A DNA stretch of 64,000 nucleotides from positions 1,736,001 through 1,800,000 of the forward strand of contig NZ_UATM01000032.1 of the NCBI RefSeq assembly GCF_900454685.1, in the 5' to 3' direction. This document shows positions 1-64,000 of this stretch, piece by piece. The translations under genes were made by a program, and so were the position numbers. The notes under the pieces were generated by a model. That model saw nothing but the letters and a program-made list of their open reading frames with translations, was not told the origin of the DNA and ran no database searches. Within the stretch, counting starts at the first letter, position 1. Each line of letters opens with the position of its first letter. Source of the stretch: Peptoniphilus harei (lineage in GTDB: Bacteria; Bacillota; Clostridia; Tissierellales; Peptoniphilaceae).

Positions 1-508
1 AAGTCATTACCTTGGCAAACATTATAAGTATTAAGAGTAATAGTGTTGGAGTTAGATACTTTCCAACTCTTGCCACTAACTTATTTGGCTTTAAGCAAAC
101 AAGCATTGCAACTGAGAAGAATAAGAATGTATATACTAATCTTACAAGTGATAGGTTAAAGCTTTCTGGTACATAAGGTGCTATTGCCATTTCAAAGGGA
201 ACTGACCCTGCTCTTGGTATGCCAAGTCCAGGTCCTATAGAAAGGTATATAGCAGTAGTAAAAACTAGGGCGAACTTTCCTCCAACTCTTGAAGATAAGT
301 TTTTAAGTCCATCAGTCTTGCCAACGGCTATTGCTCCAAGGACTGGGAAAATAATTGCGGTAACAGAAAAAGCCAAAAGTGAAATAATAGTCTTATTCCC
401 TGCTTGGTTTCCTAAAAATGGAGGGAAAATTAAATTTCCAGCTCCAAAAAACAATCCAAAGAGCATTATGCTCACTTGAGTAAACTGACTTCTTGATAAT
501 TTTTTCAT
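1..508 (-). CDS. brnQ: Branched-chain amino acid carrier BrnQ (LIVCS family), 5' part
   Basis: Sodium- or proton-coupled uptake of leucine, isoleucine and valine across the cytoplasmic membrane. Reading the minus strand from the ATG at 508 gives a protein that starts MKKLSRSQFTQVSIMLFG and continues LFFGAGNLIFPPFLG, the hallmark first membrane segment of BrnQ. At least four further hydrophobic segments follow. The frame is open to the window edge, so the C-terminal portion lies outside. An AGGAGGAAA ribosome binding site sits just upstream of the start. The gene is preceded by a T-box leader and a strong promoter on the same strand, so it is very likely controlled by amino acid starvation. 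Confidence 0.9.
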   Translation of the reverse strand, partial: MKKLSRSQFTQVSIMLFGLFFGAGNLIFPPFLGNQAGNKTIISLLAFSVTAIIFPVLGAIAVGKTDGLKNLSSRVGGKFALVFTTAIYLSIGPGLGIPRAGSVPFEMAIAPYVPESFNLSLVRLVYTFLFFSVAMLVCLKPNKLVARVGKYLTPTLLLLILIMFAKVMT

Positions 509-540
509 ACTTTCCTCCTAATTTTTAATTTTATAAATAA

Positions 541-780
541 AAAAAGTCCCTTGTCTAAATAATAGACAAAGGACGAATTATCGCGTTACCACCTTAGTTC
601 TTACCAATATGTAAGCTCTCTTAACAAGCATCAATCAATGCCGAGTATAGATAACGCCTACTAAAGCGGCAAATCTTACTAGGATTCAGACTTGCATAAG
701 AAAAAGGATTTTCGAATTTATCTCCATTATAGGCTTTCACCAAACGCCTACTCTCTGAAAACTTTAATAAACCTACTCGT
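541..780 (-). promoter_or_regulatory. T-box riboswitch leader of brnQ
   Basis: The minus strand carries the T-box sequence AAGGTGGTAACGCG followed by a terminator hairpin (GTCCTTTGTCTA / TAGACAAGGGAC plus a T run at about 541-575). An AGAGAG element and the GGTGAAAGCC element lie in the upstream part. The base of Stem I can be closed by CGAGTA pairing with TACTCG, which leaves a loop segment GGCGTTATCTA. An ATC (Ile) specifier in that loop would match the branched-chain carrier, but the specifier assignment is tentative. Uncharged tRNA should favour the antiterminator and allow brnQ transcription. Confidence 0.9.
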
Positions 781-823
781 TTTTTCCAATATTTTTTATT
801 AATAAAATTATGATTTGCATGTT

Positions 824-852
824 ATTATAAGAAATAAAAATAAACTTGTCAA
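824..852 (-). promoter_or_regulatory. Promoter of T-box/brnQ transcript
   Basis: On the minus strand a TTGACA -35 box (847-852) and a TATAAT -10 box (824-829) are separated by exactly 17 bases. Both match the housekeeping consensus perfectly. Transcription would start a few bases downstream and run into the T-box leader. Confidence 0.8.
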
Positions 853-891
853 ACACTTTTTTAAAAATTTTTTATAAAAATAATTTAAAAA

Positions 892-1440
892 CTAAATATT
901 TTCTGTAAGTGAATCTATTTTTTCTCTAGTGCTATCGTCATCTAGACCCAAACCCTTGGCAAAGAAATTAAGACCATCTTTCGTGTCCTCTAAAGTCTCA
1001 AAGGAAGCCGAAGCATTATCTATATCATCAACCTTTTGTCCTAAGGGCTTGTCATAAGTTACACTTTTATCTGTGAGTAAAAGTTCTGGATTTAGATTTT
1101 TTACGAGTTTAAAGTCAGGATCCATTTCATCACCTATTAGACTTGCGTCAGGATAAAGAGCTTCTGCTCCACTAGGAACTCCTACTACATTTTCATAAGC
1201 CAAAAATTTTAATGCCTTTGCAGCCTTAACTGACATGGCAACAATTCTTGGATTTTCTTTTTCCACAAAGAGTTCCCTATCTTTAGTATCTGACCTTTTT
1301 TCTTTGTCTACATTTTCTTGGCTTACTTCTTTTTCATTGGAAGTATTTTCTACACTTGCCTCCTCCTTAGACTTACAAGAAGTTAATAGGATCATTATAA
1401 GTAAGGCATAAGCGATCTTATTATAAAACTTTCTTTTCAT
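892..1440 (-). CDS. Truncated iron/heme-type ABC substrate-binding lipoprotein
   Basis: The 182-residue product has a lipoprotein signal peptide with lipobox LTSC near residue 22, then a charged linker. The linker leads to a region (NPRIVAMSVKAAKALKFLAY, then NPELLLTDKS) that looks like the N-terminal lobe of the TroA/FhuD/IsdE class of binding proteins. Those proteins are usually near 290 residues. This one stops after the first lobe and the start of the interlobe helix, and no continuation is visible downstream before the brnQ promoter. It is probably a 3'-deleted remnant, although a surface-anchored short form cannot be excluded. The start at 1440 is supported by AAGGAGG nine bases upstream. 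No permease or ATPase gene is adjacent. Confidence 0.6.
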   Translation of the reverse strand: MKRKFYNKIAYALLIMILLTSCKSKEEASVENTSNEKEVSQENVDKEKRSDTKDRELFVEKENPRIVAMSVKAAKALKFLAYENVVGVPSGAEALYPDASLIGDEMDPDFKLVKNLNPELLLTDKSVTYDKPLGQKVDDIDNASASFETLEDTKDGLNFFAKGLGLDDDSTREKIDSLTENI

Positions 1441-1480
1441 AATAGAGCCTCCTTCTAAATTTTTGCACCATCTTTAATTT

Positions 1481-1496
1481 ATTCTATTAATAGAAT
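1481..1496. promoter_or_regulatory. 16-bp perfect palindrome upstream of the lipoprotein gene
   Basis: ATTCTATTAATAGAAT is a perfect inverted repeat between the probable promoter and the RBS of the truncated binding-protein gene. Its position suits an operator for a metal-responsive or similar repressor. The repressor itself is not in the window and the assignment is inference. Confidence 0.4.
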
Positions 1497-1612
1497 ATCA
1501 CATTATCAAGAAAATGTAAGTGCAAAATATTGTAAAAGTTTTAAACATTTAAGAGATCTTGAATAAATCCCATTAAAATTTTTATGTATTTATTATAAAA
1601 ATTTACAATCAT

Positions 1613-2320
1613 AACCACCGGCTGAGCCGGTGGTTTGTTTTGCCCCTATAAGGGGCTGTTACCGGCAGCATTCCATGCTTCGAACTTTCTTTCTCGTGCA
1701 CCAATTTTCACAGCTGGTGCTAAAGCACCTTATTTTTTGCTTTTGTTTACTTGCTCACCCGTAAACGGGTCAACAAATTCTTTAATGCTTATTTGATCTG
1801 CCATGTAATCTTCTTTTAATTGATTTTTTATATATTCTTGTATCTTTTTCACATTCTTTCCTGCTGTGTCTACATAGTATCCTCTGCACCAAAAATGTCT
1901 ATTTCCATATTTATATTTTAAGTTTGCATGCCTATCAAATATTATTAGACTGCTTTTTCCTTTTAAATATCCCATCGTTTGAGATATGCTGTATTTTGGT
2001 GGAATTTCCAACAACATATGGATATGGTCTGGACAGCATTCCGCTTCTATTATATTTATTCCTTTTCTATCACATAAATCTCTTAATATTTTTCCTATAT
2101 CTTGTTTTAATCTTCCATATATTAATTGCCTTCTGTATTTTGGAGCAAATACTACGTGATACTTACAATTCCATGATGTATGTGATAAACTATTTTTATC
2201 CATTTTAGGATACCTCCCTTTTCTATTTATGCTACTGCCAGTAACATTAATAGTTTATCACGGGAGGTTTTTTGCTTGAAGCTAAAGCTTATTTTCCTAC
2301 CACCAGCATAGCTGGTGGTT
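1613..2320 (-). mobile_element. IS200-like insertion sequence (IS200/IS605 family, tnpA only)
   Basis: A single-gene element with a Y1 HUH transposase, flanked by subterminal palindromes. A perfect hairpin lies at 1613-1636 (AACCACCGGCTGAGCCGGTGG) and another at 2299-2319 (ACCACCAGC ATA GCTGGTGGT). These are the imperfect hairpins recognised by IS200-type TnpA. No terminal inverted repeats or target duplication are expected for this family and none are seen. A further hairpin-forming stretch at about 2226-2290 overlaps the tnpA leader, as in IS200, where translation is repressed. No tnpB accessory gene is present. The element sits between the rnf operon and the truncated lipoprotein gene. Confidence 0.85.
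1730..2203 (-). CDS. tnpA: IS200/IS605 family transposase TnpA
   Basis: The 157-residue Y1-type single-strand transposase has its HUH motif visible as DHIHMLLEIP near residue 60. The catalytic tyrosine is in the C-terminal helix (QEYIKNQ, near residue 125). The N terminus SLSHTSWNCKYHVVFAPKYR is typical of the family. Length is normal for IS200 TnpA, so the enzyme looks intact. It would cut and rejoin single-stranded DNA at the flanking hairpins. Confidence 0.93.
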   Translation of the reverse strand: MDKNSLSHTSWNCKYHVVFAPKYRRQLIYGRLKQDIGKILRDLCDRKGINIIEAECCPDHIHMLLEIPPKYSISQTMGYLKGKSSLIIFDRHANLKYKYGNRHFWCRGYYVDTAGKNVKKIQEYIKNQLKEDYMADQISIKEFVDPFTGEQVNKSKK

Positions 2321-2342
2321 TATTCATACTAAAGCGTACAAG

Positions 2343-2372
2343 AAAAAACTGCCGCCTTAAGCGACAGTTTTT
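2343..2372 (-). terminator. Terminator of the rnf operon
   Basis: Minus strand ACTGTCGC TTAA GGCGGCAGT forms a strong stem followed by a run of T, 15 bases after the rnfB stop codon. Confidence 0.85.
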
Positions 2373-2387
2373 ATTTAAAGTTTAAGA

Positions 2388-3299
2388 TTAAGCATTAGTC
2401 TTTTCTGCAGCAGCTTTTTTAGCTTGAGCTTCTGCTATTTTTGCTTGTCTTTCTTTTTCTTTCTTTTCTTTTTCCTTTTGTTTCATTTTTTCCACTCTTT
2501 CAGGATATTCACAATAGATTGCTCCTGTTGGACATTTTGAAACACAAATTCCACAGTTGATACACTTGTCATAATCAATTGATGCAAGATTATTTTCTAC
2601 ATGGATTGCATCCTTAGGACAGTTCTTTTCACAGATTCCACATCCTATACAACCAATGCTACAATTATTTCTAACAACTTTTCCTGAATCAAGTGACTTA
2701 CATTCAACAACTGTTTTTGATTTGTAAGGTCTAAGTGAAATAATTTTCTTAGGACAAATGTTGATACACTTCATACAAGCTACACATTTTTCCTTGTCAA
2801 CTACTGCTACTCCATTAACCATGTGGATTGCATCGAATTCACAAACGCTAACGCAAGTTCCTCCACCACAGCAACCATAGTTACAAGCTTTTGCACCTTG
2901 TTGGTAGTCAGCTATAAGTCTACAGTCAACTAGGTCATTGTAATCATATTTATTTTTTGCCTTGTCACAGTCACCTTGACAGTGAACTACGGCAACATTT
3001 CTATCAACATTTTCTGCATTGACACCCATTACTTGGCTGACTTTTTCAGCAGTTTCTGCACCACCAATAACACAACCATTAACTGGTGATGTACCATTGG
3101 CAATTGCTTCTGCAAGTCCATCACAACCTGGGAAACCACAAGCTCCACAGTTTGCTCCTGGAAGGGCATCTCTTACTTCAGCTACCTTTGGATCAACTTC
3201 TACATAAAAAACCTTTGATGCAATGGAAAGTATTATTCCGAAAAAAGCTCCCGCTATTCCCAAAAACACCATTGGGGTAAGTATTGCACTAATTTCCAT
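2388..3299 (-). CDS. rnfB: Rnf complex subunit B, electron-transfer iron-sulfur protein
   Basis: This subunit takes electrons from reduced ferredoxin and passes them into the membrane-bound Rnf complex, which reduces NAD+ and pumps Na+ or H+. The 303-residue protein has an N-terminal membrane anchor (residues 8-28). The RnfB [4Fe-4S] motif GANCGACGFPGC follows near residue 50. Then comes a series of ferredoxin-like cysteine motifs: CCGGGTCVSVC, CVACMKCINICP, CIGCGICEKNCP and CINCGICVSKCP. This multi-cluster form is the clostridial type, longer than the proteobacterial one. The tail is rich in Lys, Glu and Ala. It is the last gene of rnfCDGEAB, 9 bases after rnfA. Confidence 0.96.
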   Translation of the reverse strand: MEISAILTPMVFLGIAGAFFGIILSIASKVFYVEVDPKVAEVRDALPGANCGACGFPGCDGLAEAIANGTSPVNGCVIGGAETAEKVSQVMGVNAENVDRNVAVVHCQGDCDKAKNKYDYNDLVDCRLIADYQQGAKACNYGCCGGGTCVSVCEFDAIHMVNGVAVVDKEKCVACMKCINICPKKIISLRPYKSKTVVECKSLDSGKVVRNNCSIGCIGCGICEKNCPKDAIHVENNLASIDYDKCINCGICVSKCPTGAIYCEYPERVEKMKQKEKEKKEKERQAKIAEAQAKKAAAEKTNA

Positions 3300-3308
3300 A
3301 ATTACCTC

Positions 3309-3887
3309 CTATACCAATCCGCCGAAACCTGAGAATGCTATGGCCATAAGACCAGCACTCACAAGCGCAATAGGAACACCTTGAAGTGCCTTAGGTACAT
3401 CTGCAAGCATAAGTTTTTCTCTTAGGGCTGCGATTAATACTAAAGCTAGTGTAAAGCCTAGAGAAGCTCCAAATCCACTAAAGATTGTTTCTATTAAGTT
3501 ATATCCGTTTTGCACGTTTAATACTGTTACACCAAGTACAACACAGTTTGTAGTGATAAGTGGAAGATAAACACCCATAGCTTGGTAAAGTGAAGGTGAT
3601 GACTTCTTAATAAACATTTCTACAAATTGTACTAGAGATGCAATTACAAGTATAAAGGCAATTGTTTGTAAGTACTCAAGTCCAAATTTATTTAGTACGA
3701 AATTTTGAATTAGCCATGTTATTGCAGATGCAAGTACAACTACAAAGGTAACGGCAACTCCCATTCCAAGGGCAGTTTCTGTTTTGGAAGATACACCTAA
3801 GAAGGGACAAATTCCTAAGAACTGAGCAAATATATAGTTATTTACAAGTATTGTTGAAATTAAAATTGTTAAAATACTCTCTAACAT
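3309..3887 (-). CDS. rnfA: Rnf complex membrane subunit A
   Basis: A 192-residue protein with six hydrophobic segments, paired with RnfE as the inverted-topology core of the Rnf pump. The conserved N-terminal motif NNYIFAQFLGICPFLGVS contains the cysteine that, in Rnf/Nqr, helps coordinate the intramembrane iron site. A matching TTNCVVLGVT motif lies in the middle. Its start codon overlaps the rnfE stop by one base, implying translational coupling. Confidence 0.95.
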   Translation of the reverse strand: MLESILTILISTILVNNYIFAQFLGICPFLGVSSKTETALGMGVAVTFVVVLASAITWLIQNFVLNKFGLEYLQTIAFILVIASLVQFVEMFIKKSSPSLYQAMGVYLPLITTNCVVLGVTVLNVQNGYNLIETIFSGFGASLGFTLALVLIAALREKLMLADVPKALQGVPIALVSAGLMAIAFSGFGGLV

Positions 3888-4483
3888 TAGTCTGCCCTCC
3901 TATTAAGTAGTAGTTTAAATCCTGCAATTAAGAATCCTAGAAGTATGAAGGCACCTGCTGGAGCTCCCATAAGTCCAATTCCTGGATAGGATTCTGGTAG
4001 GACTTGTTTTTCAAATAATGTTCCGTAGCCGAAAAATTCACGCACAAGACCCATGGAAAGAACTGCTATTGTATAGCCAACTCCTGTTCCAAGTCCATCT
4101 ACTATTGATGGAACAAGTTTGTTCTTGTAAGCGAAACCTTCTGCTTCTCCAAGGATACAGCAGTTAACTACGATTAGTGGTAAGAAAATACCAAGTGCTG
4201 CATAAATTGATTGGAAATATGCTTGAAGGATCATTTGTACTAAAGTTACGAAAGTTGCAATTACTACTATAAAACAAGGAATTCTTATTTTATCAGGAAT
4301 TACATTTCTAAGGGCAGATACTACTGTGTTACTCATTATAAGTACAAAAGTAACTGCCATACCCATTGCTAGTGAGTTAGTTAAGCTGTTTGTAATAGCC
4401 AGTACTGAACAAAGACCTATAAGTTGCATGAATACAGGATTGTTTTTGAAAGCACCGTCTAAAAATACTTTAGATAATTTCAT
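3887..4483 (-). CDS. rnfE: Rnf complex membrane subunit E
   Basis: The 198-residue, six-segment membrane protein is homologous to RnfA/NqrD. The motifs NNPVFMQLIGLCSVLAIT and VNCCILGEAEGFA carry the cysteines conserved in RnfE. It partners RnfA in the ion-translocating core. It lies between rnfG and rnfA with 11 bases and a one-base overlap respectively, so it is clearly part of one transcript. Confidence 0.95.
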   Translation of the reverse strand: MKLSKVFLDGAFKNNPVFMQLIGLCSVLAITNSLTNSLAMGMAVTFVLIMSNTVVSALRNVIPDKIRIPCFIVVIATFVTLVQMILQAYFQSIYAALGIFLPLIVVNCCILGEAEGFAYKNKLVPSIVDGLGTGVGYTIAVLSMGLVREFFGYGTLFEKQVLPESYPGIGLMGAPAGAFILLGFLIAGFKLLLNRRAD

Positions 4484-4494
4484 TTTAAACCCCC

Positions 4495-5079
4495 TTATTC
4501 ATTCTTTAGAACTTCGTTATAAACTTGAATGGCATCATTTGAGCCTGCAAGAGCTGCCTTAGAGGAGATTGTAGCTGATGTCAACCACATAACTTCATTA
4601 TCAGCCTTAGGTTCCTTAGAAAGTTCTAGAGGACCAGCAGCAGACTTACCTTCATAGGAAGGATAATATTCATCAGTAGTGATTCTAGAACCAAATCCAC
4701 TTGTTTCTCCATTGGAGATATTTCTAAATCCAGCGATTGTATCGCCTTCAAGTAGAAAACCAAGGGCGTTAGTCATAGCTCCACCATAACCATTTGATTT
4801 TACGTTTACACCATATCCAACAACATCCTCACCTTTTTTGGCAACAAAGATTTTTTCTATGTTTGGATATTTTTCTTTTATTGAATCTAATTTAGCTTGA
4901 TCGTATTCTTCGAAACTATCAGCAGCATCACCAAAAATAACTTCATAGGATGCAAGTGTATTTTTAAGTTCAGTTTCAGCAATTACTGGAGCCGTAAAAC
5001 TATTTACAGCTGCAAGAAGACCTGCTGATAGGGCACAGAATACTAAAAGTATTATTCCGAATTTTACTGGTTCTTTCAT
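4495..5079 (-). CDS. rnfG: Rnf complex flavoprotein subunit G
   Basis: A 194-residue protein with one N-terminal membrane segment and an extracytoplasmic FMN-binding domain. The flavin is covalently attached by ApbE to a threonine in the [ST]GAT-type motif, here seen as TSATISS near residue 170, a minor variant of SGATxT. It relays electrons between RnfD and the quinone-independent redox chain of the complex. It starts one base after rnfD ends. Confidence 0.94.
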   Translation of the reverse strand: MKEPVKFGIILLVFCALSAGLLAAVNSFTAPVIAETELKNTLASYEVIFGDAADSFEEYDQAKLDSIKEKYPNIEKIFVAKKGEDVVGYGVNVKSNGYGGAMTNALGFLLEGDTIAGFRNISNGETSGFGSRITTDEYYPSYEGKSAAGPLELSKEPKADNEVMWLTSATISSKAALAGSNDAIQVYNEVLKNE

Positions 5080-6084
5080 TTACTTCGCCTCCCCATATGC
5101 ACTTGATATAGTAAGTTTGTCAATTAATGGTGTTGCGAGGTTCATAAGACATATTGCGTATGAAACACCTTCAGGAAGAGATGCCTTAACCCTAATTACT
5201 GCAGTTAAGATACCACAGCCAAGAGCAAAAATAATTCTTCCCTTTCTGTTTATTGGGTTTGTAGTGTAGTCAGTTGCCATAAAGATAGCACCAAGTAACA
5301 AACCACCTGCAAGTAGTTCATAAGGAATAAGTTCCATTGGGATTCCAAGAACAAATAGACATATTGCAGTTGATGCAACATAAATTACTGGGATTTCCCA
5401 AGAAATTACCTTTCTTGCTACTAGGTAAACAAATCCAATTAGAAGTGCAATTGCAGAAGTTTCTCCTATTACACCACCAATATTTCCAATAAACATATCT
5501 CCCATTGAAGGAAGATTTGCAAGATCACCAGATGCAATAACTTGAAGAGGTGTTGCATAAGATAGACCATCCACTGCTGCAGATGATGTTGTAAGACCTT
5601 GCTTCAATAATTCTGGTGAAATATAATCTGTAATTTGTTTTGGCCAAGATGTCATAAGCACAAGTCTAGCTGCAAGAGCTGGGTTCATAAAGTTGAAACC
5701 AATACCACCAAAACATTCTTTAACTACTAATATTGCAAAAACTGATCCGAAAGCTGCCATCCATAGTGGAAAAGATTGTGGCATATTAAGTGCAATCAAA
5801 ATCCCAGTAACAACAGCAGATAAGTCAGCAATTTGAACAGTTTTCTTTAGGCATTTTTGTGTAATAAGTTCAGTAAATACACAAGCACCAATACATACTG
5901 CTAAAAGTGCTATGGCCCTTGTTCCAAAGAAATATACAGAAGCAATCATTGCAGGAGCAAGTGCGATAATAACATCAAGCATAATCTTTCTAACAGTATC
6001 ATTTGACCTAATATGAGGAGCTAGTGAAACAAAGCGTGCCTCGTTTACTGTCATCGGATCCTTATTAATTTTATTATTTTCCAA
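5080..6084 (-). CDS. rnfD: Rnf complex membrane flavoprotein subunit D
   Basis: A 334-residue polytopic membrane protein of the NqrB/RnfD family. The covalent FMN site is visible as SYATPL near residue 175. The family motif DYTTNPINRKGRIIFALGCG lies near residue 270, in a glycine-rich transmembrane region. It forms with RnfG the membrane flavin path of the complex. It follows rnfC by 11 bases. Confidence 0.95.
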   Translation of the reverse strand: MENNKINKDPMTVNEARFVSLAPHIRSNDTVRKIMLDVIIALAPAMIASVYFFGTRAIALLAVCIGACVFTELITQKCLKKTVQIADLSAVVTGILIALNMPQSFPLWMAAFGSVFAILVVKECFGGIGFNFMNPALAARLVLMTSWPKQITDYISPELLKQGLTTSSAAVDGLSYATPLQVIASGDLANLPSMGDMFIGNIGGVIGETSAIALLIGFVYLVARKVISWEIPVIYVASTAICLFVLGIPMELIPYELLAGGLLLGAIFMATDYTTNPINRKGRIIFALGCGILTAVIRVKASLPEGVSYAICLMNLATPLIDKLTISSAYGEAK

Positions 6085-6095
6085 ATTGATCCCTC

Positions 6096-7430
6096 CTATC
6101 TCTTTTGATTAGCTCTGATTTCTCGTTTAGCTAATTTAACAGATGCTGTAAGATGTCTCTTGGCTGGACAAACAAAGGAACATATACCACATTCCATACA
6201 TTGGTCAGCGTGAAGATCCATACATAAGTCTACATCTCCCTTTAAAATCGCATGATTAATATCAGTTGGATTTATATTGGCTGGACAATGGTCTACACAT
6301 CTTGAACATCTAATACATGGAGACTCAATTCTTTCTGTAACTTCTTCTTCAGTGAAAACCAAAATACCAGAAGTAGTCTTAGTAATTGGTGAGTCAAGAT
6401 TAAATACTGACTTACCAGTCATAGGACCACCACAGATGATTTCTTTGAAGTTGTCTTTAAGACCGCCACAGAAATCTAGGATATCTCCCACAGGAGTTCC
6501 TACTTTAACGAGAATATTCTTAGGTTCTTTAATACCAGAACCAGAAACAGTTATAACTCTTTCATAAGAAGGCTTTCCTTCGATCATAGCTTCATAGAAA
6601 GCTAGAGTAGTACCAACATTTGTTAGGAAAACTCCAACATCATTTGTTACACCATTTTGTGGAACAATTCTACCAACTACGGCTTCAGAAAGTCTCTTTG
6701 AATCACCTTGTGGATACTTAGTTTGACATCCAACAACTTTTAAGTGATTCCAATTAGGATTATTACCTATAACTTCTTCCATCTTAGCAATTGCATCAGG
6801 TTTGTTTTCCTCAATTGCCATGTAAGAAGCTTCCTTATTGTAAAAATGTGAGAAGATATCTAAACCTTCTAATATTTCTTCAGTTTTTTCTAGCATAATT
6901 CTATGGTCACATGTAAGGAAAGGCTCACACTCTGCACCATTGATTATACATTCGTCTAGAACTGGATCTTCACCCTTAAGTTTTGCATGAAGAGGGAAAC
7001 CAGCTCCACCCATTCCTACGATTCCCTTTTCCTTAATAAAAGGAATTAAGTCGTCAATAGGATGATCCTTATAATCCTTAAAAGATTTAAGGTCCTCAAT
7101 CATTTCATCTTTGCCATCGTTTTCTATAACGACGCAATCACAATACCTTCCATCAGCTGTATACATTTTTTTAATCTCTTTAACTGTACCTGATACAGAA
7201 GAGTGTATAGCTGCTGAAATAAAAGCTTCAGAATTCCCAACAATTTGGCCAACTTTAACAGAGTCGCCCTTTGAAACAACAGGTGAGCATGGCGCTCCAA
7301 TGTGTTGTGACATAGGTATGTAAGCAATCTTTGGACTTGGCATCCTCTCAATTGCGATTTTTTCTGTCAAAGTTTTGTGTTCGTCCATATGAACTCCACC
7401 TACGGAAAAAGTGAGATTTCTTGAACTCAT
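6096..7430 (-). CDS. rnfC: Rnf complex NADH-interacting subunit C
   Basis: This peripheral subunit is thought to carry FMN and the NAD(H) site. The 444-residue protein has an RnfC barrel-sandwich N terminus and the flavin/NAD loop GMGGAGFPLHAKL near residue 140. An SLBB region follows, then two C-terminal [4Fe-4S] motifs, CIRCSRCVDHCP and CMECGICSFVCP. It is the first gene of rnfCDGEAB, the order used by clostridia. The start at 7430 has AAGGGGTGAAG upstream. The complex would let this organism conserve energy from reduced ferredoxin during fermentation. Confidence 0.96.
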   Translation of the reverse strand: MSSRNLTFSVGGVHMDEHKTLTEKIAIERMPSPKIAYIPMSQHIGAPCSPVVSKGDSVKVGQIVGNSEAFISAAIHSSVSGTVKEIKKMYTADGRYCDCVVIENDGKDEMIEDLKSFKDYKDHPIDDLIPFIKEKGIVGMGGAGFPLHAKLKGEDPVLDECIINGAECEPFLTCDHRIMLEKTEEILEGLDIFSHFYNKEASYMAIEENKPDAIAKMEEVIGNNPNWNHLKVVGCQTKYPQGDSKRLSEAVVGRIVPQNGVTNDVGVFLTNVGTTLAFYEAMIEGKPSYERVITVSGSGIKEPKNILVKVGTPVGDILDFCGGLKDNFKEIICGGPMTGKSVFNLDSPITKTTSGILVFTEEEVTERIESPCIRCSRCVDHCPANINPTDINHAILKGDVDLCMDLHADQCMECGICSFVCPAKRHLTASVKLAKREIRANQKR

Positions 7431-7778
7431 AAAACTTCACCCCTTATTTGGCTTTAGCCTATATTTTTACCATTTGTTATAATTATAACACTAAATTTTA
7501 TTAAAGTACATTATTCTACTGAAAAAATTCATTTTGGGAAATCTTTATCATCATTCAAATCTAGTCATTCTTAAAATAGGGTTTCTGATACTCTTTATCA
7601 AAAACAAGACCAATAAAAACTTTATTTTATCTCTCTATTTTAATTCTTCGTATTTATTCATCAGCAAATTAAGCGATTAAATTTATAAGCAATTCTTTTT
7701 TATCAAAATATTTTCAATTTCACAAGGATAAAATATCTTATTTTATTTTTCTATCCAATAGAATAATTTTTTGAATAT
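7431..7778. other. AT-rich spacer upstream of rnfC
   Basis: No open frame or recognisable RNA is seen. A TATAAT sequence on the minus strand near 7478-7483 could be the rnf -10 box, but no good -35 partner is visible. The rest is A/T runs without clear repeats. Confidence 0.5.
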
Positions 7779-7807
7779 AAAAAAGCGACCCTCATATAAG
7801 GTCGCCC
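7779..7807 (-). terminator. Terminator after phaJ
   Basis: On the minus strand GGCGACC TTATATGAGG GTCGC is followed by at least six T. It ends the phaECJ transcript. Confidence 0.85.
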
Positions 7808-7826
7808 TATCATTTTTATTATTATT

Positions 7827-8258
7827 TTAATCTGGAAGAGGAGCTAGGACTAAGGCCCTTCCCTCGATTACAGTTTGTCCATGTTGATTTTCACAAACTG
7901 TACTTAATATTACCCTATTTGTGTCAGAGAATAATTCTTCAACAGTACAAGTTGCAGTGATCGTATCACCAAAGTGAACTGGGTGAGTAAATTTAAGATC
8001 TTGATTCAAATAAATAGTTCCTGGACCAGGTAACTGAGTTCCTAGCACTGAAGAAATGAATCCTGCACTAATCATACCGTGGGCTATACGTTCTTTAAAT
8101 CTTGTCTTTTTCGCAAATTCTTCATTTATATGGGCAGGGTTAAAGTCACCAGATACACCGATATAGTTATAAACGTCTGCCTCAGAAACTGTTTTTGTAA
8201 AACAAGCACTTTGTCCTACTTTTAACTCATCAATAGTTTTTCCCTTTGTATTATCCAT
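7827..8258 (-). CDS. phaJ: (R)-specific enoyl-CoA hydratase, MaoC-like
   Basis: It hydrates trans-2-enoyl-CoA to (R)-3-hydroxyacyl-CoA, the monomer used by PHA synthase. The 143-residue protein is a single hot-dog domain. The hydratase-2 catalytic motif is visible as GDFNPAHINEEFA with the Asp and His in place, followed by RIAHGMISAGF. It is the last gene of a three-gene PHA cluster, 21 bases after phaC. A related MaoC crotonase role cannot be separated from sequence alone, but the context favours PhaJ. Confidence 0.88.
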   Translation of the reverse strand: MDNTKGKTIDELKVGQSACFTKTVSEADVYNYIGVSGDFNPAHINEEFAKKTRFKERIAHGMISAGFISSVLGTQLPGPGTIYLNQDLKFTHPVHFGDTITATCTVEELFSDTNRVILSTVCENQHGQTVIEGRALVLAPLPD

Positions 8259-8279
8259 AAGTCACTATCCCTTCTATAT

Positions 8280-9347
8280 TTATTTTGAACGTTTCTTTAG
8301 CCAATCTACTACTGTTGGCGCTACTTCTTCCTGACTTCTTCTACTAACAAACATTCCAATGTGTCCTGTAGGGAAAGATTTAGCTGTGTAGTCTTCACTT
8401 CCTACACAATCTCCAATTGGAATTGACGCAGCATTTGGAACTTGGTTATCTCTTTCTGCATAAAGGTTTAGGACTGGTTGAGTAATTTTCTTCAAATCTA
8501 CTTTTTCACCAGCAATTTCCATTTCACCCTTCATTAGGCGATTTTCCCTGTACATTGCATTTAAAAATTCCTTGTATGCCATTCCAACTTGTCCCGGACT
8601 ATCAAAAATCCATTTTTCCATAGTCATAAAGCTTGAAAGATGTTCAGGATCATCTAGGTCATTTATAACATCTACATATTTATTGACCATTAGTGAAAGA
8701 GGTTTTAAAGTTAGGAAACCAGTATTCATAAAGTCCCCTGGCACAACTCCATAGGCCTCTACCATCCTATCTGGATTTAAATATTTTCCCCATTTGAAAA
8801 GAAGTCCATCATCTGTTGAAAAGTCGACAGGTGTAACCATAGTCACTAGGTTCTTAATTTTTTCTGGATGAAGAGCTGTGTACATTAAACTAAAAGTACC
8901 ACCTTGGCAAACTCCAAGAATGTTTATCTTGTCTACTCCCTTTTCCTTTCTAATGTGGTCGACACAATCGTCAATATAAATATTTATATAATCATCAAGA
9001 CTTATATATTTGTCATCAGCAGTTGGAAATCCCCATTCGATTAAATATAAATCAAGACCACTGTCCACTAACTTTTTAATAAAAGACTTGTCTTGGCCAA
9101 TATCCATCATAGAAGGAGTGTTAACAAGGGCATAAACAATTAGTGTTGGAACCTTGCTTATACTTCTTGTAGACTTTTTATAGTTATAAAGTTTTAATTT
9201 ATCTTCCTCAAAAACAACCTCTCTAGGAGTCTGATTGGCGTGGTCATTAGTTGCACTAATCATACTTTCATAACTCTTTAGGAATTTTTCCTGAGCCTTT
9301 ATTCCTTCCTCAATAGATGTCTTTATATCGAAAAAATCATTATACAT
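8280..9347 (-). CDS. phaC: Class III poly(3-hydroxyalkanoate) synthase subunit PhaC
   Basis: The enzyme polymerises (R)-3-hydroxyacyl-CoA into polyester granules. The 355-residue alpha/beta hydrolase carries the PHA-synthase lipase-like box GVCQGG with the nucleophile at Cys147. The acid residue is in LYAERDNQVP and the histidine in FPTGHIGMF, completing the triad. Length matches class III PhaC, which needs PhaE. PhaE is encoded immediately upstream. RBS AGGGAGG lies seven bases before the ATG. Confidence 0.95.
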   Translation of the reverse strand: MYNDFFDIKTSIEEGIKAQEKFLKSYESMISATNDHANQTPREVVFEEDKLKLYNYKKSTRSISKVPTLIVYALVNTPSMMDIGQDKSFIKKLVDSGLDLYLIEWGFPTADDKYISLDDYINIYIDDCVDHIRKEKGVDKINILGVCQGGTFSLMYTALHPEKIKNLVTMVTPVDFSTDDGLLFKWGKYLNPDRMVEAYGVVPGDFMNTGFLTLKPLSLMVNKYVDVINDLDDPEHLSSFMTMEKWIFDSPGQVGMAYKEFLNAMYRENRLMKGEMEIAGEKVDLKKITQPVLNLYAERDNQVPNAASIPIGDCVGSEDYTAKSFPTGHIGMFVSRRSQEEVAPTVVDWLKKRSK

Positions 9348-9392
9348 ATTTTTGCCTCCCTTAATTAACTATTTCAAAATTATAGGAAATAA

Positions 9393-10562
9393 TTATTTGT
9401 CACTTTTTAAGCCTTCTTTTCCCCTAAGTTCTTCCAATTCTTTTTTAAGAGACCTAACTTCACGTCTCAATTCGTAAACATTTTTATAAACATTGTCTAC
9501 TTCTGATTTTGTGACAATTGGAGAATCGCTAAGAGATTTTTCTATTAACTTGTCGTATTCTATTTTAAAAATCATATATGAATCTGCTGCTTTTGCAATA
9601 AGCTTTGAGAATTCATCAGTGTAGAAGTACTTTTCAATGGCATTTTCAACATGTTTTGACCACATCTTATAAAACTCATTGAAAGTTTTTGGATCTTCGC
9701 CCTTATCAACTGAGTCGAAGTATTCTTCAAAAACTTCTTGAGAATTTTTGTATCCAACTGATAAGGCCTTTGTTATAAATTCTGAAACAGAAATAAGCAT
9801 ATCAACCATAGAGTCTACAGCCCTGTTATTTTGTTCCAGTAATTCTCTAGAACTTCCCACTACAGGAGACTTTACTAAAATTCCAAAAGTCTTATTATAA
9901 GCATCCTTCCATTCTTTTAAGGCATCTGATAACTTCATTGGATCCTTATAAATAGATTCCATATATATCTCAGCTATATTTTGGTAAGCAAAAGACCATG
10001 GGCCAAGGAAATTTTCTAAAGTTTTTAAATAGGTATTAAAATAGCTTTGAGAATTAACCATTAAACCTTGCATTTCTTTAGGTAAAAGTGGAATCAGATT
10101 ATTCGTGAATATTTCATTAAATTGCTTTACTAGTTGTTCAAGGTTCTCTTTATAAGTATCAGTTCCTGGCTTTAAAAAGTCGTCATTAAATTTTTTCCAT
10201 TGTTCATAAGCTCCAAGATACAATTTGTTAGAATTTAGAATTTTTTCGAAGACATCTCTTGTGCCTGCTCCCATCATTTTGCTGGCATCAAGAGGATTGT
10301 ATAATTCCATCATTTTTGTCCAAGCTTCGTAAGTATTATTGGAAAATACATTTTGTGGGCCTGCATTTTTCATCATATCTTCCCAACTTCTCATCCAAGC
10401 TTGTTGAAATTTTGCCCAATCTTGATATTTTGTAAAATCAAAGGCATTATCTTCAGATTCTTTATTTTCAGGGTCTCTCTTTGGCAGAGCATCCACCCAT
10501 GCTTTCATCATATCTTGGCTTGTCTTGAACATATCATTCCAAGCATTGTAATTCATTGTCAT
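9393..10562 (-). CDS. phaE: Class III PHA synthase subunit PhaE
   Basis: Non-catalytic partner required for activity of class III PhaC. The 389-residue, largely helical protein has the PhaE-type sequence WAKFQQAWMRSWEDM near residue 50 and the FGILVKSPVVGSSRELLEQ block near residue 230. It ends in a coiled coil, EVDNVYKNVYELRREVRSLK. It leads the phaE-phaC-phaJ cluster. Two ATG codons (residues 1 and 3) are possible starts. The first is five bases from AGGGAGG and is kept. Confidence 0.93.
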   Translation of the reverse strand: MTMNYNAWNDMFKTSQDMMKAWVDALPKRDPENKESEDNAFDFTKYQDWAKFQQAWMRSWEDMMKNAGPQNVFSNNTYEAWTKMMELYNPLDASKMMGAGTRDVFEKILNSNKLYLGAYEQWKKFNDDFLKPGTDTYKENLEQLVKQFNEIFTNNLIPLLPKEMQGLMVNSQSYFNTYLKTLENFLGPWSFAYQNIAEIYMESIYKDPMKLSDALKEWKDAYNKTFGILVKSPVVGSSRELLEQNNRAVDSMVDMLISVSEFITKALSVGYKNSQEVFEEYFDSVDKGEDPKTFNEFYKMWSKHVENAIEKYFYTDEFSKLIAKAADSYMIFKIEYDKLIEKSLSDSPIVTKSEVDNVYKNVYELRREVRSLKKELEELRGKEGLKSDK

Positions 10563-11086
10563 ATTATCCTCCCTAAATTTTAGAATTAAAAAATTTATTA
10601 CTTCATCTTACTAATAGGTTACCCGGTTTTTATATTATAAAACAGCAATATTTGTTTTTGTTAAATAAATATTAAAGTTTATGTAAAATTTATTATTTCT
10701 TAGTTTTTTATTTGATTTTTGATTTCTTTATTATAAAATTTTTAATTTTATGTTTCTTCTACTCCCTTCCACAAAATATGATAAAAAAAATTTATTTGGA
10801 AATTAAAAAAAGACTTTGTTTGGAAATTCAAAATAAAAATAATTTAGCTTGAGGGTTTATATAAATTATTTTTAATTTAGATTCTTTGTTATTAAACTTT
10901 TAATTTTTAATTTTCTTGTCGTCCCTTTCACCATCTATGATTAATTAAAATTTTTATAAACTTAAAACCCAAATAATTTATCTCAAGACTTAATAAAATT
11001 TTTATTTTAACCATATTACCTATTATTTAATTGAATTTTAAAAGGTCCTTTTATATCTAATTTTAAAAACTTTTAATCAGCGTCAT
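10563..11086. other. Very AT-rich intergenic region between phaE and the 18-bp array
   Basis: No coding frame or structured RNA is recognised. The phaE promoter is probably near 10635-10640, where TATAAT-like sequence occurs on the minus strand. The remainder is long A/T tracts with weak internal similarity. Confidence 0.5.
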
Positions 11087-11340
11087 TTTTTTACAAGCTC
11101 ATAGTTTATTTGAAAGTCAAAACTTTTTATAAAGTCATAATTTTTTACAAGTTCATAATTTTTCAGAAGCTTATAATTTATTACAAGGTCATAATCTTTC
11201 AGAAGTTCTTAACTTATTACAAGGTCGTTCCTTTTTAGAAGATCAAAGTTTATTAGAAGGTCATGATTTTTTACAAGCGCCTAGTTAATTAAAAAGTCTT
11301 AATTTTTCTCAAACTCATAATTAACTTAAGACTTGCAAAT
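11087..11340. repeat. Degenerate 18-bp tandem repeat array, about 14 units
   Basis: Units start at 11087, 11105, 11124, 11142, 11160, 11178, 11196, 11214, 11232, 11250, 11268, 11286, 11304 and 11322. Most are exactly 18 bases and two are 19. The approximate plus-strand consensus is TTTTTACAAGGTCATAAT. Read on the minus strand in one frame each unit encodes a hexapeptide like YDLVKN, with Tyr/Phe, Asp/Glu, Leu/Phe, Val/Leu, Lys/Ile and Asn positions. Three in-frame stops break the frame. It may be decayed repeat-coding DNA or a non-coding array. It lies downstream of rpoC. Confidence 0.8.
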
Positions 11341-11423
11341 ATTTTAAATATCAGAAATTTTTAAATTTTCATTAATATTTTTATTCACAAAACATATAAG
11401 AGAAGGACCCATAAAAATTTGCA

Positions 11424-11453
11424 CAAAAAAGTAGGCTCATCTCTAAGCCTACT
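11424..11453 (-). terminator. Terminator of rpoBC
   Basis: Minus strand AGTAGGCT TAGAGATG AGCCTACT followed by TTTTTT, 17 bases past the rpoC stop. Confidence 0.88.
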
Positions 11454-11469
11454 CTTAATTTATAATATT

Positions 11470-14400
11470 TTATTCTTCTTCAACTGTTTCAAGTTCAATT
11501 TTTACATCATCACTTGTTATTACTTCAGAGTCTTCTAGAATATTGTAATCTTCTTTTAGGCTTTCGTCGATTCCAATTTGAACCTTGGAATTAATACGAG
11601 CGCCTGTACCTGCTGGTATAAGTTGTCCAATTATAATATTTTCCTTTAGACCTTCAAGTTTATCTTCCTTACCCTTGATTGCTGCATCTGTAAGAACTCT
11701 TGTAGTTTCTTGGAAGGATGCTGCTGATAAGAAGGATTCTGTTGCAAGGGAAGCCTTTGTGATACCAAGTAAATTAATTTGACCAATTGCTGGTTCTTTA
11801 CCTGCATCTATTGCGTCCTTATTTGCTTTTTTGTAGTCAACAACATTTACAAGAGATCCTGGAAGTAAATCTGTGTCTCCTGCATCTTCTATCTTGCACT
11901 TTGATAGCATTTGTCTAACAATAATTTCAATGTGCTTGTCGTTGATGTCTACCCCTTGAAGTCTATAAACTCTTTGAACTTCTTTTACAATGTATTCTTG
12001 TACACCTTTTTCGCCCTTAACACGTAGTAAGTCTTGTGGATATACAGAACCTTGTGTAAGTTCATCTCCTGCTTCAACTTCATCGCCTGCTTTAACCTTT
12101 AATCTTGAACCATAAACGATATTATAGGAGTCAACTGTTCCGTCTTCAGCTGTAATAAGAACTTCTCTCTTCTTGTTAGTTTCCTTGATGTCAACTACAC
12201 CAGCACGTTCTGCAATTACTGCAAGACCCTTTGGCTTTCTTGCTTCGAAAAGTTCTTCAACTCTTGGAAGACCTTGAGTGATATCGGCAGCTGCCGCTAC
12301 ACCACCAGTGTGGAAAGTTCTCATTGTAAGTTGTGTACCCGGTTCACCAATTGATTGGGCAGCAATTACACCAACTGCTTCTCCAATACCAACGTGAGAT
12401 CCTGTTGCAAGGTTTCTACCATAGCAGTGGGAACAAACACCGCTTTTACTCTTACAGCCAAGAATTGATCTAACCTTAACTTCTTCTATTCCTAGAGATT
12501 CAATTAGAACTGCGTCATCATCAGAGATTGGTTCGTTAGCTCCAACTATTAGTTCTCCAGTTTCTGGATTTACAATATCTTCAAAGGAATATCTTCCTTC
12601 GATTCTATCTGCAAGAGATTCTATTAGTTCTTTTCCATCTTTGAAGGCTTTAGCTACAAGATATTCATCTGTGCCGCAGTCTTCTTCAGATATGATTACT
12701 TGTTGTGAAACGTCTACTAGCCTTCTTGTCAAGTAACCAGAGTCGGCAGTCCTTAGGGCTGTATCGGCAAGACCCTTTCTAGAACCGTGGGCTGACATGT
12801 AGAATTCAAGTACTGATAGACCTTCCCTAAAGTTTGAAGTGATTGGAACTTCTATTGTCCTACCTGAAGGTGATGCCATAAGTCCACGCATACCTGCAAG
12901 TTGTCTGATTTGGTTCTTAGAACCTCTGGCTCCAGAGTCTGCCATGATGTAGATGTTGTTTAGGGCATCAAAGCCGTCCATTACATCGTCAGTTAAGTCA
13001 TCTGTGGCCTTGTTCCAAATTTCAATTACCTTTTCATATCTTTCTTCATCAGATATAAGACCTCTTCTAAAGGCTTTTTCATACTTAGCTACTTCTTTTT
13101 CAGCTGCTGCTAAAATTTCTGGTTTAGATGCAGGAATTTGTACGTCACCCATTGAAATTGATACTGCTCCAATAGTTGAGTAGTGATATCCTGTTGCCTT
13201 GATGTTGTCAAGAAGTTCAGCAGTTTTTATATTTCCATGTTTTTTATAAGTTTTTTCAATTATTTTTCCAAGAAGTTTCTTGTCTACAACTTGGTCAATT
13301 TCAAGTGAATACTTGTCTTCATCCCTGTTAACAAATCCAAGGTCTTGTGGGATAAATTCGTTCATTAAAAATCTACCAACAGTTGATGATACAATTTTTC
13401 CCCTCTTGTCATTTTCATCTGCATATCTTCTTATAGATACCTTAGATTGAAGGTGTAAGAATCCTGATTCATAAGCGTGGAACATTTCATCATAGTTTCT
13501 GTAAATTGATCCGTCGCCCTTTAACTTATCTTCTCTCATAAGAGTTAGATAATATGAACCAAGAACCATATCTTGTGTAGGAGTAGTAATTGGCTTACCA
13601 TCCTTAAGGGCTAAGATATTGTTAGTTGAAAGCATTAGTAGTCTTGCTTCAGCTTGTGCTTCAGTTGATAGTGGTAGATGGACTGCCATTTGGTCACCAT
13701 CGAAGTCGGCATTGTATGCTGTACAAGAAAGTGGGTGAAGCTTAATAGCCTTACCTTCTACTAGGACAGGTTCAAAGGCTTGGATACCAAGTCTGTGAAG
13801 TGTCGGTGCACGGTTAAGCAGAACTGGGTGGTCTTGGATAACTTCTTCAAGTACATCCCAAACTTCTTCCTTTCCTCTTTCAACCATTCTCTTTGCAGAT
13901 TTAATGTTATAAGTTAGGCCACGAGAAACAAGTTCCTTCATTACGAAAGGCTTGAATAATTCAAGTGCCATATTTTTTGGAAGTCCACATTGGTAGAATT
14001 TAAGATCTGGTCCAACTACGATTACAGAACGACCAGAGTAGTCAACTCTCTTACCAAGTAAGTTTTGACGGAAACGACCTTGCTTACCTTTTAACATTTC
14101 TGATAAAGATTTAAGTGGTCTATTTCCTGGTCCAGTAACAGGTCTTCCACGTCTACCGTTGTCAATAAGAGCATCTACAGATTCTTGTAGCATTCTCTTT
14201 TCATTTCTAACGATAATGTCTGGAGCATTGATGTCCATTAACTTCTTAAGTCTGTTGTTTCTATTTACAATTCTTCTGTATAAGTCGTTTAAGTCACTTG
14301 TTGCAAATCTGCCACCATCAAGTTGTACCATTGGTCTTAAATCAGGTGGTATAACAGGGATCGCATCAAGGATCATCCATTCAGGCTTGTTGTCTGATTG

Positions 14401-15057
14401 AATAAAGGCATCAATAACTTCAAGTCTTCTTGTTATTCTAATTTTCTTTTGTCCAGTTGCATCTTGGAGCTCTTCTGTAAGTTCGTCATTTTCCCTTTGA
14501 AGGTCAACTTTTTCTAGAAGGTCCCTAATAGCTTCTGCACCCATCTTTGCAGTGAACTTGTCACCATATTCTCTCTTGAATTCCCTATACTCAATTTCTG
14601 ATAATAGTTGTTTTTCATAAAGAGTTGTTTCGCCTGGTTCAACATAAGTTACTACATAAGATGCAAAGTAAAGTACCTTTTCAAGGGCCCTAGGGCTCAT
14701 GTCTAAAACAAGACCCATTCTTGAAGGGATACCCTTGAAGTACCAAATGTGTGATACTGGAGCAGCAAGTTCAATATGACCCATTCTTTCACGACGAACC
14801 TTAGCCTTTGTGACCTCAACGCCACATTTTTCGCAGACTACTCCCTTGTATCTTACTCTTTTATATTTTCCACAGGAACATTCCCAGTCCTTAGTAGGTC
14901 CAAATATTTTTTCACAAAATAGACCTTCTTTTTCAGGCTTTAATGTCCTATAATTTATAGTTTCCGGTTTTTTAACTTCTCCATAAGACCAAGATCTGAT
15001 CTTTTGAGGTGAAGCTAGTCCAATTTTTATTGAATGGAATAATTCATGTTCGCTCAA
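11470..15057 (-). CDS. rpoC: DNA-directed RNA polymerase beta' subunit
   Basis: The 1195-residue catalytic subunit of RNA polymerase. It has the N-terminal zinc motif [20 protein letters not shown], the rudder/lid region, and the absolutely conserved magnesium-binding motif [16 protein letters not shown] near residue 450. The bridge and trigger helices ([12 protein letters not shown], then [16 protein letters not shown]) and the second zinc set CRSILGCKS-type SGVCSHCYG are also present. It ends in an acidic tail. It lies 36 bases after rpoB. Confidence 0.98.
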
Positions 15058-15093
15058 GGAGCACTTCTCCTTTCATATTAATTAAAACAATAA

Positions 15094-18000
15094 TTAATCT
15101 TCAGATTCATCGGATTCATCGTCGTCTTCATACTCGCCGTCTTCATCTTCGTAGATGTGACTTTTTTCAAAAGACTCAACTTCATCATTTGAAATTGTTC
15201 TGATTCCAATATTTGCAGTTCCAGTTTGTTCGATAAGTTCCTTTAATTCATCTTCATCTGATTTTGTATTTTTATCATCGATGTTATCAATCTTTGTTAG
15301 TTCATCTTCATCAACTTCAAGGTCAACTTCATTGCCCTTATCATCAAGAACTTGAATTTCAAGAGCTAGTGCTTGAAGTTCTTTTATTAGAACCTTAAAG
15401 GATTCAGGAACTCCTGGTTGTGGAATGTTTTCGCCCTTAACAATAGCTTCGTAAGTCTTAACACGACCAACAATATCGTCAGACTTAACTGTAAGCATTT
15501 CTTGTAGGGTATGGCTAGCACCATATGCTTCAAGAGCCCAAACTTCCATCTCTCCAAATCTTTGTCCACCGAATTGTGCCTTACCTCCAAGAGGTTGTTG
15601 TGTAACAAGTGAGTAAGGTCCAGTAGAACGAGCGTGGATCTTTTCATCAACTAAGTGGTGAAGCTTTAACATATACATGTAACCAACAGTTACAGGGTGG
15701 TCAAATTCTTCTCCAGTTCTACCATCTCTTAGTTGAATTTTTCCATCTCTAGAATATCCAGCTTCTTCAAGTGTGTCGAAGATGTCATTTTCATTGGCAC
15801 CGTCAAATACTGGTGTTGCAACGTGCCATCCAAGTTTTTTGGCAGCAAGTCCCAAGTGAACTTCAAGTACTTGTCCAAGGTTCATACGAGATGGAACCCC
15901 TAGTGGGTTAAGAACAATTTGGATTGGTGTACCGTCTGGCATGTAAGGCATGTCTTCCTTAGGCATAACCCTAGAGATAACACCCTTGTTTCCGTGACGA
16001 CCACACATCTTGTCCCCTACTTGAATCTTTCTCTTTGTAGCAACAAAGACTCTTACCATTTCGTTGACACCTGGTTGAAGTTCGTCTCCTTCAGACCTAT
16101 TAAATGTCTTAACATCAACAACAATTCCATGTTCACCATGAGGAAGTCTAAGGGAAGTATCTCTTACTTCTCTTGCCTTTTCACCAAAGATTGAACGAAG
16201 AAGTCTTTCTTCTGCAGAAAGTTCAGTTTCTCCCTTTGGAGTTACCTTACCAACTAGGATATCTCCTGGTTTTACTTCTGCACCAATTCTTATAATACCC
16301 CTGTCGTCAAGGTCTTTTAGCATGTCTTCCCCAACATTAGGTATGTCTCTTGTAATTTCTTCAGGTCCAAGTTTTGTATCTCTTGCTTCTGATTCATATT
16401 CTTCAATGTGAAGTGAAGTTAATACATCATCAATAACAAGCTCTTGACTTACAAGCATGGCATCTTCGTAGTTATATCCTTCCCAGTTCATAAAGGCTAT
16501 TAGGATATTTTTACCAAGGGCCATTTCACCCATATCAGTTGATGGACCGTCAGCAATGATTTCTCCTGCTTCTACAAGGTCCCCTTCATTTACAATAGGT
16601 CTTTGGTTAATTGTAGTTCCTTGGTTACCACCCATAAACTTGTGAAGTTTATATGTGTCGATTCCCTTGTCAGATTCTCTTTCCACTTCAATATGAACAG
16701 AGTCAACTTTTTTGATTTTACCCTTGTTCTTAGAAACAATTACAACACCTGAGTCCTTTGCTGCCCTGTATTCAATACCAGTTCCAACAACAGGAGCCTC
16801 AGTCTTTAATAGAGGTACTGCTTGACGCTGCATGTTGGCACCCATTAGAGCCCTGTTGGCGTCGTCGTTTTCCAAGAAAGGAATCATGGATGTACCTACA
16901 GCAACAATTTGTTGTGGAGAAACGTCCATGTAGTTTACGTCTTTTATGTCGAAAATATCGGCATTACCGCCATGACCTCTGGCAGCAATCCTATCTTCAA
17001 CGAATTTATTATTTTCATCAAGTCTTTCGTCAGCTTGAGCAATGATTTGTTCGTACTCAACATCGGCAGTTAGATAATCTATTTGATCAGTTACAACTCC
17101 GTCAACAACCTTCCTATATGGTGTTTCAATAAAACCATAGTCGTTGATTCTTGCGTAAGTTGTAAGGGATGTGATAAGTCCAATGTTTGGACCTTCTGGT
17201 GTCTCAATAGGACACATTCTTCCGTAATGTGAGTTATGGACGTCACGCACTTCAAATCCAGCCCTATCTCTACTCAACCCACCAGGTCCTAGTGCAGATA
17301 ACCTTCTCTTGTGAGTTAATTCTGATAGAGGATTATTTTGGTCCATAAATTGTGAAAGTTGGGAAGAACCGAAAAATTCTTTTATCGCAGCTGTCACAGG
17401 TCTAATATTTATCAGTGATTGTGGAGTTGTTGCATCAACATCTTGTACAGTCATCCTTTCACGGATAACTCTTTCCATTCTTGAAATACCAATCCTAAAT
17501 TGGTTTTGAAGAAGTTCTCCAACAGATCTAATTCTTCTGTTTCCAAGATGGTCGATGTCGTCAACGGATCCCACGTTGTTCATAAGTCCAAATTCATAAT
17601 TTATACCAGCGATAATATCGTCGATTAAAATATTTTTTGGAGATAGTTCTCTATGAGCCTTTACAAGCTCTTCCTTAAACTTTTCTGTGTCTTCAGAATA
17701 TTCTTCATAAAGTTCATCGAAAAGTGGTCTATATACTTTTTCTTTAAAACCAAGTTCTTCCATGTCGAAGTCTAGTTCATAAGCATCAACAAAGGAGAAG
17801 TTGTTTCCAATTACTATTGTATTTTCACTTGCGTGTTCGTAGTTTTCGTCAGTCTTAATTAGGACTTGGTTAACACCAGCTGCTTCAATCTTTTCAGCCT
17901 TTGCCCTATTTAATAGTTCGCCAGCTTCTGCTAAGATTTCCCCAGTCATTGGGTCAACTATGTCTTCAGCAGGAATATTACCTTCAAGTCTTGCAGAAAT

Positions 18001-18837
18001 GCCAAGCTTTTTGTTGAATTTATATCTACCAACTTTTGCAAGGTCATATCTTCTGTCATCGAAGAACATATTCTCAAAAAGTGATTGAGCTGAATCAATA
18101 GTAGGTGGTTCACCTGGTCTTAATTTTTTATAGATTTCAAGTAAAGCTTCATTCTTGTTAGTAGTAATATCTTTTTCAAGAGTCTTTAATACAGCTTCAC
18201 TTTCTCCAATTACGTCCATGATTTCTTGGTTAGATTCAACACCAATAGCTCTTAATAAGACAGTAATAGGAATTTTTCTTGTCCTATCAATTCTTACATT
18301 GATAACGCCTTGAGCATCAGTTTCAAATTCAAGCCAAGCTCCCCTATTTGGTATAAGTGTTGCCGAATAGATTTTCTTACCTGTCTTGTCTCTTTCTTCC
18401 TTATAATATGCTCCAGGACTTCTTACAAGTTGTGAAACAACTACACGCTCTGCCCCATTTATTACAAATGTGCCAGTTGGTGTCATAAGTGGAAGGTCGC
18501 CCATAAAGACTTCCTGTTCCTTAACTTCGCCAGTTTCACTATTGATAAGTCTTACCTTTGCCTTTAATGGCGCAGAGTAATTTGTGTCTCTCTGTTTAGA
18601 TTCGTCTATATCATATTTGATTTCATCAGATAAATGATAGTCCACAAATTCTAAAATTAAATTTCCAGAGTAATCCTCAATAGGAGATACGTCATCAAAA
18701 ACTTCTTTCAATCCTTCTTCAATCAACCATTTGTATGAAGAAGTCTGCACGTCAAGAAGATTTGGAAGTGACATAACTTCATCTACACGAGAAAAACTCA
18801 TTCTCTCACGTTTCCCATATTTAACAGGATGTACCAT
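15094..18837 (-). CDS. rpoB: DNA-directed RNA polymerase beta subunit
   Basis: The catalytic beta subunit, 1247 residues from the ATG at 18837. The start is chosen because [17 protein letters not shown] is the usual Firmicute N terminus and AGGGTGAG lies at normal distance. An in-frame GTG at 18849 overlaps that RBS. The rifampicin region is visible as [26 protein letters not shown]. All residues there match the susceptible type, including the Asp, His and Ser positions. The C-terminal rpoB motif [24 protein letters not shown] is present, with a long Asp/Glu-rich extension after it. rplL is not directly upstream, so the operon starts at its own promoter. Confidence 0.98.
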
Positions 18838-18874
18838 TAATTTTCTCACCCTAGCCTTTCAAATGAGTGTATCC

Positions 18875-18902
18875 AATTAGAGTACAAATCACCACTCTAA
18901 TT
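18875..18902. promoter_or_regulatory. Hairpin in the rpoB leader
   Basis: AATTAGAGT and ACTCTAATT form a perfect nine-pair stem with a ten-base loop between the promoter and rpoB. No T run follows, so it is not a plain terminator. It may act on mRNA stability or as a regulator site. Confidence 0.4.
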
Positions 18903-18920
18903 ATTATTATGCAAATAGGT

Positions 18921-18949
18921 ATTTTATCATTATTGCCGACACTTTGCAA
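18921..18949 (-). promoter_or_regulatory. Promoter of rpoBC
   Basis: On the minus strand TTGCAA (18944-18949) and TAAAAT (18921-18926) are separated by 17 bases. The transcript would have a leader of about 75 bases. Confidence 0.65.
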
Positions 18950-18960
18950 GGTTTTTAAAT

Positions 18961-18985
18961 AAAAAAATCCTGCCAAAAGGCAGAA
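18961..18985 (-). terminator. Terminator of the DsrE-like gene
   Basis: Minus strand ATTCTGCC TTTT GGCAGGAT followed by a T run, just downstream of the stop codon at 18992. Confidence 0.8.
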
Positions 18986-18991
18986 TTCTTT

Positions 18992-19315
18992 TTAAAGTCT
19001 AATATAAGCGTAACCTTCGTTTTGAAGCTTTACGATTTTTGTTATAACTAAGTCTTCGATTTTGATTTCTGAAGGAATTAGTTCTTCTTTAAGTCTGTTT
19101 TCTTCTAATGCTTTCTTTCCTATTGTAATATTAACCTTTGGATTTCCAATAATTCCTTGGAAGTCAACTCCAGAGTATCTGTTAAATAATGCAGCTGCTT
19201 TTGACATTGCAATTATTTCTATTTGGATGTCATCAAAGTTGTCTAACAAGTCTCTTACGTTTGATATTACAGAAGTCCACTTGTCTTGTTCTACTACGTG
19301 AAAAATTACCTTCAT
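18992..19315 (-). CDS. DsrE/DsrF-like small protein
   Basis: The 107-residue protein matches the cytoplasmic DsrE-like family: KVIFHVVEQDKWTSVISNVRDLL at the N terminus and LQNEGYAYIRL at the end. Members of this clade are often annotated as putative sulfur-relay or peroxiredoxin-like proteins. The conserved cysteine of true DsrE sulfur carriers is absent, so sulfur transfer is not supported here. The start at 19315 is preferred because AAGGAG lies eight bases before it. An upstream in-frame GTG at 19324 overlaps that RBS. It is monocistronic, between murJ and rpoB. Confidence 0.7.
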   Translation of the reverse strand: MKVIFHVVEQDKWTSVISNVRDLLDNFDDIQIEIIAMSKAAALFNRYSGVDFQGIIGNPKVNITIGKKALEENRLKEELIPSEIKIEDLVITKIVKLQNEGYAYIRL

Positions 19316-19384
19316 ATGTATCACTCCTTATTAGATAATATTTTACACTAATAAAGAGAAAAAGGAAAGGTCCTTAATAAATTT

Positions 19385-20884
19385 CTACTTTTTAAGGACA
19401 AGTTTTAAAATTTCTCTTATCTCATCAACTCTCAAAAGGATGAGAAGTATAAGATAAATTAGGCCTGCTACAAGAATAGAAATAAGAAGAGATAAATTTA
19501 TGCTAAAGCTTTTTGTAAGGACTTCATAAACTAGTCTCGATCCAAGAGCCATAGCTCCTGACGAAATTGTTATTTTTATAAGATTTTTAAGAAGCTTCTT
19601 ATCAAACACATTTCCTATTAGTCTTATAGAAGAAAAATACATTGCAAGGGCTCCAACAATAAAGGAAATTGATGTAGCAAAAGCAATCCCCCTAATTCCC
19701 ATGACTTTTGATAATAAAAGTGCAAGGGCAATATTAATTCCAACAATAATTAGAGAATTGTAAACTGGCGTCTTGTTGTCGCCAAGAGAGTAGAAGGCTC
19801 TTGAAATAATTTCTCTAACCCCAATTCCTATAACTCCAAAGGCAAAGAAAGATAAGACTGTAGCAGTAATCCTAGCATCTTCAACAGAAAATTCTCCCCC
19901 AACAAATAAGAGATTTACAATTGGAAAAGAAAAAACATAAAGGCCAAAGGCTGCCGGCACAACTAGGATTAGCATATTTGAAAGACCTTCTGACAAGGCA
20001 TCTTTTAAATTTTCTAAATCTTTTTTTGATCCAAACTTTGCAAGCTTAGGATAAGTTGCAGTGATAATTGAAGTTACAACAATTCCTGTGACAAAACTTT
20101 GCAGCTTATAGGAATAATTTAAGATAGAAATCCCACCAGCATAGGCTCCAGATGCAAGAGAACGTGAAATCATAAAGTTTATTTCAATTGCAGAAGTTGA
20201 AATCAAAATTGGAAGAATAGAAGTAAATAACTTCTTAATATCTTCATTGAAATCAATTTTTAAAGAATGCTTGTAGCCAAGCTTCTTAATTGGCCTAATA
20301 AAAATCCCATATTGAAGGACAAAGGCCAAGAGAATTCCCACTGCAAGATAATTTATCCCCATCTTGTAGGCAAACCCCATGGAAATAATTATTATGATAT
20401 TCATAATAATTGAGTGAAGGACAGAAATTACAAACTTTTCATGAATTTGTAAGTAGGCCTTGTAGATAGAACTTACTGCTGTTACGGCAATTGATAGCAT
20501 GGCAACTCTTGAAACAAAAATTGCAAGCTCAAGCTTTTCTCCAGAAAAACCTTCAGCCATTAACTTGACAAGAGGTCTTGCAAATATAATGGAAAGAATT
20601 GTCACTATTGCAAAGACAATAAAAATTATATTTGAAAGATTAGCAGTAAAGATGTCAGCAAGTTTCTTGTCGTCCCTCTCCTTAATTTTGTCGTACATAG
20701 GGATATAGCCGTTGGCAACAGCACCACTAATGACATTGGTAAAGGTCATAGGAAGTTGGAAGGCTACTAAAAAAATATCTGCCACCATGCCAACTCCAAA
20801 GAAGTAAGCAAGGGCCTTCTCCCTCAAGAGTCCAAAGACCTTGGAGAGGATTGTAATTATCATAAGTATATAAGAAGTTTTCAT
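19385..20884 (-). CDS. murJ: Lipid II flippase MurJ (MviN family)
   Basis: It moves lipid-linked peptidoglycan precursor across the membrane. The 499-residue protein has about 14 transmembrane segments, with the MOP-superfamily start ILSKVFGLLREKALAYFFG and the motif VANGYIPMYDK near residue 60. The arginine and other charged positions in the first segments that line the MurJ cavity are visible. RBS AAAGGAG lies upstream. It is flanked by its own terminator context and does not overlap neighbours. A general polysaccharide exporter of the same fold is the alternative, but the N-terminal motif favours MurJ. Confidence 0.88.
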   Translation of the reverse strand: MKTSYILMIITILSKVFGLLREKALAYFFGVGMVADIFLVAFQLPMTFTNVISGAVANGYIPMYDKIKERDDKKLADIFTANLSNIIFIVFAIVTILSIIFARPLVKLMAEGFSGEKLELAIFVSRVAMLSIAVTAVSSIYKAYLQIHEKFVISVLHSIIMNIIIIISMGFAYKMGINYLAVGILLAFVLQYGIFIRPIKKLGYKHSLKIDFNEDIKKLFTSILPILISTSAIEINFMISRSLASGAYAGGISILNYSYKLQSFVTGIVVTSIITATYPKLAKFGSKKDLENLKDALSEGLSNMLILVVPAAFGLYVFSFPIVNLLFVGGEFSVEDARITATVLSFFAFGVIGIGVREIISRAFYSLGDNKTPVYNSLIIVGINIALALLLSKVMGIRGIAFATSISFIVGALAMYFSSIRLIGNVFDKKLLKNLIKITISSGAMALGSRLVYEVLTKSFSINLSLLISILVAGLIYLILLILLRVDEIREILKLVLKK

Positions 20885-20900
20885 TTTTTCTCCTTTAATT

Positions 20901-20928
20901 AAAAAAACTTGGGTTAAACCCCAAGTTA
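20901..20928 (-). terminator. Terminator between the AAA ATPase gene and murJ
   Basis: Minus strand AACTTGGGG TTTAA CCCAAGTT followed by seven T and then AATT. It would stop transcripts of the ATPase gene before murJ. Confidence 0.8.
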
Positions 20929-20982
20929 TTATATAGTTATTTATTTTTATTTACAAGTTCACTTCTATTGCAATTTAAAAAA

Positions 20983-22191
20983 TTATTTCTCTCTTTCCAA
21001 CAAGAAGTCAATTATGTTTTTGTGAACAATGCCTTTTTGTGAAAAATCAAATTTATCCATGGAGAGGACATATTTTGGATAATTGTCTTTTATTAAATCA
21101 TAAACTCCAAACTCCCTTTCTCTAGTTTTTTCATTTTCCATTAGGTATGAAATTTGAAAATAAGAAATGATCTCTCCTCTTTTTGCCACAAAATCTATTT
21201 CTCTATCTTTTACTTTTCCAATTTTCACATCATATCCTCGCGATAAAAGCTCAATGTAGACAATATTTTCCAAAGTTTTTTCAATATCTTTAACGTTAGA
21301 AAAGCCCATGGACTGTCTAAAGCCATGATCTGTCAAATAATATTTTTCATCAACCTTTAAGAGTTTTTTGCCTTCTAGATCAAATCTTGGAACTTTTTTT
21401 AAGACAAAGGCCCTGTTGCAATATTCCAAATAATTTAAAACAGTGTCTACAGAAATATTTCGATTTTCGCTCTTTAAATAATTTTTTATTGCACTAGCAG
21501 AAAATGTCGCGCCAATATTTTGCATTGCGAAGCTGAGAATCCTATTAAAAATATCAACATCTCTTATATTGTTGTAGTTCAAAACATCTTTCACGAGGAC
21601 TGTGTTATAAATATCATTTAAATATTTCTGAGAAACTTCTTCCTCAAGCTTGAAATATTTTAAACCTGGCATACCACCAATTTTTATAAATTTTTGAAAT
21701 AAATCTTCTTCATTTAAGTCTGAATCTTTGTAAATTTCTGAAAATTCATAGAAACTTAAGGGCTGGATTTCAAATTCAACATATCTACCAGCAAGAAGTG
21801 TTGCCAAGTCACCAGATATTAATTTTGAATTAGACCCAGTGATGTAAATGTCTGAATCAAAGCTAACCCTCAGGGCATTTATTACTTTCTCCCAATCTTC
21901 GACTAACTGAATTTCATCAAAGAAAAAATAAACTTTTCCCTTTTGGTCTTTCAATTTTTCATTTAAATATTCTTTTAATGCACTTGAATTGTTAATTTCA
22001 AAATATTCAAAGGATTCAAAATTCATATAAATTTTATTTTCTTCAGGAATATCCTTTAAAACGTCGTTCTTAATAATATTTAAAATTGTAGATTTTCCAA
22101 CACGTCTCATTCCAGTTAAAATTTTTACAATTGGTTTATCAATAAAATTTTTAATTTTTTCTATATACCTATCTCTAAAAATATAATCCAT
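20983..22191 (-). CDS. AAA-family ATPase with DUF4143-type C-terminal domain
   Basis: The 402-residue protein has an N-terminal AAA_14 P-loop domain: Walker A GMRRVGKST near residue 25, Walker B VYFFFDEIQLV near residue 88, and sensor sequence YITGSNSKL. It ends in a nuclease-like DUF4143 domain with KVKDREIDFVAKRGEIISYFQISY. The role of this widespread prokaryotic family is not known. The D-E/Q-x-K-like arrangement EIDFV...YFQIS recalls restriction-type nucleases. The start at 22191 is preferred over one 17 codons upstream because GGAGGG lies seven bases before it. Three palindromes precede the gene, which suggests tight or autogenous control. Confidence 0.82.
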   Translation of the reverse strand: MDYIFRDRYIEKIKNFIDKPIVKILTGMRRVGKSTILNIIKNDVLKDIPEENKIYMNFESFEYFEINNSSALKEYLNEKLKDQKGKVYFFFDEIQLVEDWEKVINALRVSFDSDIYITGSNSKLISGDLATLLAGRYVEFEIQPLSFYEFSEIYKDSDLNEEDLFQKFIKIGGMPGLKYFKLEEEVSQKYLNDIYNTVLVKDVLNYNNIRDVDIFNRILSFAMQNIGATFSASAIKNYLKSENRNISVDTVLNYLEYCNRAFVLKKVPRFDLEGKKLLKVDEKYYLTDHGFRQSMGFSNVKDIEKTLENIVYIELLSRGYDVKIGKVKDREIDFVAKRGEIISYFQISYLMENEKTREREFGVYDLIKDNYPKYVLSMDKFDFSQKGIVHKNIIDFLLEREK

Positions 22192-22209
22192 TTGAATCCC
22201 TCCATCTAT

Positions 22210-22303
22210 TTCGAGTATACTCGAATTTAAATTATTTTTCAACTTGATTTCGATTATACTCGAAAGACTTTGGGATTTTTTATTTATTTCTATTATAATC
22301 GAA
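22210..22303. promoter_or_regulatory. Three palindromic operator-like sites at 39-bp spacing
   Basis: TTCGAGTATACTCGAA (22210-22225, perfect), TTCGATTATACTCGAA (22249-22264) and TTCTATTATAATCGAA (22288-22303) share a TTCGAnTATAnTCGAA core. They are spaced exactly 39 bp centre to centre upstream of the AAA ATPase gene. They probably bind one dimeric regulator. The spacers are only weakly alike. Confidence 0.7.
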
Positions 22304-22351
22304 AGTCTGAATTGTTTTATTATAGCTTATAAAATCAAATAACATACAAAT

Positions 22352-22380
22352 AAAAAAGCCTTGAGTCTAAACTCAAAGCT
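22352..22380 (-). terminator. Terminator of the ABC/two-component locus
   Basis: Minus strand AGCTTTGAGT TTAG ACTCAAGGCT followed by TTTTTT, just after the stop of the small membrane protein gene at 22388. Confidence 0.8.
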
Positions 22381-22387
22381 TGTAACT

Positions 22388-22645
22388 TTATATCAAACTA
22401 TTAATGAACATAACGAGGGGAAAAATTATAATTAACAAGAAATTTAATATTCCAAACAAAAGTGACTTCTCTTTAATTGCAAAGATAAGACCAATAAGTC
22501 CTATAACCCTGCAGATAAATAAACTTGTGAGACCTGTCGGTCTTAAGTTTGTAAAACTTTCAAGAATATCTACAGGCAGCATATAAGAAATTATCAAAAT
22601 TCCTATGCCAATAAAAAATAAATACTTGCTGATATTTTTTCTCAT
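22388..22645 (-). CDS. Small membrane protein of unknown function
   Basis: An 85-residue protein with three hydrophobic segments (about residues 8-24, 42-58 and 62-82). I do not recognise a family. It starts 9 bases after the end of the permease gene with a good AGGAGG site, so it belongs to the same transcript as the ABC transporter and may assist it. Confidence 0.65.
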   Translation of the reverse strand: MRKNISKYLFFIGIGILIISYMLPVDILESFTNLRPTGLTSLFICRVIGLIGLIFAIKEKSLLFGILNFLLIIIFPLVMFINSLI

Positions 22646-22654
22646 GACTACCTC

Positions 22655-25123
22655 CTAGTCAAATCCTCTTATCAAATCAATGGGATCGATCTTTAGAATG
22701 TTTTTTAAAGATAATTTGTAGATTAATATATTTATACCATAAATCAAAATTCCAAAAGCAAGGAAATATTTATATTCAAAATAAGACAACAAAATTTTCA
22801 TATCTAATGTTGGAGATATTTTTGCAATTACAAATACAGCAGCAAAACTTACTATTAAAACTATTGCCAGTGATTTAATTTCTTCTAATATAAAATCTCT
22901 TGTATATTTATATATTAGTTCTTCCCCATCTATTCCACAAGACATTAAAGATCCAATTTCTTTTTTCCTTGCCATTAAACTTAAATTAATGGAAGAATAT
23001 CCATTAGTTATATTTAAAATGAAAATTATGCCTGCAATAGAAATTATCATAAGTCCAAAAGTTTTTACATCTTTCATGCGATTTGCCTCTACATCTTTGC
23101 TTGTAGTTAAATTATAAGTTTCATTGTAGGCAATGGAAGAATCTAATTTTTCTTTAACTTCATTCTTTATATCGTCTAACTTATTTTCATCAACTTGCAT
23201 TGATAGTTCATAGGTGTTTCTTCTCAAGTCATTATTATTTTTTAAATAGTACTTATTCCAGTCATCTAAGAGTTTAAAATATGTGTCAAAGTCAACGTAT
23301 AAATACACATCGAAGGGTAGCCTTCTTTGCCTAAAGTCCTTTGTGCTATCGATTAATTTATCTACTTTGATTGAATAATTGTAATTTTTCTCTTCTGTTA
23401 TAGAGTAATTTAAAATATCCATATTTTCAAAATATTTTGTTGTTTATGATCCATCAATTGGTGCATTTGGATTGACTTGGACCCTATTTAATAGCAAAGC
23501 CTCTCCCTTTTTGCCACCTATCTTTTCAAAAGTTTCATCATCTAAGGCCGTTATAATTCCATCGAGATAAAAATCTTCGCCATTATCATAATATTTTCGA
23601 ATTTTCTCATCTAAATCAAGAGACCTAAACTCATCTGAATAATTTTGCTCCTTACTAAGGGAAATATATTTTTCAGTTGAAAGAAATGCTCTGTCATTTT
23701 CTGTAGTATTCATTATATCTTTTAAGACATTTGGAACTTCAGCTTCATTTGAATGAATTAGTATATTAATATTCGTATTGTAAGTGTAAGTATTTTTCAC
23801 CCTATTGTACTTTGCCATAGAAAAAACTATTAAAAAAATTGAGACAATTATCATTCCAATGGCAGAAATATATCTCTGAGAGGAAGTAGTTTTTAAATTA
23901 TTTATCTTTAATTCCTTCCAAATATCTTTATTTCTCTTTAGTTTTATATTTTTGTCATTAAAGTTGCCCCTTACTCCATCAATTATATTTATCTTTGCGA
24001 TTTTTTTAGCTGGAGCAAGTATTGCTATTAAAATTATAAAAAAGCAAATTAACAAAACTATAAGTGAAAGGCTTGGCGAAAATTCTATATACTTGTACTT
24101 TTCCTCTTCTTCTACAATCCTTTGAAGGCCAAGATAGAGGAGGTTGATTCCTCCATATCCGAAAACATGTCCCATAACTATTGGTAGAAGTGAAGTTTTT
24201 AATCCATCTTTTAAAAGCAATTTATAAATTTGATAATCTGTTGAACCAATGGATTTGTACATTGAAATTTCTCTTATCTTTCTTAGTCCCCAAACTGTAA
24301 AAATATTTTTTACAAAAAATATAAAAATAAGGATTGTAGCAAAAATTAAAAGAGAATCTACAATTATCTGCCTATTTTGCTGAAAAAGACTCCCATCAAC
24401 ATTATAGTAATCTTTCATTATTTCGCTAAATTCTAGTTCTACTTTATCTTTATTCAAGATAGATGCAAGATCTTTTTCTAAATTATCTTTATTACTATAG
24501 GCTTTTCTAAAATTATGAAATCTTACAAAGCTATTAGTCTTTGCATTCTTTCCTATGACAGTAGACGCATAAAAAATCTTCATATTTTCATTGTAAAGAT
24601 TTCTTGTGAGACCACTTATTACATATTCCTTGCTATCTTTTCTTATAAATTCTTCATCCTTAGTAACACTTGAAACTGCTTTTATTTGTTTTCCATTAAC
24701 TAGTCTATTCCCAAATTCTACTTTTACCTTATCGCCAATTTTTAAATTTTCTTTTTCTGCAAGACTTTTTGGTATGGTGATTTCATTATCTTTTGTAGCA
24801 AAGCTTCCCTCTTTTAGCATATTATCTTCTAACATCTTGTTAAAACCATGATCTGTATAATTTACCACTAAGACATTTTGAGATAGCTTGGCAGAATTAT
24901 TTTCTACTGCAACTTCTCCCACCTCTTTGATGTTTTTTATTTCTTTTAATTTGCTTGTGTCACCAGAAACTGTTTCAGTCATAATTTTAGCATCATAAAT
25001 TGATCTGTTTCTAAAATATTCATAATCAAATTTATTATTTACATATCCAAAGTAAACACAAAATGTAAAGAAAATTGCAGTTATAAAAAGTGAAAGTGAG
25101 ATTGATAGATTCTTCTTATTCAT
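22655..25123 (-). pseudogene. FtsX-type ABC transporter permease interrupted by an in-frame TAA
   Basis: One continuous frame of 822 codons encodes an FtsX/MacB-like permease except for a TAA at 23444-23446, after PNAPIDGS. Seven codons later the same frame continues MDILNYSITEEKNY to the stop at 22655. The upstream part (559 residues) holds the first segment, a large external domain, a three-segment FtsX block and a second N-terminal segment. The downstream part (about 255 residues) carries the last external region and final FtsX block. Start 25123 is favoured since GGGAG lies nine bases upstream. The export of an antimicrobial-type substrate is plausible from the adjacent two-component genes. 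The stop makes function doubtful unless read through, or unless both halves are made and assemble. Confidence 0.8.
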
Positions 25124-25796
25124 TTCTTTCATCTCCCACTACTTTTCCATCCACTATTGTTATTACTCTTTCTGCCTCTAGGGCTATGGACTCGTCATGG
25201 GTTATTACAATAATTGTCTGTTTTAAAGTCCTGTTAAAATATTTTAAAATTTCAATTATTTCTCTTGAATTCTCTCTGTCTAGGTTTCCAGTTGGCTCAT
25301 CAGCGAGCACAAGAGACGGAGAATATATAAGACTTCTTGCTATGGCAACTCTTTGTTGTTGACCACCTGATAGTTCACTTGGAAAAGAATCCAACTTATT
25401 TTCTATGCCAAGTTTTCTAACAATATCTAATAGGACTTCATCATTGATTTTTCTCTTATCAAGCTTTAGGGGCAACTCAATGTTATGCCTCACTGTTAAG
25501 TTGGGAATTAAATTATAAAATTGATAAATTAGACCTACTTTTCTTCTCCTAAAAAGTGCTAATTCTTTTGATGAATATTTTGAGATGTCATTGCCGTCTA
25601 TAAATATTTTTCCGGAACTTGGATTGTCCACACCACCCAACAAGTGAAGAAGAGTTGACTTGCCTGATCCACTTGGTCCAACAATTGCAATAAATTCTCC
25701 TTTTTCAATTTTTAAATTAACATCATCAATTGCTTTTACAAGATTTTCTCCACTTCCATAAGTTTTTGATAAATTTTCAGTTCTAACAATTTCCAT
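25116..25796 (-). CDS. ABC transporter ATP-binding protein (MacB/LolD/BceA type)
   Basis: The 226-residue nucleotide-binding subunit partners the FtsX-type permease that follows with an eight-base overlap. It has Walker A GPSGSGKST near residue 40, the Q-loop, signature LSGGQQQRVAIARSL and Walker B LVLADEPTGNLD, followed by the H-loop IVITHD. Such ATPases with an adjacent two-component system commonly sense or remove peptide antibiotics. The substrate here is unknown. Confidence 0.9.
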   Translation of the reverse strand: MEIVRTENLSKTYGSGENLVKAIDDVNLKIEKGEFIAIVGPSGSGKSTLLHLLGGVDNPSSGKIFIDGNDISKYSSKELALFRRRKVGLIYQFYNLIPNLTVRHNIELPLKLDKRKINDEVLLDIVRKLGIENKLDSFPSELSGGQQQRVAIARSLIYSPSLVLADEPTGNLDRENSREIIEILKYFNRTLKQTIIVITHDESIALEAERVITIVDGKVVGDERNE

Positions 25797-25843
25797 ATGT
25801 ACCTCCCTCTATTTGTCTTAATAATAAAGGGTTAAAATGACTT

Positions 25844-26707
25844 TTAAGTGACATTGTAAAATTTAATTTTAAAAATCGCACCATCTTTTCCATTTTTTAC
25901 AGATATATCTCCATTGTTTGCCTCAACAATTGATTTTGCCATGGCAAGTCCTATGCCAAAGCCCTTAGAGTCAGGACTTTTGTAAAATCTTTCAAATATT
26001 TTTTTGAAGTTTTCTTCCTTAATCCCTCCACCGTCATCTTCAATTATTATCTCTGTATAAATTGGATTTTTATCCGTAGAAATCTTAATTCTTGTAAGAC
26101 CATCAAGGCTCAAGGCATTCTTTATAATATTTATTAAAGCTTCAGAGATCCAATAGTAATCGACTTTTATCTCATAATCCTCGTAGTTACAAATAATTTT
26201 TACCTTTTTCTCATCAATTGATTTTCTTAAAATATCCAAAACATAGTCAAGTATTTCTGAAATAAAAACTTCTCTCTTATCCATCTTGTCTATATTTGCA
26301 TCAAGACTAGATAGCTTTAACAAAATATCAGCAAGAGAGTTAAGCCTTTCAAGTTGAGACTCTAACCTTTCAATCTCTTTTCTATTTTCTTCAGTCTTAT
26401 CAATTGTTTCCAAGTCAAAGACCATTGAAGTGATTGGAGTCTTTATTTGATGGGCAATATCTTCTAGATTTTGCCTCTGTTTTTTTGAATTTATCTCAAG
26501 GCTTTCTCTCGCCTCAACAAGTTCTACAAATATCTTATAAATTTTGTCTTCAAGTATAGAAAATTCATCTTGGACCATGGGGATTGAATAGTTCTTTTCT
26601 TCCAACCTATCTATAAGTTCTTCCAATTCCTCAATTCTCTTCTTTTGTCTTTTCTTTAAAAAATAATAAAGGGCCAACAAGCTCACAGGGTAAAATAAAT
26701 AAATCAT
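25844..26707 (-). CDS. Sensor histidine kinase
   Basis: A 287-residue kinase with a single N-terminal membrane segment (residues 3-17), a coiled linker, and a phosphoacceptor H-box DIAHQIKTPITSM near residue 88. The N box (INIIKNALS) and G boxes (DDGGGIKEENF, GFGIGLAMAKSIV) follow. It has almost no sensory domain, so it probably reads its signal through the adjacent ABC transporter. It overlaps the regulator stop codon (TGATG). Confidence 0.9.
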   Translation of the reverse strand: MIYLFYPVSLLALYYFLKKRQKKRIEELEELIDRLEEKNYSIPMVQDEFSILEDKIYKIFVELVEARESLEINSKKQRQNLEDIAHQIKTPITSMVFDLETIDKTEENRKEIERLESQLERLNSLADILLKLSSLDANIDKMDKREVFISEILDYVLDILRKSIDEKKVKIICNYEDYEIKVDYYWISEALINIIKNALSLDGLTRIKISTDKNPIYTEIIIEDDGGGIKEENFKKIFERFYKSPDSKGFGIGLAMAKSIVEANNGDISVKNGKDGAIFKIKFYNVT

Positions 26708-27354
26708 CAGTCCATCCTATAACCTATTCCACGGATTGTCTTGATAATATCTCTGTCACTTTTGTCCCTAATTCTTTTAATAGTGGCAGTAAGTGTATTA
26801 TCGTTGACAAATTTCTCTCGCCTATCCCAAAATCTCTCTAGTAAAAAGTCCCTAGTAAAAATTCTATTTGGATTATTTATAAATAATTTCATCACTTCAA
26901 ATTCCAGTGAAGTTAAATCTAGTTTTTTATCTTTATAATAAAAGCTTCCTTCCTTATTATTTAGAGCCAAGTCCTTGAAGCTAATAAAATCATCTTCTAC
27001 AAGAGCCGTCCTAAGAGTCTTATCTATTCTCGCTCTTAAGATAGAAAGCTTAAAGGGTTTTGTAATGTAATCGTCGGCTCCACTATCTAGGGCTCTCACG
27101 ATAAATTTCTCATCGTTTTTTACTGTTGTGATTATTACTCTCACATTGTTTTCTCTCAAAGTCTTCAACAAATTAATTCCATCCCTATCAGGCAAATTTA
27201 TGTCTAAAATTGCCAAGTCATAAGAATTATTTATTTTTATCCTTGCTTCTTCAAAGTTTTTACAAGTTTCTACTTTAAAATTATTTTTTGACAAATAGGA
27301 CTCAATCCCTCTTGATAAATTTTCATCGTCTTCTATTAAAATTATTTTTTTCAT
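26707..27354 (-). CDS. OmpR-family response regulator
   Basis: The 215-residue regulator has the receiver acidic pair EDDENL, the phosphoacceptor Asp in LAILDINLPDRDG and Lys in DDYITKPFKL. A winged-helix DNA-binding domain ends RDIIKTIRGIGYRMD. The start at 27354 is preferred over an in-frame GTG 39 bases upstream because AGGTGAT precedes it and the protein then begins MKKIILIEDDEN as in the family. It heads the regulator-kinase-ABC transcript and probably activates it. Confidence 0.92.
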   Translation of the reverse strand: MKKIILIEDDENLSRGIESYLSKNNFKVETCKNFEEARIKINNSYDLAILDINLPDRDGINLLKTLRENNVRVIITTVKNDEKFIVRALDSGADDYITKPFKLSILRARIDKTLRTALVEDDFISFKDLALNNKEGSFYYKDKKLDLTSLEFEVMKLFINNPNRIFTRDFLLERFWDRREKFVNDNTLTATIKRIRDKSDRDIIKTIRGIGYRMD

Positions 27355-27449
27355 TTGATCACCTAACACAATCTTGTAAACAAATTCTATCACACTTTAG
27401 TTTTTAAAAGAATTCTTAATCTTTTTGCGTTCTTATAAATCTTCCCAAC

Positions 27450-27478
27450 AAAAAAAGCACCAGCTTTCGCCAGTGCTT
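27450..27478 (-). terminator. Terminator of the FMN-domain lipoprotein gene
   Basis: Minus strand AGCACTGGC GAAA GCTGGTGCT, a nine-pair stem with a GNRA-type loop, followed by seven T. Confidence 0.88.
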
Positions 27479-27506
27479 GTGATTTTAACTCTTTTAATTT
27501 TTAAAA

Positions 27507-27992
27507 TTATTTTGCTTGGTTGATTGCATCATTTGCTGCTTCAACAAATTGATTGTAGGATTGTGTTGCGCCAGTCACTGCTTCAACTTATTCTACTGAA
27601 CCCTTTTCTGTAAGTTCTTGTCCGTAAGTTTGTGAAGCTTCAAGTGTCATTTGTGCAGTCTTGTGTCCTTCTTCGCCAGCTTCTTTACCGTAGTCTTCTC
27701 CCTTTTCACTTCCGTCTTTTTGAAGGTTCTTAACTTCAGTGTTAGAAATCTTTCCGTCGGCTACTGTGATTGTAACTTCCATGTGTCCACCAAAGTCATC
27801 TTCTGATGATTTACCTGTGTAAGTTCCGTCCTTTAATTCAAGAGCTTCTTCAGTAGTCTTTTCTACATTATTTGCTTCTACCTTAGTGTTATTTTCTTTT
27901 GCTGTATTTTCTTTTGCATCGTTTTTTGCTCCACATCCAACTAGTGTTAGCGAAAGTAGTGCTACTGATGCTAGTGTAATTTTCTTATTCAT
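27507..27992 (-). pseudogene. FMN-binding-domain lipoprotein cut by an in-frame TAA
   Basis: The frame encodes a lipoprotein signal (lipobox LVGC near residue 20), a charged spacer, and one extracytoplasmic FMN-binding domain (KDGTYTGKSSEDDFGGHMEV). A TAA at 27588-27590 ends the product at 134 residues. The same frame continues for 26 more codons, VEAVTGATQSYNQFVEAAND and so on, to a TAA at 27507 followed by a good terminator. TGATQS is the motif whose threonine receives covalent FMN from ApbE, and it lies after the premature stop. So the short product should lack its cofactor. Intact relatives act in extracellular flavin-based electron transfer. Confidence 0.85.
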
Positions 27993-28054
27993 TGTCTCCT
28001 CATAATTTCTTCTTTTATTAAGAAAAGCAAAATATGATTAAGATTTCAAAATTT

Positions 28055-29781
<1,727 letters not shown>

Positions 29782-29795
29782 CTAATTTAATTATA

Positions 29796-31298
29796 TTAAA
29801 ATAAAGACTTGCCAGTCATAAGCTCTGGCTGATCTAATCCCATAATTTTTAAAATTGTTGGCGACAAGTCGCAAAGGGCTCCGTCAGACCTAAGTTCCTC
29901 ATCCCTGTTAAATAAAAATAGGGGAACAAGGTTTGTGCTGTGGCTTGTTACAACATTGCCTTCATTATCAATCATGTACTCACAGTTTCCATGGTCTGCA
30001 GTAATTATTGCTGCTCCGTCCTTTTCCTTTAAGACCTTTAAAATTCTTCCAAGGTCATGGTCCACAGTTTCCACTGCCTTTATGGCAGCCTTTAGGTCTC
30101 CTGTGTGACCAACCATGTCTGGATTTGCAAAGTTTAAAATTATCAGGCCATACTTGTCCTTTTCCAAACTTTCTATTACCTTATCTGTAACTTCATTGGC
30201 AGACATTTCTGGTTTTAAATCATAGGTTGCTACCTTTGGAGACGGGACCAAGATCCTGTCCTCTCCTTCAAAGGGTTTTTCACGCCCACCATTAAAGAAA
30301 AATGTAACGTGGGCATATTTTTCTGTCTCGGCAATCCTAAGTTGCTTGATTTTATTTTTTTCAAGAACTTCTCCAAGAGTATCCTTTGGAATTTCGTCCT
30401 TAAAGGCAACTAGCTTATTCTTTATTTCCTTGTCATATTCTGTCATAGCAACAAGAGTAGTGTCTATTTTTTTTCTTTCAAAACCTGCGAAGTCATCATC
30501 CACAAGGGCCCTTGTAATTTGTCTAACCCTGTCTGGTCTAAAGTTGAAGATAATAACAGAGTCACCATCTTTTATTTCAGAGCCTTTGATAAATTTTGCA
30601 GGTTCTAAAAATTCATCAGTAACATCCTTATCATAGGATGACTTTATATAGGAAAGAATGTCTTCTTCAGTGAAGTCCACATCACTTACTAGGTTGTCGT
30701 AGTATTTTTTAGTTCTTTCCCATCTCTTGTCACGGTCCATGGCATAATATCTTCCAGAAATTGTGGCAATTTTTCCATTCCCAACTTTTTCTATTTCTTC
30801 TTGAAGCTCTCTTATATCGTCAATAGCTGCATGAGGAGAAACGTCACGTCCATCAGTAATTGCATGGATATAAGTTTTTTCTATTCCCTCTTCCTTCATT
30901 AATTCTATAAGAGCCTTTAAGTGGTCAAGGTGAGAGTGAACTCCACCCTTGGACACAAGTCCAATTAAGTGAAGGCTTGAATTATTTTTCTTGACATTGT
31001 CAATTGCCCTTTTAAATTCTGAATTTTTGAAAAATTCTCCAGACTTAATTGACTCAGTAATCTTTGTCAAATTTTGGTAGATAACTCTTCCTGCCCCAAT
31101 ATTTAAGTGGCCAACTTCAGAGTTCCCCATTTGTCCATGAGGAAGCCCAACATATTCTTCGCTGGCATAAATTTTTGTGTGAGCTGAGGTTTTATAAAGC
31201 TCATCAAGAGTTGGAGTCTTTGCAAGTTTAACTGCATTGCCTACTTCACTTTCATTTATCCCAAAACCATCTAAGATTATTAACATTGTTGGTTTCAT
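29796..31298 (-). CDS. gpmI: Cofactor-independent phosphoglycerate mutase
   Basis: Interconverts 3- and 2-phosphoglycerate using two manganese ions. The 500-residue protein has the N-terminal metal site LIILDGFG, the nucleophilic serine in MGNSEVGHLNIGAGR near residue 62, and HAITDGRDVSP. The C-terminal metal motifs are NPDMVGHTGD and ITADHGNCE. It overlaps tpiA by four bases and precedes eno by 38. Confidence 0.97.
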   Translation of the reverse strand: MKPTMLIILDGFGINESEVGNAVKLAKTPTLDELYKTSAHTKIYASEEYVGLPHGQMGNSEVGHLNIGAGRVIYQNLTKITESIKSGEFFKNSEFKRAIDNVKKNNSSLHLIGLVSKGGVHSHLDHLKALIELMKEEGIEKTYIHAITDGRDVSPHAAIDDIRELQEEIEKVGNGKIATISGRYYAMDRDKRWERTKKYYDNLVSDVDFTEEDILSYIKSSYDKDVTDEFLEPAKFIKGSEIKDGDSVIIFNFRPDRVRQITRALVDDDFAGFERKKIDTTLVAMTEYDKEIKNKLVAFKDEIPKDTLGEVLEKNKIKQLRIAETEKYAHVTFFFNGGREKPFEGEDRILVPSPKVATYDLKPEMSANEVTDKVIESLEKDKYGLIILNFANPDMVGHTGDLKAAIKAVETVDHDLGRILKVLKEKDGAAIITADHGNCEYMIDNEGNVVTSHSTNLVPLFLFNRDEELRSDGALCDLSPTILKIMGLDQPELMTGKSLF

Positions 31299-32038
31299 AG
31301 ATTTTCACCAGCTTTTATAATTTCAATAAAGTCACTAGCCTTTAGGCTTGCACCGCCAACTAGGACTCCGTCAATATTTTCCTTGGACAAAATTTCTCCT
31401 GCATTTGATGGCTTAACAGATCCACCATATAAAATTCTAATTTGTTGAGAAATTTCTCCATATTTTTCATTTATTATATTTCTAATTTCCTTGCACATGT
31501 TTTCTGCATCTTCAGATGAGCAAGTTTTTCCTGTTCCAATTGCCCAAATTGGTTCGTAGGCAATAGTAAGATTTTCTAAGTCATCAACTCCATCAAGAGA
31601 TTTTAAAAGTTCATCTCTTACAAAGTCAATTTCCTTGCCTTCCTCCTTGACTTCAAGGGATTCGCCTAGGCAAAGAATTACTGATAAATCATCTGCAAGG
31701 GCCTTTTTAACCTTGGCATTTATAATCTCATCACTTTCAGAAAACTTTTCACGTCTTTCAGAGTGGCCGATGATTACATCTTCAACTCCAATGTCTTTTA
31801 ACATGGTAGTAGAAATTTCGCCAGTGAAGGCTCCATCATCAAACTCAGACACATTTTGTCCCGCTAGCTTTATCTCATCTTTTAAGTTTTTTCTTAGACT
31901 TTCCAGACTCACAAAAGATGGTGCTATTAAAACATCTACCTTATTAAATTCAAATTCATTTATTTCTTTTGCAAATTCAAGGACTTCATAAGAAGTCTTG
32001 TTCATCTTCCAATTTCCACAAATATATTTTTTTCTCAT
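31295..32038 (-). CDS. tpiA: Triosephosphate isomerase
   Basis: Interconverts dihydroxyacetone phosphate and glyceraldehyde 3-phosphate. The 247-residue TIM barrel has GNWKMNKT at the N terminus, the catalytic histidine in IGHSERR near residue 95, and the catalytic glutamate in AYEPIWAIGTGKT near residue 163. The phosphate loop ends ILYGGSVKPSN and GVLVGGASL. It overlaps both pgk and gpmI by four bases. Confidence 0.98.
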   Translation of the reverse strand: MRKKYICGNWKMNKTSYEVLEFAKEINEFEFNKVDVLIAPSFVSLESLRKNLKDEIKLAGQNVSEFDDGAFTGEISTTMLKDIGVEDVIIGHSERREKFSESDEIINAKVKKALADDLSVILCLGESLEVKEEGKEIDFVRDELLKSLDGVDDLENLTIAYEPIWAIGTGKTCSSEDAENMCKEIRNIINEKYGEISQQIRILYGGSVKPSNAGEILSKENIDGVLVGGASLKASDFIEIIKAGENL

Positions 32039-33219
32039 GCTTCTTCAACTGCCTCGATACCAGGAAGTTTCTTCCCTTCAAGCATTTCAAGACTTGCTCC
32101 ACCACCAGTTGAAATGTGAGTTAAGTCATCTGCAACTCCTGCCTTTTCAACAGCAGCAACAGAGTCTCCACCACCAACAATTACTGTGGCATCAAGCTTA
32201 GCTAGAATTTTTGCAAGTTCAATAGTTCCGTGGGAGAATTTTTCAATTTCAAAAACTCCACAAGGTCCATTTAAGACAACAGTCTTTGCCTTAGATAGTG
32301 ATCCTTCAATATCCTTTAGACTTTCTTTACCAATGTCTAAGATCATGTCATCTTCAGCAACATCTTCCACATCTTTTAAAGTTCCCTTTGCGTTTTCAGA
32401 TACTTCTGGAGCAACAATAACGTCCTTTGGAAGAATTATTTCAACTTGATTTTCTACTGCCTTTGCCATTATTTCTCTAGCAAGGTCTAGCTTGTCATCT
32501 TCTACAAGAGATTTTCCAACTTCAAGTCCCTTTGACTTTAAGAAGGTGTTGGCCATGGCACCAACAATTACTAGGAAATCAACTTTTTCCAATAGATTTT
32601 CTATTACTCCAATCTTGTCAGAAACCTTTGATCCACCAAGAATTGCCGCAAAAGGTTTTTCTGGGTTCTTAAGAGCATCTTCAAAGTATTTAATTTCTTT
32701 TTCAACTAGAAGTCCTGCGCAAGATGGTAGGAATTCTGTCACACCAACATTTGATGCGTGAGCCCTGTGGGCAGTTCCAAAGGCATCATTTACAAAGATG
32801 TCACCAAGAGATGCAAGTTTTTTGGCAAAGTCAGAATCATCCTTTTCTTCACCCTTGACAAATCTCAAGTTTTCAAGAAGAACAATTTCTCCTTTTTGTA
32901 ATTCTTTTACTTGACTTACAACTTCCTCATCAACAACTTCTTTCGAAGGAATAAATTTTACATCCTTCTTCAAAAGTTCTGAAGCTCTTTTTGCAACTGG
33001 TTCAAGAGATAGGTCTTCCTTGTATTCTCCCTTAGGTCTACCAAGGTGACTCATAAGAACAACTTTGGCCCCATTTTCTATTAAATATTCAATAGTTGGG
33101 ATTGCCTTAATAATTCTGTCGTCGCCAGTTACCACTCCATCCTTTAGGGGCACGTTAAAGTCCACCCTAACTAGAGCAGTTTTATCATTAAAATCAAAAT
33201 CTCTAATAGTTTTTTTCAC
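32035..33219 (-). CDS. pgk: Phosphoglycerate kinase
   Basis: Makes ATP from 1,3-bisphosphoglycerate. The 394-residue protein has LVRVDFNVPLKDG, the substrate loop SHLGRPKGE, hinge motif ILGGSKVSDKIGV and nucleotide loop NGPCGVFE. It ends with HISTGGGASLEMLEG. The start is a GTG at 33219 preceded by GAGGTG. It is the first gene of the glycolytic operon. gapA is not in the window, unlike many Firmicutes where it leads the cluster. Confidence 0.98.
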   Translation of the reverse strand: MKKTIRDFDFNDKTALVRVDFNVPLKDGVVTGDDRIIKAIPTIEYLIENGAKVVLMSHLGRPKGEYKEDLSLEPVAKRASELLKKDVKFIPSKEVVDEEVVSQVKELQKGEIVLLENLRFVKGEEKDDSDFAKKLASLGDIFVNDAFGTAHRAHASNVGVTEFLPSCAGLLVEKEIKYFEDALKNPEKPFAAILGGSKVSDKIGVIENLLEKVDFLVIVGAMANTFLKSKGLEVGKSLVEDDKLDLAREIMAKAVENQVEIILPKDVIVAPEVSENAKGTLKDVEDVAEDDMILDIGKESLKDIEGSLSKAKTVVLNGPCGVFEIEKFSHGTIELAKILAKLDATVIVGGGDSVAAVEKAGVADDLTHISTGGGASLEMLEGKKLPGIEAVEEA

Positions 33220-33274
33220 ATTACACCTCTAATTTTAGATTTATACCGTCATATTCCGTCAATTTATCATTTAA

Positions 33275-33280
33275 ATTATA
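33275..33280 (-). promoter_or_regulatory. Probable extended -10 promoter of the pgk operon
   Basis: Minus strand TGGTATAAT gives an extended -10 box about 55 bases before the pgk start. A weak TTCAAC lies 16 bases upstream. Just downstream, TGACGG occurs twice 11 bases apart (TTGACGGAATATGACGG), which could bind a regulator. Confidence 0.5.
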
Positions 33281-33389
33281 CCACAAATCATAAAGAGTTG
33301 AAGTTAGTACTACTGCTTTATAAGTATTTATAAGGGTAAATTCATTAAAAAATCAAGGAATAATTACTATACTTGCACTTCCCTTTTTG

Positions 33390-33398
33390 TGATATAAT
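33390..33398 (+). promoter_or_regulatory. Extended -10 promoter of the tandem small-peptide genes
   Basis: TGATATAAT on the plus strand is a consensus extended -10. TTGCAC lies upstream but only 14 bases away, so the extended -10 probably dominates. It points at the two 40-codon frames and away from pgk. Confidence 0.5.
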
Positions 33399-33542
33399 TT
33401 GTTAAATCGATAAATTGATATAAGCTTCAACTTTCGTTACTTAAAATTCAAAAAAATATGTAAATTAATTCCCAAATATATGAAATTATTAGATAAAATT
33501 TTTGATTTAAATTCTATCAATTATTTGAAGGAGATGTTTCTT

Positions 33543-33665
33543 ATGAAAATGCAATTAATTAAGTTCCTCACTATAATCCAGCCTCAATATCTTTTTAACA
33601 TAATTGAGATTATACTTTTGATTTTAATATTAAAAAAATTAAAAGAACTATTTAAGGAGATGTGA
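33543..33665 (+). CDS. 40-residue hydrophobic peptide, copy 1
   Basis: MKMQLIKFLTIIQPQYLFNI begins a 40-residue peptide with a strongly hydrophobic centre (NIIEIILLILIL) and a cationic amphipathic tail KKLKELFKEM. The ATG at 33543 has AAGGAG nine bases upstream, better than the in-frame ATG 21 codons earlier. It runs opposite to the surrounding genes, between a promoter and a strong terminator, and is followed after four bases by a second frame of identical length. The family is not recognised. A membrane-active toxin, leaderless bacteriocin or small regulator are possibilities. Confidence 0.55.
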   Translation: MKMQLIKFLTIIQPQYLFNIIEIILLILILKKLKELFKEM

Positions 33666-33669
33666 TTTT

Positions 33670-33792
33670 ATAGAAAAATATGAAGCGACTATGACAATCC
33701 TTACAGGTCTAATTCCCTATACAATTTTACATGTGATTAAGATTGTCTTACTTATAAAAATATTAAATCTTTTAAAACAATTTAAAAAATAA
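33670..33792 (+). CDS. 40-residue hydrophobic peptide, copy 2, with ATA at the start position
   Basis: This frame is exactly 40 codons, like its neighbour. Its tail has the same design (VIKIVLLIKIL then NLLKQFKK). An AAGGAG site precedes it by ten bases, but the codon at the expected start is ATA (33670-33672) followed by EKYEATMTILTG. Initiation may use ATA, or the ATG at 33691 may give a shorter 33-residue form, or the copy may be silenced. The two peptides appear to be diverged duplicates. Confidence 0.45.
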   Translation: MEKYEATMTILTGLIPYTILHVIKIVLLIKILNLLKQFKK

Positions 33793-33808
33793 AAAAAGCA
33801 AAAAAATT

Positions 33809-33843
33809 GGAACTGAGATAATTTTTTCTCAGTTCCTTTTACT
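33809..33843 (+). terminator. Terminator of the small-peptide genes
   Basis: GGAACTGAGA and TCTCAGTTCC form a ten-pair stem with an eight-base loop, followed by TTTT. It is placed just after the second peptide on the plus strand. Confidence 0.82.
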
Positions 33844-33862
33844 TTTATAAATAAAATTTTTA

Positions 33863-33940
33863 TTAATATAATTTTGCTCCTGCTGGAATTTTATCTTCTA
33901 GCATCACTAGGTTTAATAGTTCTTCTCCATCATAGTCGCT
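33863..33940 (-). pseudogene. 3' remnant of metG (methionyl-tRNA synthetase C-terminal end)
   Basis: Minus-strand codons read SDYDGEELLNLVMLEDKIPA then GAKLY and a stop. This is nearly identical in protein to the last 25 residues of the metG-like gene at 38994, with silent and a few other DNA differences. It has no start of its own. It looks like an integration scar or a replaced attachment end. The sequence that abuts it upstream is an inverted copy of part of the second small-peptide gene. Confidence 0.8.
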
Positions 33941-34011
33941 TCATATTTTCTCTCCTTGTTGATGACCATTACCATAAAAAAAGTTATACAATAAATTTTT
34001 ACAAACACAAT

Positions 34012-34584
34012 TTATATCAGCTTTTTTACCATTTTCTTTAACTCAGGCAAGACATCCTCTCTAAAAAAAGGATTTTTTGCTATCCACCTGTTGTTTAGAG
34101 GACTTGGGTGGACTATTGGGAAATATTCTGGCAAAAATTCTTTGTAAGATTTTACTGTTTCAGTTAAATTTTTCTTAAATTTATCCTTCAAATAAAACTT
34201 TTGAGCATAGGCTCCTATCAAAATAGTTAACTTTATATCCTTCAATTCATTTAATAATAGTGGATGGTATTCTTTTGCAATAAAAGATCTGGGAGCCTTG
34301 TCGCCCGATTTTCCCTTTCCAGGATAATAAAAATCCATTGGAATTATAGAAAAGTCTTCACTATGGAGGACGTCTTCTGATATACCCAACCATTTGACAA
34401 GATTTTCCCCACTCTTATCATTAAATAAAATACCAGTCTCTTCAACCTTTTCCCCAGGAGCTTGCCCAATTATCAAAATTTTTGATTTTGGATTTAGCTG
34501 GAATATTGGGTTAATTCCTCTATTTGTGTAGATTTCATTTCTGCGATCTTCTTTTAATTTTTTAATAATAATTTTTTCTTTCAT
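34012..34584 (-). CDS. Uracil-DNA glycosylase family protein
   Basis: A 190-residue protein with UDG-superfamily motifs: LIIGQAPGEKVEETG at residues 33-50 with LFNDKSG just after, and PIVHPSPLNNRW near residue 155. It probably removes damaged or uracil bases from DNA. No iron-sulfur cysteines of families 4 and 5 are present, so the exact family is uncertain. It sits alone between mobile remnants and could be chromosomal or island-borne. Confidence 0.75.
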   Translation of the reverse strand: MKEKIIIKKLKEDRRNEIYTNRGINPIFQLNPKSKILIIGQAPGEKVEETGILFNDKSGENLVKWLGISEDVLHSEDFSIIPMDFYYPGKGKSGDKAPRSFIAKEYHPLLLNELKDIKLTILIGAYAQKFYLKDKFKKNLTETVKSYKEFLPEYFPIVHPSPLNNRWIAKNPFFREDVLPELKKMVKKLI

Positions 34585-34698
34585 AATTTTGCCATCACCT
34601 TCATTAGAATTAGAACCTTACCAAGCTTTAGGACAAGTAACAATTTTCGTAAAAAATCTATTCTTAGCCTAGTAAAACTTTTAACTTATATAAAATTA
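34585..34698. other. Short spacer with no recognised feature
   Basis: Only A/T-rich sequence is seen between the UDG-family gene and the relaxase remnant. Confidence 0.4.
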
Positions 34699-34797
34699 TT
34701 ACCCATTTTTGTCTTGACTCTCATCATGAATTGCATAATCTACTATCATTCCTTGTGATGTTAAATTTTCTTTTATAAATCTTTCAATTAGGTTTTT
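34699..34797 (-). pseudogene. MobA/MobL relaxase fragment
   Basis: A short frame reads KNLIERFIKENLTSQGMIVD then YAIHDESQDKNG and a stop. It resembles the conserved segment before the histidine motif of MobA/MobL relaxases. Only this scrap is left, fused out of frame to the end of the DUF3847-like gene, so it marks a deletion in a lost mobilisable element. Confidence 0.6.
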
Positions 34798-35015
34798 ATT
34801 TCTTGATCTGTTAGTTCTTCTGTATTTTCTATAAGACTTTCTAAGATTGCTCCTCTTATGATTAGTCTATGAGTTCTTTCTTTTCTTCTTTTCACTATGT
34901 CTTGTTTTAATATCTTCTTTTCTTGATTTTTTAGTTGCTTTAATCTTTCTTCTGTATCATCAATTTTATCTTTTATTTCTTTTGACTCTTGTCTTATTTG
35001 CTCTAAATTTTTCAT
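34788..35015 (-). CDS. DUF3847-like small protein, probably C-terminally truncated
   Basis: The 75-residue, very charged, coiled-coil protein has EERLKQLKNQEKKILKQ followed by RKERTHRLIIRGAILESLIE. DUF3847 proteins occur in mobilisable and conjugative elements next to relaxases and are usually near 95-100 residues. Here the frame ends at the junction with a relaxase scrap. A good AAGGAG-type site precedes it. Confidence 0.7.
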   Translation of the reverse strand: MKNLEQIRQESKEIKDKIDDTEERLKQLKNQEKKILKQDIVKRRKERTHRLIIRGAILESLIENTEELTDQEIKT

Positions 35016-35035
35016 ATATAACTCCTTTCTTGTAA

Positions 35036-35071
35036 TAAAAAAAGACGATAGAGTTTTTAATTTCTATCGCC
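35036..35071 (-). terminator. Terminator, copy A of a duplicated sequence
   Basis: Minus strand GGCGATAGAAAT and loop pair with CTCTATCGTC, followed by seven T. Nearly the same sequence recurs at 37227-37262. Confidence 0.8.
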
Positions 35072-35221
35072 TAAAATATCCACGTTTTAATATTTTCTAA
35101 TTCAATAAGTTTTTATCTCTTTGCTACAAGACCATATTTTAGGTCCAGCAGCTCTGAATATTAATATATTTACTTATTAATTCTATACATAAAACCTAAT
35201 ATAGATATAGCATCTTCCATT
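35072..35221. other. Spacer downstream of the ABC permease gene
   Basis: No coding or structured feature is recognised. Confidence 0.4.
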
Positions 35222-35866
35222 TTAAGTATCTAATTTTAGATTTACCATTCTTTTTGAGTTCAATACGCATGATGTTATAAATAGCATCAAATATATTGCA
35301 CAAAGTGCAACATTTCCACCTGACTTAGAAAATCCAAGCCTATTTAATGTAAATATTTCTATTGATACTAGCATTATAGACCCAATCAAGCCTAAAACCA
35401 TCCACAAATCACCTTTCTCTAAATCAATAAAGTACATGGCTAAGTAGAAGATTGATACTAGTTGCAAAATAATACCTAATAGAACATTTAACAAAGCTAT
35501 TAAGTCTGAAGATCCATAATCAAAATAATTCTTACCTAGATAGATTGATATATAATTCAAAATAATCAACATCAATATAGAAAAGAGAATAATAACTACT
35601 TGACTTATATATTTTGATAGTATTATATTTTTACTTTTTATTGGTAGCATGAATTCATATTTATATAATTTTAAATCATAATCTTTTCTTTGAGATAAAA
35701 GAAGCAACAAACTGTTAGCGAAAATTACTACTGCAAAATACGCAAAAACAACCATTTGTATGTCAGCAAATAAATTTATTAGAATCCATACTAAAATTAA
35801 AAATGCATTCATTATAAAAATGTTTTTAATATTTTTGTAATATATTTCTAACAATAAACCTTTCAT
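35222..35866 (-). CDS. ABC-2 type membrane permease
   Basis: The 214-residue protein has six hydrophobic segments. Its sequence pattern (LPIKSKNIILSKYISQVVI near residue 75) is typical of ABC-2 permeases encoded with YtrA-type regulators. It follows the ATPase gene by three bases and is the last gene of the GntR-ATPase-permease operon. The substrate is unknown. Relatives are induced by cell-wall antibiotics. Confidence 0.8.
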   Translation of the reverse strand: MKGLLLEIYYKNIKNIFIMNAFLILVWILINLFADIQMVVFAYFAVVIFANSLLLLLSQRKDYDLKLYKYEFMLPIKSKNIILSKYISQVVIILFSILMLIILNYISIYLGKNYFDYGSSDLIALLNVLLGIILQLVSIFYLAMYFIDLEKGDLWMVLGLIGSIMLVSIEIFTLNRLGFSKSGGNVALCAIYLMLFITSCVLNSKRMVNLKLDT

Positions 35867-35869
35867 ATA

Positions 35870-36748
35870 TTAGTCCTCCTTCCCTGTTAATATTAATAAC
35901 ATCTCATCAAAATTTGGTTTATTCACAACAAATTCTTTATACTTATTCTTTATCTTCGATATATCTTTTACTAAAATATCTACCCTTCCAAATTCCTTCC
36001 TGTATGAAATGATGTCCGTTTTTTCCACTTTTTCTAGTTCTTTATCAGTACAACGAAGTATCCCATAGTTATATAACAATTCATCCTTTTCTTCACTCAA
36101 CACGACTTTGCCATTATCCATAAAAACTATATAATCAGCTATTTTTTCCAAATCTGTTGTAATATGTGATGATATATACACGGAGTTTTCTGGGTTTTCT
36201 ATAAATTCCAACAATATACCCAGTATTTCATCTCTGCTTACTGGATCTAAACCTGAAGTAATCTCATCTAATATGAGAAGTTTTGTTTCGTGAGACAACG
36301 CTATAGCCAACGATAACTTTTTTTTCATACCAAATGAAAATTGCTTAGTCTTCTTGTCTATTGGTAAATTAAATCTATTCAAATAATTTTTAAAACTATC
36401 TTCTTCCCAATTACTGTAATTAAATTTCATTACCTCATTTATCTCATTAGACGTTAATAATAATGAAAAGTTTGGCTCATCTAAAACAACACCTATGTGT
36501 TTTTTAATATCTATTTGATTACAATCTTCAGTACCAAATATCTCTATTTTTCCCTCATCTTTTTGAAACATTCCAAGTATACAAGAAATAGTAGTACTTT
36601 TCCCCGCTCCATTTCTTCCTATATTTCCTACAATAGATCCATAAGGTACTTCAATATTTATATTTTTCAAAGAAAAATCATTTGTTTTATTCTTTTTATT
36701 TAATCCAGATACCCTTAATGCTAATTTATTTTCATATGAATCCATCAT
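35870..36748 (-). CDS. ABC transporter ATP-binding protein
   Basis: The 292-residue ATPase has Walker A GRNGAGKST, signature FSFGMKKKL (a divergent LSGG-type motif) and Walker B LLILDEITSGLD. A C-terminal accessory region of about 80 residues follows. It overlaps the stop of the GntR gene by four bases and precedes a six-segment permease. Confidence 0.88.
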   Translation of the reverse strand: MMDSYENKLALRVSGLNKKNKTNDFSLKNINIEVPYGSIVGNIGRNGAGKSTTISCILGMFQKDEGKIEIFGTEDCNQIDIKKHIGVVLDEPNFSLLLTSNEINEVMKFNYSNWEEDSFKNYLNRFNLPIDKKTKQFSFGMKKKLSLAIALSHETKLLILDEITSGLDPVSRDEILGILLEFIENPENSVYISSHITTDLEKIADYIVFMDNGKVVLSEEKDELLYNYGILRCTDKELEKVEKTDIISYRKEFGRVDILVKDISKIKNKYKEFVVNKPNFDEMLLILTGKED

Positions 36749-37122
36749 TGCCCCTCCTCATATATCTTTTTTATTAAATCTATTAAGTCATCTAACGAAA
36801 TAGAACTTGATTGTATGCTCTTGACAATTTTTTTAGCTAAATCTTCCACTTCTTTATATGTTTCTATTTTTTGTAATTCAATATTTCTTGCTGATATAAA
36901 ACTGCCTTTACCATGAATAGTCTCAATAAATCCATCTTTTTGTAAATTTTCATAAGCCTTTTGAACTGTAATTACAGCTACCTTAAGATTTTTAGCTAAT
37001 ACTCTCATAGATGGTATAGAATCTCCAGTTTTCAAATCTTCATTCATAATTTGTTTTTTTATCTGATTTTCGATTTGTTCATAAATCGGTTCGCTAGAAT
37101 CGGTATTTATAATAATATTTAT
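36745..37122 (-). CDS. GntR-family (YtrA-type) regulator with probable ATA start
   Basis: A winged-helix repressor of the YtrA type, expected to repress this ABC operon. The obvious ATG at 37047 would give 100 residues and lose the first helix. The frame is open upstream and encodes NIIINTDSSEPIYEQIENQI, the conserved YtrA N terminus, back to an ATA at 37120-37122. That ATA lies six bases after AGGAGG. From there the product is 125 residues, the normal size. HTH residues lie in SIPSMRVLAKNLKVAVITVQ. Initiation at ATA (or the neighbouring ATT) is inference. Confidence 0.72.
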   Translation of the reverse strand: MNIIINTDSSEPIYEQIENQIKKQIMNEDLKTGDSIPSMRVLAKNLKVAVITVQKAYENLQKDGFIETIHGKGSFISARNIELQKIETYKEVEDLAKKIVKSIQSSSISLDDLIDLIKKIYEEGQ

Positions 37123-37142
37123 AATGCACCTCCTGTTCCAGA

Positions 37143-37164
37143 AGTGTACTTATGTGTACTTATC
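37143..37164. promoter_or_regulatory. Operator-like direct repeat before the GntR gene
   Basis: GTGTACTTAT occurs twice in a row (AGTGTACTTATGTGTACTTATCG). On the minus strand it is AAGTACAC twice, close to the presumed promoter. YtrA-type repressors bind GTAC-centred sites, so it is a likely autoregulatory operator. Confidence 0.5.
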
Positions 37165-37226
37165 GTTTTAATAATACCACCAATAAAAATTTTTTTCAAC
37201 CCCCTTAATTTCCTAATTTTGAATAT

Positions 37227-37262
37227 AAAAAAAGACGATAGAGTTTTTTAATTTCTATCGCC
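37227..37262 (-). terminator. Terminator, copy B of a duplicated sequence
   Basis: The same stem, loop and seven-T tail as at 35036-35071, differing mainly by one extra T in the loop. It follows the kwaA-like gene. Confidence 0.8.
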
Positions 37263-37275
37263 TATTAATACTTTT

Positions 37276-37845
37276 CTAATATTCTAAATTATTTTTTTTA
37301 TGAGCTACAAACACATAGTTACTTAAGTAGTACCCTTTTAATTTATTCATACATTTCAAATGCTCTCTAGATATATTAGTAATAATAACCTCCCTATTCG
37401 AATCTCTATATATCATATAACCGAACATCGCCCATAAGGGATTCAAATAAATCAAGTTTAATCTAAGATAAATATAACCAATCAAAATAAAAAGAAATAT
37501 ATTAGCCATATATACCTCAGTTGTATTGTCACCATTCGTTACAAGAGGAATTATATATGTCATAATATAGCTAAGAACAGTATCGTCCGGCCTTTCCAAA
37601 TCTTCAATTAGTTTTTCCTTGCTCCCTTTTCCTAACTTTAATAATACAATGCTAAATATAGATATTATGATGAATAGACCCAATGCTAAGGTAACAATAA
37701 TTGAGAAAACATTCATACACTTAAAACCCTCAATAATTTTCTTATAATAAAGAATTGTTATCATAATATAAAGAGGAAAATATGAAGAAATAAACATAAT
37801 AGTTCTAACTAAACTATTATAAAGCTTATCCAGCCTTTTATTCAT
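37276..37845 (-). CDS. kwaA: KwaA-like four-helix membrane protein of a Kiwa-type defence system
   Basis: The 189-residue protein has four hydrophobic segments (about residues 14-32, 44-66, 96-112 and 118-140) and the features SSYFPLYIMI, DTVLSYIMTYIIPL and IYLNPLWAMFGYMIYR. These resemble KwaA, the membrane partner in Kiwa anti-phage systems. The start at 37845 is chosen because AGGAGG lies seven bases upstream. A longer frame overlapping kwaB is unlikely. It starts 13 bases after the kwaB-like stop. In published Kiwa loci kwaA usually comes first, so the order here is reversed. The assignment is by recall of family features, not a search. Confidence 0.6.
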   Translation of the reverse strand: MNKRLDKLYNSLVRTIMFISSYFPLYIMITILYYKKIIEGFKCMNVFSIIVTLALGLFIIISIFSIVLLKLGKGSKEKLIEDLERPDDTVLSYIMTYIIPLVTNGDNTTEVYMANIFLFILIGYIYLRLNLIYLNPLWAMFGYMIYRDSNREVIITNISREHLKCMNKLKGYYLSNYVFVAHKKNNLEY

Positions 37846-37858
37846 AAGATAACCTCCT

Positions 37859-38773
37859 TTATTTGTCATCTACTCCTTTTTGTTTATTAATAATACTCAA
37901 ATAATATGAATCTCTTAATATCCTTAGTATGTCCATGATTTGACTTTTCTCTTCATAGACTATAGTAAAACGCGGTTTTTCATTATAATTTATATCTAAA
38001 TTAAACATATCAATAGTTTCCTTGATATTTTTATAATTATCATATGTCTTAGATACATCTATATTTTCACTAGACATCTTAGTTAAAGTTTTTCTATAGC
38101 GACCATCATTTAAACAATCTTCATAAAAACTTTCAAAATTAACTATACCATCACTTAATCCTTCTTGAGTTAAAAATGCTGAAGCATTATCTCTAAACTG
38201 CTCATCTAGATTAAATATCCTTTCCAATGAGTAATGGGACAATATTATTATTTTATTATCAACTACTATAAAGTCTACCTCCCCATCTATCCCTATTAAT
38301 TTACTTTCTACCTTATTCAGAGTATTTCCGTTAAATCTTGCAATTATACCCTTAGAATGTAATTTTCTAAATTTAGTTACTCTTCTAAAGATTTTAATTT
38401 CAGGAAAATTTTCATCTTCTTTTTTGATTTCAAAAGTATAAAAATTATAATTATCTGGATCTATTTCTGTTTCTACATGATCGCTATTTCTAAAACTGTC
38501 AATAACTCTGTCATAATAATTTATATATGAAGTTTCACATGTTTCTATAGTGCCATCTTTATATCCTGTTGGATTATACTCAACTATCTCTTTGTCTGAA
38601 AAAGTTTCAACATACTCAATTATTAAATTTAATAAATCGTCGAAAATTTGTGCGTCTATATTTGGAGAAAAACTAACATAATTACCATTTCTTAATTTAC
38701 GTGAAAAAAACAAGTTAAATTCCAAATCATTTTCTCTCAAATTGCTAACTAAGTCAGCTATACTAATACTCAT
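37859..38773 (-). CDS. kwaB: KwaB-like (DUF4868) protein of a Kiwa-type defence system
   Basis: The 304-residue soluble protein has an N-terminal region FFSRKLRNGNYVSFSPNID. A central block, DFIVVDNKIIILSHYSLERI followed by FNLDEQFRDNASAFL, has the form of DUF4868, the domain of KwaB. KwaB binds DNA and acts with membrane KwaA against phage. The start at 38773 has GGAGG eight bases upstream. An upstream ATG at 38788 overlaps that site. The pair lies between metG fragments, next to an integrase, a setting typical of defence islands. Confidence 0.62.
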   Translation of the reverse strand: MSISIADLVSNLRENDLEFNLFFSRKLRNGNYVSFSPNIDAQIFDDLLNLIIEYVETFSDKEIVEYNPTGYKDGTIETCETSYINYYDRVIDSFRNSDHVETEIDPDNYNFYTFEIKKEDENFPEIKIFRRVTKFRKLHSKGIIARFNGNTLNKVESKLIGIDGEVDFIVVDNKIIILSHYSLERIFNLDEQFRDNASAFLTQEGLSDGIVNFESFYEDCLNDGRYRKTLTKMSSENIDVSKTYDNYKNIKETIDMFNLDINYNEKPRFTIVYEEKSQIMDILRILRDSYYLSIINKQKGVDDK

Positions 38774-38906
38774 ATTTGTATCCTCCATATTTTATATTTA
38801 TTACCATCTATTTTAAATTTTAACCGAATCAGTCTTTTGATAATTTAGTCCAAAATATTTTTGGTTGGATATTGTTTCTGATGTGTTATATAGGTCTATA
38901 GTAGAA

Positions 38907-38926
38907 ACTACGTTTAATAACGTAGT
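38907..38926. other. Short hairpin upstream of kwaB
   Basis: ACTACGTT and AACGTAGT form a perfect eight-pair stem with a four-base loop in the kwaB 5' region. It has no T run. A regulator site is possible. Confidence 0.4.
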
Positions 38927-38944
38927 ATCAAGCTTGATATAAAA

Positions 38945-38979
38945 ATGAAACTGGGATTCATAACAAACCCCAGTTTCAT
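38945..38979 (-). terminator. Terminator of metG
   Basis: Minus strand ATGAAACTGGGG and CCCAGTTTCAT form an 11-pair stem followed by ATTTTTATAT, 15 bases after the metG stop codon. Confidence 0.82.
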
Positions 38980-38993
38980 AATTAGCGTGTTCT

Positions 38994-39443
38994 TTAATAT
39001 AATTTTGATCCTGCTGGAATCTTGTCTTCTAGCATTACAAGGTTTAATAATTCTTCTCCATCGTATTCGCATACTGCTGATAGAAGCATACCGCAAGATT
39101 CAACTCCCATCATCTTTCTTGGTGGAAGGTTTGTTATTGCAACAAGAATCTTGCCAATTAAATCTTCTGCATCGTAAACATTTTTGATTCCTGATAGGAT
39201 AATTCTATCTTCACCAGATCCATCGTCAAGTGTGAACTTGAGAAGTTTTTTAGATTTTGGAACTTCTTCACAATTCTTAACTTTTACAACTCTGAAGTCA
39301 GATTTTGAGAAAGTATCAAAGTCTACCATGTCTTCAAATAGAGGTTCAACCTTTACCTTGGACATGTCAATCTTTGCACTTGCATTGTCATCTGCTGCCT
39401 TATTTGCTTTTATTTCTGCAACTTCTTTTCCAAGTGGCTTCAT
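38994..39443 (-). CDS. metG: C-terminal tRNA-binding domain of methionyl-tRNA synthetase, separated from its catalytic part
   Basis: The 149-residue frame holds the dimerising EMAPII/Trbp111-like OB domain: DFDTFSKSDFRVVKVKNCEE, then GIKNVYDAEDLIGKILVAIT, LPPRKMMGVESCGMLLSA and the C terminus LVMLEDKIPAGSKLY. In clostridia this domain ends MetRS and increases tRNA affinity. The frame is open further upstream (SKVEGIFPTMKPLGKE) until a TAG near 39490, where the integrated element begins. The rest of metG is not in the window. The piece could still be translated from an ATG at 39443 as a free tRNA-binding protein, although no good RBS is seen. Confidence 0.85.
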   Translation of the reverse strand: MKPLGKEVAEIKANKAADDNASAKIDMSKVKVEPLFEDMVDFDTFSKSDFRVVKVKNCEEVPKSKKLLKFTLDDGSGEDRIILSGIKNVYDAEDLIGKILVAITNLPPRKMMGVESCGMLLSAVCEYDGEELLNLVMLEDKIPAGSKLY

Positions 39444-39516
39444 TGTTGGGAAAATCCCCTCTACCTTAGATAATTGTCTAAATCTCTATAAAAGTCTATT
39501 TTATGGTACTTCTCCA

Positions 39517-39597
39517 TTTACGACAATTTGCTAACTCTCTATAAGTGCCTATAGATTTCTAGCAAATTGTCGTAAATTTGTCGTAAGCTGTCGTAAA
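39517..39597. repeat. Integrase arm-type sites: inverted and helically phased direct repeats
   Basis: TTTACGACAATTTGCTA (39517-39533) is an exact inverted copy of TAGCAAATTGTCGTAAA (39560-39576). To its right TTGTCGTAA-type motifs start at 39567, 39578 and 39588, that is 11 and 10 bases apart. This sits between the element end and int, the expected place for Int/Xis binding sites. Confidence 0.75.
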
Positions 39598-39599
39598 TT

Positions 39600-40835
39600 C
39601 TAAAATATAAATTTCATTGCTTTTTCAAATTCTCCCATCTGTTCTATCTTAAAATCTTCTGTTGCATCTACATATATATCCATTGTTGTACTAATATCAG
39701 AATGACCTAGAATAGACTGCATTGCTTTTGTATTTATATTTTGTTCATTAAGCCTTGTAGTAAAGGTGTGTCTGAAAATGTGATTGCTTAAATGTGGAAC
39801 TAATAGAATATCATTAGAGTTCGATTTATTTTTATCCATTATACTTAAATTGCAATCTCTAACAATTCTTCTTAAAGCTTTATTAAGTGTTCCATTATTA
39901 TGAACCTTTCCAAATCTATTTAAAAATACAAAGTCTTTAAATCCATCGATTGAATCACAACATTCGATTCCAAAAGTCTTTTGTAACTCTCTTTCCATAA
40001 GAAAAGCATCTTTTACTTTTTGAACCATAGGAATACTTCGCTTACCTGATGCTGTCTTCGGTGTATTAATAGCATATCTATTGTTTAATCCTTTACCTTT
40101 ACTATAATATACCAAAGTCCTATTTACATTTATAAGACCATTATCAAAATCTAGATCGTCCCATTGCAATCCTGTAACTTCTCCAACTCTCATTCCTGTC
40201 CAAAGCATAACAATGAATATTGGATACCATTTTTTATATTCGTCACTATTAGATAAATATTCTTCAAATAGCACCTGTTCTTCTATTGTCATGGCTTTTT
40301 TCTTCGGAGATTCATTTCGATAAGCTACTTTCAATTCCTTCAAAGCATTGTCAGATGGATTAAACCTTATATATTCGTCATCCACTGCTAATTCTAAAAC
40401 CTGATGTAGCACAGTATGGACACAATCTATGGTAGAAACCATCAATCCCTGGTCTTCCTTTAATCTGTTATAAAAACTTCTAACATCAGATCTTTTAATA
40501 TCAGATAGTTTAATACGACCAAAAGTCGGTTCGACGAATTGTTGATACATATAGATGTAATTTTTAAAGGTATTATCCTTTAAACCTCTTTTTACCTTTG
40601 TCCATAACTTAAAAGTATCATTTACAGACAAGCTACTTCCTTCGTTGTTGATTCCATCTATAGTATTGCGTAAAATATCCAATTCCTTTTCTCTTAATTC
40701 CTTTAGAGTTTTCGCATAGATAGATTTTCTACGCCCTATTTTGTCTTGCCACTTAAATTCATAAGTGCCATTTGACCTTTGATATTCACCGTCTTTTAAA
40801 ACAACCCCTTTACTATCTTTGCGTCTTTTTACCAT
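39600..40835 (-). CDS. int: Tyrosine recombinase/integrase of the ICE
   Basis: A 411-residue site-specific recombinase of the Tn916 class. It has an N-terminal arm-binding domain (GTYEFKWQDKIGRRKSIYAK), a SAM-like core-binding domain, and a catalytic domain. That domain has the first arginine in WTGMRVGEVTGLQWDD, the HxxR box in LSNHIFRHTFTTRL and the tyrosine in TTMDIYVDAT. All catalytic residues are visible, so it looks functional. It is the gene nearest the element end and is followed by xis in the usual layout. Confidence 0.95.
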   Translation of the reverse strand: MVKRRKDSKGVVLKDGEYQRSNGTYEFKWQDKIGRRKSIYAKTLKELREKELDILRNTIDGINNEGSSLSVNDTFKLWTKVKRGLKDNTFKNYIYMYQQFVEPTFGRIKLSDIKRSDVRSFYNRLKEDQGLMVSTIDCVHTVLHQVLELAVDDEYIRFNPSDNALKELKVAYRNESPKKKAMTIEEQVLFEEYLSNSDEYKKWYPIFIVMLWTGMRVGEVTGLQWDDLDFDNGLINVNRTLVYYSKGKGLNNRYAINTPKTASGKRSIPMVQKVKDAFLMERELQKTFGIECCDSIDGFKDFVFLNRFGKVHNNGTLNKALRRIVRDCNLSIMDKNKSNSNDILLVPHLSNHIFRHTFTTRLNEQNINTKAMQSILGHSDISTTMDIYVDATEDFKIEQMGEFEKAMKFIF

Positions 40836-40912
40836 AAAAATTCTCCTTTTTTGATAAAAGACACGCTATAATTATTATACCGCATTAAGCGTGTTTTATA
40901 TATAATTTTAGA

Positions 40913-41122
40913 TTAGATAGAGAACTGTCTATTTAAATATTCTTCCATTAACTTTTTCTTAATAAGACGCTTACTACCATTAAATAATACAAAATCGCAA
41001 TCATTTTCATCCGTTAATTGTCTAACTTTATCTTGACCAATATTAAAATATTCAGATGCTTCTTTTAATGTTAGAAATGCTTTCTCAGAAACACGAACAC
41101 CTTTTATATTTTCGTTAATCAT
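40913..41122 (-). CDS. xis: Excisionase (Tn916 Xis-like)
   Basis: The 69-residue winged-helix protein MINENIKGVRVSEKAFLTLK...EASEYFNIGQDKVRQL is of the size and type of Tn916 Xis, which directs excision with Int. The start at 41122 follows GGAGG. The in-frame ATG 22 codons earlier is unlikely. It lies directly upstream of int. Confidence 0.88.
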   Translation of the reverse strand: MINENIKGVRVSEKAFLTLKEASEYFNIGQDKVRQLTDENDCDFVLFNGSKRLIKKKLMEEYLNRQFSI

Positions 41123-41557
41123 AAATCCTCCAAATAATATATTTAAAATATTTATTTTAATATTTTTAAAGTTTTTTGACATTGACAAGTGCCTTGGATT
41201 AGCAACATAGGAATCTCACCTCCGCCTCTGTTCAGGATGAGCCGGCTTCAACCTTAGAAGTATCATTATCCTCATTTTCTTCGTAGCGAATAGGGTATCC
41301 CTCCCTATATTCAAACTCTTACTTATCGCTCTCTTTCTTCTTCCCTTGCTTTTTGCTTAGCAGTACTTGTTTTGCCGAATTATTCAGCAGAAAGATCTTG
41401 GCGGATAGGTTATTATGCTCCAAAAATGATTAATGTCTTGTCTTGGTCTATTCAATTGTTAAGGTTCAAATATTGTTTAAATTTCTTTTAAAATAGAAAG
41501 AGGACAAAACTCCCCTCACTTTATAAAGGAAAATTTGCCCTCTTTGGTAACCAGAAA
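41123..41557. other. Non-coding region between xis and the sigma factor gene
   Basis: No credible gene is seen. The sequence is more GC-rich near 41210-41260 and resembles the untranslated or decayed stretches found here in Tn1549-like elements. No clear hairpin terminator was identified. Confidence 0.4.
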
Positions 41558-41968
41558 CTATATTTCTTCTATAAATTTCTTTAGTTTTTCTAAAATCTTA
41601 TCTCGCCTTTTTATTAAAGCAGGATGTGATATATTTTGAGTCTTTGCTACTGCACGAAGTGTTTCATCATTGAAATATAATCTTTCGATTATTTCCTGTT
41701 CCTCCTCATTTAACTTTGACATAGCATTTCTTAGTGCTTCAATCATTATTTGTGTAGCTACAACTTTTTCAACATCAACATTTTTATCTTCTAGATTATT
41801 TTCAAAATTCCCATCGTGATTTAGGGACGAAAAAAAGAGCAAGTGGTTTTTCTTGTCCACCTGCTCTAAATACTTTTCGTGTTCTTTTTCTCGCCAGTAG
41901 ACTTTATATATCTGCTCGCTGACTTTAACCCTTTGTCCGTTGACATAAAGGTAATACTCTTTTGCCAT
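41558..41968 (-). CDS. Tn916-type sigma-70 family factor (Orf7-like)
   Basis: A 136-residue protein with an N-terminal block KEYYLYVNGQRVKVSEQIYK and RNA polymerase sigma region 4 (LNEEEQEIIERLYFNDETLR, then AKTQNISHPALIKRRDKIL). Orf7 of Tn916 has this form and links transcription to element excision and transfer. GGAGGAAAC precedes the ATG. A hairpin with a T run precedes the gene. Confidence 0.85.
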   Translation of the reverse strand: MAKEYYLYVNGQRVKVSEQIYKVYWREKEHEKYLEQVDKKNHLLFFSSLNHDGNFENNLEDKNVDVEKVVATQIMIEALRNAMSKLNEEEQEIIERLYFNDETLRAVAKTQNISHPALIKRRDKILEKLKKFIEEI

Positions 41969-42010
41969 AAAGTTTCCTCCATTTCTTTTTTGTCTATTTG
42001 TTATTCAGAC

Positions 42011-42050
42011 AAAAAAGGAGGACTCCTGCATCTTGGCATAAGAAGTCCTC
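42011..42050 (-). promoter_or_regulatory. Leader hairpin with T run before the sigma factor gene (possible attenuator)
   Basis: Minus strand GAGGACTTCT and AGGAGTCCTC form a ten-base imperfect stem, followed by CTTTTTTG, about 40 bases before the sigma gene start. It has terminator form inside the leader, so attenuation is plausible. Confidence 0.5.
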
Positions 42051-42287
42051 TGAAATGAAAGAAATCCGTTCTTTCTTTTACTATATTTAATTGTTTAGAC
42101 GAGAATATGTAAAGACAGACAACTACAAGAATTATAGAAAAAAGGAGTATTTTTATTCCATTTCAATTCTACAAGGTAACTTATACACTTGTTCATCTCC
42201 CTTTCCCTCCGTTCATTATAGATAAATAGCATCCATAGCTACAGCCTCTTTTGATTATTTTCGCTTTTATATCAAATGTCCTTGTAT
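42051..42287. other. Spacer between the MATE gene and the sigma factor leader
   Basis: A promoter for the sigma gene is expected here but not convincing. No gene is seen. Confidence 0.4.
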
Positions 42288-43637
42288 TTACGCTTTGTCT
42301 TTTCCCATTTTCCTAAGTCCATTAAGCATTAAAAACAGTCCCAACATAATCATACTAAAATCTACAATAGGTTCAGCCCACCAAACTGCACTTGCTCCAA
42401 AAAACTTTGGAAGCAATAATATAGCCGGAATAAACAAAATCAGTTGTCTAAGCATTACAATCATGCTTGCTTTTTTCCCATCTCCAATAGATTGAAAGAA
42501 TGTAAGTGTCATTATCATAATTCCATACAAAATAAATGTGGAATAAAACATCTTGAAATTCATAACACCAGCTTCTATGATTTCACTTCTTACACTGAAT
42601 AGTGATAGTAATTTTTCTGAATAAAACATCGATGGTATCCATGAAAGAGCTGCAAGAATAGTTGCTCCGTACATAAAAACCTTCATTGTATCTTTTACTC
42701 TTTTATATTGCTTTGCTCCGAAATTTGCCCCAATAACAGGCTGTAAACCTTGGCTCATTCCCCAAAGAGGAATAAAGGAGAACATATACAATCTCATTGT
42801 AGCAGCCATTAAAATTCCCCAATTATCTCCACCGTATGCGAAAGCTTGCTTAAACAAGAATGTTTGTTGTACTGCAAACAAAATTTGCATCATCATTGCA
42901 GAACTTCCTATGCTAAACATTTCACTGGAAATATCCTTACTCTTTTGGATTTTATGAATCCCCACAAAAGCACTTTTCTTTGAAAAATAGCGGAAGGTTA
43001 ATATAGCTTGCACAATTTGAGAGATTACAGTTGCAACAGCTGCCCCTTCAATCGCATATTCTCCCATCAACTTCATGAAAATGGGATCTAAAATAATGTT
43101 TAATATTGCTCCTACCCCCATAATAATCATGGATTGCTTTAATGCACCTTCACCACGCATTGTCATATTTCCGGCTTGAGCAAAATTAACAAATATGGAT
43201 CCAAAAAAAACTACTCTTAAATATCTGACTCCAAGTTCTTTAATATTCCCCTTTGCTCCTACTAAATCCAAAAAATTAGGTGCAAATATCAAACCTAATA
43301 TTGTGATAACTATAGAGAATAAAATTACCCAATAACAAAAATTTCCAAATATCTTGTCAGTTGTTTCTTTATCTCCCTTTCCAATCGCCCTTGATAATAT
43401 TGATGCACTACCAACTCCAATAAGTGCTGATACTCCACCATTTATTATTGTTAAGGACATGGATATACTAATAGCAGACATTGCATAGTCTCCAATAATC
43501 CATCCAGCAAAAATTCCGTCCATAAATGGATATAGCCCTATAACTACCATTCCTATAATTCCCGGAATAGCTAACTGAAACAATAAATCTTTAGGACTTT
43601 TGGTTAAAAGTTGTGTTTTCATATCTTGTTTTCCCAT
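42288..43637 (-). CDS. MATE family efflux transporter
   Basis: The 449-residue protein has 12 hydrophobic segments and MATE features (LAIPGIIGMVVIGLYPFMDG, ISMSLTIINGGVSALIGVGS, AGNMTMRGEGALKQSMI). It would export cationic drugs or metabolites using Na+ or H+. The start at 43637 has GGAGG seven bases upstream. An earlier in-frame ATG overlaps the RBS. It is the last gene of the TetR-controlled operon. Confidence 0.9.
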   Translation of the reverse strand: MGKQDMKTQLLTKSPKDLLFQLAIPGIIGMVVIGLYPFMDGIFAGWIIGDYAMSAISISMSLTIINGGVSALIGVGSASILSRAIGKGDKETTDKIFGNFCYWVILFSIVITILGLIFAPNFLDLVGAKGNIKELGVRYLRVVFFGSIFVNFAQAGNMTMRGEGALKQSMIIMGVGAILNIILDPIFMKLMGEYAIEGAAVATVISQIVQAILTFRYFSKKSAFVGIHKIQKSKDISSEMFSIGSSAMMMQILFAVQQTFLFKQAFAYGGDNWGILMAATMRLYMFSFIPLWGMSQGLQPVIGANFGAKQYKRVKDTMKVFMYGATILAALSWIPSMFYSEKLLSLFSVRSEIIEAGVMNFKMFYSTFILYGIMIMTLTFFQSIGDGKKASMIVMLRQLILFIPAILLLPKFFGASAVWWAEPIVDFSMIMLGLFLMLNGLRKMGKDKA

Positions 43638-43673
43638 ATGACTTCCTCCAGTTGTTTTCAATATTTTTATAAC

Positions 43674-45407
43674 TTATGACAACTGCCACTTTGCTGCCAC
43701 TTGTCTTGCTTCAACAAATTTTTTGTAGATACCATCAACTTGAATAAGTTCTTCATGTGTACCTTGTTGCGTTATCTTTCCATTAGCCAAGACAAGAATT
43801 TGATTTGCATTTTTTATGGTTTTTAGTCTGTGTGCAATCATTATTACAGTTTTATCTCTTGTAAGTTCTTCCATAGCAATCTGTAGTTTATCCTCATTTT
43901 CAGGGTCTACATTTGCAGTAGCTTCGTCAAAAATAATAATCGGAGCATTTTTTATCATAGCCCTTGCTATAGATATTCTTTGTCTTTCTCCACCAGATAA
44001 ACTTGCACCTCCCTCTCCTATAACTGTTTCATATTGTTCAGGAAGCTTCATAATAAATTCATGACAACACGCTTTCTTTGCAGCTTCTATAACTTCCTCA
44101 TGAGTAGCATCTGGCTTGGCAAACTTTATATTGTTCTCAATAGTGTCTTGAAATAAATAAACATTTTGAAAAACCATACTAATTTGTCTCATTAATGACT
44201 CCAATGAATATTCTTTAATATTATGTTTACCTATGCTGATTTCTCCTTTATCTACATCCCAAAATCTAGCTATCAAATTACAAAATGTAGTTTTTCCAGC
44301 TCCTGAAGGTCCAACTATAGCTGTCATTTGTTTTTGTGGTATCTTGACCGAAATATCATCAAGGATTTTTTTTCCTGAATATGAAAACTCTACATTATCA
44401 AAAGAAATATCGAAAGTAGTAGGCTTTATGTCTTTTCCATCAATATCCATCTTTGGAAATTCCTCTAACTTCTTTGTTTGTTCAATAGATCCACTAACAA
44501 CTCTGAGAGAGGTTGTTGCACTTCCTGCCAATTTTATTTGAGAAAAAGCAAGAAAAGAAATTATAATCGTCATAACTGTATTTAAGAATGAAAGTTCTCC
44601 ATTAATATAAAAGAAAATACCTGCACCTATTATCAAAATGCTAAACAAATCCAAAAGAATATTTTGCAAAATCGTATAAGGTGTAAACAGTTTTTCACAA
44701 TCAAGATTTATTTTTCTACTATTTTCAATAGCATCTCTGACTTTTTCATCTCCTTTCCCTGTTAAATTGAAGGATTTTATAACAGCCATTCCACCTATTT
44801 GTTCTAAAATAGTGTCAACTAATTTTGCCGATGCCACTTGTCTTTTAGGAAGAACATTTCTTGACTTGTTTTCCATTTTTGAAAGAATTAATAAGTACAA
44901 CAAGCATCCAATTGTAACAATAAGACCGATCCTCCATTCAAAAGCCAAAATCATTATTGTAAAAATTATTGTGTTAATAAAACCAGATAAGGTATTTACC
45001 ATAACCATTGCCGCAGTATTTTCTACATCTTCCAAAACAGTTGTAGAAATTCCAACGATTTCACCAATATTATTTTCATTAAAGAATCCCATAGGTATTT
45101 TTTTGAGCATTTCACCTATTGCAACTCTTTTATTTGCCACCATAAAATAACTTGCATGGCATTGCTGTAACTGTGAATAATAATTTGCAACACTTCTGCC
45201 AACTATGCTTATAACAAGAAGTATCAAAGCAATCCATGCAGGTGTCATACTCATATCTTTTTCAACAATAGCTTTAACAATAATGTATATTGCACTGATT
45301 TGGAGCATGTGAAAAATTGCAAACAAGAAACTTACCCATATAGAATGGTATACATTTTTCTTCTCATCACCTGAGAAATCTAAAATTTTCTTTAAGGCAC
45401 TTATCAT
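43674..45407 (-). CDS. Exporter-fold ABC transporter, half B (fused TMD-NBD)
   Basis: A 577-residue type IV ABC protein with six N-terminal membrane segments and an NBD with Walker A GPSGAGKTT, signature LSGGERQR, Walker B IIIFDEATANVD and H-loop MIAHR. It overlaps the preceding half-transporter gene by four bases, so the two should form a heterodimer. Pairs like this next to ECF genes resemble IrtAB/YbtPQ siderophore importers as well as drug exporters. The direction of transport is not decided by sequence. Confidence 0.88.
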   Translation of the reverse strand: MISALKKILDFSGDEKKNVYHSIWVSFLFAIFHMLQISAIYIIVKAIVEKDMSMTPAWIALILLVISIVGRSVANYYSQLQQCHASYFMVANKRVAIGEMLKKIPMGFFNENNIGEIVGISTTVLEDVENTAAMVMVNTLSGFINTIIFTIMILAFEWRIGLIVTIGCLLYLLILSKMENKSRNVLPKRQVASAKLVDTILEQIGGMAVIKSFNLTGKGDEKVRDAIENSRKINLDCEKLFTPYTILQNILLDLFSILIIGAGIFFYINGELSFLNTVMTIIISFLAFSQIKLAGSATTSLRVVSGSIEQTKKLEEFPKMDIDGKDIKPTTFDISFDNVEFSYSGKKILDDISVKIPQKQMTAIVGPSGAGKTTFCNLIARFWDVDKGEISIGKHNIKEYSLESLMRQISMVFQNVYLFQDTIENNIKFAKPDATHEEVIEAAKKACCHEFIMKLPEQYETVIGEGGASLSGGERQRISIARAMIKNAPIIIFDEATANVDPENEDKLQIAMEELTRDKTVIMIAHRLKTIKNANQILVLANGKITQQGTHEELIQVDGIYKKFVEARQVAAKWQLS

Positions 45408-47146
45408 TTTATTTCACCATCCTTTACTCCAATATGAGCATTCCACATCTTTTGGTATAACTCAGAATCTTCCATAAGTTCTTCATGCTTACCATGTGAA
45501 ACAAGCTCTCCATTCTCAATTAAGAATATTTGTTCTGCATCTGTTATAGTTGATAACCTATGAGCAATAATAATCACCGTTTTATCTTTTATAAGCTTTG
45601 ATAAAGCTTGCTTTATAATCACTTCATTTTCAGGATCTATATATGAAGTAGCTTCATCAAGTATTACAATATGTGCATTTTTGAGCATTGCTCTCGCTAT
45701 TGATATTCTTTGCCTTTCTCCACCAGAAACATGGCTCCCACTACTTCCGACAACCGTATCGTAACCATGTTCCATTTTCATAATAAAATCATGACAACCC
45801 GATTTCTTAGCAATGTCTTCTACTTCTTTATCACTGGCACTTGGATTGCCCATTCTTATATTCTCCCTAATACTTTCGTTGAACAAAAAATTATCCTGAG
45901 AAACAAAGGCGGTCAAACTATATAATTGCTTTAATGGAATTTCCTTAAGATTGTGTCCACCAATATTTATATTTCCTTCCATGCTATCCCAATATCCAGC
46001 TATTAATTTTGCTAAAGTTGACTTGCCACTTCCACTTGGTCCAACAAAAGCCACTGTTGTCCCTTCTTTTATGTTTAGGGATATTCCATGAAGAATTTCT
46101 TTTTCTTCTTCATATCCAAACTTTACATTTTGTAAATCAATATTATATTGCTGGATAGTCACTTCTCTATCAGAATGCTTTTGTTCTTTTCCTTCTAAAA
46201 TTAAGTTAATAGAATTTGCAATAGTCCCTATCTTAGCAAGACCATCAACAAAATTGATTGTTTCAAGTAAAGGTCCTGCAATACCTAAAGATAGAATAAT
46301 TACAGATATAAATACTTCTGCACTTAAACTGCCGCTAATGTAGAAATACCAACCAAATGGAAGCACTGTGATCATTGTAGTAGGAGATATGTTTTTAGAT
46401 AAAGATACAGGTAACTGACAGCTCTTCATCCATTCATAAAAGTATCTTGCATTTGCAATGACTTTATCTTTGTACTTTGCGTACAATCTCTTGTCTTGAT
46501 TAAATGTTTTTATCACTTCTATTCCATTAACATACTCAATAATTGCAGAATTCATTTCTCGATTTACCTTTACAGATCCTTCATATTGAACAGCATAATT
46601 TTTCATTACGAGTCCCATAAAAAGCATCCCCACAGGAATGGATACTAATGATAAAAGAGCCATTCTCCAATCAAGAAATAATAAGTAAATAAATATACTC
46701 AAAGAACCTAAGAGATTCGATGTCATTTCAGGCAACAGGTGAGCGAGCGGTTTCTCCATACTTTCAACCTGATCCACTATAATCTGCTTAAAGTTTCCGC
46801 TTGGAACAGAGATTATTTCTCCTAACGGCATCTTCGGAAGTTTATCAATCATTCTCAAGCGAATATCTTTCAATACACTAAAAGTCGCTTTATGAGATAC
46901 AGATAACGCCGTAGAGTATAAAACAGATTTTAAAATATAAGATAACAGACCTATTCCCATCCATAAAAAATAGACCTTGAAATCTGCAATTCCATTTAAT
47001 AAATAGACTAAAATACGGCTTGCAGCAATGTATGGAACAATTCCGGCAATAACACCGATACTTGCTATAAATACAGATGTTTTTAACTTTGAATGTTCCT
47101 TATATGCAAGCTCCCACAATATTACAGCAGGACTTTTTTCTTTCAT
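45404..47146 (-). CDS. Exporter-fold ABC transporter, half A (fused TMD-NBD)
   Basis: The 580-residue partner has six segments and an NBD with GPSGSGKST, VSGGERQR and IVILDEATSYID. The N-terminal sequence GVIAGIVPYIAASRILVYLL and PKMPLGEIISVPSGNFKQII recalls YbtP/IrtA-like proteins. It follows the ECF ATPase gene by 35 bases in a TetR-ECF-ABC-ABC-MATE operon. Confidence 0.88.
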   Translation of the reverse strand: MKEKSPAVILWELAYKEHSKLKTSVFIASIGVIAGIVPYIAASRILVYLLNGIADFKVYFLWMGIGLLSYILKSVLYSTALSVSHKATFSVLKDIRLRMIDKLPKMPLGEIISVPSGNFKQIIVDQVESMEKPLAHLLPEMTSNLLGSLSIFIYLLFLDWRMALLSLVSIPVGMLFMGLVMKNYAVQYEGSVKVNREMNSAIIEYVNGIEVIKTFNQDKRLYAKYKDKVIANARYFYEWMKSCQLPVSLSKNISPTTMITVLPFGWYFYISGSLSAEVFISVIILSLGIAGPLLETINFVDGLAKIGTIANSINLILEGKEQKHSDREVTIQQYNIDLQNVKFGYEEEKEILHGISLNIKEGTTVAFVGPSGSGKSTLAKLIAGYWDSMEGNINIGGHNLKEIPLKQLYSLTAFVSQDNFLFNESIRENIRMGNPSASDKEVEDIAKKSGCHDFIMKMEHGYDTVVGSSGSHVSGGERQRISIARAMLKNAHIVILDEATSYIDPENEVIIKQALSKLIKDKTVIIIAHRLSTITDAEQIFLIENGELVSHGKHEELMEDSELYQKMWNAHIGVKDGEIK

Positions 47147-47181
47147 AATTTAACACCTCCATAATTGTATCCATTTTCATT

Positions 47182-48573
47182 TTATTTTAGAAATTCATAT
47201 ATTGTACCATCACAGTGTTTTATAAATTCAAAATCGTGTGTAATAATTATAATGAGTTTTCCTTCTCTCTCCATATCGTGTAGGAAATTAATTAATGTAT
47301 TCATCTGTGGTTTACATAATCCACTTGTAGGCTCATCTAAGATAATAATAGGTTTATTACTAAGCCTTGCTATAGCAATCAACAATCTTTGCTTCTCTCC
47401 TCCCGATAAACTTTGAGGATGTTTTTCAAGCTTTGATAATAATCCCATCTTTTCTAACATTTTTTCATTTAGGCTTTTATCTTCACTTACTGTTGATACT
47501 TCCGATAATACACTTTCTGTAAAAAGCTGGGAGCTAGGATCTTGCATTACCATAAAAATTTCTTTATTTTGTTTTGTAACTTTTTTTTGATTAACAAATA
47601 CATCTCCGTGACCTTTTGTAGTACCGGTCAATAATTTAATGAAAGTACTTTTCCCTATTCCATTTTTTCCAATGATAAAATTTACTCCCTTATTAAAGGA
47701 AATACTAAAGTCAAAAATTTTATTCTTTTCATATTTTTTCTTAAAATTATGACATGATAAATCTCCATTGCTAAAATTATTTTTATCATCCAATAAATTC
47801 ACTTTATAATATTTATTAATCTCTAAATCACTTTTCTCTATTTTATTAAATGTTCTAAGTCCATATCCTTCTGCAATAGCATTCAAATTATAATCATTTA
47901 AATCTTCTTTTTCGTATGAAATTAAAGACTCATTATCAATAATACAGAGCCTATCCATTATATCTTTTAAATAAAATAATCTATGTTCCACAACAATTAT
48001 TATCTTATTTAATTCTTTTAATTTCACTAAGGCTTCTTTTAACCTTTCTATAGATTCATTATCTAATGATGAAGATGGTTCATCTAATAAAATAATATCA
48101 TTTTCAGAAATTGCACAAGCTGCAAGTGCTATCATTTGCTTTTCTCCACCAGATAAATCAAATATATTTTTGTCTAATAAGTATTCTATATTTAAGAGTT
48201 TTGAGTATTTCTTTATTCTATTGATTATCTCTGACTTGTCAGTATTTCTATTTTCTAGCTGAAAGGCTAACTCCTCAGTGGAATTCATACAGTAAAATTG
48301 AGATTTTGGATTTTGAAATACATTTGAAATAATACATGATCTTTCAAATATATTTTTACTAAGTAAATCTAGGCTGTTATATTTTATTTCTCCATTAATA
48401 TTAGCATCAAGGTATTCAGGTATTACTCCATTAATTGCTTTTAATAGTGTGCTTTTTCCACATCCAGAATGTCCTGTAATAACTGTAATTTCACCAGCTT
48501 TACATTCAAAATTTAGATTTTTTAAGATATTTTCATCATCAAAAGATAAATCAAGCTTTCTTATTTTAAGCAT
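47182..48573 (-). CDS. ECF transporter duplicated ATPase (EcfA-A' fusion)
   Basis: The 463-residue protein has two ABC domains. The first has GHSGCGKST, LSGGEKQM and ILLDEPSSSLD. The second has GKNGIGKST, LSGGEKQR and IILDEPTSGL followed by Cys where Asp is usual in the D-loop. Fused A-A' subunits drive ECF vitamin/metal importers through EcfT. It overlaps the EcfT gene by eight bases. The D-loop change may make the two ATP sites unequal. Confidence 0.88.
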   Translation of the reverse strand: MLKIRKLDLSFDDENILKNLNFECKAGEITVITGHSGCGKSTLLKAINGVIPEYLDANINGEIKYNSLDLLSKNIFERSCIISNVFQNPKSQFYCMNSTEELAFQLENRNTDKSEIINRIKKYSKLLNIEYLLDKNIFDLSGGEKQMIALAACAISENDIILLDEPSSSLDNESIERLKEALVKLKELNKIIIVVEHRLFYLKDIMDRLCIIDNESLISYEKEDLNDYNLNAIAEGYGLRTFNKIEKSDLEINKYYKVNLLDDKNNFSNGDLSCHNFKKKYEKNKIFDFSISFNKGVNFIIGKNGIGKSTFIKLLTGTTKGHGDVFVNQKKVTKQNKEIFMVMQDPSSQLFTESVLSEVSTVSEDKSLNEKMLEKMGLLSKLEKHPQSLSGGEKQRLLIAIARLSNKPIIILDEPTSGLCKPQMNTLINFLHDMEREGKLIIIITHDFEFIKHCDGTIYEFLK

Positions 48574-49267
48574 ATTTTCTTCCTCTTATATAAAAAAATA
48601 AAACTAAAATAGAAACAAAAAAAATTAAATAGTCAGCAAATGTTAACTTTGCTTCTCTAATATTTGATCTATTTTGATTGACAGCAAGACCCTTAGTTAA
48701 TGAAGCTACTGTCAATTCATCAGCAGAATTTGATAGGGTCATCAATAGTGGGATTATCCTATATTCAATTAATAAAATAGGATTCTTTAAAAATTTCCTA
48801 AAACTTATACCCCTCAAATAAATAGCTTGTTTTATTTGTCTATACTCAATTCTTGTTGCATAAAAATATCTAACCATAACCGCAACAGGAATGGCTATCT
48901 GATCAGGACACTTCACCTTTTTTAATGAACAAATTGCTTCTCCTACACTAGTTGTTAAAATTATATAATTTCCCATAACCATAGGTGCAAAAACTCTTTT
49001 TATTATAATTATAACTATGTGTATAAGTGATAATATTATAGAATCATTTAATTCCCTAATATTAATTTCTATAATATTCAATATTATAAAAAGTATGATT
49101 GATTTAATCCCGGATTTTATATGTCCAGATAAAAATAATAAAAAAGTAGGGAGCATACATATTAATACATAATATATAGGATTTAGGCTTTGAATATTTC
49201 CAATTGTCATAATAAAAGAAATAACCATCATTAAAAATAATTTTGCTCTAAAATCTATCCTTATCAT
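48566..49267 (-). CDS. ECF transporter transmembrane subunit EcfT
   Basis: A 233-residue protein with five or six membrane segments. It ends in the coupling helices IKQAIYLRGISFRKFLKNP and LTVASLTKGLAVNQNRSNI. The A-R-G/A-L-like motifs that contact the ATPases are seen as YLRG and LTKG. It lies between the S-component and ATPase genes. Confidence 0.87.
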   Translation of the reverse strand: MIRIDFRAKLFLMMVISFIMTIGNIQSLNPIYYVLICMLPTFLLFLSGHIKSGIKSIILFIILNIIEINIRELNDSIILSLIHIVIIIIKRVFAPMVMGNYIILTTSVGEAICSLKKVKCPDQIAIPVAVMVRYFYATRIEYRQIKQAIYLRGISFRKFLKNPILLIEYRIIPLLMTLSNSADELTVASLTKGLAVNQNRSNIREAKLTFADYLIFFVSILVLFFYIRGRKYA

Positions 49268-49291
49268 ATCTAATAACCCGCTCCCTAATTC

Positions 49292-49873
49292 TTACTTACC
49301 AATTTTTGAAAAATGTTTTTTCAAAAACACAATTCCTAAGCTACAACCTACAAAAGCACCAATAAATCCTAAAATAGCCATAACTATTAAAATCCAATCA
49401 GGCATAACTTTCATCATTGTGTCAATAAATTCTTGATTATAACCTTGATTTAAAAGCCCTTGTGCATACTCATTTCTTGAGATGATAATCGGAACATAGT
49501 TTCCTAAAGTGCAAAGACTTGAAAAAGAAAATGCTAATCTAGATTTTCCTTTACTGTCATAAGAGCCTGATTTTAATATTATTTCTCCAATAAATCCTGC
49601 AATTGCTCCTGTTAAAAGTGCCCATGGACCATGACCCATGATGACATAAGCTAAAGATATTAGCATTGTTTGAATAAAAAGCATTCCTGGCTTCTTAATT
49701 TTTGTTGAAAAAAGCATGTTACTAGGTCCAACTAAAATTCCCTGTACTAAGGGAACAATTGGCATCAAAACAGGAACCATAGCTGTAAATGAGCCTATTA
49801 GCATAAAAATAAACCCAAGTACTGCAAACAAACCAACATTAATTAAATCTCTAACTTCTAATTTTTTATTCAT
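49292..49873 (-). CDS. ECF substrate-binding S component (Trep_Strep/MptD-like)
   Basis: The 193-residue, six-segment membrane protein MNKKLEVRDLINVGLFAVLG fits the Trep_Strep group of S components. The substrate is unknown. GGAGG precedes the ATG. It is the first structural gene behind the TetR gene. Confidence 0.82.
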   Translation of the reverse strand: MNKKLEVRDLINVGLFAVLGFIFMLIGSFTAMVPVLMPIVPLVQGILVGPSNMLFSTKIKKPGMLFIQTMLISLAYVIMGHGPWALLTGAIAGFIGEIILKSGSYDSKGKSRLAFSFSSLCTLGNYVPIIISRNEYAQGLLNQGYNQEFIDTMMKVMPDWILIVMAILGFIGAFVGCSLGIVFLKKHFSKIGK

Positions 49874-49890
49874 TTCTGAAACCTCCTTAG

Positions 49891-50484
49891 TTATCTATTT
49901 TTTTCTAAATCTAAAATATAATTTAAAATTGTATCTTTTAGATATTTCCTATTCTCATCATATGAATCTCTTGCATTAAGAACTTGCGAGCTTAATATCA
50001 TTCCATTTATATAATTTACTAAAAAACCATCTTCAAAAATCTTTGAATCAATTCCTAATTTATTAGATATTGAATCTAATTGATTTACTGTTTCTGTTTT
50101 CAAATCTTGAAACATCTTTTCTAAATCTTCATTATATTTTTTTGATTGTAATAAAAGAGAATAAACCTTAGTAATATCTGTATCTGGTAGACACTTATCC
50201 ACTAAAATTTCACTCATCTGTTCATATTTATCTTGACCTATGTGAGTTTCTAAATAATTATCAATTAAATTATTTCTATACTGATTTCCATCAAGCATTA
50301 AATCTTTAAGCATTTCAGCTGTGCTTTTATAATGATGATAGACACCACCTGTGCTCATGCCAACTTCTTTAATCACATCTTCCATTGTTGTATTCTGAAA
50401 TCCTTTATTCAAAAAACATCTCATTGCTGCATCTCGAATTTCTTTTTTTCTAATTTGACCAACTTTTGTTTCCTTATCTTTCAA
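49891..50484 (-). CDS. TetR-family repressor of the ECF-ABC-MATE operon
   Basis: A 197-residue regulator starting from a TTG at 50484 (K-D-K-E-T-K-V-G-Q after the initiator). GGAGG lies seven bases upstream. An ATG at 50502 overlaps that RBS. The HTH is IRDAAMRCFLNKGFQNTTMEDVIKEVGMSTGGVYHHYKS in shape. The C-terminal ligand domain ends NYILDLEKNR. It is upstream of, and in one operon with, the transport genes. A perfect palindrome overlaps its promoter, so autorepression is likely. Confidence 0.87.
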   Translation of the reverse strand: MKDKETKVGQIRKKEIRDAAMRCFLNKGFQNTTMEDVIKEVGMSTGGVYHHYKSTAEMLKDLMLDGNQYRNNLIDNYLETHIGQDKYEQMSEILVDKCLPDTDITKVYSLLLQSKKYNEDLEKMFQDLKTETVNQLDSISNKLGIDSKIFEDGFLVNYINGMILSSQVLNARDSYDENRKYLKDTILNYILDLEKNR

Positions 50485-50513
50485 TAAAATACCTCCAATC
50501 ATTCGATTATTTT

Positions 50514-50563
50514 CCGAGGGTACCCTCGGTTTTTATTATATCTTAATTGAAAAATATTTTCAA
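50514..50563 (-). promoter_or_regulatory. Promoter and TetR operator palindrome
   Basis: Minus strand TTGAAA (50558-50563) and TATAAT (50535-50540) are 17 bases apart. The perfect palindrome CCGAGGGTACCCTCGG (50514-50529) lies immediately downstream, over the expected transcription start. Confidence 0.82.
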
Positions 50564-50686
50564 TATCAATCAAATTATAAATTTTGCTCTACTCTACCGT
50601 ATACTTCTTAATTAATTTATTTAAATGCGGTATAATTAATAAAACTGAATAAACGCTTAACGCTTATAACTTTAATAGCAAGCACA

Positions 50687-50781
50687 GTAAGTGAGTACCC
50701 ACTTACGAAAAATTGATGAAGCAGAACCTTTATGGACTGCTTCTTTTTTTATCAATTTTACCTTGTTAGGGAGAACCCTAA
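50687..50781 (+). other. Candidate oriT hairpins
   Basis: Three hairpins occur in a row just before the mobilisation genes. They are GTAAGTG...CACTTAC (50687-50706), ATTGATGAAGCAG...CTGCTTC...ATCAAT (50712-50756), and TTAGGG AGAA CCCTAA (50766-50781) followed by GACCCC. The last resembles the hairpin-plus-nic layout of relaxase targets. The second also has a T run and could act as a terminator. Confidence 0.55.
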
Positions 50782-50813
50782 GACCCCAATATTTTATGAT
50801 AAGGAGATATACT

Positions 50814-51170
50814 ATGGATAACAGAAAGAGAAAAAATCAGCTTAAAATATATTTAACAGATGAAGAAAAAGAAGTTTTTGAAAAGAAAATGAAACTTGCT
50901 AATTGCAAAACTATGTCCCACTTTCTTAGGAAATGTGTATTAGAAAAAGAAATTTATGTAGTAGATTTAGAACCATTTAGGAATCTACAATGGTTACTTT
51001 CAAATGCTACGAATAATATAAACCAGATTGCAAAAGCAACTAATACAACTGGTGTTATTTACAAAAATGAAATTGAATCAATGAAGAAACAGATAGAAAA
51101 ATTATCAAGAGAAATATGGCAGATCCATTCCCTACTTCTTAATAAATCAAAAGAAAGTTCTGGTGATTAG
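50814..51170 (+). CDS. mobC: MobC-like relaxosome accessory protein
   Basis: The 118-residue ribbon-helix-helix protein MDNRKRKNQLKIYLTDEEKE has the MobC block LEPFRNLQWLLSNATNNINQ and IAKATNTT. It would bind oriT and help the relaxase. The start at 50814 has AAGGAG. The longer in-frame reading upstream covers the oriT hairpins and is rejected. It ends one base before the relaxase start. Confidence 0.88.
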   Translation: MDNRKRKNQLKIYLTDEEKEVFEKKMKLANCKTMSHFLRKCVLEKEIYVVDLEPFRNLQWLLSNATNNINQIAKATNTTGVIYKNEIESMKKQIEKLSREIWQIHSLLLNKSKESSGD

Positions 51171-51171
51171 T

Positions 51172-52503
51172 ATGGCAATTACGAAAATACATCCTATAAA
51201 ATCAACTCTAAATTTGGCAATAGACTACATTACTAATAGTGAAAAAACTGATGAAAAAATCTTGGTATCTTCATTTAAATGTCATCCATCTACTGCTCAT
51301 ATTCAGTTTATGAAAACACGAGAAGACAATGATACTAAAGGTACAGTTTTGGGTAGACATTTAATCCAATCTTTTCTGCCAGGAGAGGTTGATCCTATAA
51401 AAGCTCACGAAATAGGAATGGAATTATGTAAGAAAATTTTAAAAGAAGATTATGAATTTGTTCTTGCAACTCATATAGATAGAGGACATATCCATAACCA
51501 TATTATTTTTAATAATGTAAATTACAAGACTGGTAAATGCTACCAATCTAATAAAAAATCTTATCATAAAATCAGGTTTCAAAGTGACGAATTATGTAAA
51601 GAAAATAAGCTTTCAGTCATTGATGAATATTATGAAGCTTACAAAAGAAAATATAAAACTGCTGGTAAATCTTGGTACGAATATGACCAAAACAAGAAAG
51701 GAAATTCTTGGAAGTCTAAACTGCAATTTGATATAGATAGAATGATTAATAAGTCTAACTCGTGGGAAGAGTTTTTAGAAAATATGAAAGCTCTTGATTA
51801 TGAAATTAAGTTTGGTAAACACATTGCTTTTCGTCATAAAGATAAGCAAAGATTTACAAGATCGAAGACTATCGGAGAAGATTATACTGAAGAAAAAATC
51901 AAAGAAAGAATAGATTTAGCAATTAAAAATAAAGCTAATCCTAATAAAAAAAGAGTAGGAAGTGTTATTGATATATCTACTAATAAAAAAGCTCAATCCT
52001 CTAAAGTCTACGAAGTCTGGGCAAGAAAACATAATATCAAAACAATGGCTGATTCAATAATTAAACTTAGAGAACAAGGGATTAATTCAATCACTCAACT
52101 CGATGATCTAATTAAAAAATCTGCTGATGATAGACAAGACTTATTAGATAAAATAAAGAAGATTGAAATTGAAATGAAGAGTTTATCTCAAGATATGGAA
52201 AATATAAATACTATAAATAAGTATCGTGAAATCTATAAATACCATAAGAAAAATCCTGAAGATAAGCAATTTGCAGATGAGTATTATAGCGAACTTTCCG
52301 TCTATAAAATAGCCGCTAAAGAAATTTTAGAAAACTATAAAAAGCTACCAAAAACAAAAGAAATACTATCAAACCTCGATAAATTGCAAGAAAAAAAGAA
52401 CACCCTTATGCAAGAGTATTCTTTGAATAAAGAACAATTTTCTGACCTTGTTCAGTATAGGAAAAACTATGAAAATTATTATGGGAAGGAAGTGGAGAGG
52501 TAA
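51172..52503 (+). CDS. Conjugative relaxase (MobP/Tn1549-type)
   Basis: The 443-residue protein nicks oriT and leads the strand into the recipient. It begins MAITKIHPIKSTLNLAIDYI with the usual N-terminal catalytic region. It carries the metal-binding histidines in THIDRGHIHNHIIFNNV near residue 103, then KSYHKIRFQSDELCKENKLS. A coiled-coil C-terminal part follows. The start at 51172 is preferred over an in-frame GTG at 51163 because it begins with the family N terminus. Length is normal, so it looks intact. Confidence 0.93.
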   Translation: MAITKIHPIKSTLNLAIDYITNSEKTDEKILVSSFKCHPSTAHIQFMKTREDNDTKGTVLGRHLIQSFLPGEVDPIKAHEIGMELCKKILKEDYEFVLATHIDRGHIHNHIIFNNVNYKTGKCYQSNKKSYHKIRFQSDELCKENKLSVIDEYYEAYKRKYKTAGKSWYEYDQNKKGNSWKSKLQFDIDRMINKSNSWEEFLENMKALDYEIKFGKHIAFRHKDKQRFTRSKTIGEDYTEEKIKERIDLAIKNKANPNKKRVGSVIDISTNKKAQSSKVYEVWARKHNIKTMADSIIKLREQGINSITQLDDLIKKSADDRQDLLDKIKKIEIEMKSLSQDMENINTINKYREIYKYHKKNPEDKQFADEYYSELSVYKIAAKEILENYKKLPKTKEILSNLDKLQEKKNTLMQEYSLNKEQFSDLVQYRKNYENYYGKEVER

Positions 52504-52587
52504 AAAGATATAAAAGAGTAAACGATAACTCTGTGTAATTGCATTAAAGGATATTATAATATTTATTGTTAAGTATAAGAATTTAAG

Positions 52588-52642
52588 AGTCAAGTCCATA
52601 ATATTGTGTAAATTAAACTAGTACAATATTATGGACTTGACT
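52588..52642. other. Perfect 20-bp inverted repeat, probable bidirectional terminator
   Basis: AGTCAAGTCCATAATATTGT (52588-52607) and its exact reverse complement (52623-52642) enclose a 15-base loop. AAATTTTTT follows on the plus side. It lies between convergent genes (relaxase and VanZ remnant), so it can stop both. It is longer and more perfect than a usual terminator. Confidence 0.65.
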
Positions 52643-52659
52643 AAATTTTTTAAATACCA

Positions 52660-53173
52660 TTATATTTTAAAAAAAACAATTAATACTAAACTTATAAAAA
52701 TAGCACTAATAAAAGCTATCCAAAAAATAAATTTATCTACTTTAAACTTAGATTTAAATTTTTTTAAAGCTAAATTATATATTCCCACGCCCAATACACC
52801 ACCTAATGTATTATTAATTATATCAGTTATATCAAATACTCCAATTGACAATTCGTACTGTAAAAACTCTATAGCTAAACTAAAGAAAAATACAAAAAGA
52901 ATACTTTTTAAATTGTTTTTACGAAATAAAATAGATCTAATCATAATTCCCAAAGGTAAAAAAAATGAGTATATTTGATACCATCTCATCAAAAATAACT
53001 TTAATATTAACTGTATTGTCATAATAAAATGGTAGTAAATTTATTTGTCGCTCAATCAATAAATTATTGATTGAAAATGTCATTTTAAATACTACAATAA
53101 AGATTAACCAAATTATATAGTATACAGTTAGCACTTTCATCCCAACTGAAATATATTGATTTTTCAATTTCAT
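52660..53173 (-). pseudogene. VanZ-like membrane protein, frameshifted
   Basis: The upstream frame (from 53173) gives MKLKNQYISVGMKVLTVYYI and INLLPFYYDN with SNILIFF. The VanZ sequence then continues in another frame as LPLGIMIRSILFRKNN, IEFLQYELSIGVFDITDIIN and NTLGGVLG. The shift falls at a run of eight A on the plus strand near 52957-52965. Joined, the two frames make a normal VanZ-type protein of about 165 residues with four or five segments. VanZ proteins modify sensitivity to some glycopeptides. Confidence 0.82.
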
Positions 53174-53200
53174 AATTAATTCCCCTTCAATCTATCAAAG

Positions 53201-54341
53201 TCACTTAAATTCCTTATTATACATTAACTTATATCTATTACAGTTTTCAATTAAATCATCGTGACTCCCATCACCTACTATTTTTCCATTATCCATCACA
53301 ATAATTCTATCAGAATTCATCGCACATCTTATCCTATGGGTGATATATATAATAATCTTATCATTCAAATTATTTAAAATATTATCAAATATGATTTTTT
53401 CAGAAATTATGTCTAATGACGAGCTTGGCTCATCAAATAACAATAGACTTGATTTTCTATACATAGTTCGTGCTATTGCAATTTTTTGCCATTGTCCGCC
53501 TGAAAGTTCCTGCCCATTTTCAAACCAATTACCTACTACTTTATTAATATTATATTACCATCATTTTTTAAAAATTTTGCATCAGCACTATTTAATGCTG
53601 TTAGAATCGAAAAGTCGTCTTCATTTCTATCAATTTGCCCTAATATAATATTCTCTTTTATTGTCCCCTCATATTTCAAATAATCTTGAAATAATGAACT
53701 AATCTGTATTCTATAAGATTCTATTTCAATATCATCAAATTTCATCCCATTAATTAAAAACACACCTGAATCTGGACTATATAATCCAGCTAAAATTTTT
53801 AGAAGTGTACTTTTTCCTGAACCATTTTCCCCAATTATTGCAATGGATTCTCCTTTTTTTATCTTTAAAGAAATGTCTTGCAGAGCTAAACTATTATCAT
53901 CATAAGAAAAGTTTATATTAGATAACGATATTACATTAATGTAGCATCTTGCTCTATTCTATTCAAAATATCGTAAGTTTTATTATCTTCAAGTTTTTTT
54001 AAAGGCAAATCAGCACATTTTCCCATTACTTTCCTCATGGAAGAATAAGTAACTTCATTACTTAACCTTTGTAAATAGTAGTTTTTAATATTATCTACTA
54101 TTACAGATATAAATTGTAAAGACAAATATATAAGTATAAGTATTATAATATTATCAAATCTAGTGGAATGAATTTGAATTATATTAATTATTGTTTGTCC
54201 TAATTTAAGAACTAAAAACGGAAAAACACCACTTACAATTGACAATATTATAGTAATCGCAAAAGAATTTTTATCTACTTCATAAATCATCTTGAATGCT
54301 ATTTTTATACATTCAAGATGATTTATTTTATCCTTACCCAT
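53201..54341 (-). pseudogene. Decayed TMD-NBD ABC exporter
   Basis: The gene starts at 54341 with membrane sequence (FAITIILSIVSGVFPFLVLK) and stops after 136 residues at ATLM. The next sequence in another frame is already the NBD: NVISLSNINFSYDDNSLALQ and Walker A GENGSGKST. So the second half of the membrane domain is deleted. Further frame breaks occur near 53540. Past them the frame reads LSGGQWQKIAIART, LLLFDEPSSSLD and ITHR to the stop at 53201. The protein cannot be made whole. Confidence 0.82.
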
Positions 54342-54371
54342 ATATTTATCCTCTACTTCCCATTAAAATAT

Positions 54372-55601
54372 TTATTGCTCTATTTTGTTATATGATTTTA
54401 TACTTAGCAATAAATACAGAGCAATATTAATTAAAGCCATTATTACTAGAAACTTTGGAATCCATAAAATTTTACCTGGCAACTTAACAAATTCAAATTT
54501 TTGATACTGTTCAATTAAGCTATTTTCTGCAGTACCTAATCCCAAAGACGGCAAAAAATAAAATATTGATTTAAACAATTTTTTTCCATACAATAATGAT
54601 GGAATAAAAAATAAAACACTCGATATGGCTGATGAAACCATAGAAACTTTTGAATTTATAGCGACAAATATTGACATCATTGAACTTGCAATAGTAAATA
54701 ATATACTTAACAAAAATACACTTAATATAACTTTACCTATAGTTAAATTAGATATTGACAGTTGATTAAATAGTAACATTTGAAAAGATGAATCTAAACC
54801 ATTAGTATAAAGATATTTAATAGTTCCATAATAAATAGATATATTTAATATCAAATAAAGCGATATAATACTTGCTAAGGCAAGTATCTTGCTGCAAATA
54901 TATTTATTTCTTCCATTTCTAGTTGTTCTAAAAATTGAATCTAGGTAATTTTCTTTATCTTCAACAATGCATTGTGATGAAATCAATATACAAATTAGTG
55001 ATAATACCGTTATAAAAATATTTACGAAAAATAGTATATCTTCACTAAAATATCCTCCATAATAAAATGGTTTATTTACCTCTTTATATTTTTCTAGAGC
55101 AAATTCTGTTATCTTGTCATTGTCATATTTCTGTTTTATGTCCCTTTCCAATGCATCATAACAACTTTGATAAAAATTTAAATCTTTTTCTGTATCAAGT
55201 TCGTTTACATCAAGTAAACTTCCAGATGTTGTAATTGTATATGGGTATGTTATTACTCTTAATATAGGATCAAATTTCGATATATTTTTTTTAGCATCCT
55301 CTGATAAGTTTTCTCTACTGTTTACATTTTCATTATTTAATATTTCTTTATAAGATTTTACTACTTTAGTTATTTTTTCTTCTGTCAAATAACCTTCAGA
55401 GGCTTTATTATCCTCATTAAAATGATCTATAGCCTCTTTTCCAAAATAGGTAATTGTATCACCAGAACTTATATCATCATATTGTACACTTCTATAAGTA
55501 ATAAATGATATCAAAAAAGTAAAAAATAAACCCACGACCAAAAAAACTCTTACTGATTTTTTAGATAAAAATCTTTTTAGTTCCTGTAAATATATGTTCA
55601 T
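54372..55601 (-). CDS. Large ABC-2 permease, second of two paralogues
   Basis: A 409-residue protein with one N-terminal membrane segment, an external domain of about 150 residues (FGKEAIDHFNEDNKASEGYL), and five or six C-terminal segments. It shares layout and motifs with the permease at 56028 (GKEAI, SGYL/SGKI TEEKI, then PFYYGGYFSED). It likely pairs with it and the ATPase at 57304. The substrate is unknown. Peptide antibiotic export or immunity is a guess from the adjacent two-component genes. Confidence 0.75.
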   Translation of the reverse strand: MNIYLQELKRFLSKKSVRVFLVVGLFFTFLISFITYRSVQYDDISSGDTITYFGKEAIDHFNEDNKASEGYLTEEKITKVVKSYKEILNNENVNSRENLSEDAKKNISKFDPILRVITYPYTITTSGSLLDVNELDTEKDLNFYQSCYDALERDIKQKYDNDKITEFALEKYKEVNKPFYYGGYFSEDILFFVNIFITVLSLICILISSQCIVEDKENYLDSIFRTTRNGRNKYICSKILALASIISLYLILNISIYYGTIKYLYTNGLDSSFQMLLFNQLSISNLTIGKVILSVFLLSILFTIASSMMSIFVAINSKVSMVSSAISSVLFFIPSLLYGKKLFKSIFYFLPSLGLGTAENSLIEQYQKFEFVKLPGKILWIPKFLVIMALINIALYLLLSIKSYNKIEQ

Positions 55602-55801
55602 AATCTATACCTCCCCTACAGCTTTGACAAAGCAAACTAGTCTTATTATTTATAATTAATATAGAAGCCCACAAAATATAGACTAAAATTTCTATATAGT
55701 GTGAACTTCTATGATTCATCATTAATTATGATGCTCTTGGAGTTTTTAAAGCGCGAACTCTGTTACCAGTTCTATATTCTCCTTATTTTATTTTTTTCAT
55801 C
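55602..55801. other. Spacer between the small hypothetical gene and the second permease
   Basis: No frame or clear promoter is recognised. The sequence has several short imperfect inverted repeats. Confidence 0.4.
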
Positions 55802-56062
55802 CTACGATAAGATTGGATCATAATAATCTTTTAAAATCATTCTTTCTTCATAAGATTGTGGTCTTGTATATATGCTTTCATGTGGTCCATAATCTATGGA
55901 AGATGTTAATATGTTTATATTCTTAGGCAACCAATCGCATTCATTTAAATAAACTTGTATCTTATCATACTTATCCTCATAATCAGGTCCTTCGATTACC
56001 ATGTTTAAGGTAATGTTTTCTTTATTATTATATTTTTCTGCTTCTAGGGTTATTAAGTCCAT
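55802..56062 (-). CDS. Hypothetical 86-residue acidic protein
   Basis: MDLITLEAEKYNNKENITLN begins a soluble acidic protein with no family that I recognise. The start at 56062 has GGAGG five bases upstream and lies inside the end of the permease gene, overlapping it by 35 bases in another frame, so translation is probably coupled. It is placed between two permease paralogues. Confidence 0.55.
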   Translation of the reverse strand: MDLITLEAEKYNNKENITLNMVIEGPDYEDKYDKIQVYLNECDWLPKNINILTSSIDYGPHESIYTRPQSYEERMILKDYYDPILS

Positions 56063-57302
56063 AATTACCTCCAATTTTTGAATACATCATTACTACTAAA
56101 CTTGGTAAAATAATAATATATATTACAGCTGATATCATTATAAGACTTGATGAACTCATCCAATTTCCAAAAACATTTACAAAATTAAAATCAGCTATTT
56201 GATTTTGTAATGAATTGAGTAGTCCTACTCCTGAAGATGGAAAAATATAGTTTATAGCACTAATCATACCAATAGGAGAAATTATTGTTGGAAATACTGC
56301 TAATAAAATTGATTTCATTATGGATTCAACTTTTCTTTTACTTAATACAGAAATAATTAGTGTAGCAAGAATGGTTGAAATCAATATGATACTATTACAA
56401 ATAAGCATATATTTATTAAACTGTCCAAAGTTCCAATTATGCAAACTTAAAGCACTAAACATCATCTGAACAGAAGTCTTTTTATACTCTGTTCCAAAAG
56501 CATAGTCTAATATAGAGCCTTGTATGAAGTTTCCTAAGAGCAAAGTTAATACCGAAATCGTAAGTATTGCTAGGATTTTATAGATGGCAAACTTTCTTCT
56601 GCCATATTTAGTTGTTTTAAATATATAATCTAAATCATTCTCACTATCTGACGAGAATATTGGAGCTGCTACTACAACCATTAAAATTATTATTATCGTA
56701 TTATAAAATCCTCTATAATCATTTGCATCTGTACTATAATATCCATAATATTCATATGGAGTCTTTATTTTACTCAGTGCTTTTTCAGATTTTTCTATAA
56801 TTTGATTCTGAGCTTTATTAGGATATTCATTTTCAATTACTTTATTTAGATAATCAAATACTTTATTGTAAAAATATTTGGTATCATTGATATCTATGCT
56901 TAAAACTGGAGGAAGGTTATTACTTTGAGAATCAGTGAATACTTCATTTACTTTCTTACTTATATGTTCTATAGGCATAAGCTTCTTTGTATTAATTTCA
57001 GGTTTTAATTCAGACCTATCAGTAACATTATATTTTCTTAGTATTTCTCTATATTTTTTTGTGCCATTATAAATTAAATCTTCTGTTATCTTTCCTGAAT
57101 AAGGCTCTTTAGCTTTTTTAATATATTCTATTGCTTCTTTTCCTTTTAAATTTTTTACTTGATCTCCTTCTCCATAGGTAATTTTTGTAAAATTAATTGG
57201 AGCTATGGAAAGCAATATAGCAAGTAGTAATGAAAACAATATTATAATTTGATTTGATCTTATTGATAAAATCCTCTTTATCTCATTTAAGTAAATTTTC
57301 AT
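56028..57302 (-). CDS. Large ABC-2 permease, first of two paralogues
   Basis: A 424-residue protein with an N-terminal segment, an external region of about 150 residues (LKGKEAIEYIKKAKEPYSGK) and about six C-terminal segments. It starts one base after the ATPase gene ends. The repeated GKEAI and TPYEYYGYYSTD-type motifs are shared with the gene at 54372. Confidence 0.8.
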   Translation of the reverse strand: MKIYLNEIKRILSIRSNQIIILFSLLLAILLSIAPINFTKITYGEGDQVKNLKGKEAIEYIKKAKEPYSGKITEDLIYNGTKKYREILRKYNVTDRSELKPEINTKKLMPIEHISKKVNEVFTDSQSNNLPPVLSIDINDTKYFYNKVFDYLNKVIENEYPNKAQNQIIEKSEKALSKIKTPYEYYGYYSTDANDYRGFYNTIIIILMVVVAAPIFSSDSENDLDYIFKTTKYGRRKFAIYKILAILTISVLTLLLGNFIQGSILDYAFGTEYKKTSVQMMFSALSLHNWNFGQFNKYMLICNSIILISTILATLIISVLSKRKVESIMKSILLAVFPTIISPIGMISAINYIFPSSGVGLLNSLQNQIADFNFVNVFGNWMSSSSLIMISAVIYIIILPSLVVMMYSKIGGNYGLNNPRSRKI

Positions 57303-57303
57303 T

Positions 57304-58191
57304 TTAATTCACCTTAAAACTTCTATCTTCTGGAAAGACCCATAAATAGAAGTCTTCTAGATGAGCTTTTGTTAATTTAGAATTATTTAAAACATCATCT
57401 TTATCTGATATGTATCTAATGAGTACGTTTCCATCATCTTGTTGTTTTACATTAACAACATTCAATTGTGTTTCTTTTTCTGCATATTCTCTATTTGATA
57501 TAGATGCTTCGTATACCTTATTCTTAATTTTAGATATCAGTTCATCAGTTGTTCCAGAATATACAAATTTACCATCTTTCATAATTAAATTTGATGTTGA
57601 TATATATTCAATATCAGAGACTATATGAGTCGAAAGCAAAACTATTTTATTTTTTGATATTTCCGTGATAAAATTTCTTAATTTTATTCTCTCACCAGGA
57701 TCAAGTCCTGCTGTTGGTTCATCTAAAATTAATATTTTAGGATCATTTAAAATAGCTTGACATATTCCTACTCTCCTTCTCATTCCTCCTGAAAGCTTTA
57801 CTACTTTTTTGTACTTGACATCAGATAAGTTTAATACTTCTAGGAGTTTATCAATCATTTCTTCTGTTTTGCTCTTGTCTATACCTTTTAAAGCAGCTAC
57901 ATATTGTAAAAATGAATTTACAGTAAACTCTGGAGCACAAATAAATTCTTGAGGTAAAAACCCTAACAAATTCCTATATTCTTCTCCTAATTTGTTGATT
58001 CTTTCCCCATTATATAAAATTTCGCCTTGACTCGGTGTACTAATTCCAGTGATCATTTTTATTAAAGTTGTTTTCCCAGCACCATTTGCACCTAAGAGTC
58101 CCCAAACACCTGGACATAACGTAGCTGATGCATTATCAACCGCTAATTTATCTTTAAATTTCTTACTTACGTTTTTAATCTCTAATTCCAC
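57304..58191 (-). CDS. ABC transporter ATP-binding protein (BcrA-like)
   Basis: The 295-residue ATPase has GANGAGKTT, signature LSGGMRRRVGI and ILILDEPTAGLD, with a C-terminal extension of about 80 residues. It is first in the ATPase-permease-permease operon, which lies downstream of a two-component pair. Such loci often give peptide-antibiotic or lantibiotic self-protection. That role is inferred here. Confidence 0.87.
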   Translation of the reverse strand: MELEIKNVSKKFKDKLAVDNASATLCPGVWGLLGANGAGKTTLIKMITGISTPSQGEILYNGERINKLGEEYRNLLGFLPQEFICAPEFTVNSFLQYVAALKGIDKSKTEEMIDKLLEVLNLSDVKYKKVVKLSGGMRRRVGICQAILNDPKILILDEPTAGLDPGERIKLRNFITEISKNKIVLLSTHIVSDIEYISTSNLIMKDGKFVYSGTTDELISKIKNKVYEASISNREYAEKETQLNVVNVKQQDDGNVLIRYISDKDDVLNNSKLTKAHLEDFYLWVFPEDRSFKVN

Positions 58192-58369
58192 TAAACTACC
58201 TCCCTTATCTTTTATGCTTCCTTATTAAAAAGTAAAAAAATACATCTTCATGTTAGTGATAAAAATTTTACTCCTCTATGATTTTATTTTAATTGATACA
58301 ATAAAAAAGTGTTTTAATATTCTATTGATTAATTCTTAAGATTTCATTAATTTTTAAAAAATAAAAAAA

Positions 58370-58407
58370 ACACCTTAATTATGTAGTTTTATACATAATT
58401 AAGGTGT
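58370..58407 (-). terminator. Terminator after the histidine kinase gene
   Basis: Minus strand ACACCTTAATTATGTA and TACATAATTAAGGTGT form a 16-pair stem with a six-base loop, followed by TTTTTTTT. It separates the two-component genes from the ABC operon. Confidence 0.85.
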
Positions 58408-58412
58408 AATCC

Positions 58413-59459
58413 TCATTTATTCTTTAATCTTACAATGACAATAACTTCATTATTAGAACTTTCTACCTCTATCTTACCCTCATGTAATTCAATAATTTCT
58501 TTTGCGATAGGTAAACCTAAGCCAGATCCCACTTTTTTTGAATTTCTTGCTAGATTTAATCTAGTAAATTTGTTAAACATATTTCTTATCTGCGCTTCTT
58601 CTAGTGTATCGGCCTTGTTAATAATTTTTAATATTACACACTTATACGTTTGATATATTTTAACTTTTATCTCTGTATTTGCATAAGAATATAAGATTGC
58701 ATTTTTTAAAATATTCTCTAAGGCTCTTTTCATTTTATTTGGATCGACATTTACAAATATTGAGCCTTCACTTGAGATATTTATCTTATGATTATTCTCT
58801 TTCATCATAGGATAAAGCTCATCTCTTAATTGTATTAAAAAATATTCTAAATCAATTTTTTCTTTATGAATACTAAATTCACCATTATTTAATCTAGCAA
58901 TTTCAAAAAATTGGTTTATAAGATCTTCTAATCCTAATGCTGTTTCTAATAATTGTCTAATATATTTCTCTCTTTGCTTATTAGGCAAGTCTTTCATTTC
59001 ATCGAGCATTGATAAATATCCAATGATAGATGTCAAAGGAGTTCTTAAGTCATGTGCTAAGTAGGTGATTAAATCATTATCTTCATTTTCTCTTTTTTTA
59101 AGCGTATATTCTATCTCTTTTTGTTTAAATTTTAATCTATTTATGGAATCTTCTAAAGTTTTATAAGGAGTCGGGAAACTAACAACATTCTCATCCAAAT
59201 CGTCTATTTTTTTGCATAAGTCAATATAATCTTTCTCTAATTTTGAAAATTCTTTTATTATAATAATTAATATCCCCAATAATAAAATAACAAAAAAAAT
59301 CAGATCCAATCTATTAACAAAAAATTCGTGTATTTCATTATTAAATCTAAAAATATTGCTATCTATTGCAAGCATACAACTTAAAACTATAAGTAAAAAT
59401 ATAGCAATTTCTTTTATCAGCTTTTTCAGAATACTTTCAAAGTATTTATCTTTATCCAA
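58413..59459 (-). CDS. Sensor histidine kinase
   Basis: A 348-residue kinase with two N-terminal membrane segments (about residues 14-30 and 50-68) and a short external loop. It has H-box TYLAHDLRTPLTSIIGYLSM, an N box (LENILKNAILYS) and a G box (GSGLGLPIAKEI). Its start overlaps the regulator stop by eight bases. Confidence 0.92.
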   Translation of the reverse strand: MDKDKYFESILKKLIKEIAIFLLIVLSCMLAIDSNIFRFNNEIHEFFVNRLDLIFFVILLLGILIIIIKEFSKLEKDYIDLCKKIDDLDENVVSFPTPYKTLEDSINRLKFKQKEIEYTLKKRENEDNDLITYLAHDLRTPLTSIIGYLSMLDEMKDLPNKQREKYIRQLLETALGLEDLINQFFEIARLNNGEFSIHKEKIDLEYFLIQLRDELYPMMKENNHKINISSEGSIFVNVDPNKMKRALENILKNAILYSYANTEIKVKIYQTYKCVILKIINKADTLEEAQIRNMFNKFTRLNLARNSKKVGSGLGLPIAKEIIELHEGKIEVESSNNEVIVIVRLKNK

Positions 59460-60135
59460 TCTTATAACCTACCCCCCAAACAGTTGTTATTATATTATTT
59501 TTTTCTCCTAATTTTTCTCTAATATGCCTAATATGAACTGAAACCGTATTGTTTTTTATATAATATTCATCCGGATATATTTTATAGAATAAATCTTCGG
59601 ATCCTAGTACTTCAGATTTTTTCTCTAGTAATGATTTTAAAATAATAAATTCAATAGGAGTTAAATCAATTTCCTGTCCATCAACTAAAACTTCTCTTGA
59701 TTTGATATTTAAATCCACATTTTGATAAGTTAAAATATTTCCTGTACCTTCTTTAGTTTTTAAATTATAATTATTGTATCTTCTTAATTGAGCCTTTACT
59801 CTAGCAACTAACTCTCCAGGTAAAAATGGTTTAGTTACATAATCATCCGCTCCAAAGGTTAAGCCCTTAATTTTACTTGACTCATCATCTTTTGATGTAA
59901 GCATAATAATTGGATAATTAAAAGACTCTCTAATCTTTTTGCATAAATAATATCCATCTTTATCAGGTAACATAATATCTAAAATCGCTAAATCAAATTC
60001 TTCTTCCTTAATATATCTAATTGCTTCCTCTGAACATGTTGCCTTTTTTATAATATAATTTTCATTTTCTAGATATATCTCTATTAAATCTAAAATACTT
60101 TCATCATCTTCTACTACTAATACTGAGTAATTCAT
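59452..60135 (-). CDS. OmpR-family response regulator
   Basis: The 227-residue protein has the acidic pair VVEDDES, the phosphoacceptor in LAILDIMLPDKDG, Lys in DDYVTKPFLPGE and a winged-helix domain ending IITTVWGVGYKIG. It is of VanR/GraR form. It forms an operon with the kinase and probably controls the ABC genes just downstream. Confidence 0.92.
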   Translation of the reverse strand: MNYSVLVVEDDESILDLIEIYLENENYIIKKATCSEEAIRYIKEEEFDLAILDIMLPDKDGYYLCKKIRESFNYPIIMLTSKDDESSKIKGLTFGADDYVTKPFLPGELVARVKAQLRRYNNYNLKTKEGTGNILTYQNVDLNIKSREVLVDGQEIDLTPIEFIILKSLLEKKSEVLGSEDLFYKIYPDEYYIKNNTVSVHIRHIREKLGEKNNIITTVWGVGYKIG

Positions 60136-60419
60136 AACTAAATTTCCACCATTTTAAATCTATCACTTTTGTCAAAACAACTTTAAAAAAATAAAGAAAT
60201 TTTTTAATTAAAAGAATCAAGAAGAACAATACAACATCCTTTTAATGAATTAAATATATCTTTCTAAATTTCTTAAATCTATAATTTTTGATTTAATATA
60301 CATTTCTTTCGTTGTTTATAAATGTCTACTTATAGATATTGTACCATTATTCTTTATCTCATTTCAATATCTATATCTACTATATTGATAATATAGCACC
60401 ATTATACAACCTATATACA
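60136..60419. other. AT-rich spacer upstream of the response regulator gene
   Basis: No gene is seen. The promoter of the two-component genes should lie here on the minus strand but no consensus is convincing. Confidence 0.4.
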
Positions 60420-60450
60420 TAAAAAAAATAAAGGCAGTCCGAAGACTGCC
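60420..60450 (-). terminator. Terminator after the OB-fold protein gene
   Basis: Minus strand GGCAGT CTTCGG ACTGCC followed by TTTATTTTTTTT. Confidence 0.85.
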
Positions 60451-60455
60451 GATAT

Positions 60456-61112
60456 TTATCTCTCTGTACCTTTGCTATGGTCTTTCTTATTTGACTTAGC
60501 TTTGTCATCTGTCTTAAAGCTTTTTATTTGCCCTAATATTGACTTTTTATCCTTGTATTGACTCTTTACTTGTTCTTTTGCTTTTAAGAGCTTAGAAGAA
60601 AAAATACGAACATTTTTATGTTCCTTCCCGTTGTTATCAATACTTGTTTTTACTTGACCAAATATTTTAACAAAATCTCCTTGTTTTAAGTTTTCCAAAT
60701 CTTTTGTCTTATCTCCATAGGCTGAACAATTGGTATATACTTTATTCCCATCATCATCTTTTGAAACAATTGAAAAGTTACTTACTTTAAACTTTTCTCC
60801 ATTAGCATTTTCTCTTTCAAGATTTTCTACTTTTCCAGCTATATTACCCACAAGATTTATAAGATCATCTTTTTCTTCAAGTTCATTGGTATTTTCAACA
60901 ATCTTACCTTGTTCTTTCATATCATCAATCATATAGTCAAAGTCATCACTTAGTAGACCTGTTGTGTCATTGTTCATATATAAAACATAGACTTCTTCAA
61001 GTGCCTTTTCGTCAGTAACGCCTTTTTCTATGCTCACAAGTGCTTTTATAAAATCCTTGTAATTATCATTCATCATTTCTTCTAAGTTTTCTCTAATATC
61101 TTTGTATTCCAT
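60456..61112 (-). CDS. ICE-encoded OB-fold (single-strand-binding-like) protein
   Basis: The 218-residue protein has an N-terminal helical part. An OB-fold/SSB-like domain follows (NLVGNIAGKVENLERENANG, then FKVSNFSIVSKDDDGNKVYT and LKQGDFVKIFGQVKTSI). It likely binds single-stranded element DNA during transfer. Its tail, KKSILGQIKSFK followed by charged residues, closely resembles that of the gene upstream. Confidence 0.72.
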   Translation of the reverse strand: MEYKDIRENLEEMMNDNYKDFIKALVSIEKGVTDEKALEEVYVLYMNNDTTGLLSDDFDYMIDDMKEQGKIVENTNELEEKDDLINLVGNIAGKVENLERENANGEKFKVSNFSIVSKDDDGNKVYTNCSAYGDKTKDLENLKQGDFVKIFGQVKTSIDNNGKEHKNVRIFSSKLLKAKEQVKSQYKDKKSILGQIKSFKTDDKAKSNKKDHSKGTER

Positions 61113-61155
61113 ATTTTCCTCCTTGTACTAAATAAGGAGAGCCTTTCGCTCCCCT

Positions 61156-62528
61156 CTATCTTTCTTGTCCTTTTTCCCTTTTTTCTTGATTTTTATCTTT
61201 TTCTTCTTCTGATTTGAATTTTGATATTTGTCCTAATATTGATGGCTTCTCTTCCCTTGCGTGAAGATTATCCTCTACATCATAAGTTGATTCAAAGTAA
61301 TCACTATCTTTAAAATCATTGTCATACCTATCTGGTATTCCATCATTGTCAAGATCTTTTGCTAGTGGATCATAGAAGTTTCCATCATCATCTATTTCTA
61401 AGCCTAAAGCTTGTTTTAAATCTTCTTCATCTACTGATACAAGATCATCAAAACTAGACATCTTTATGGCTTCAGTCATATCTTTAATAGCTTGTGAGTT
61501 AGATATATCTTCCTCTACAAAAGATTCTGTTCTAATGGCTACATTATCTACATACTGAGTCCATGTTTTTTCTTCCAAATTTACCTCATATTGAATCGTG
61601 TGCTTACCATCAGGTGTTTCTGTATAGGCAAGTCCTATATGGCTTAAATCAGGATATAGTTTGTCAAAGTCTTCATAGCTATTAGATTCTGAAAACTCAT
61701 AGTTAGAATAATCAACTATCGCCCTCTTTAAATTTTCTAATAGTGGTGATTGGTTTTCTAATTCTTCTACTTCTCCCATATCTAAAAGTTTATTAATCTC
61801 AGCTAGTCTTAGTGTCTTATCCCTTAACTCATCAGCTTTTTCAAATGGTTTAGTTAATTCTAACTTGGCATTTTCTAAAGATTCTTTATAGTTTTCAAGG
61901 TTTTGATTTAATCTTTCAAGTCTTGAAGACATTTTTTCAATTGCATTATCAAGCCTTGTTATATTGCCATCAGTGGAGTTTGAAAACTCTCCAAAGTATT
62001 CTGCTTTTCCTAGGAGTTTAAAGGTGTGAGTATTAGTCATAAAGTTATATGAAACTTGTAAGTCTAAATTTCTATATTTACCAATAACCTTGCTATCATT
62101 TATCTTTACCTTTTTTATTTCTTCTAATAGCTTCTCTCCAGCCTCTTTCTTATCTAAAATTTTATTTTCTCCAAGACTGATTGAAGTAAATTTGCTATCT
62201 CCTTCTCCTAATTTTTCAATACTTGAAATATCTTCTTTAACTGCTTTTATTTCCATTTCAGTTTTTAAAATACTTTGAGGATAAATTTTATTTACCTTAT
62301 CTTCAAGCTTATATTTATTAGACTTGTAGTTTGCTTCCAGCATTTTTAGTTTTGTAACTTCGTTATCTAAATCCATTTTTTCTTTAATTAGAGGATTGCC
62401 AGTAGCTAAAGCCTTAATTTCTGAATAAGATAGACTTGCTTCATCAACATCTTCTGCAACTCTTACTGGAGTTTTTGAAGTCATAATTTGAGAAATGAAT
62501 TTTTGCTTATTCTCTATTGTCTGGTCGA
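61156..62528 (-). CDS. 3' exon of a large ICE helicase-type protein (interrupted by a group II intron)
   Basis: The frame is open from the intron boundary and reads LDQTIENKQKFISQIMTSKT then PVRVAEDVDEASLSYSEIKA. This is the C-terminal part of the SNF2/DEAD-type helicase-methylase protein of Tn1549-like elements. The visible ATG at 62484 is internal, not a true start. Long coiled coils (residues 150-230), a TSP3-like stretch DLDNDGIPDRYDNDFKDSD and a tail KPSILGQISKFK follow. The N-terminal catalytic part is upstream of the intron, outside the window. Confidence 0.75.
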
Positions 62529-62564
62529 GTAGGTCGGGGATATTACTATCCCTTTCCCCTCTAA

Positions 62565-62598
62565 GAACCGTGCATGAGAGTTTCCCCTCACACGGCTC
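62565..62598 (-). ncRNA. Group II intron domain V
   Basis: A 34-base hairpin on the minus strand: GAGCCGTGTGAGGG, GAAA loop, then CTCTCATGCACGGTTC, with the catalytic AGC-type triad as AGC in GAGCCG and the two-base bulge. The size matches domain V exactly. Confidence 0.85.
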
Positions 62599-62617
62599 AA
62601 GTTTTTATAAGCCCTAA

Positions 62618-64000
62618 TTAAAGAGCCAGCGTGTTTTCTTCATCATTTATATGCAATTTTCTATGACACCAAGGGTGTACTAAAGTTTTAAGGGTAATGT
62701 TATTTTGAATTGTTTGATGTACTCTAAAGTCTGTATCAATAGTTATTTTCTCTCCACAAACAGGGCATATTCCATTTTGCGTTTTATACAGTCTATTTAT
62801 AACTGTACGTCCTTTAAGTTCGTTTCGTATTTTTAACTCTTCTCTTTCTTCAAAGTATATTTGCCAATTTTCATCAAACGGATTTGCTTCAGCTTGTATC
62901 TTGGTAAATCTTTTAATATCAGTATCTGTAGCATATTTAAGACGAAGATAGTATTTCTCGCCATTTTCCATTCTGTCGCCAGTTGCTACACTGAAAGTCC
63001 AGATTCTATTTCCAATGGTATGGAAGTATTTCTTAGCTATCCATTTTCTACCTTTCTTTGGGTGTCTACGAACGCACCAGGTCCACAAGCTTTTATATAT
63101 TTCATAATCAAGTTTTTCAAAGGCTTTAGATGAAACATTATATTTTTGATAGTTTACCCAACCTATAATGATTGGATTTAATTTTCTAATCAAAATTTCT
63201 TGTTTCATTGACGGATTATCTTTTATGATTCGTCTGATTTTATCGACAATAGCCTTGAAGTTCTTATCAGATGGTTTTGTAAGCAACTTATCTTTATACA
63301 TCCTAATATTAACTCCAAGAAAATCAAAACCGTCATTTATGTGTGTTATGAGTGTCTTTTCCTCTGATAATTCTAAACCTCTTTCAGCCAAGAATTTTAC
63401 AATGATTGGCTTTACACCATTTTCAAGCAATTCTGCACTTTCTCCTGTAACGATGAAATCATCTGCATATCTAACAAAGTTAACCTTTGGGAAATATGTT
63501 TTCTTATTTACTGTTCTTCTATGATGTTTCTCTTTGATTGCTTTTTCTAAACCATCTAATACCATATTGGAAATAATAGGTGATATTGGCGAGCCTTGGG
63601 GACTTCCTTTTTCTGTTGGAAATAGTTTTTGTTTTTCTATATATCCACACTCAAGCCAGAGTTTTAATAATTTCTTGTTCATTGGGATATTATTTAATAT
63701 CCATTCATGACTTATATTATCAAAACAACCTTTTATATCTCCCTCAAGTACCCATTTTGCAGATTTCTTTTTATTAAGTGATGTAAAACACTGCTCGATA
63801 GCATCTTGTGTACATCTTTTTGCCCTAAATCCATAAGAATTAGGGTCAGCAGTAGTTTCTGCTATGGGTTCAAGTGCAAATTTATATAGGGTTTGCATTG
63901 CTCTATCTGTCATTGTAGGAATGCTGAGAGGTCTTTTCTTCCCATTTTTCTTTGGTATATACACTCTTTTAAGAGGCTTAGGTTTATATCCTCTTAAATT
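62618..64000 (-). CDS. ltrA: Group II intron reverse transcriptase/maturase with HNH domain, N terminus outside window
   Basis: The visible 461 residues begin NLRGYKPKPLKRVYIPKKNG, so the GTG at 63964 is internal. RT motifs include RPLSIPTMTDRAMQ, GDIKGCFDNISHEWI, GSPQGSPISPIISN and the catalytic FVRYADDFIV. A maturase X domain (INPIIIGWVNYQKY type) follows, then a C-terminal HNH endonuclease CPVCGEKI...HPWCHRKLH. All key residues are present, so the intron may be mobile. Confidence 0.95.
   Translation of the reverse strand, partial: NLRGYKPKPLKRVYIPKKNGKKRPLSIPTMTDRAMQTLYKFALEPIAETTADPNSYGFRAKRCTQDAIEQCFTSLNKKKSAKWVLEGDIKGCFDNISHEWILNNIPMNKKLLKLWLECGYIEKQKLFPTEKGSPQGSPISPIISNMVLDGLEKAIKEKHHRRTVNKKTYFPKVNFVRYADDFIVTGESAELLENGVKPIIVKFLAERGLELSEEKTLITHINDGFDFLGVNIRMYKDKLLTKPSDKNFKAIVDKIRRIIKDNPSMKQEILIRKLNPIIIGWVNYQKYNVSSKAFEKLDYEIYKSLWTWCVRRHPKKGRKWIAKKYFHTIGNRIWTFSVATGDRMENGEKYYLRLKYATDTDIKRFTKIQAEANPFDENWQIYFEEREELKIRNELKGRTVINRLYKTQNGICPVCGEKITIDTDFRVHQTIQNNITLKTLVHPWCHRKLHINDEENTLAL

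Follow-up and report, generated by a model that had tools for sequence, protein, structure and literature searches.

The kwaB-kwaA pair of Peptoniphilus harei is very likely a complete two-gene Kiwa anti-phage system of the lineage in which kwaB precedes kwaA (B-first, the opposite order being A-first), with a mechanism that would follow that of its relatives. It lies on the minus strand of the 64,000-nucleotide stretch of DNA analysed here (the window). The two products are homologues of KwaB and KwaA by both sequence and predicted fold and are encoded as a tight two-gene unit, which has moved between genera and, in one relative, is the cargo of a conjugative element. It is an ordinary Kiwa, and its kwaB-first order is not new; the preliminary description of this DNA overestimated the novelty of that order.

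The pair and its expression signals comprise five features.

38773-37859, minus strand: kwaB, encoding the 304-residue soluble protein KwaB (DUF4868), which leads the pair.
37845-37276, minus strand: kwaA, encoding the 189-residue membrane protein KwaA, second in the pair.
38786-38780, minus strand: ribosome-binding site GGAGGAT of kwaB, recognised by eye, at the usual distance from the start.
37859-37852, minus strand: ribosome-binding site AAGGAGGT of kwaA, recognised by eye, which has one base in common with the kwaB stop codon.
37262-37227, minus strand: hairpin with the arms GGCGATAGA and TCTATCGTC and a T run behind it, recognised by eye; probable terminator of the kwaBA operon.

The reading of a soluble protein followed closely by a membrane protein, both with good ribosome-binding sites, was confirmed from the sequence, with 13 bases between the kwaB stop codon and the kwaA ATG, and the stretches quoted earlier for this pair, DFIVVDNKIIILSHY, DTVLSYIMTYIIP and NPLWAMFGYMIY, are all present in its translations. 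An alternative ATG at 38788 opens a 309-residue kwaB frame, but 38773 is the better start, since the upstream ATG would swallow the kwaB ribosome-binding site. Because the kwaA ribosome-binding site overlaps the kwaB stop codon, translation of kwaA is probably coupled to that of kwaB, which would tie the amount of the membrane partner to that of the DNA-binding KwaB. The terminator hairpin is absent from the listing of the consensus scan, which has a loop limit of 8, the loop of the hairpin being longer. It also has a near-identical copy at 35035-35073 (97.5% to 37225-37264 over 40 bases), and many more matches to this repeat occur across the genus; a shared terminator, a mobile repeat and an uptake signal are possible readings of it.

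KwaA had been described as a four-segment membrane protein. Its predicted model agrees, with four long helices (residues 3-21, 46-71, 87-106 and 109-128) plus short ones, whereas Kyte-Doolittle analysis with the cut set to 1.6 resolves just three hydrophobic regions, merged ones at residues 15-33, 37-75 and 109-135. The four-segment topology is plausible.

Both proteins fall into the Kiwa families by sequence. KwaB matches the Pfam family KwaB (PF16162) at 103.2 bits (2.2e-29, residues 107-296; cut-off 26.3); for KwaA no Pfam family lies above cut-off. Fourteen PADLOC KwaB models match KwaB (best PDLC00231, 4.3e-109) and 13 PADLOC KwaA models match KwaA (best PDLC00208, 8.9e-45), which, together with the low ratio of dN to dS given below, argues that the pair is not a chance match. 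Moreover, PDLC00231 and PDLC00224 match all 25 B-first KwaB sequences supplied, and PDLC00208, PDLC00214 and PDLC00217 match all 25 B-first KwaA sequences; the B-first lineage is already recognised by the PADLOC models of 2023. Against the sequences of the PDB, phmmer matched KwaA to solved KwaA (9o0i/9mrg) at about 2e-5 (1.8e-5), and the single KwaB sequence gave 0 matches. A seven-sequence KwaB profile reached solved KwaB (9mrx/9o0i) at 0.002, with unrelated chains close after, at 0.006 and weaker. The KwaB profiles of the B-first (25 sequences) and A-first (6 sequences) sides aligned with each other over 290 columns (probability 99.9, E 5.8e-33).

The pair stays below the cut-offs of the NCBIfam equivalogs, with 70.1 bits for KwaA (NF041622, cut-off 100) and 27.4 bits for KwaB (NF041623, cut-off 200), and is therefore a diverged Kiwa outside the E. 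coli-type equivalogs; these models describe a narrower subset of Kiwa, in which the pair is not filed. The diverged Gram-positive subtype suggested earlier agrees with these scores and with a B-first branch that is mostly Gram-positive. An unrelated membrane/soluble pair or a toxin-antitoxin pair was also considered and rejected: KwaB is the sole Pfam family above cut-off, and the PADLOC and strong PDB matches are exclusively to KwaA and KwaB.

AlphaFold models of KwaB and KwaA were each built from 25 B-first sequences, with a mean pLDDT of 84.5 and 87.2, respectively. Foldseek search with the KwaB model gave six PDB matches at E<=0.001, all of them KwaB (9nyu/9mrx/9mtn among them), with a TM of 0.58-0.63, an E down to 4e-11, an rmsd of 5.4-7.1 and 10-12% identity in the structural alignments. 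All six matches of the KwaA model at this threshold were likewise KwaA (9mrx/9mrr/9mrg among them), with a TM of 0.55-0.69 and an E down to 1e-8, and neither search returned any other PDB match at E<=0.001. At the level of single-chain models, to which this comparison extends, the predicted structures settle the family identity of KwaB and KwaA. The Kiwa identity proposed in the preliminary description is borne out by the HMM and structure searches it had suggested, which found the DUF4868/KwaB match and predicted folds that match those of the solved Kiwa chains.

The reversed order of the two genes is real and recurs among relatives, which were gathered through KwaB, with the position of KwaA then located by profile search. 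The gene-neighbour survey found kwaB first in 20/20 loci of the species-genome scan, in 13/13 viral contigs and in 5/5 phage or plasmid loci fetched from six records found; since these sets overlap and the species-genome and viral-contig scans were seeded with B-first sequences, the counts show that the order is kept, not how frequent it is. They also bear on the possibility that the assembly is at fault, or that the genes were rearranged in the P. harei genome alone. A KwaB search of this genome gave three matches, two of them on contig C11 (8.2 kb), which carries noisy, frame-shifted copies of part of the 36-38.6 kb region of the window on both strands; contig C22 has shorter matches to the region, also on both strands. 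Such copies could point to a faulty assembly, but the other loci share the kwaB-kwaA order, which makes this reading extremely improbable. Being noisy, frame-shifted and on opposite strands of one contig, the C11 copies are, like those of C22, probably assembly leftovers, and the extra KwaB copies were not counted.

Within the family of the window, a PADLOC KwaB match was found in five of 130 genomes, namely its own, G403 (P. rachelemmaiella), G412 (Anaerococcus marasmi), G416 and G422; the first three are B-first, G416 is A-first, and the match in G422 was read as chance. G403 and G412 were equated with the two named genomes because their KwaB proteins are the same and their contig positions nearly so. 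The A-first order was further found at loci L005, L006, L007 and L019, in five of the six plasmid loci fetched via A-first proteins (Emticicia, Microvirga, Halobacterium, Hymenobacter and Vibrio; in the sixth, from Natrinema, KwaB is short and KwaA is missing), and in five of the six viral contigs recovered with the Vibrio protein (the sixth is truncated by the contig end). When 398 Bacillota genomes were searched with Pfam KwaB, as a sample without motif seeding, eight had a match, six of them above cut-off: four were A-first (G012, G194, G289 and G386) and two B-first (the own genome and G155, with a short KwaB frame). A-first thus outnumbers B-first even among Bacillota, as far as this small sample goes. 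The KwaA-like region of G386 forms, by eye, the end of a 345-residue frame (L112 78-1115); a fusion or a wrongly read start could account for this.

Other searches added little. Viral-contig scans gave 0 relatives in 19 stretches with the window KwaB alone and 0/5 with each of the L006 and Emticicia KwaB proteins. The phage search found nothing beyond Clostridioides phage CD1801 with L006 KwaB and none with Emticicia KwaB, and the plasmid search with Emticicia KwaB found two Emticicia plasmids only. The 82 genomes in the class of G386 gave G386 and G155 only, and those in the class of G012 gave G012 only. Three loci were discarded as chance matches: L020, in which no KwaA or KwaB frame was found; L113, by eye a pilus-type ATPase; and L114, from the genus of L113 and below cut-off.

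The earlier statement that kwaA comes first in described loci was too strong, as the Kiwa genes of Streptococcus thermophilus 90730 are listed as 'kwaB, kwaA' (ORFs 0688, 0689) in the available portion of PMC11514479. Because a pair so listed is called Kiwa in print, the kwaB-kwaA order is a lineage mark, not a requirement of Kiwa.

Phylogeny shows how this mark is distributed. A KwaB tree was computed from 28 distinct B-first rows (window included), 12 A-first rows and the solved KwaB of 9o0i. B-first and A-first rows lie on opposite sides of one branch with a support of 100/99, and one order change suffices, compared to a mean of 10.6 after shuffling. The branch that sets off the B-first KwaB measures 1.39 changes per column, and the window KwaB is nested well inside it, next to A. 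marasmi and P. rachelemmaiella. The KwaA tree of 40 loci agrees, with a weaker support of 92/86. Four of the 28 B-first rows come from viral contigs for which no host is named; the 24 others comprise one Campylobacteraceae MAG (L036) and 23 from Bacillota, their phages or plasmids. Dropped from the trees were (near-)duplicates (L041-L043, L046, L048, L051, L053, L015, L050 and L122), second records of the same loci (L021/L022, equal to L018/L017; L108, L109 and L111, equal to L006, L005 and L007), own-genome copies (L001-L004 and L009-L011), L119 (short KwaB, annotation without KwaA), the chance matches L020, L113 and L114, and loci with a split, partial or unclassified KwaB or KwaA (L038 and L049, both B-first; L110, L112 and L008; L125, truncated by the end of its contig; and L126, an A-first locus whose KwaA frame is short).

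Restoring L110, L112 and L008, three partial or very long rows of which the latter two are A-first, raised the order changes needed in the KwaB tree from one to two. L110 (B-first, partial frame) joins L008 (A-first) at 98/95, on long branches and with both rows partial, and a single order change across the whole family is therefore not established. On this sample, B-first Kiwa is in the main a single lineage, though the order may have changed a second time, and the kwaB-kwaA order goes back to an old rearrangement by which a mostly Bacillota branch can be recognised.

It is unlikely, in our estimate, that the B-first Kiwa systems have a mechanism of their own, as a distinct subtype that took shape in monoderm hosts and in the prophages and conjugative elements of these hosts. 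In such a subtype, KwaB would be made before its membrane partner, the cue of the sensor would differ from that in E. coli, and the action would not run via RecBCD; gene order would then be the outward sign of a split in complex assembly and triggering. We also think it quite improbable that the pair is a Kiwa homologue with a changed job or trigger, which has kept the fold and serves, for example, a prophage- or element-borne exclusion of competing elements, its KwaA sensor being adapted to the envelopes of Gram-positive cells and its action independent of RecBCD. The long branch would fit such a change, as would the missed NCBIfam cut-offs and the many B-first members on prophages, plasmids or conjugative elements. 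However, defence genes are usually carried on mobile elements, and the folds match those of the solved pair. The S. thermophilus Kiwa, listed kwaB, kwaA, moreover protects against lactococcal phages, according to the available portion of PMC11514479.

Two features at the pair bear on how it travelled.

38836-37211, minus strand: kwaBA cassette, with 85% DNA identity (blastn) to A. marasmi L021 4945-6563.
38902-38830, minus strand: scrap of traG, 73 bases just upstream of kwaB, 94.5% to L021 traG (tblastn 4.9e-8).

The pair is common to two further genera. Its products are 91% (KwaB) and 85% (KwaA) identical to those of A. marasmi, and 78% and 68% identical to those of P. rachelemmaiella, compared to 57% and 53%, respectively, for Pgk between the hosts; being far closer than this housekeeping protein, the Kiwa pair has moved by horizontal transfer. 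In A. marasmi, the pair is part of a conjugative element, in which it follows a TraG-type coupling-protein gene; this element shares 95.5% DNA identity over 4.0 kb with an element in the P. harei genome. A second, partial copy of the coupling-protein gene occupies the place in A. marasmi (L021 4387-4833) that corresponds to the scrap in the window. Given the traG scrap upstream of kwaB and the partial copy likewise in A. marasmi, the window pair very probably arrived as cargo of this conjugative-element family, the rest of the element having been lost. It offers a further case of Kiwa as conjugative-element cargo, here staying behind beside an integration hot spot.

The same slot in the P. harei element (L083 5108-7131) encodes a 489-residue PIN-like protein (PF18476) and a 178-residue DUF1706 protein, so that the slot behind the coupling-protein gene holds alternative cargo, Kiwa at L021 4945-6563 and the PIN-like and DUF1706 proteins at L083. 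A close relative of the DUF1706 protein adjoins gntR in G512. TraG-type scraps or partial second copies lie beside cargo at window 38830-38902, L021 4387-4833, L085 8644-8763 and L086 7430-7549, as if cargo moves via recombination within the coupling-protein gene; 38830-38902 had also been considered as a mobile repeat, which was ruled out, as it is a scrap of that gene. Other defence genes accompany several loci: a cytosine methylase, an HpaII-type endonuclease and Vsr lie directly upstream of the P. rachelemmaiella pair (B-first L022), restriction genes lie near B-first L012, and restriction or BREX genes near A-first L117 and L118.

The surroundings of the pair carry the traces of an integration site.

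33863-33937, minus strand: lysS 3' remnant of 75 bases next to pgk, at the far end of the accreted segment that holds kwaBA.
38994-39452, minus strand: 3' remnant of lysS, the class II lysyl-tRNA synthetase gene, in a displaced position; it marks an integration site beside kwaBA.
39600-40835, minus strand: Tn916-type tyrosine integrase (Pfam PF00589, PF02920), a neighbour outside Kiwa.

From pgk, the order is the 75-base lysS remnant, a uracil-DNA-glycosylase-family gene, an ABC-transporter/GntR operon and kwaBA, followed by the second lysS remnant, the integrase, the remainder of a mobile stretch of some 54 kb and the intact lysS (G000:C5:1830211-1832133, Pfam PF00152 and PF01588). In the congener G515 (L098), lysS runs directly into the region upstream of pgk. 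The arrangement reads as repeated insertion at the lysS 3' end, with kwaBA caught in an accreted segment. Remnants of the lysS 3' end with this Tn916-type integrase recur in the genus. The mobile DNA of about 54 kb, between the lysS remnant and the intact lysS (window 39600-64000 and G000:C5:1800001-1830210), encodes by Pfam a Tn916-type integrase, a relaxase, a TraG-type coupling protein and a MATE transporter, and by eye ABC transporters; window 62618-63964 encodes a reverse transcriptase that also has a domain of group II intron maturases (PF00078, PF08388).

In genome G518, the similarity to the segment breaks off at 37283, having reached only the last few bases of kwaA, and begins again at 38938; with 37284-38937 missing, G518 lacks the Kiwa genes and little else there. 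A KwaB search across the 13 further genomes of the genus came back without a match. This result, and the scars around the pair, which has a lysS remnant on either side and a piece of a coupling-protein gene upstream, might suggest a decayed or silent copy left in the integration site. Such a copy is, nevertheless, very improbable: the frames are intact, the ribosome-binding sites are good, and a probable terminator follows. Compared to the A. marasmi copies, moreover, kwaB has a dN of 0.045 and a dS of 0.85, and kwaA a dN of 0.08 and a dS of 1.23, so that dN is about 5-7% of dS and the pair is under purifying selection.

For this Kiwa system, we propose a mechanism whose steps are drawn from the fold, the family and the solved or tested relatives, as summarised in the available portion of the review PMC12904381. 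KwaA would form a tetramer in the cytoplasmic membrane, and KwaB dimers would bind KwaA, connecting its tetramers to one another as a lattice. This complex would gather at the site of phage injection, where KwaB would then bind the incoming DNA and block replication and late transcription without cutting. The papers, as far as available, disagree on this action: the review states that KwaB does not cleave DNA, whereas a table in a second S. thermophilus study that also tested Kiwa gives 'DNA degradation' (PMC12322248). KwaB is reported to act without KwaA, which is thought to control it (available portion of PMC11514479). The available portions of these three articles hold no functional test of the P. 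harei pair. Among the Kiwa loci sampled here, the two orders are not intermingled but for the most part divide the family in two, A-first on one side and B-first on the other; the B-first side is mostly Bacillota and often on mobile DNA, and the order makes a simple subtyping label. As a pair from a Gram-positive anaerobe, it lets one ask whether the mechanism of the solved pair holds without an outer membrane.

Compared to the solved Kiwa (9mrg, 9mrr, 9mrx, 9mtn, 9nyu and 9o0i), which we take to be of the E. coli type, the P. harei pair likewise has both subunits, with the same folds by Foldseek; KwaA can be aligned to it by single sequence, whereas KwaB is too distant (0 matches). The gene order of the solved system, as in the E. 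coli locus, is presumably kwaA-kwaB, in contrast to kwaB-kwaA in P. harei, and its nearest relative here is the annotated Emticicia kwaA-kwaB, which is A-first. The S. thermophilus 90730 Kiwa, found by PADLOC, resembles the P. harei pair in its listed order and its Gram-positive host, and differs in being phage-tested, the P. harei pair being known here from its sequence (PMC11514479, available portion); from the listed order we infer that it belongs to the B-first branch. The order passes unremarked in the available portions of PMC11514479 and PMC12322248. Clostridioides phage CD1801 (MW512570) likewise has kwaB then kwaA, with a 22-base gap, and its KwaB is 43% identical to that of P. harei over 99% of the length, but its Kiwa is phage-borne, unlike the P. 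harei pair. The CD1801 record labels its two genes (L014 3980-5531) 'putative bacteriocin synthesis protein' and 'hypothetical protein'. The A. marasmi cassette (L021/L018) is also kwaB-kwaA, with a 14-base gap, and lies behind a TraG-type coupling-protein gene, whereas P. harei has only a scrap of that gene upstream.
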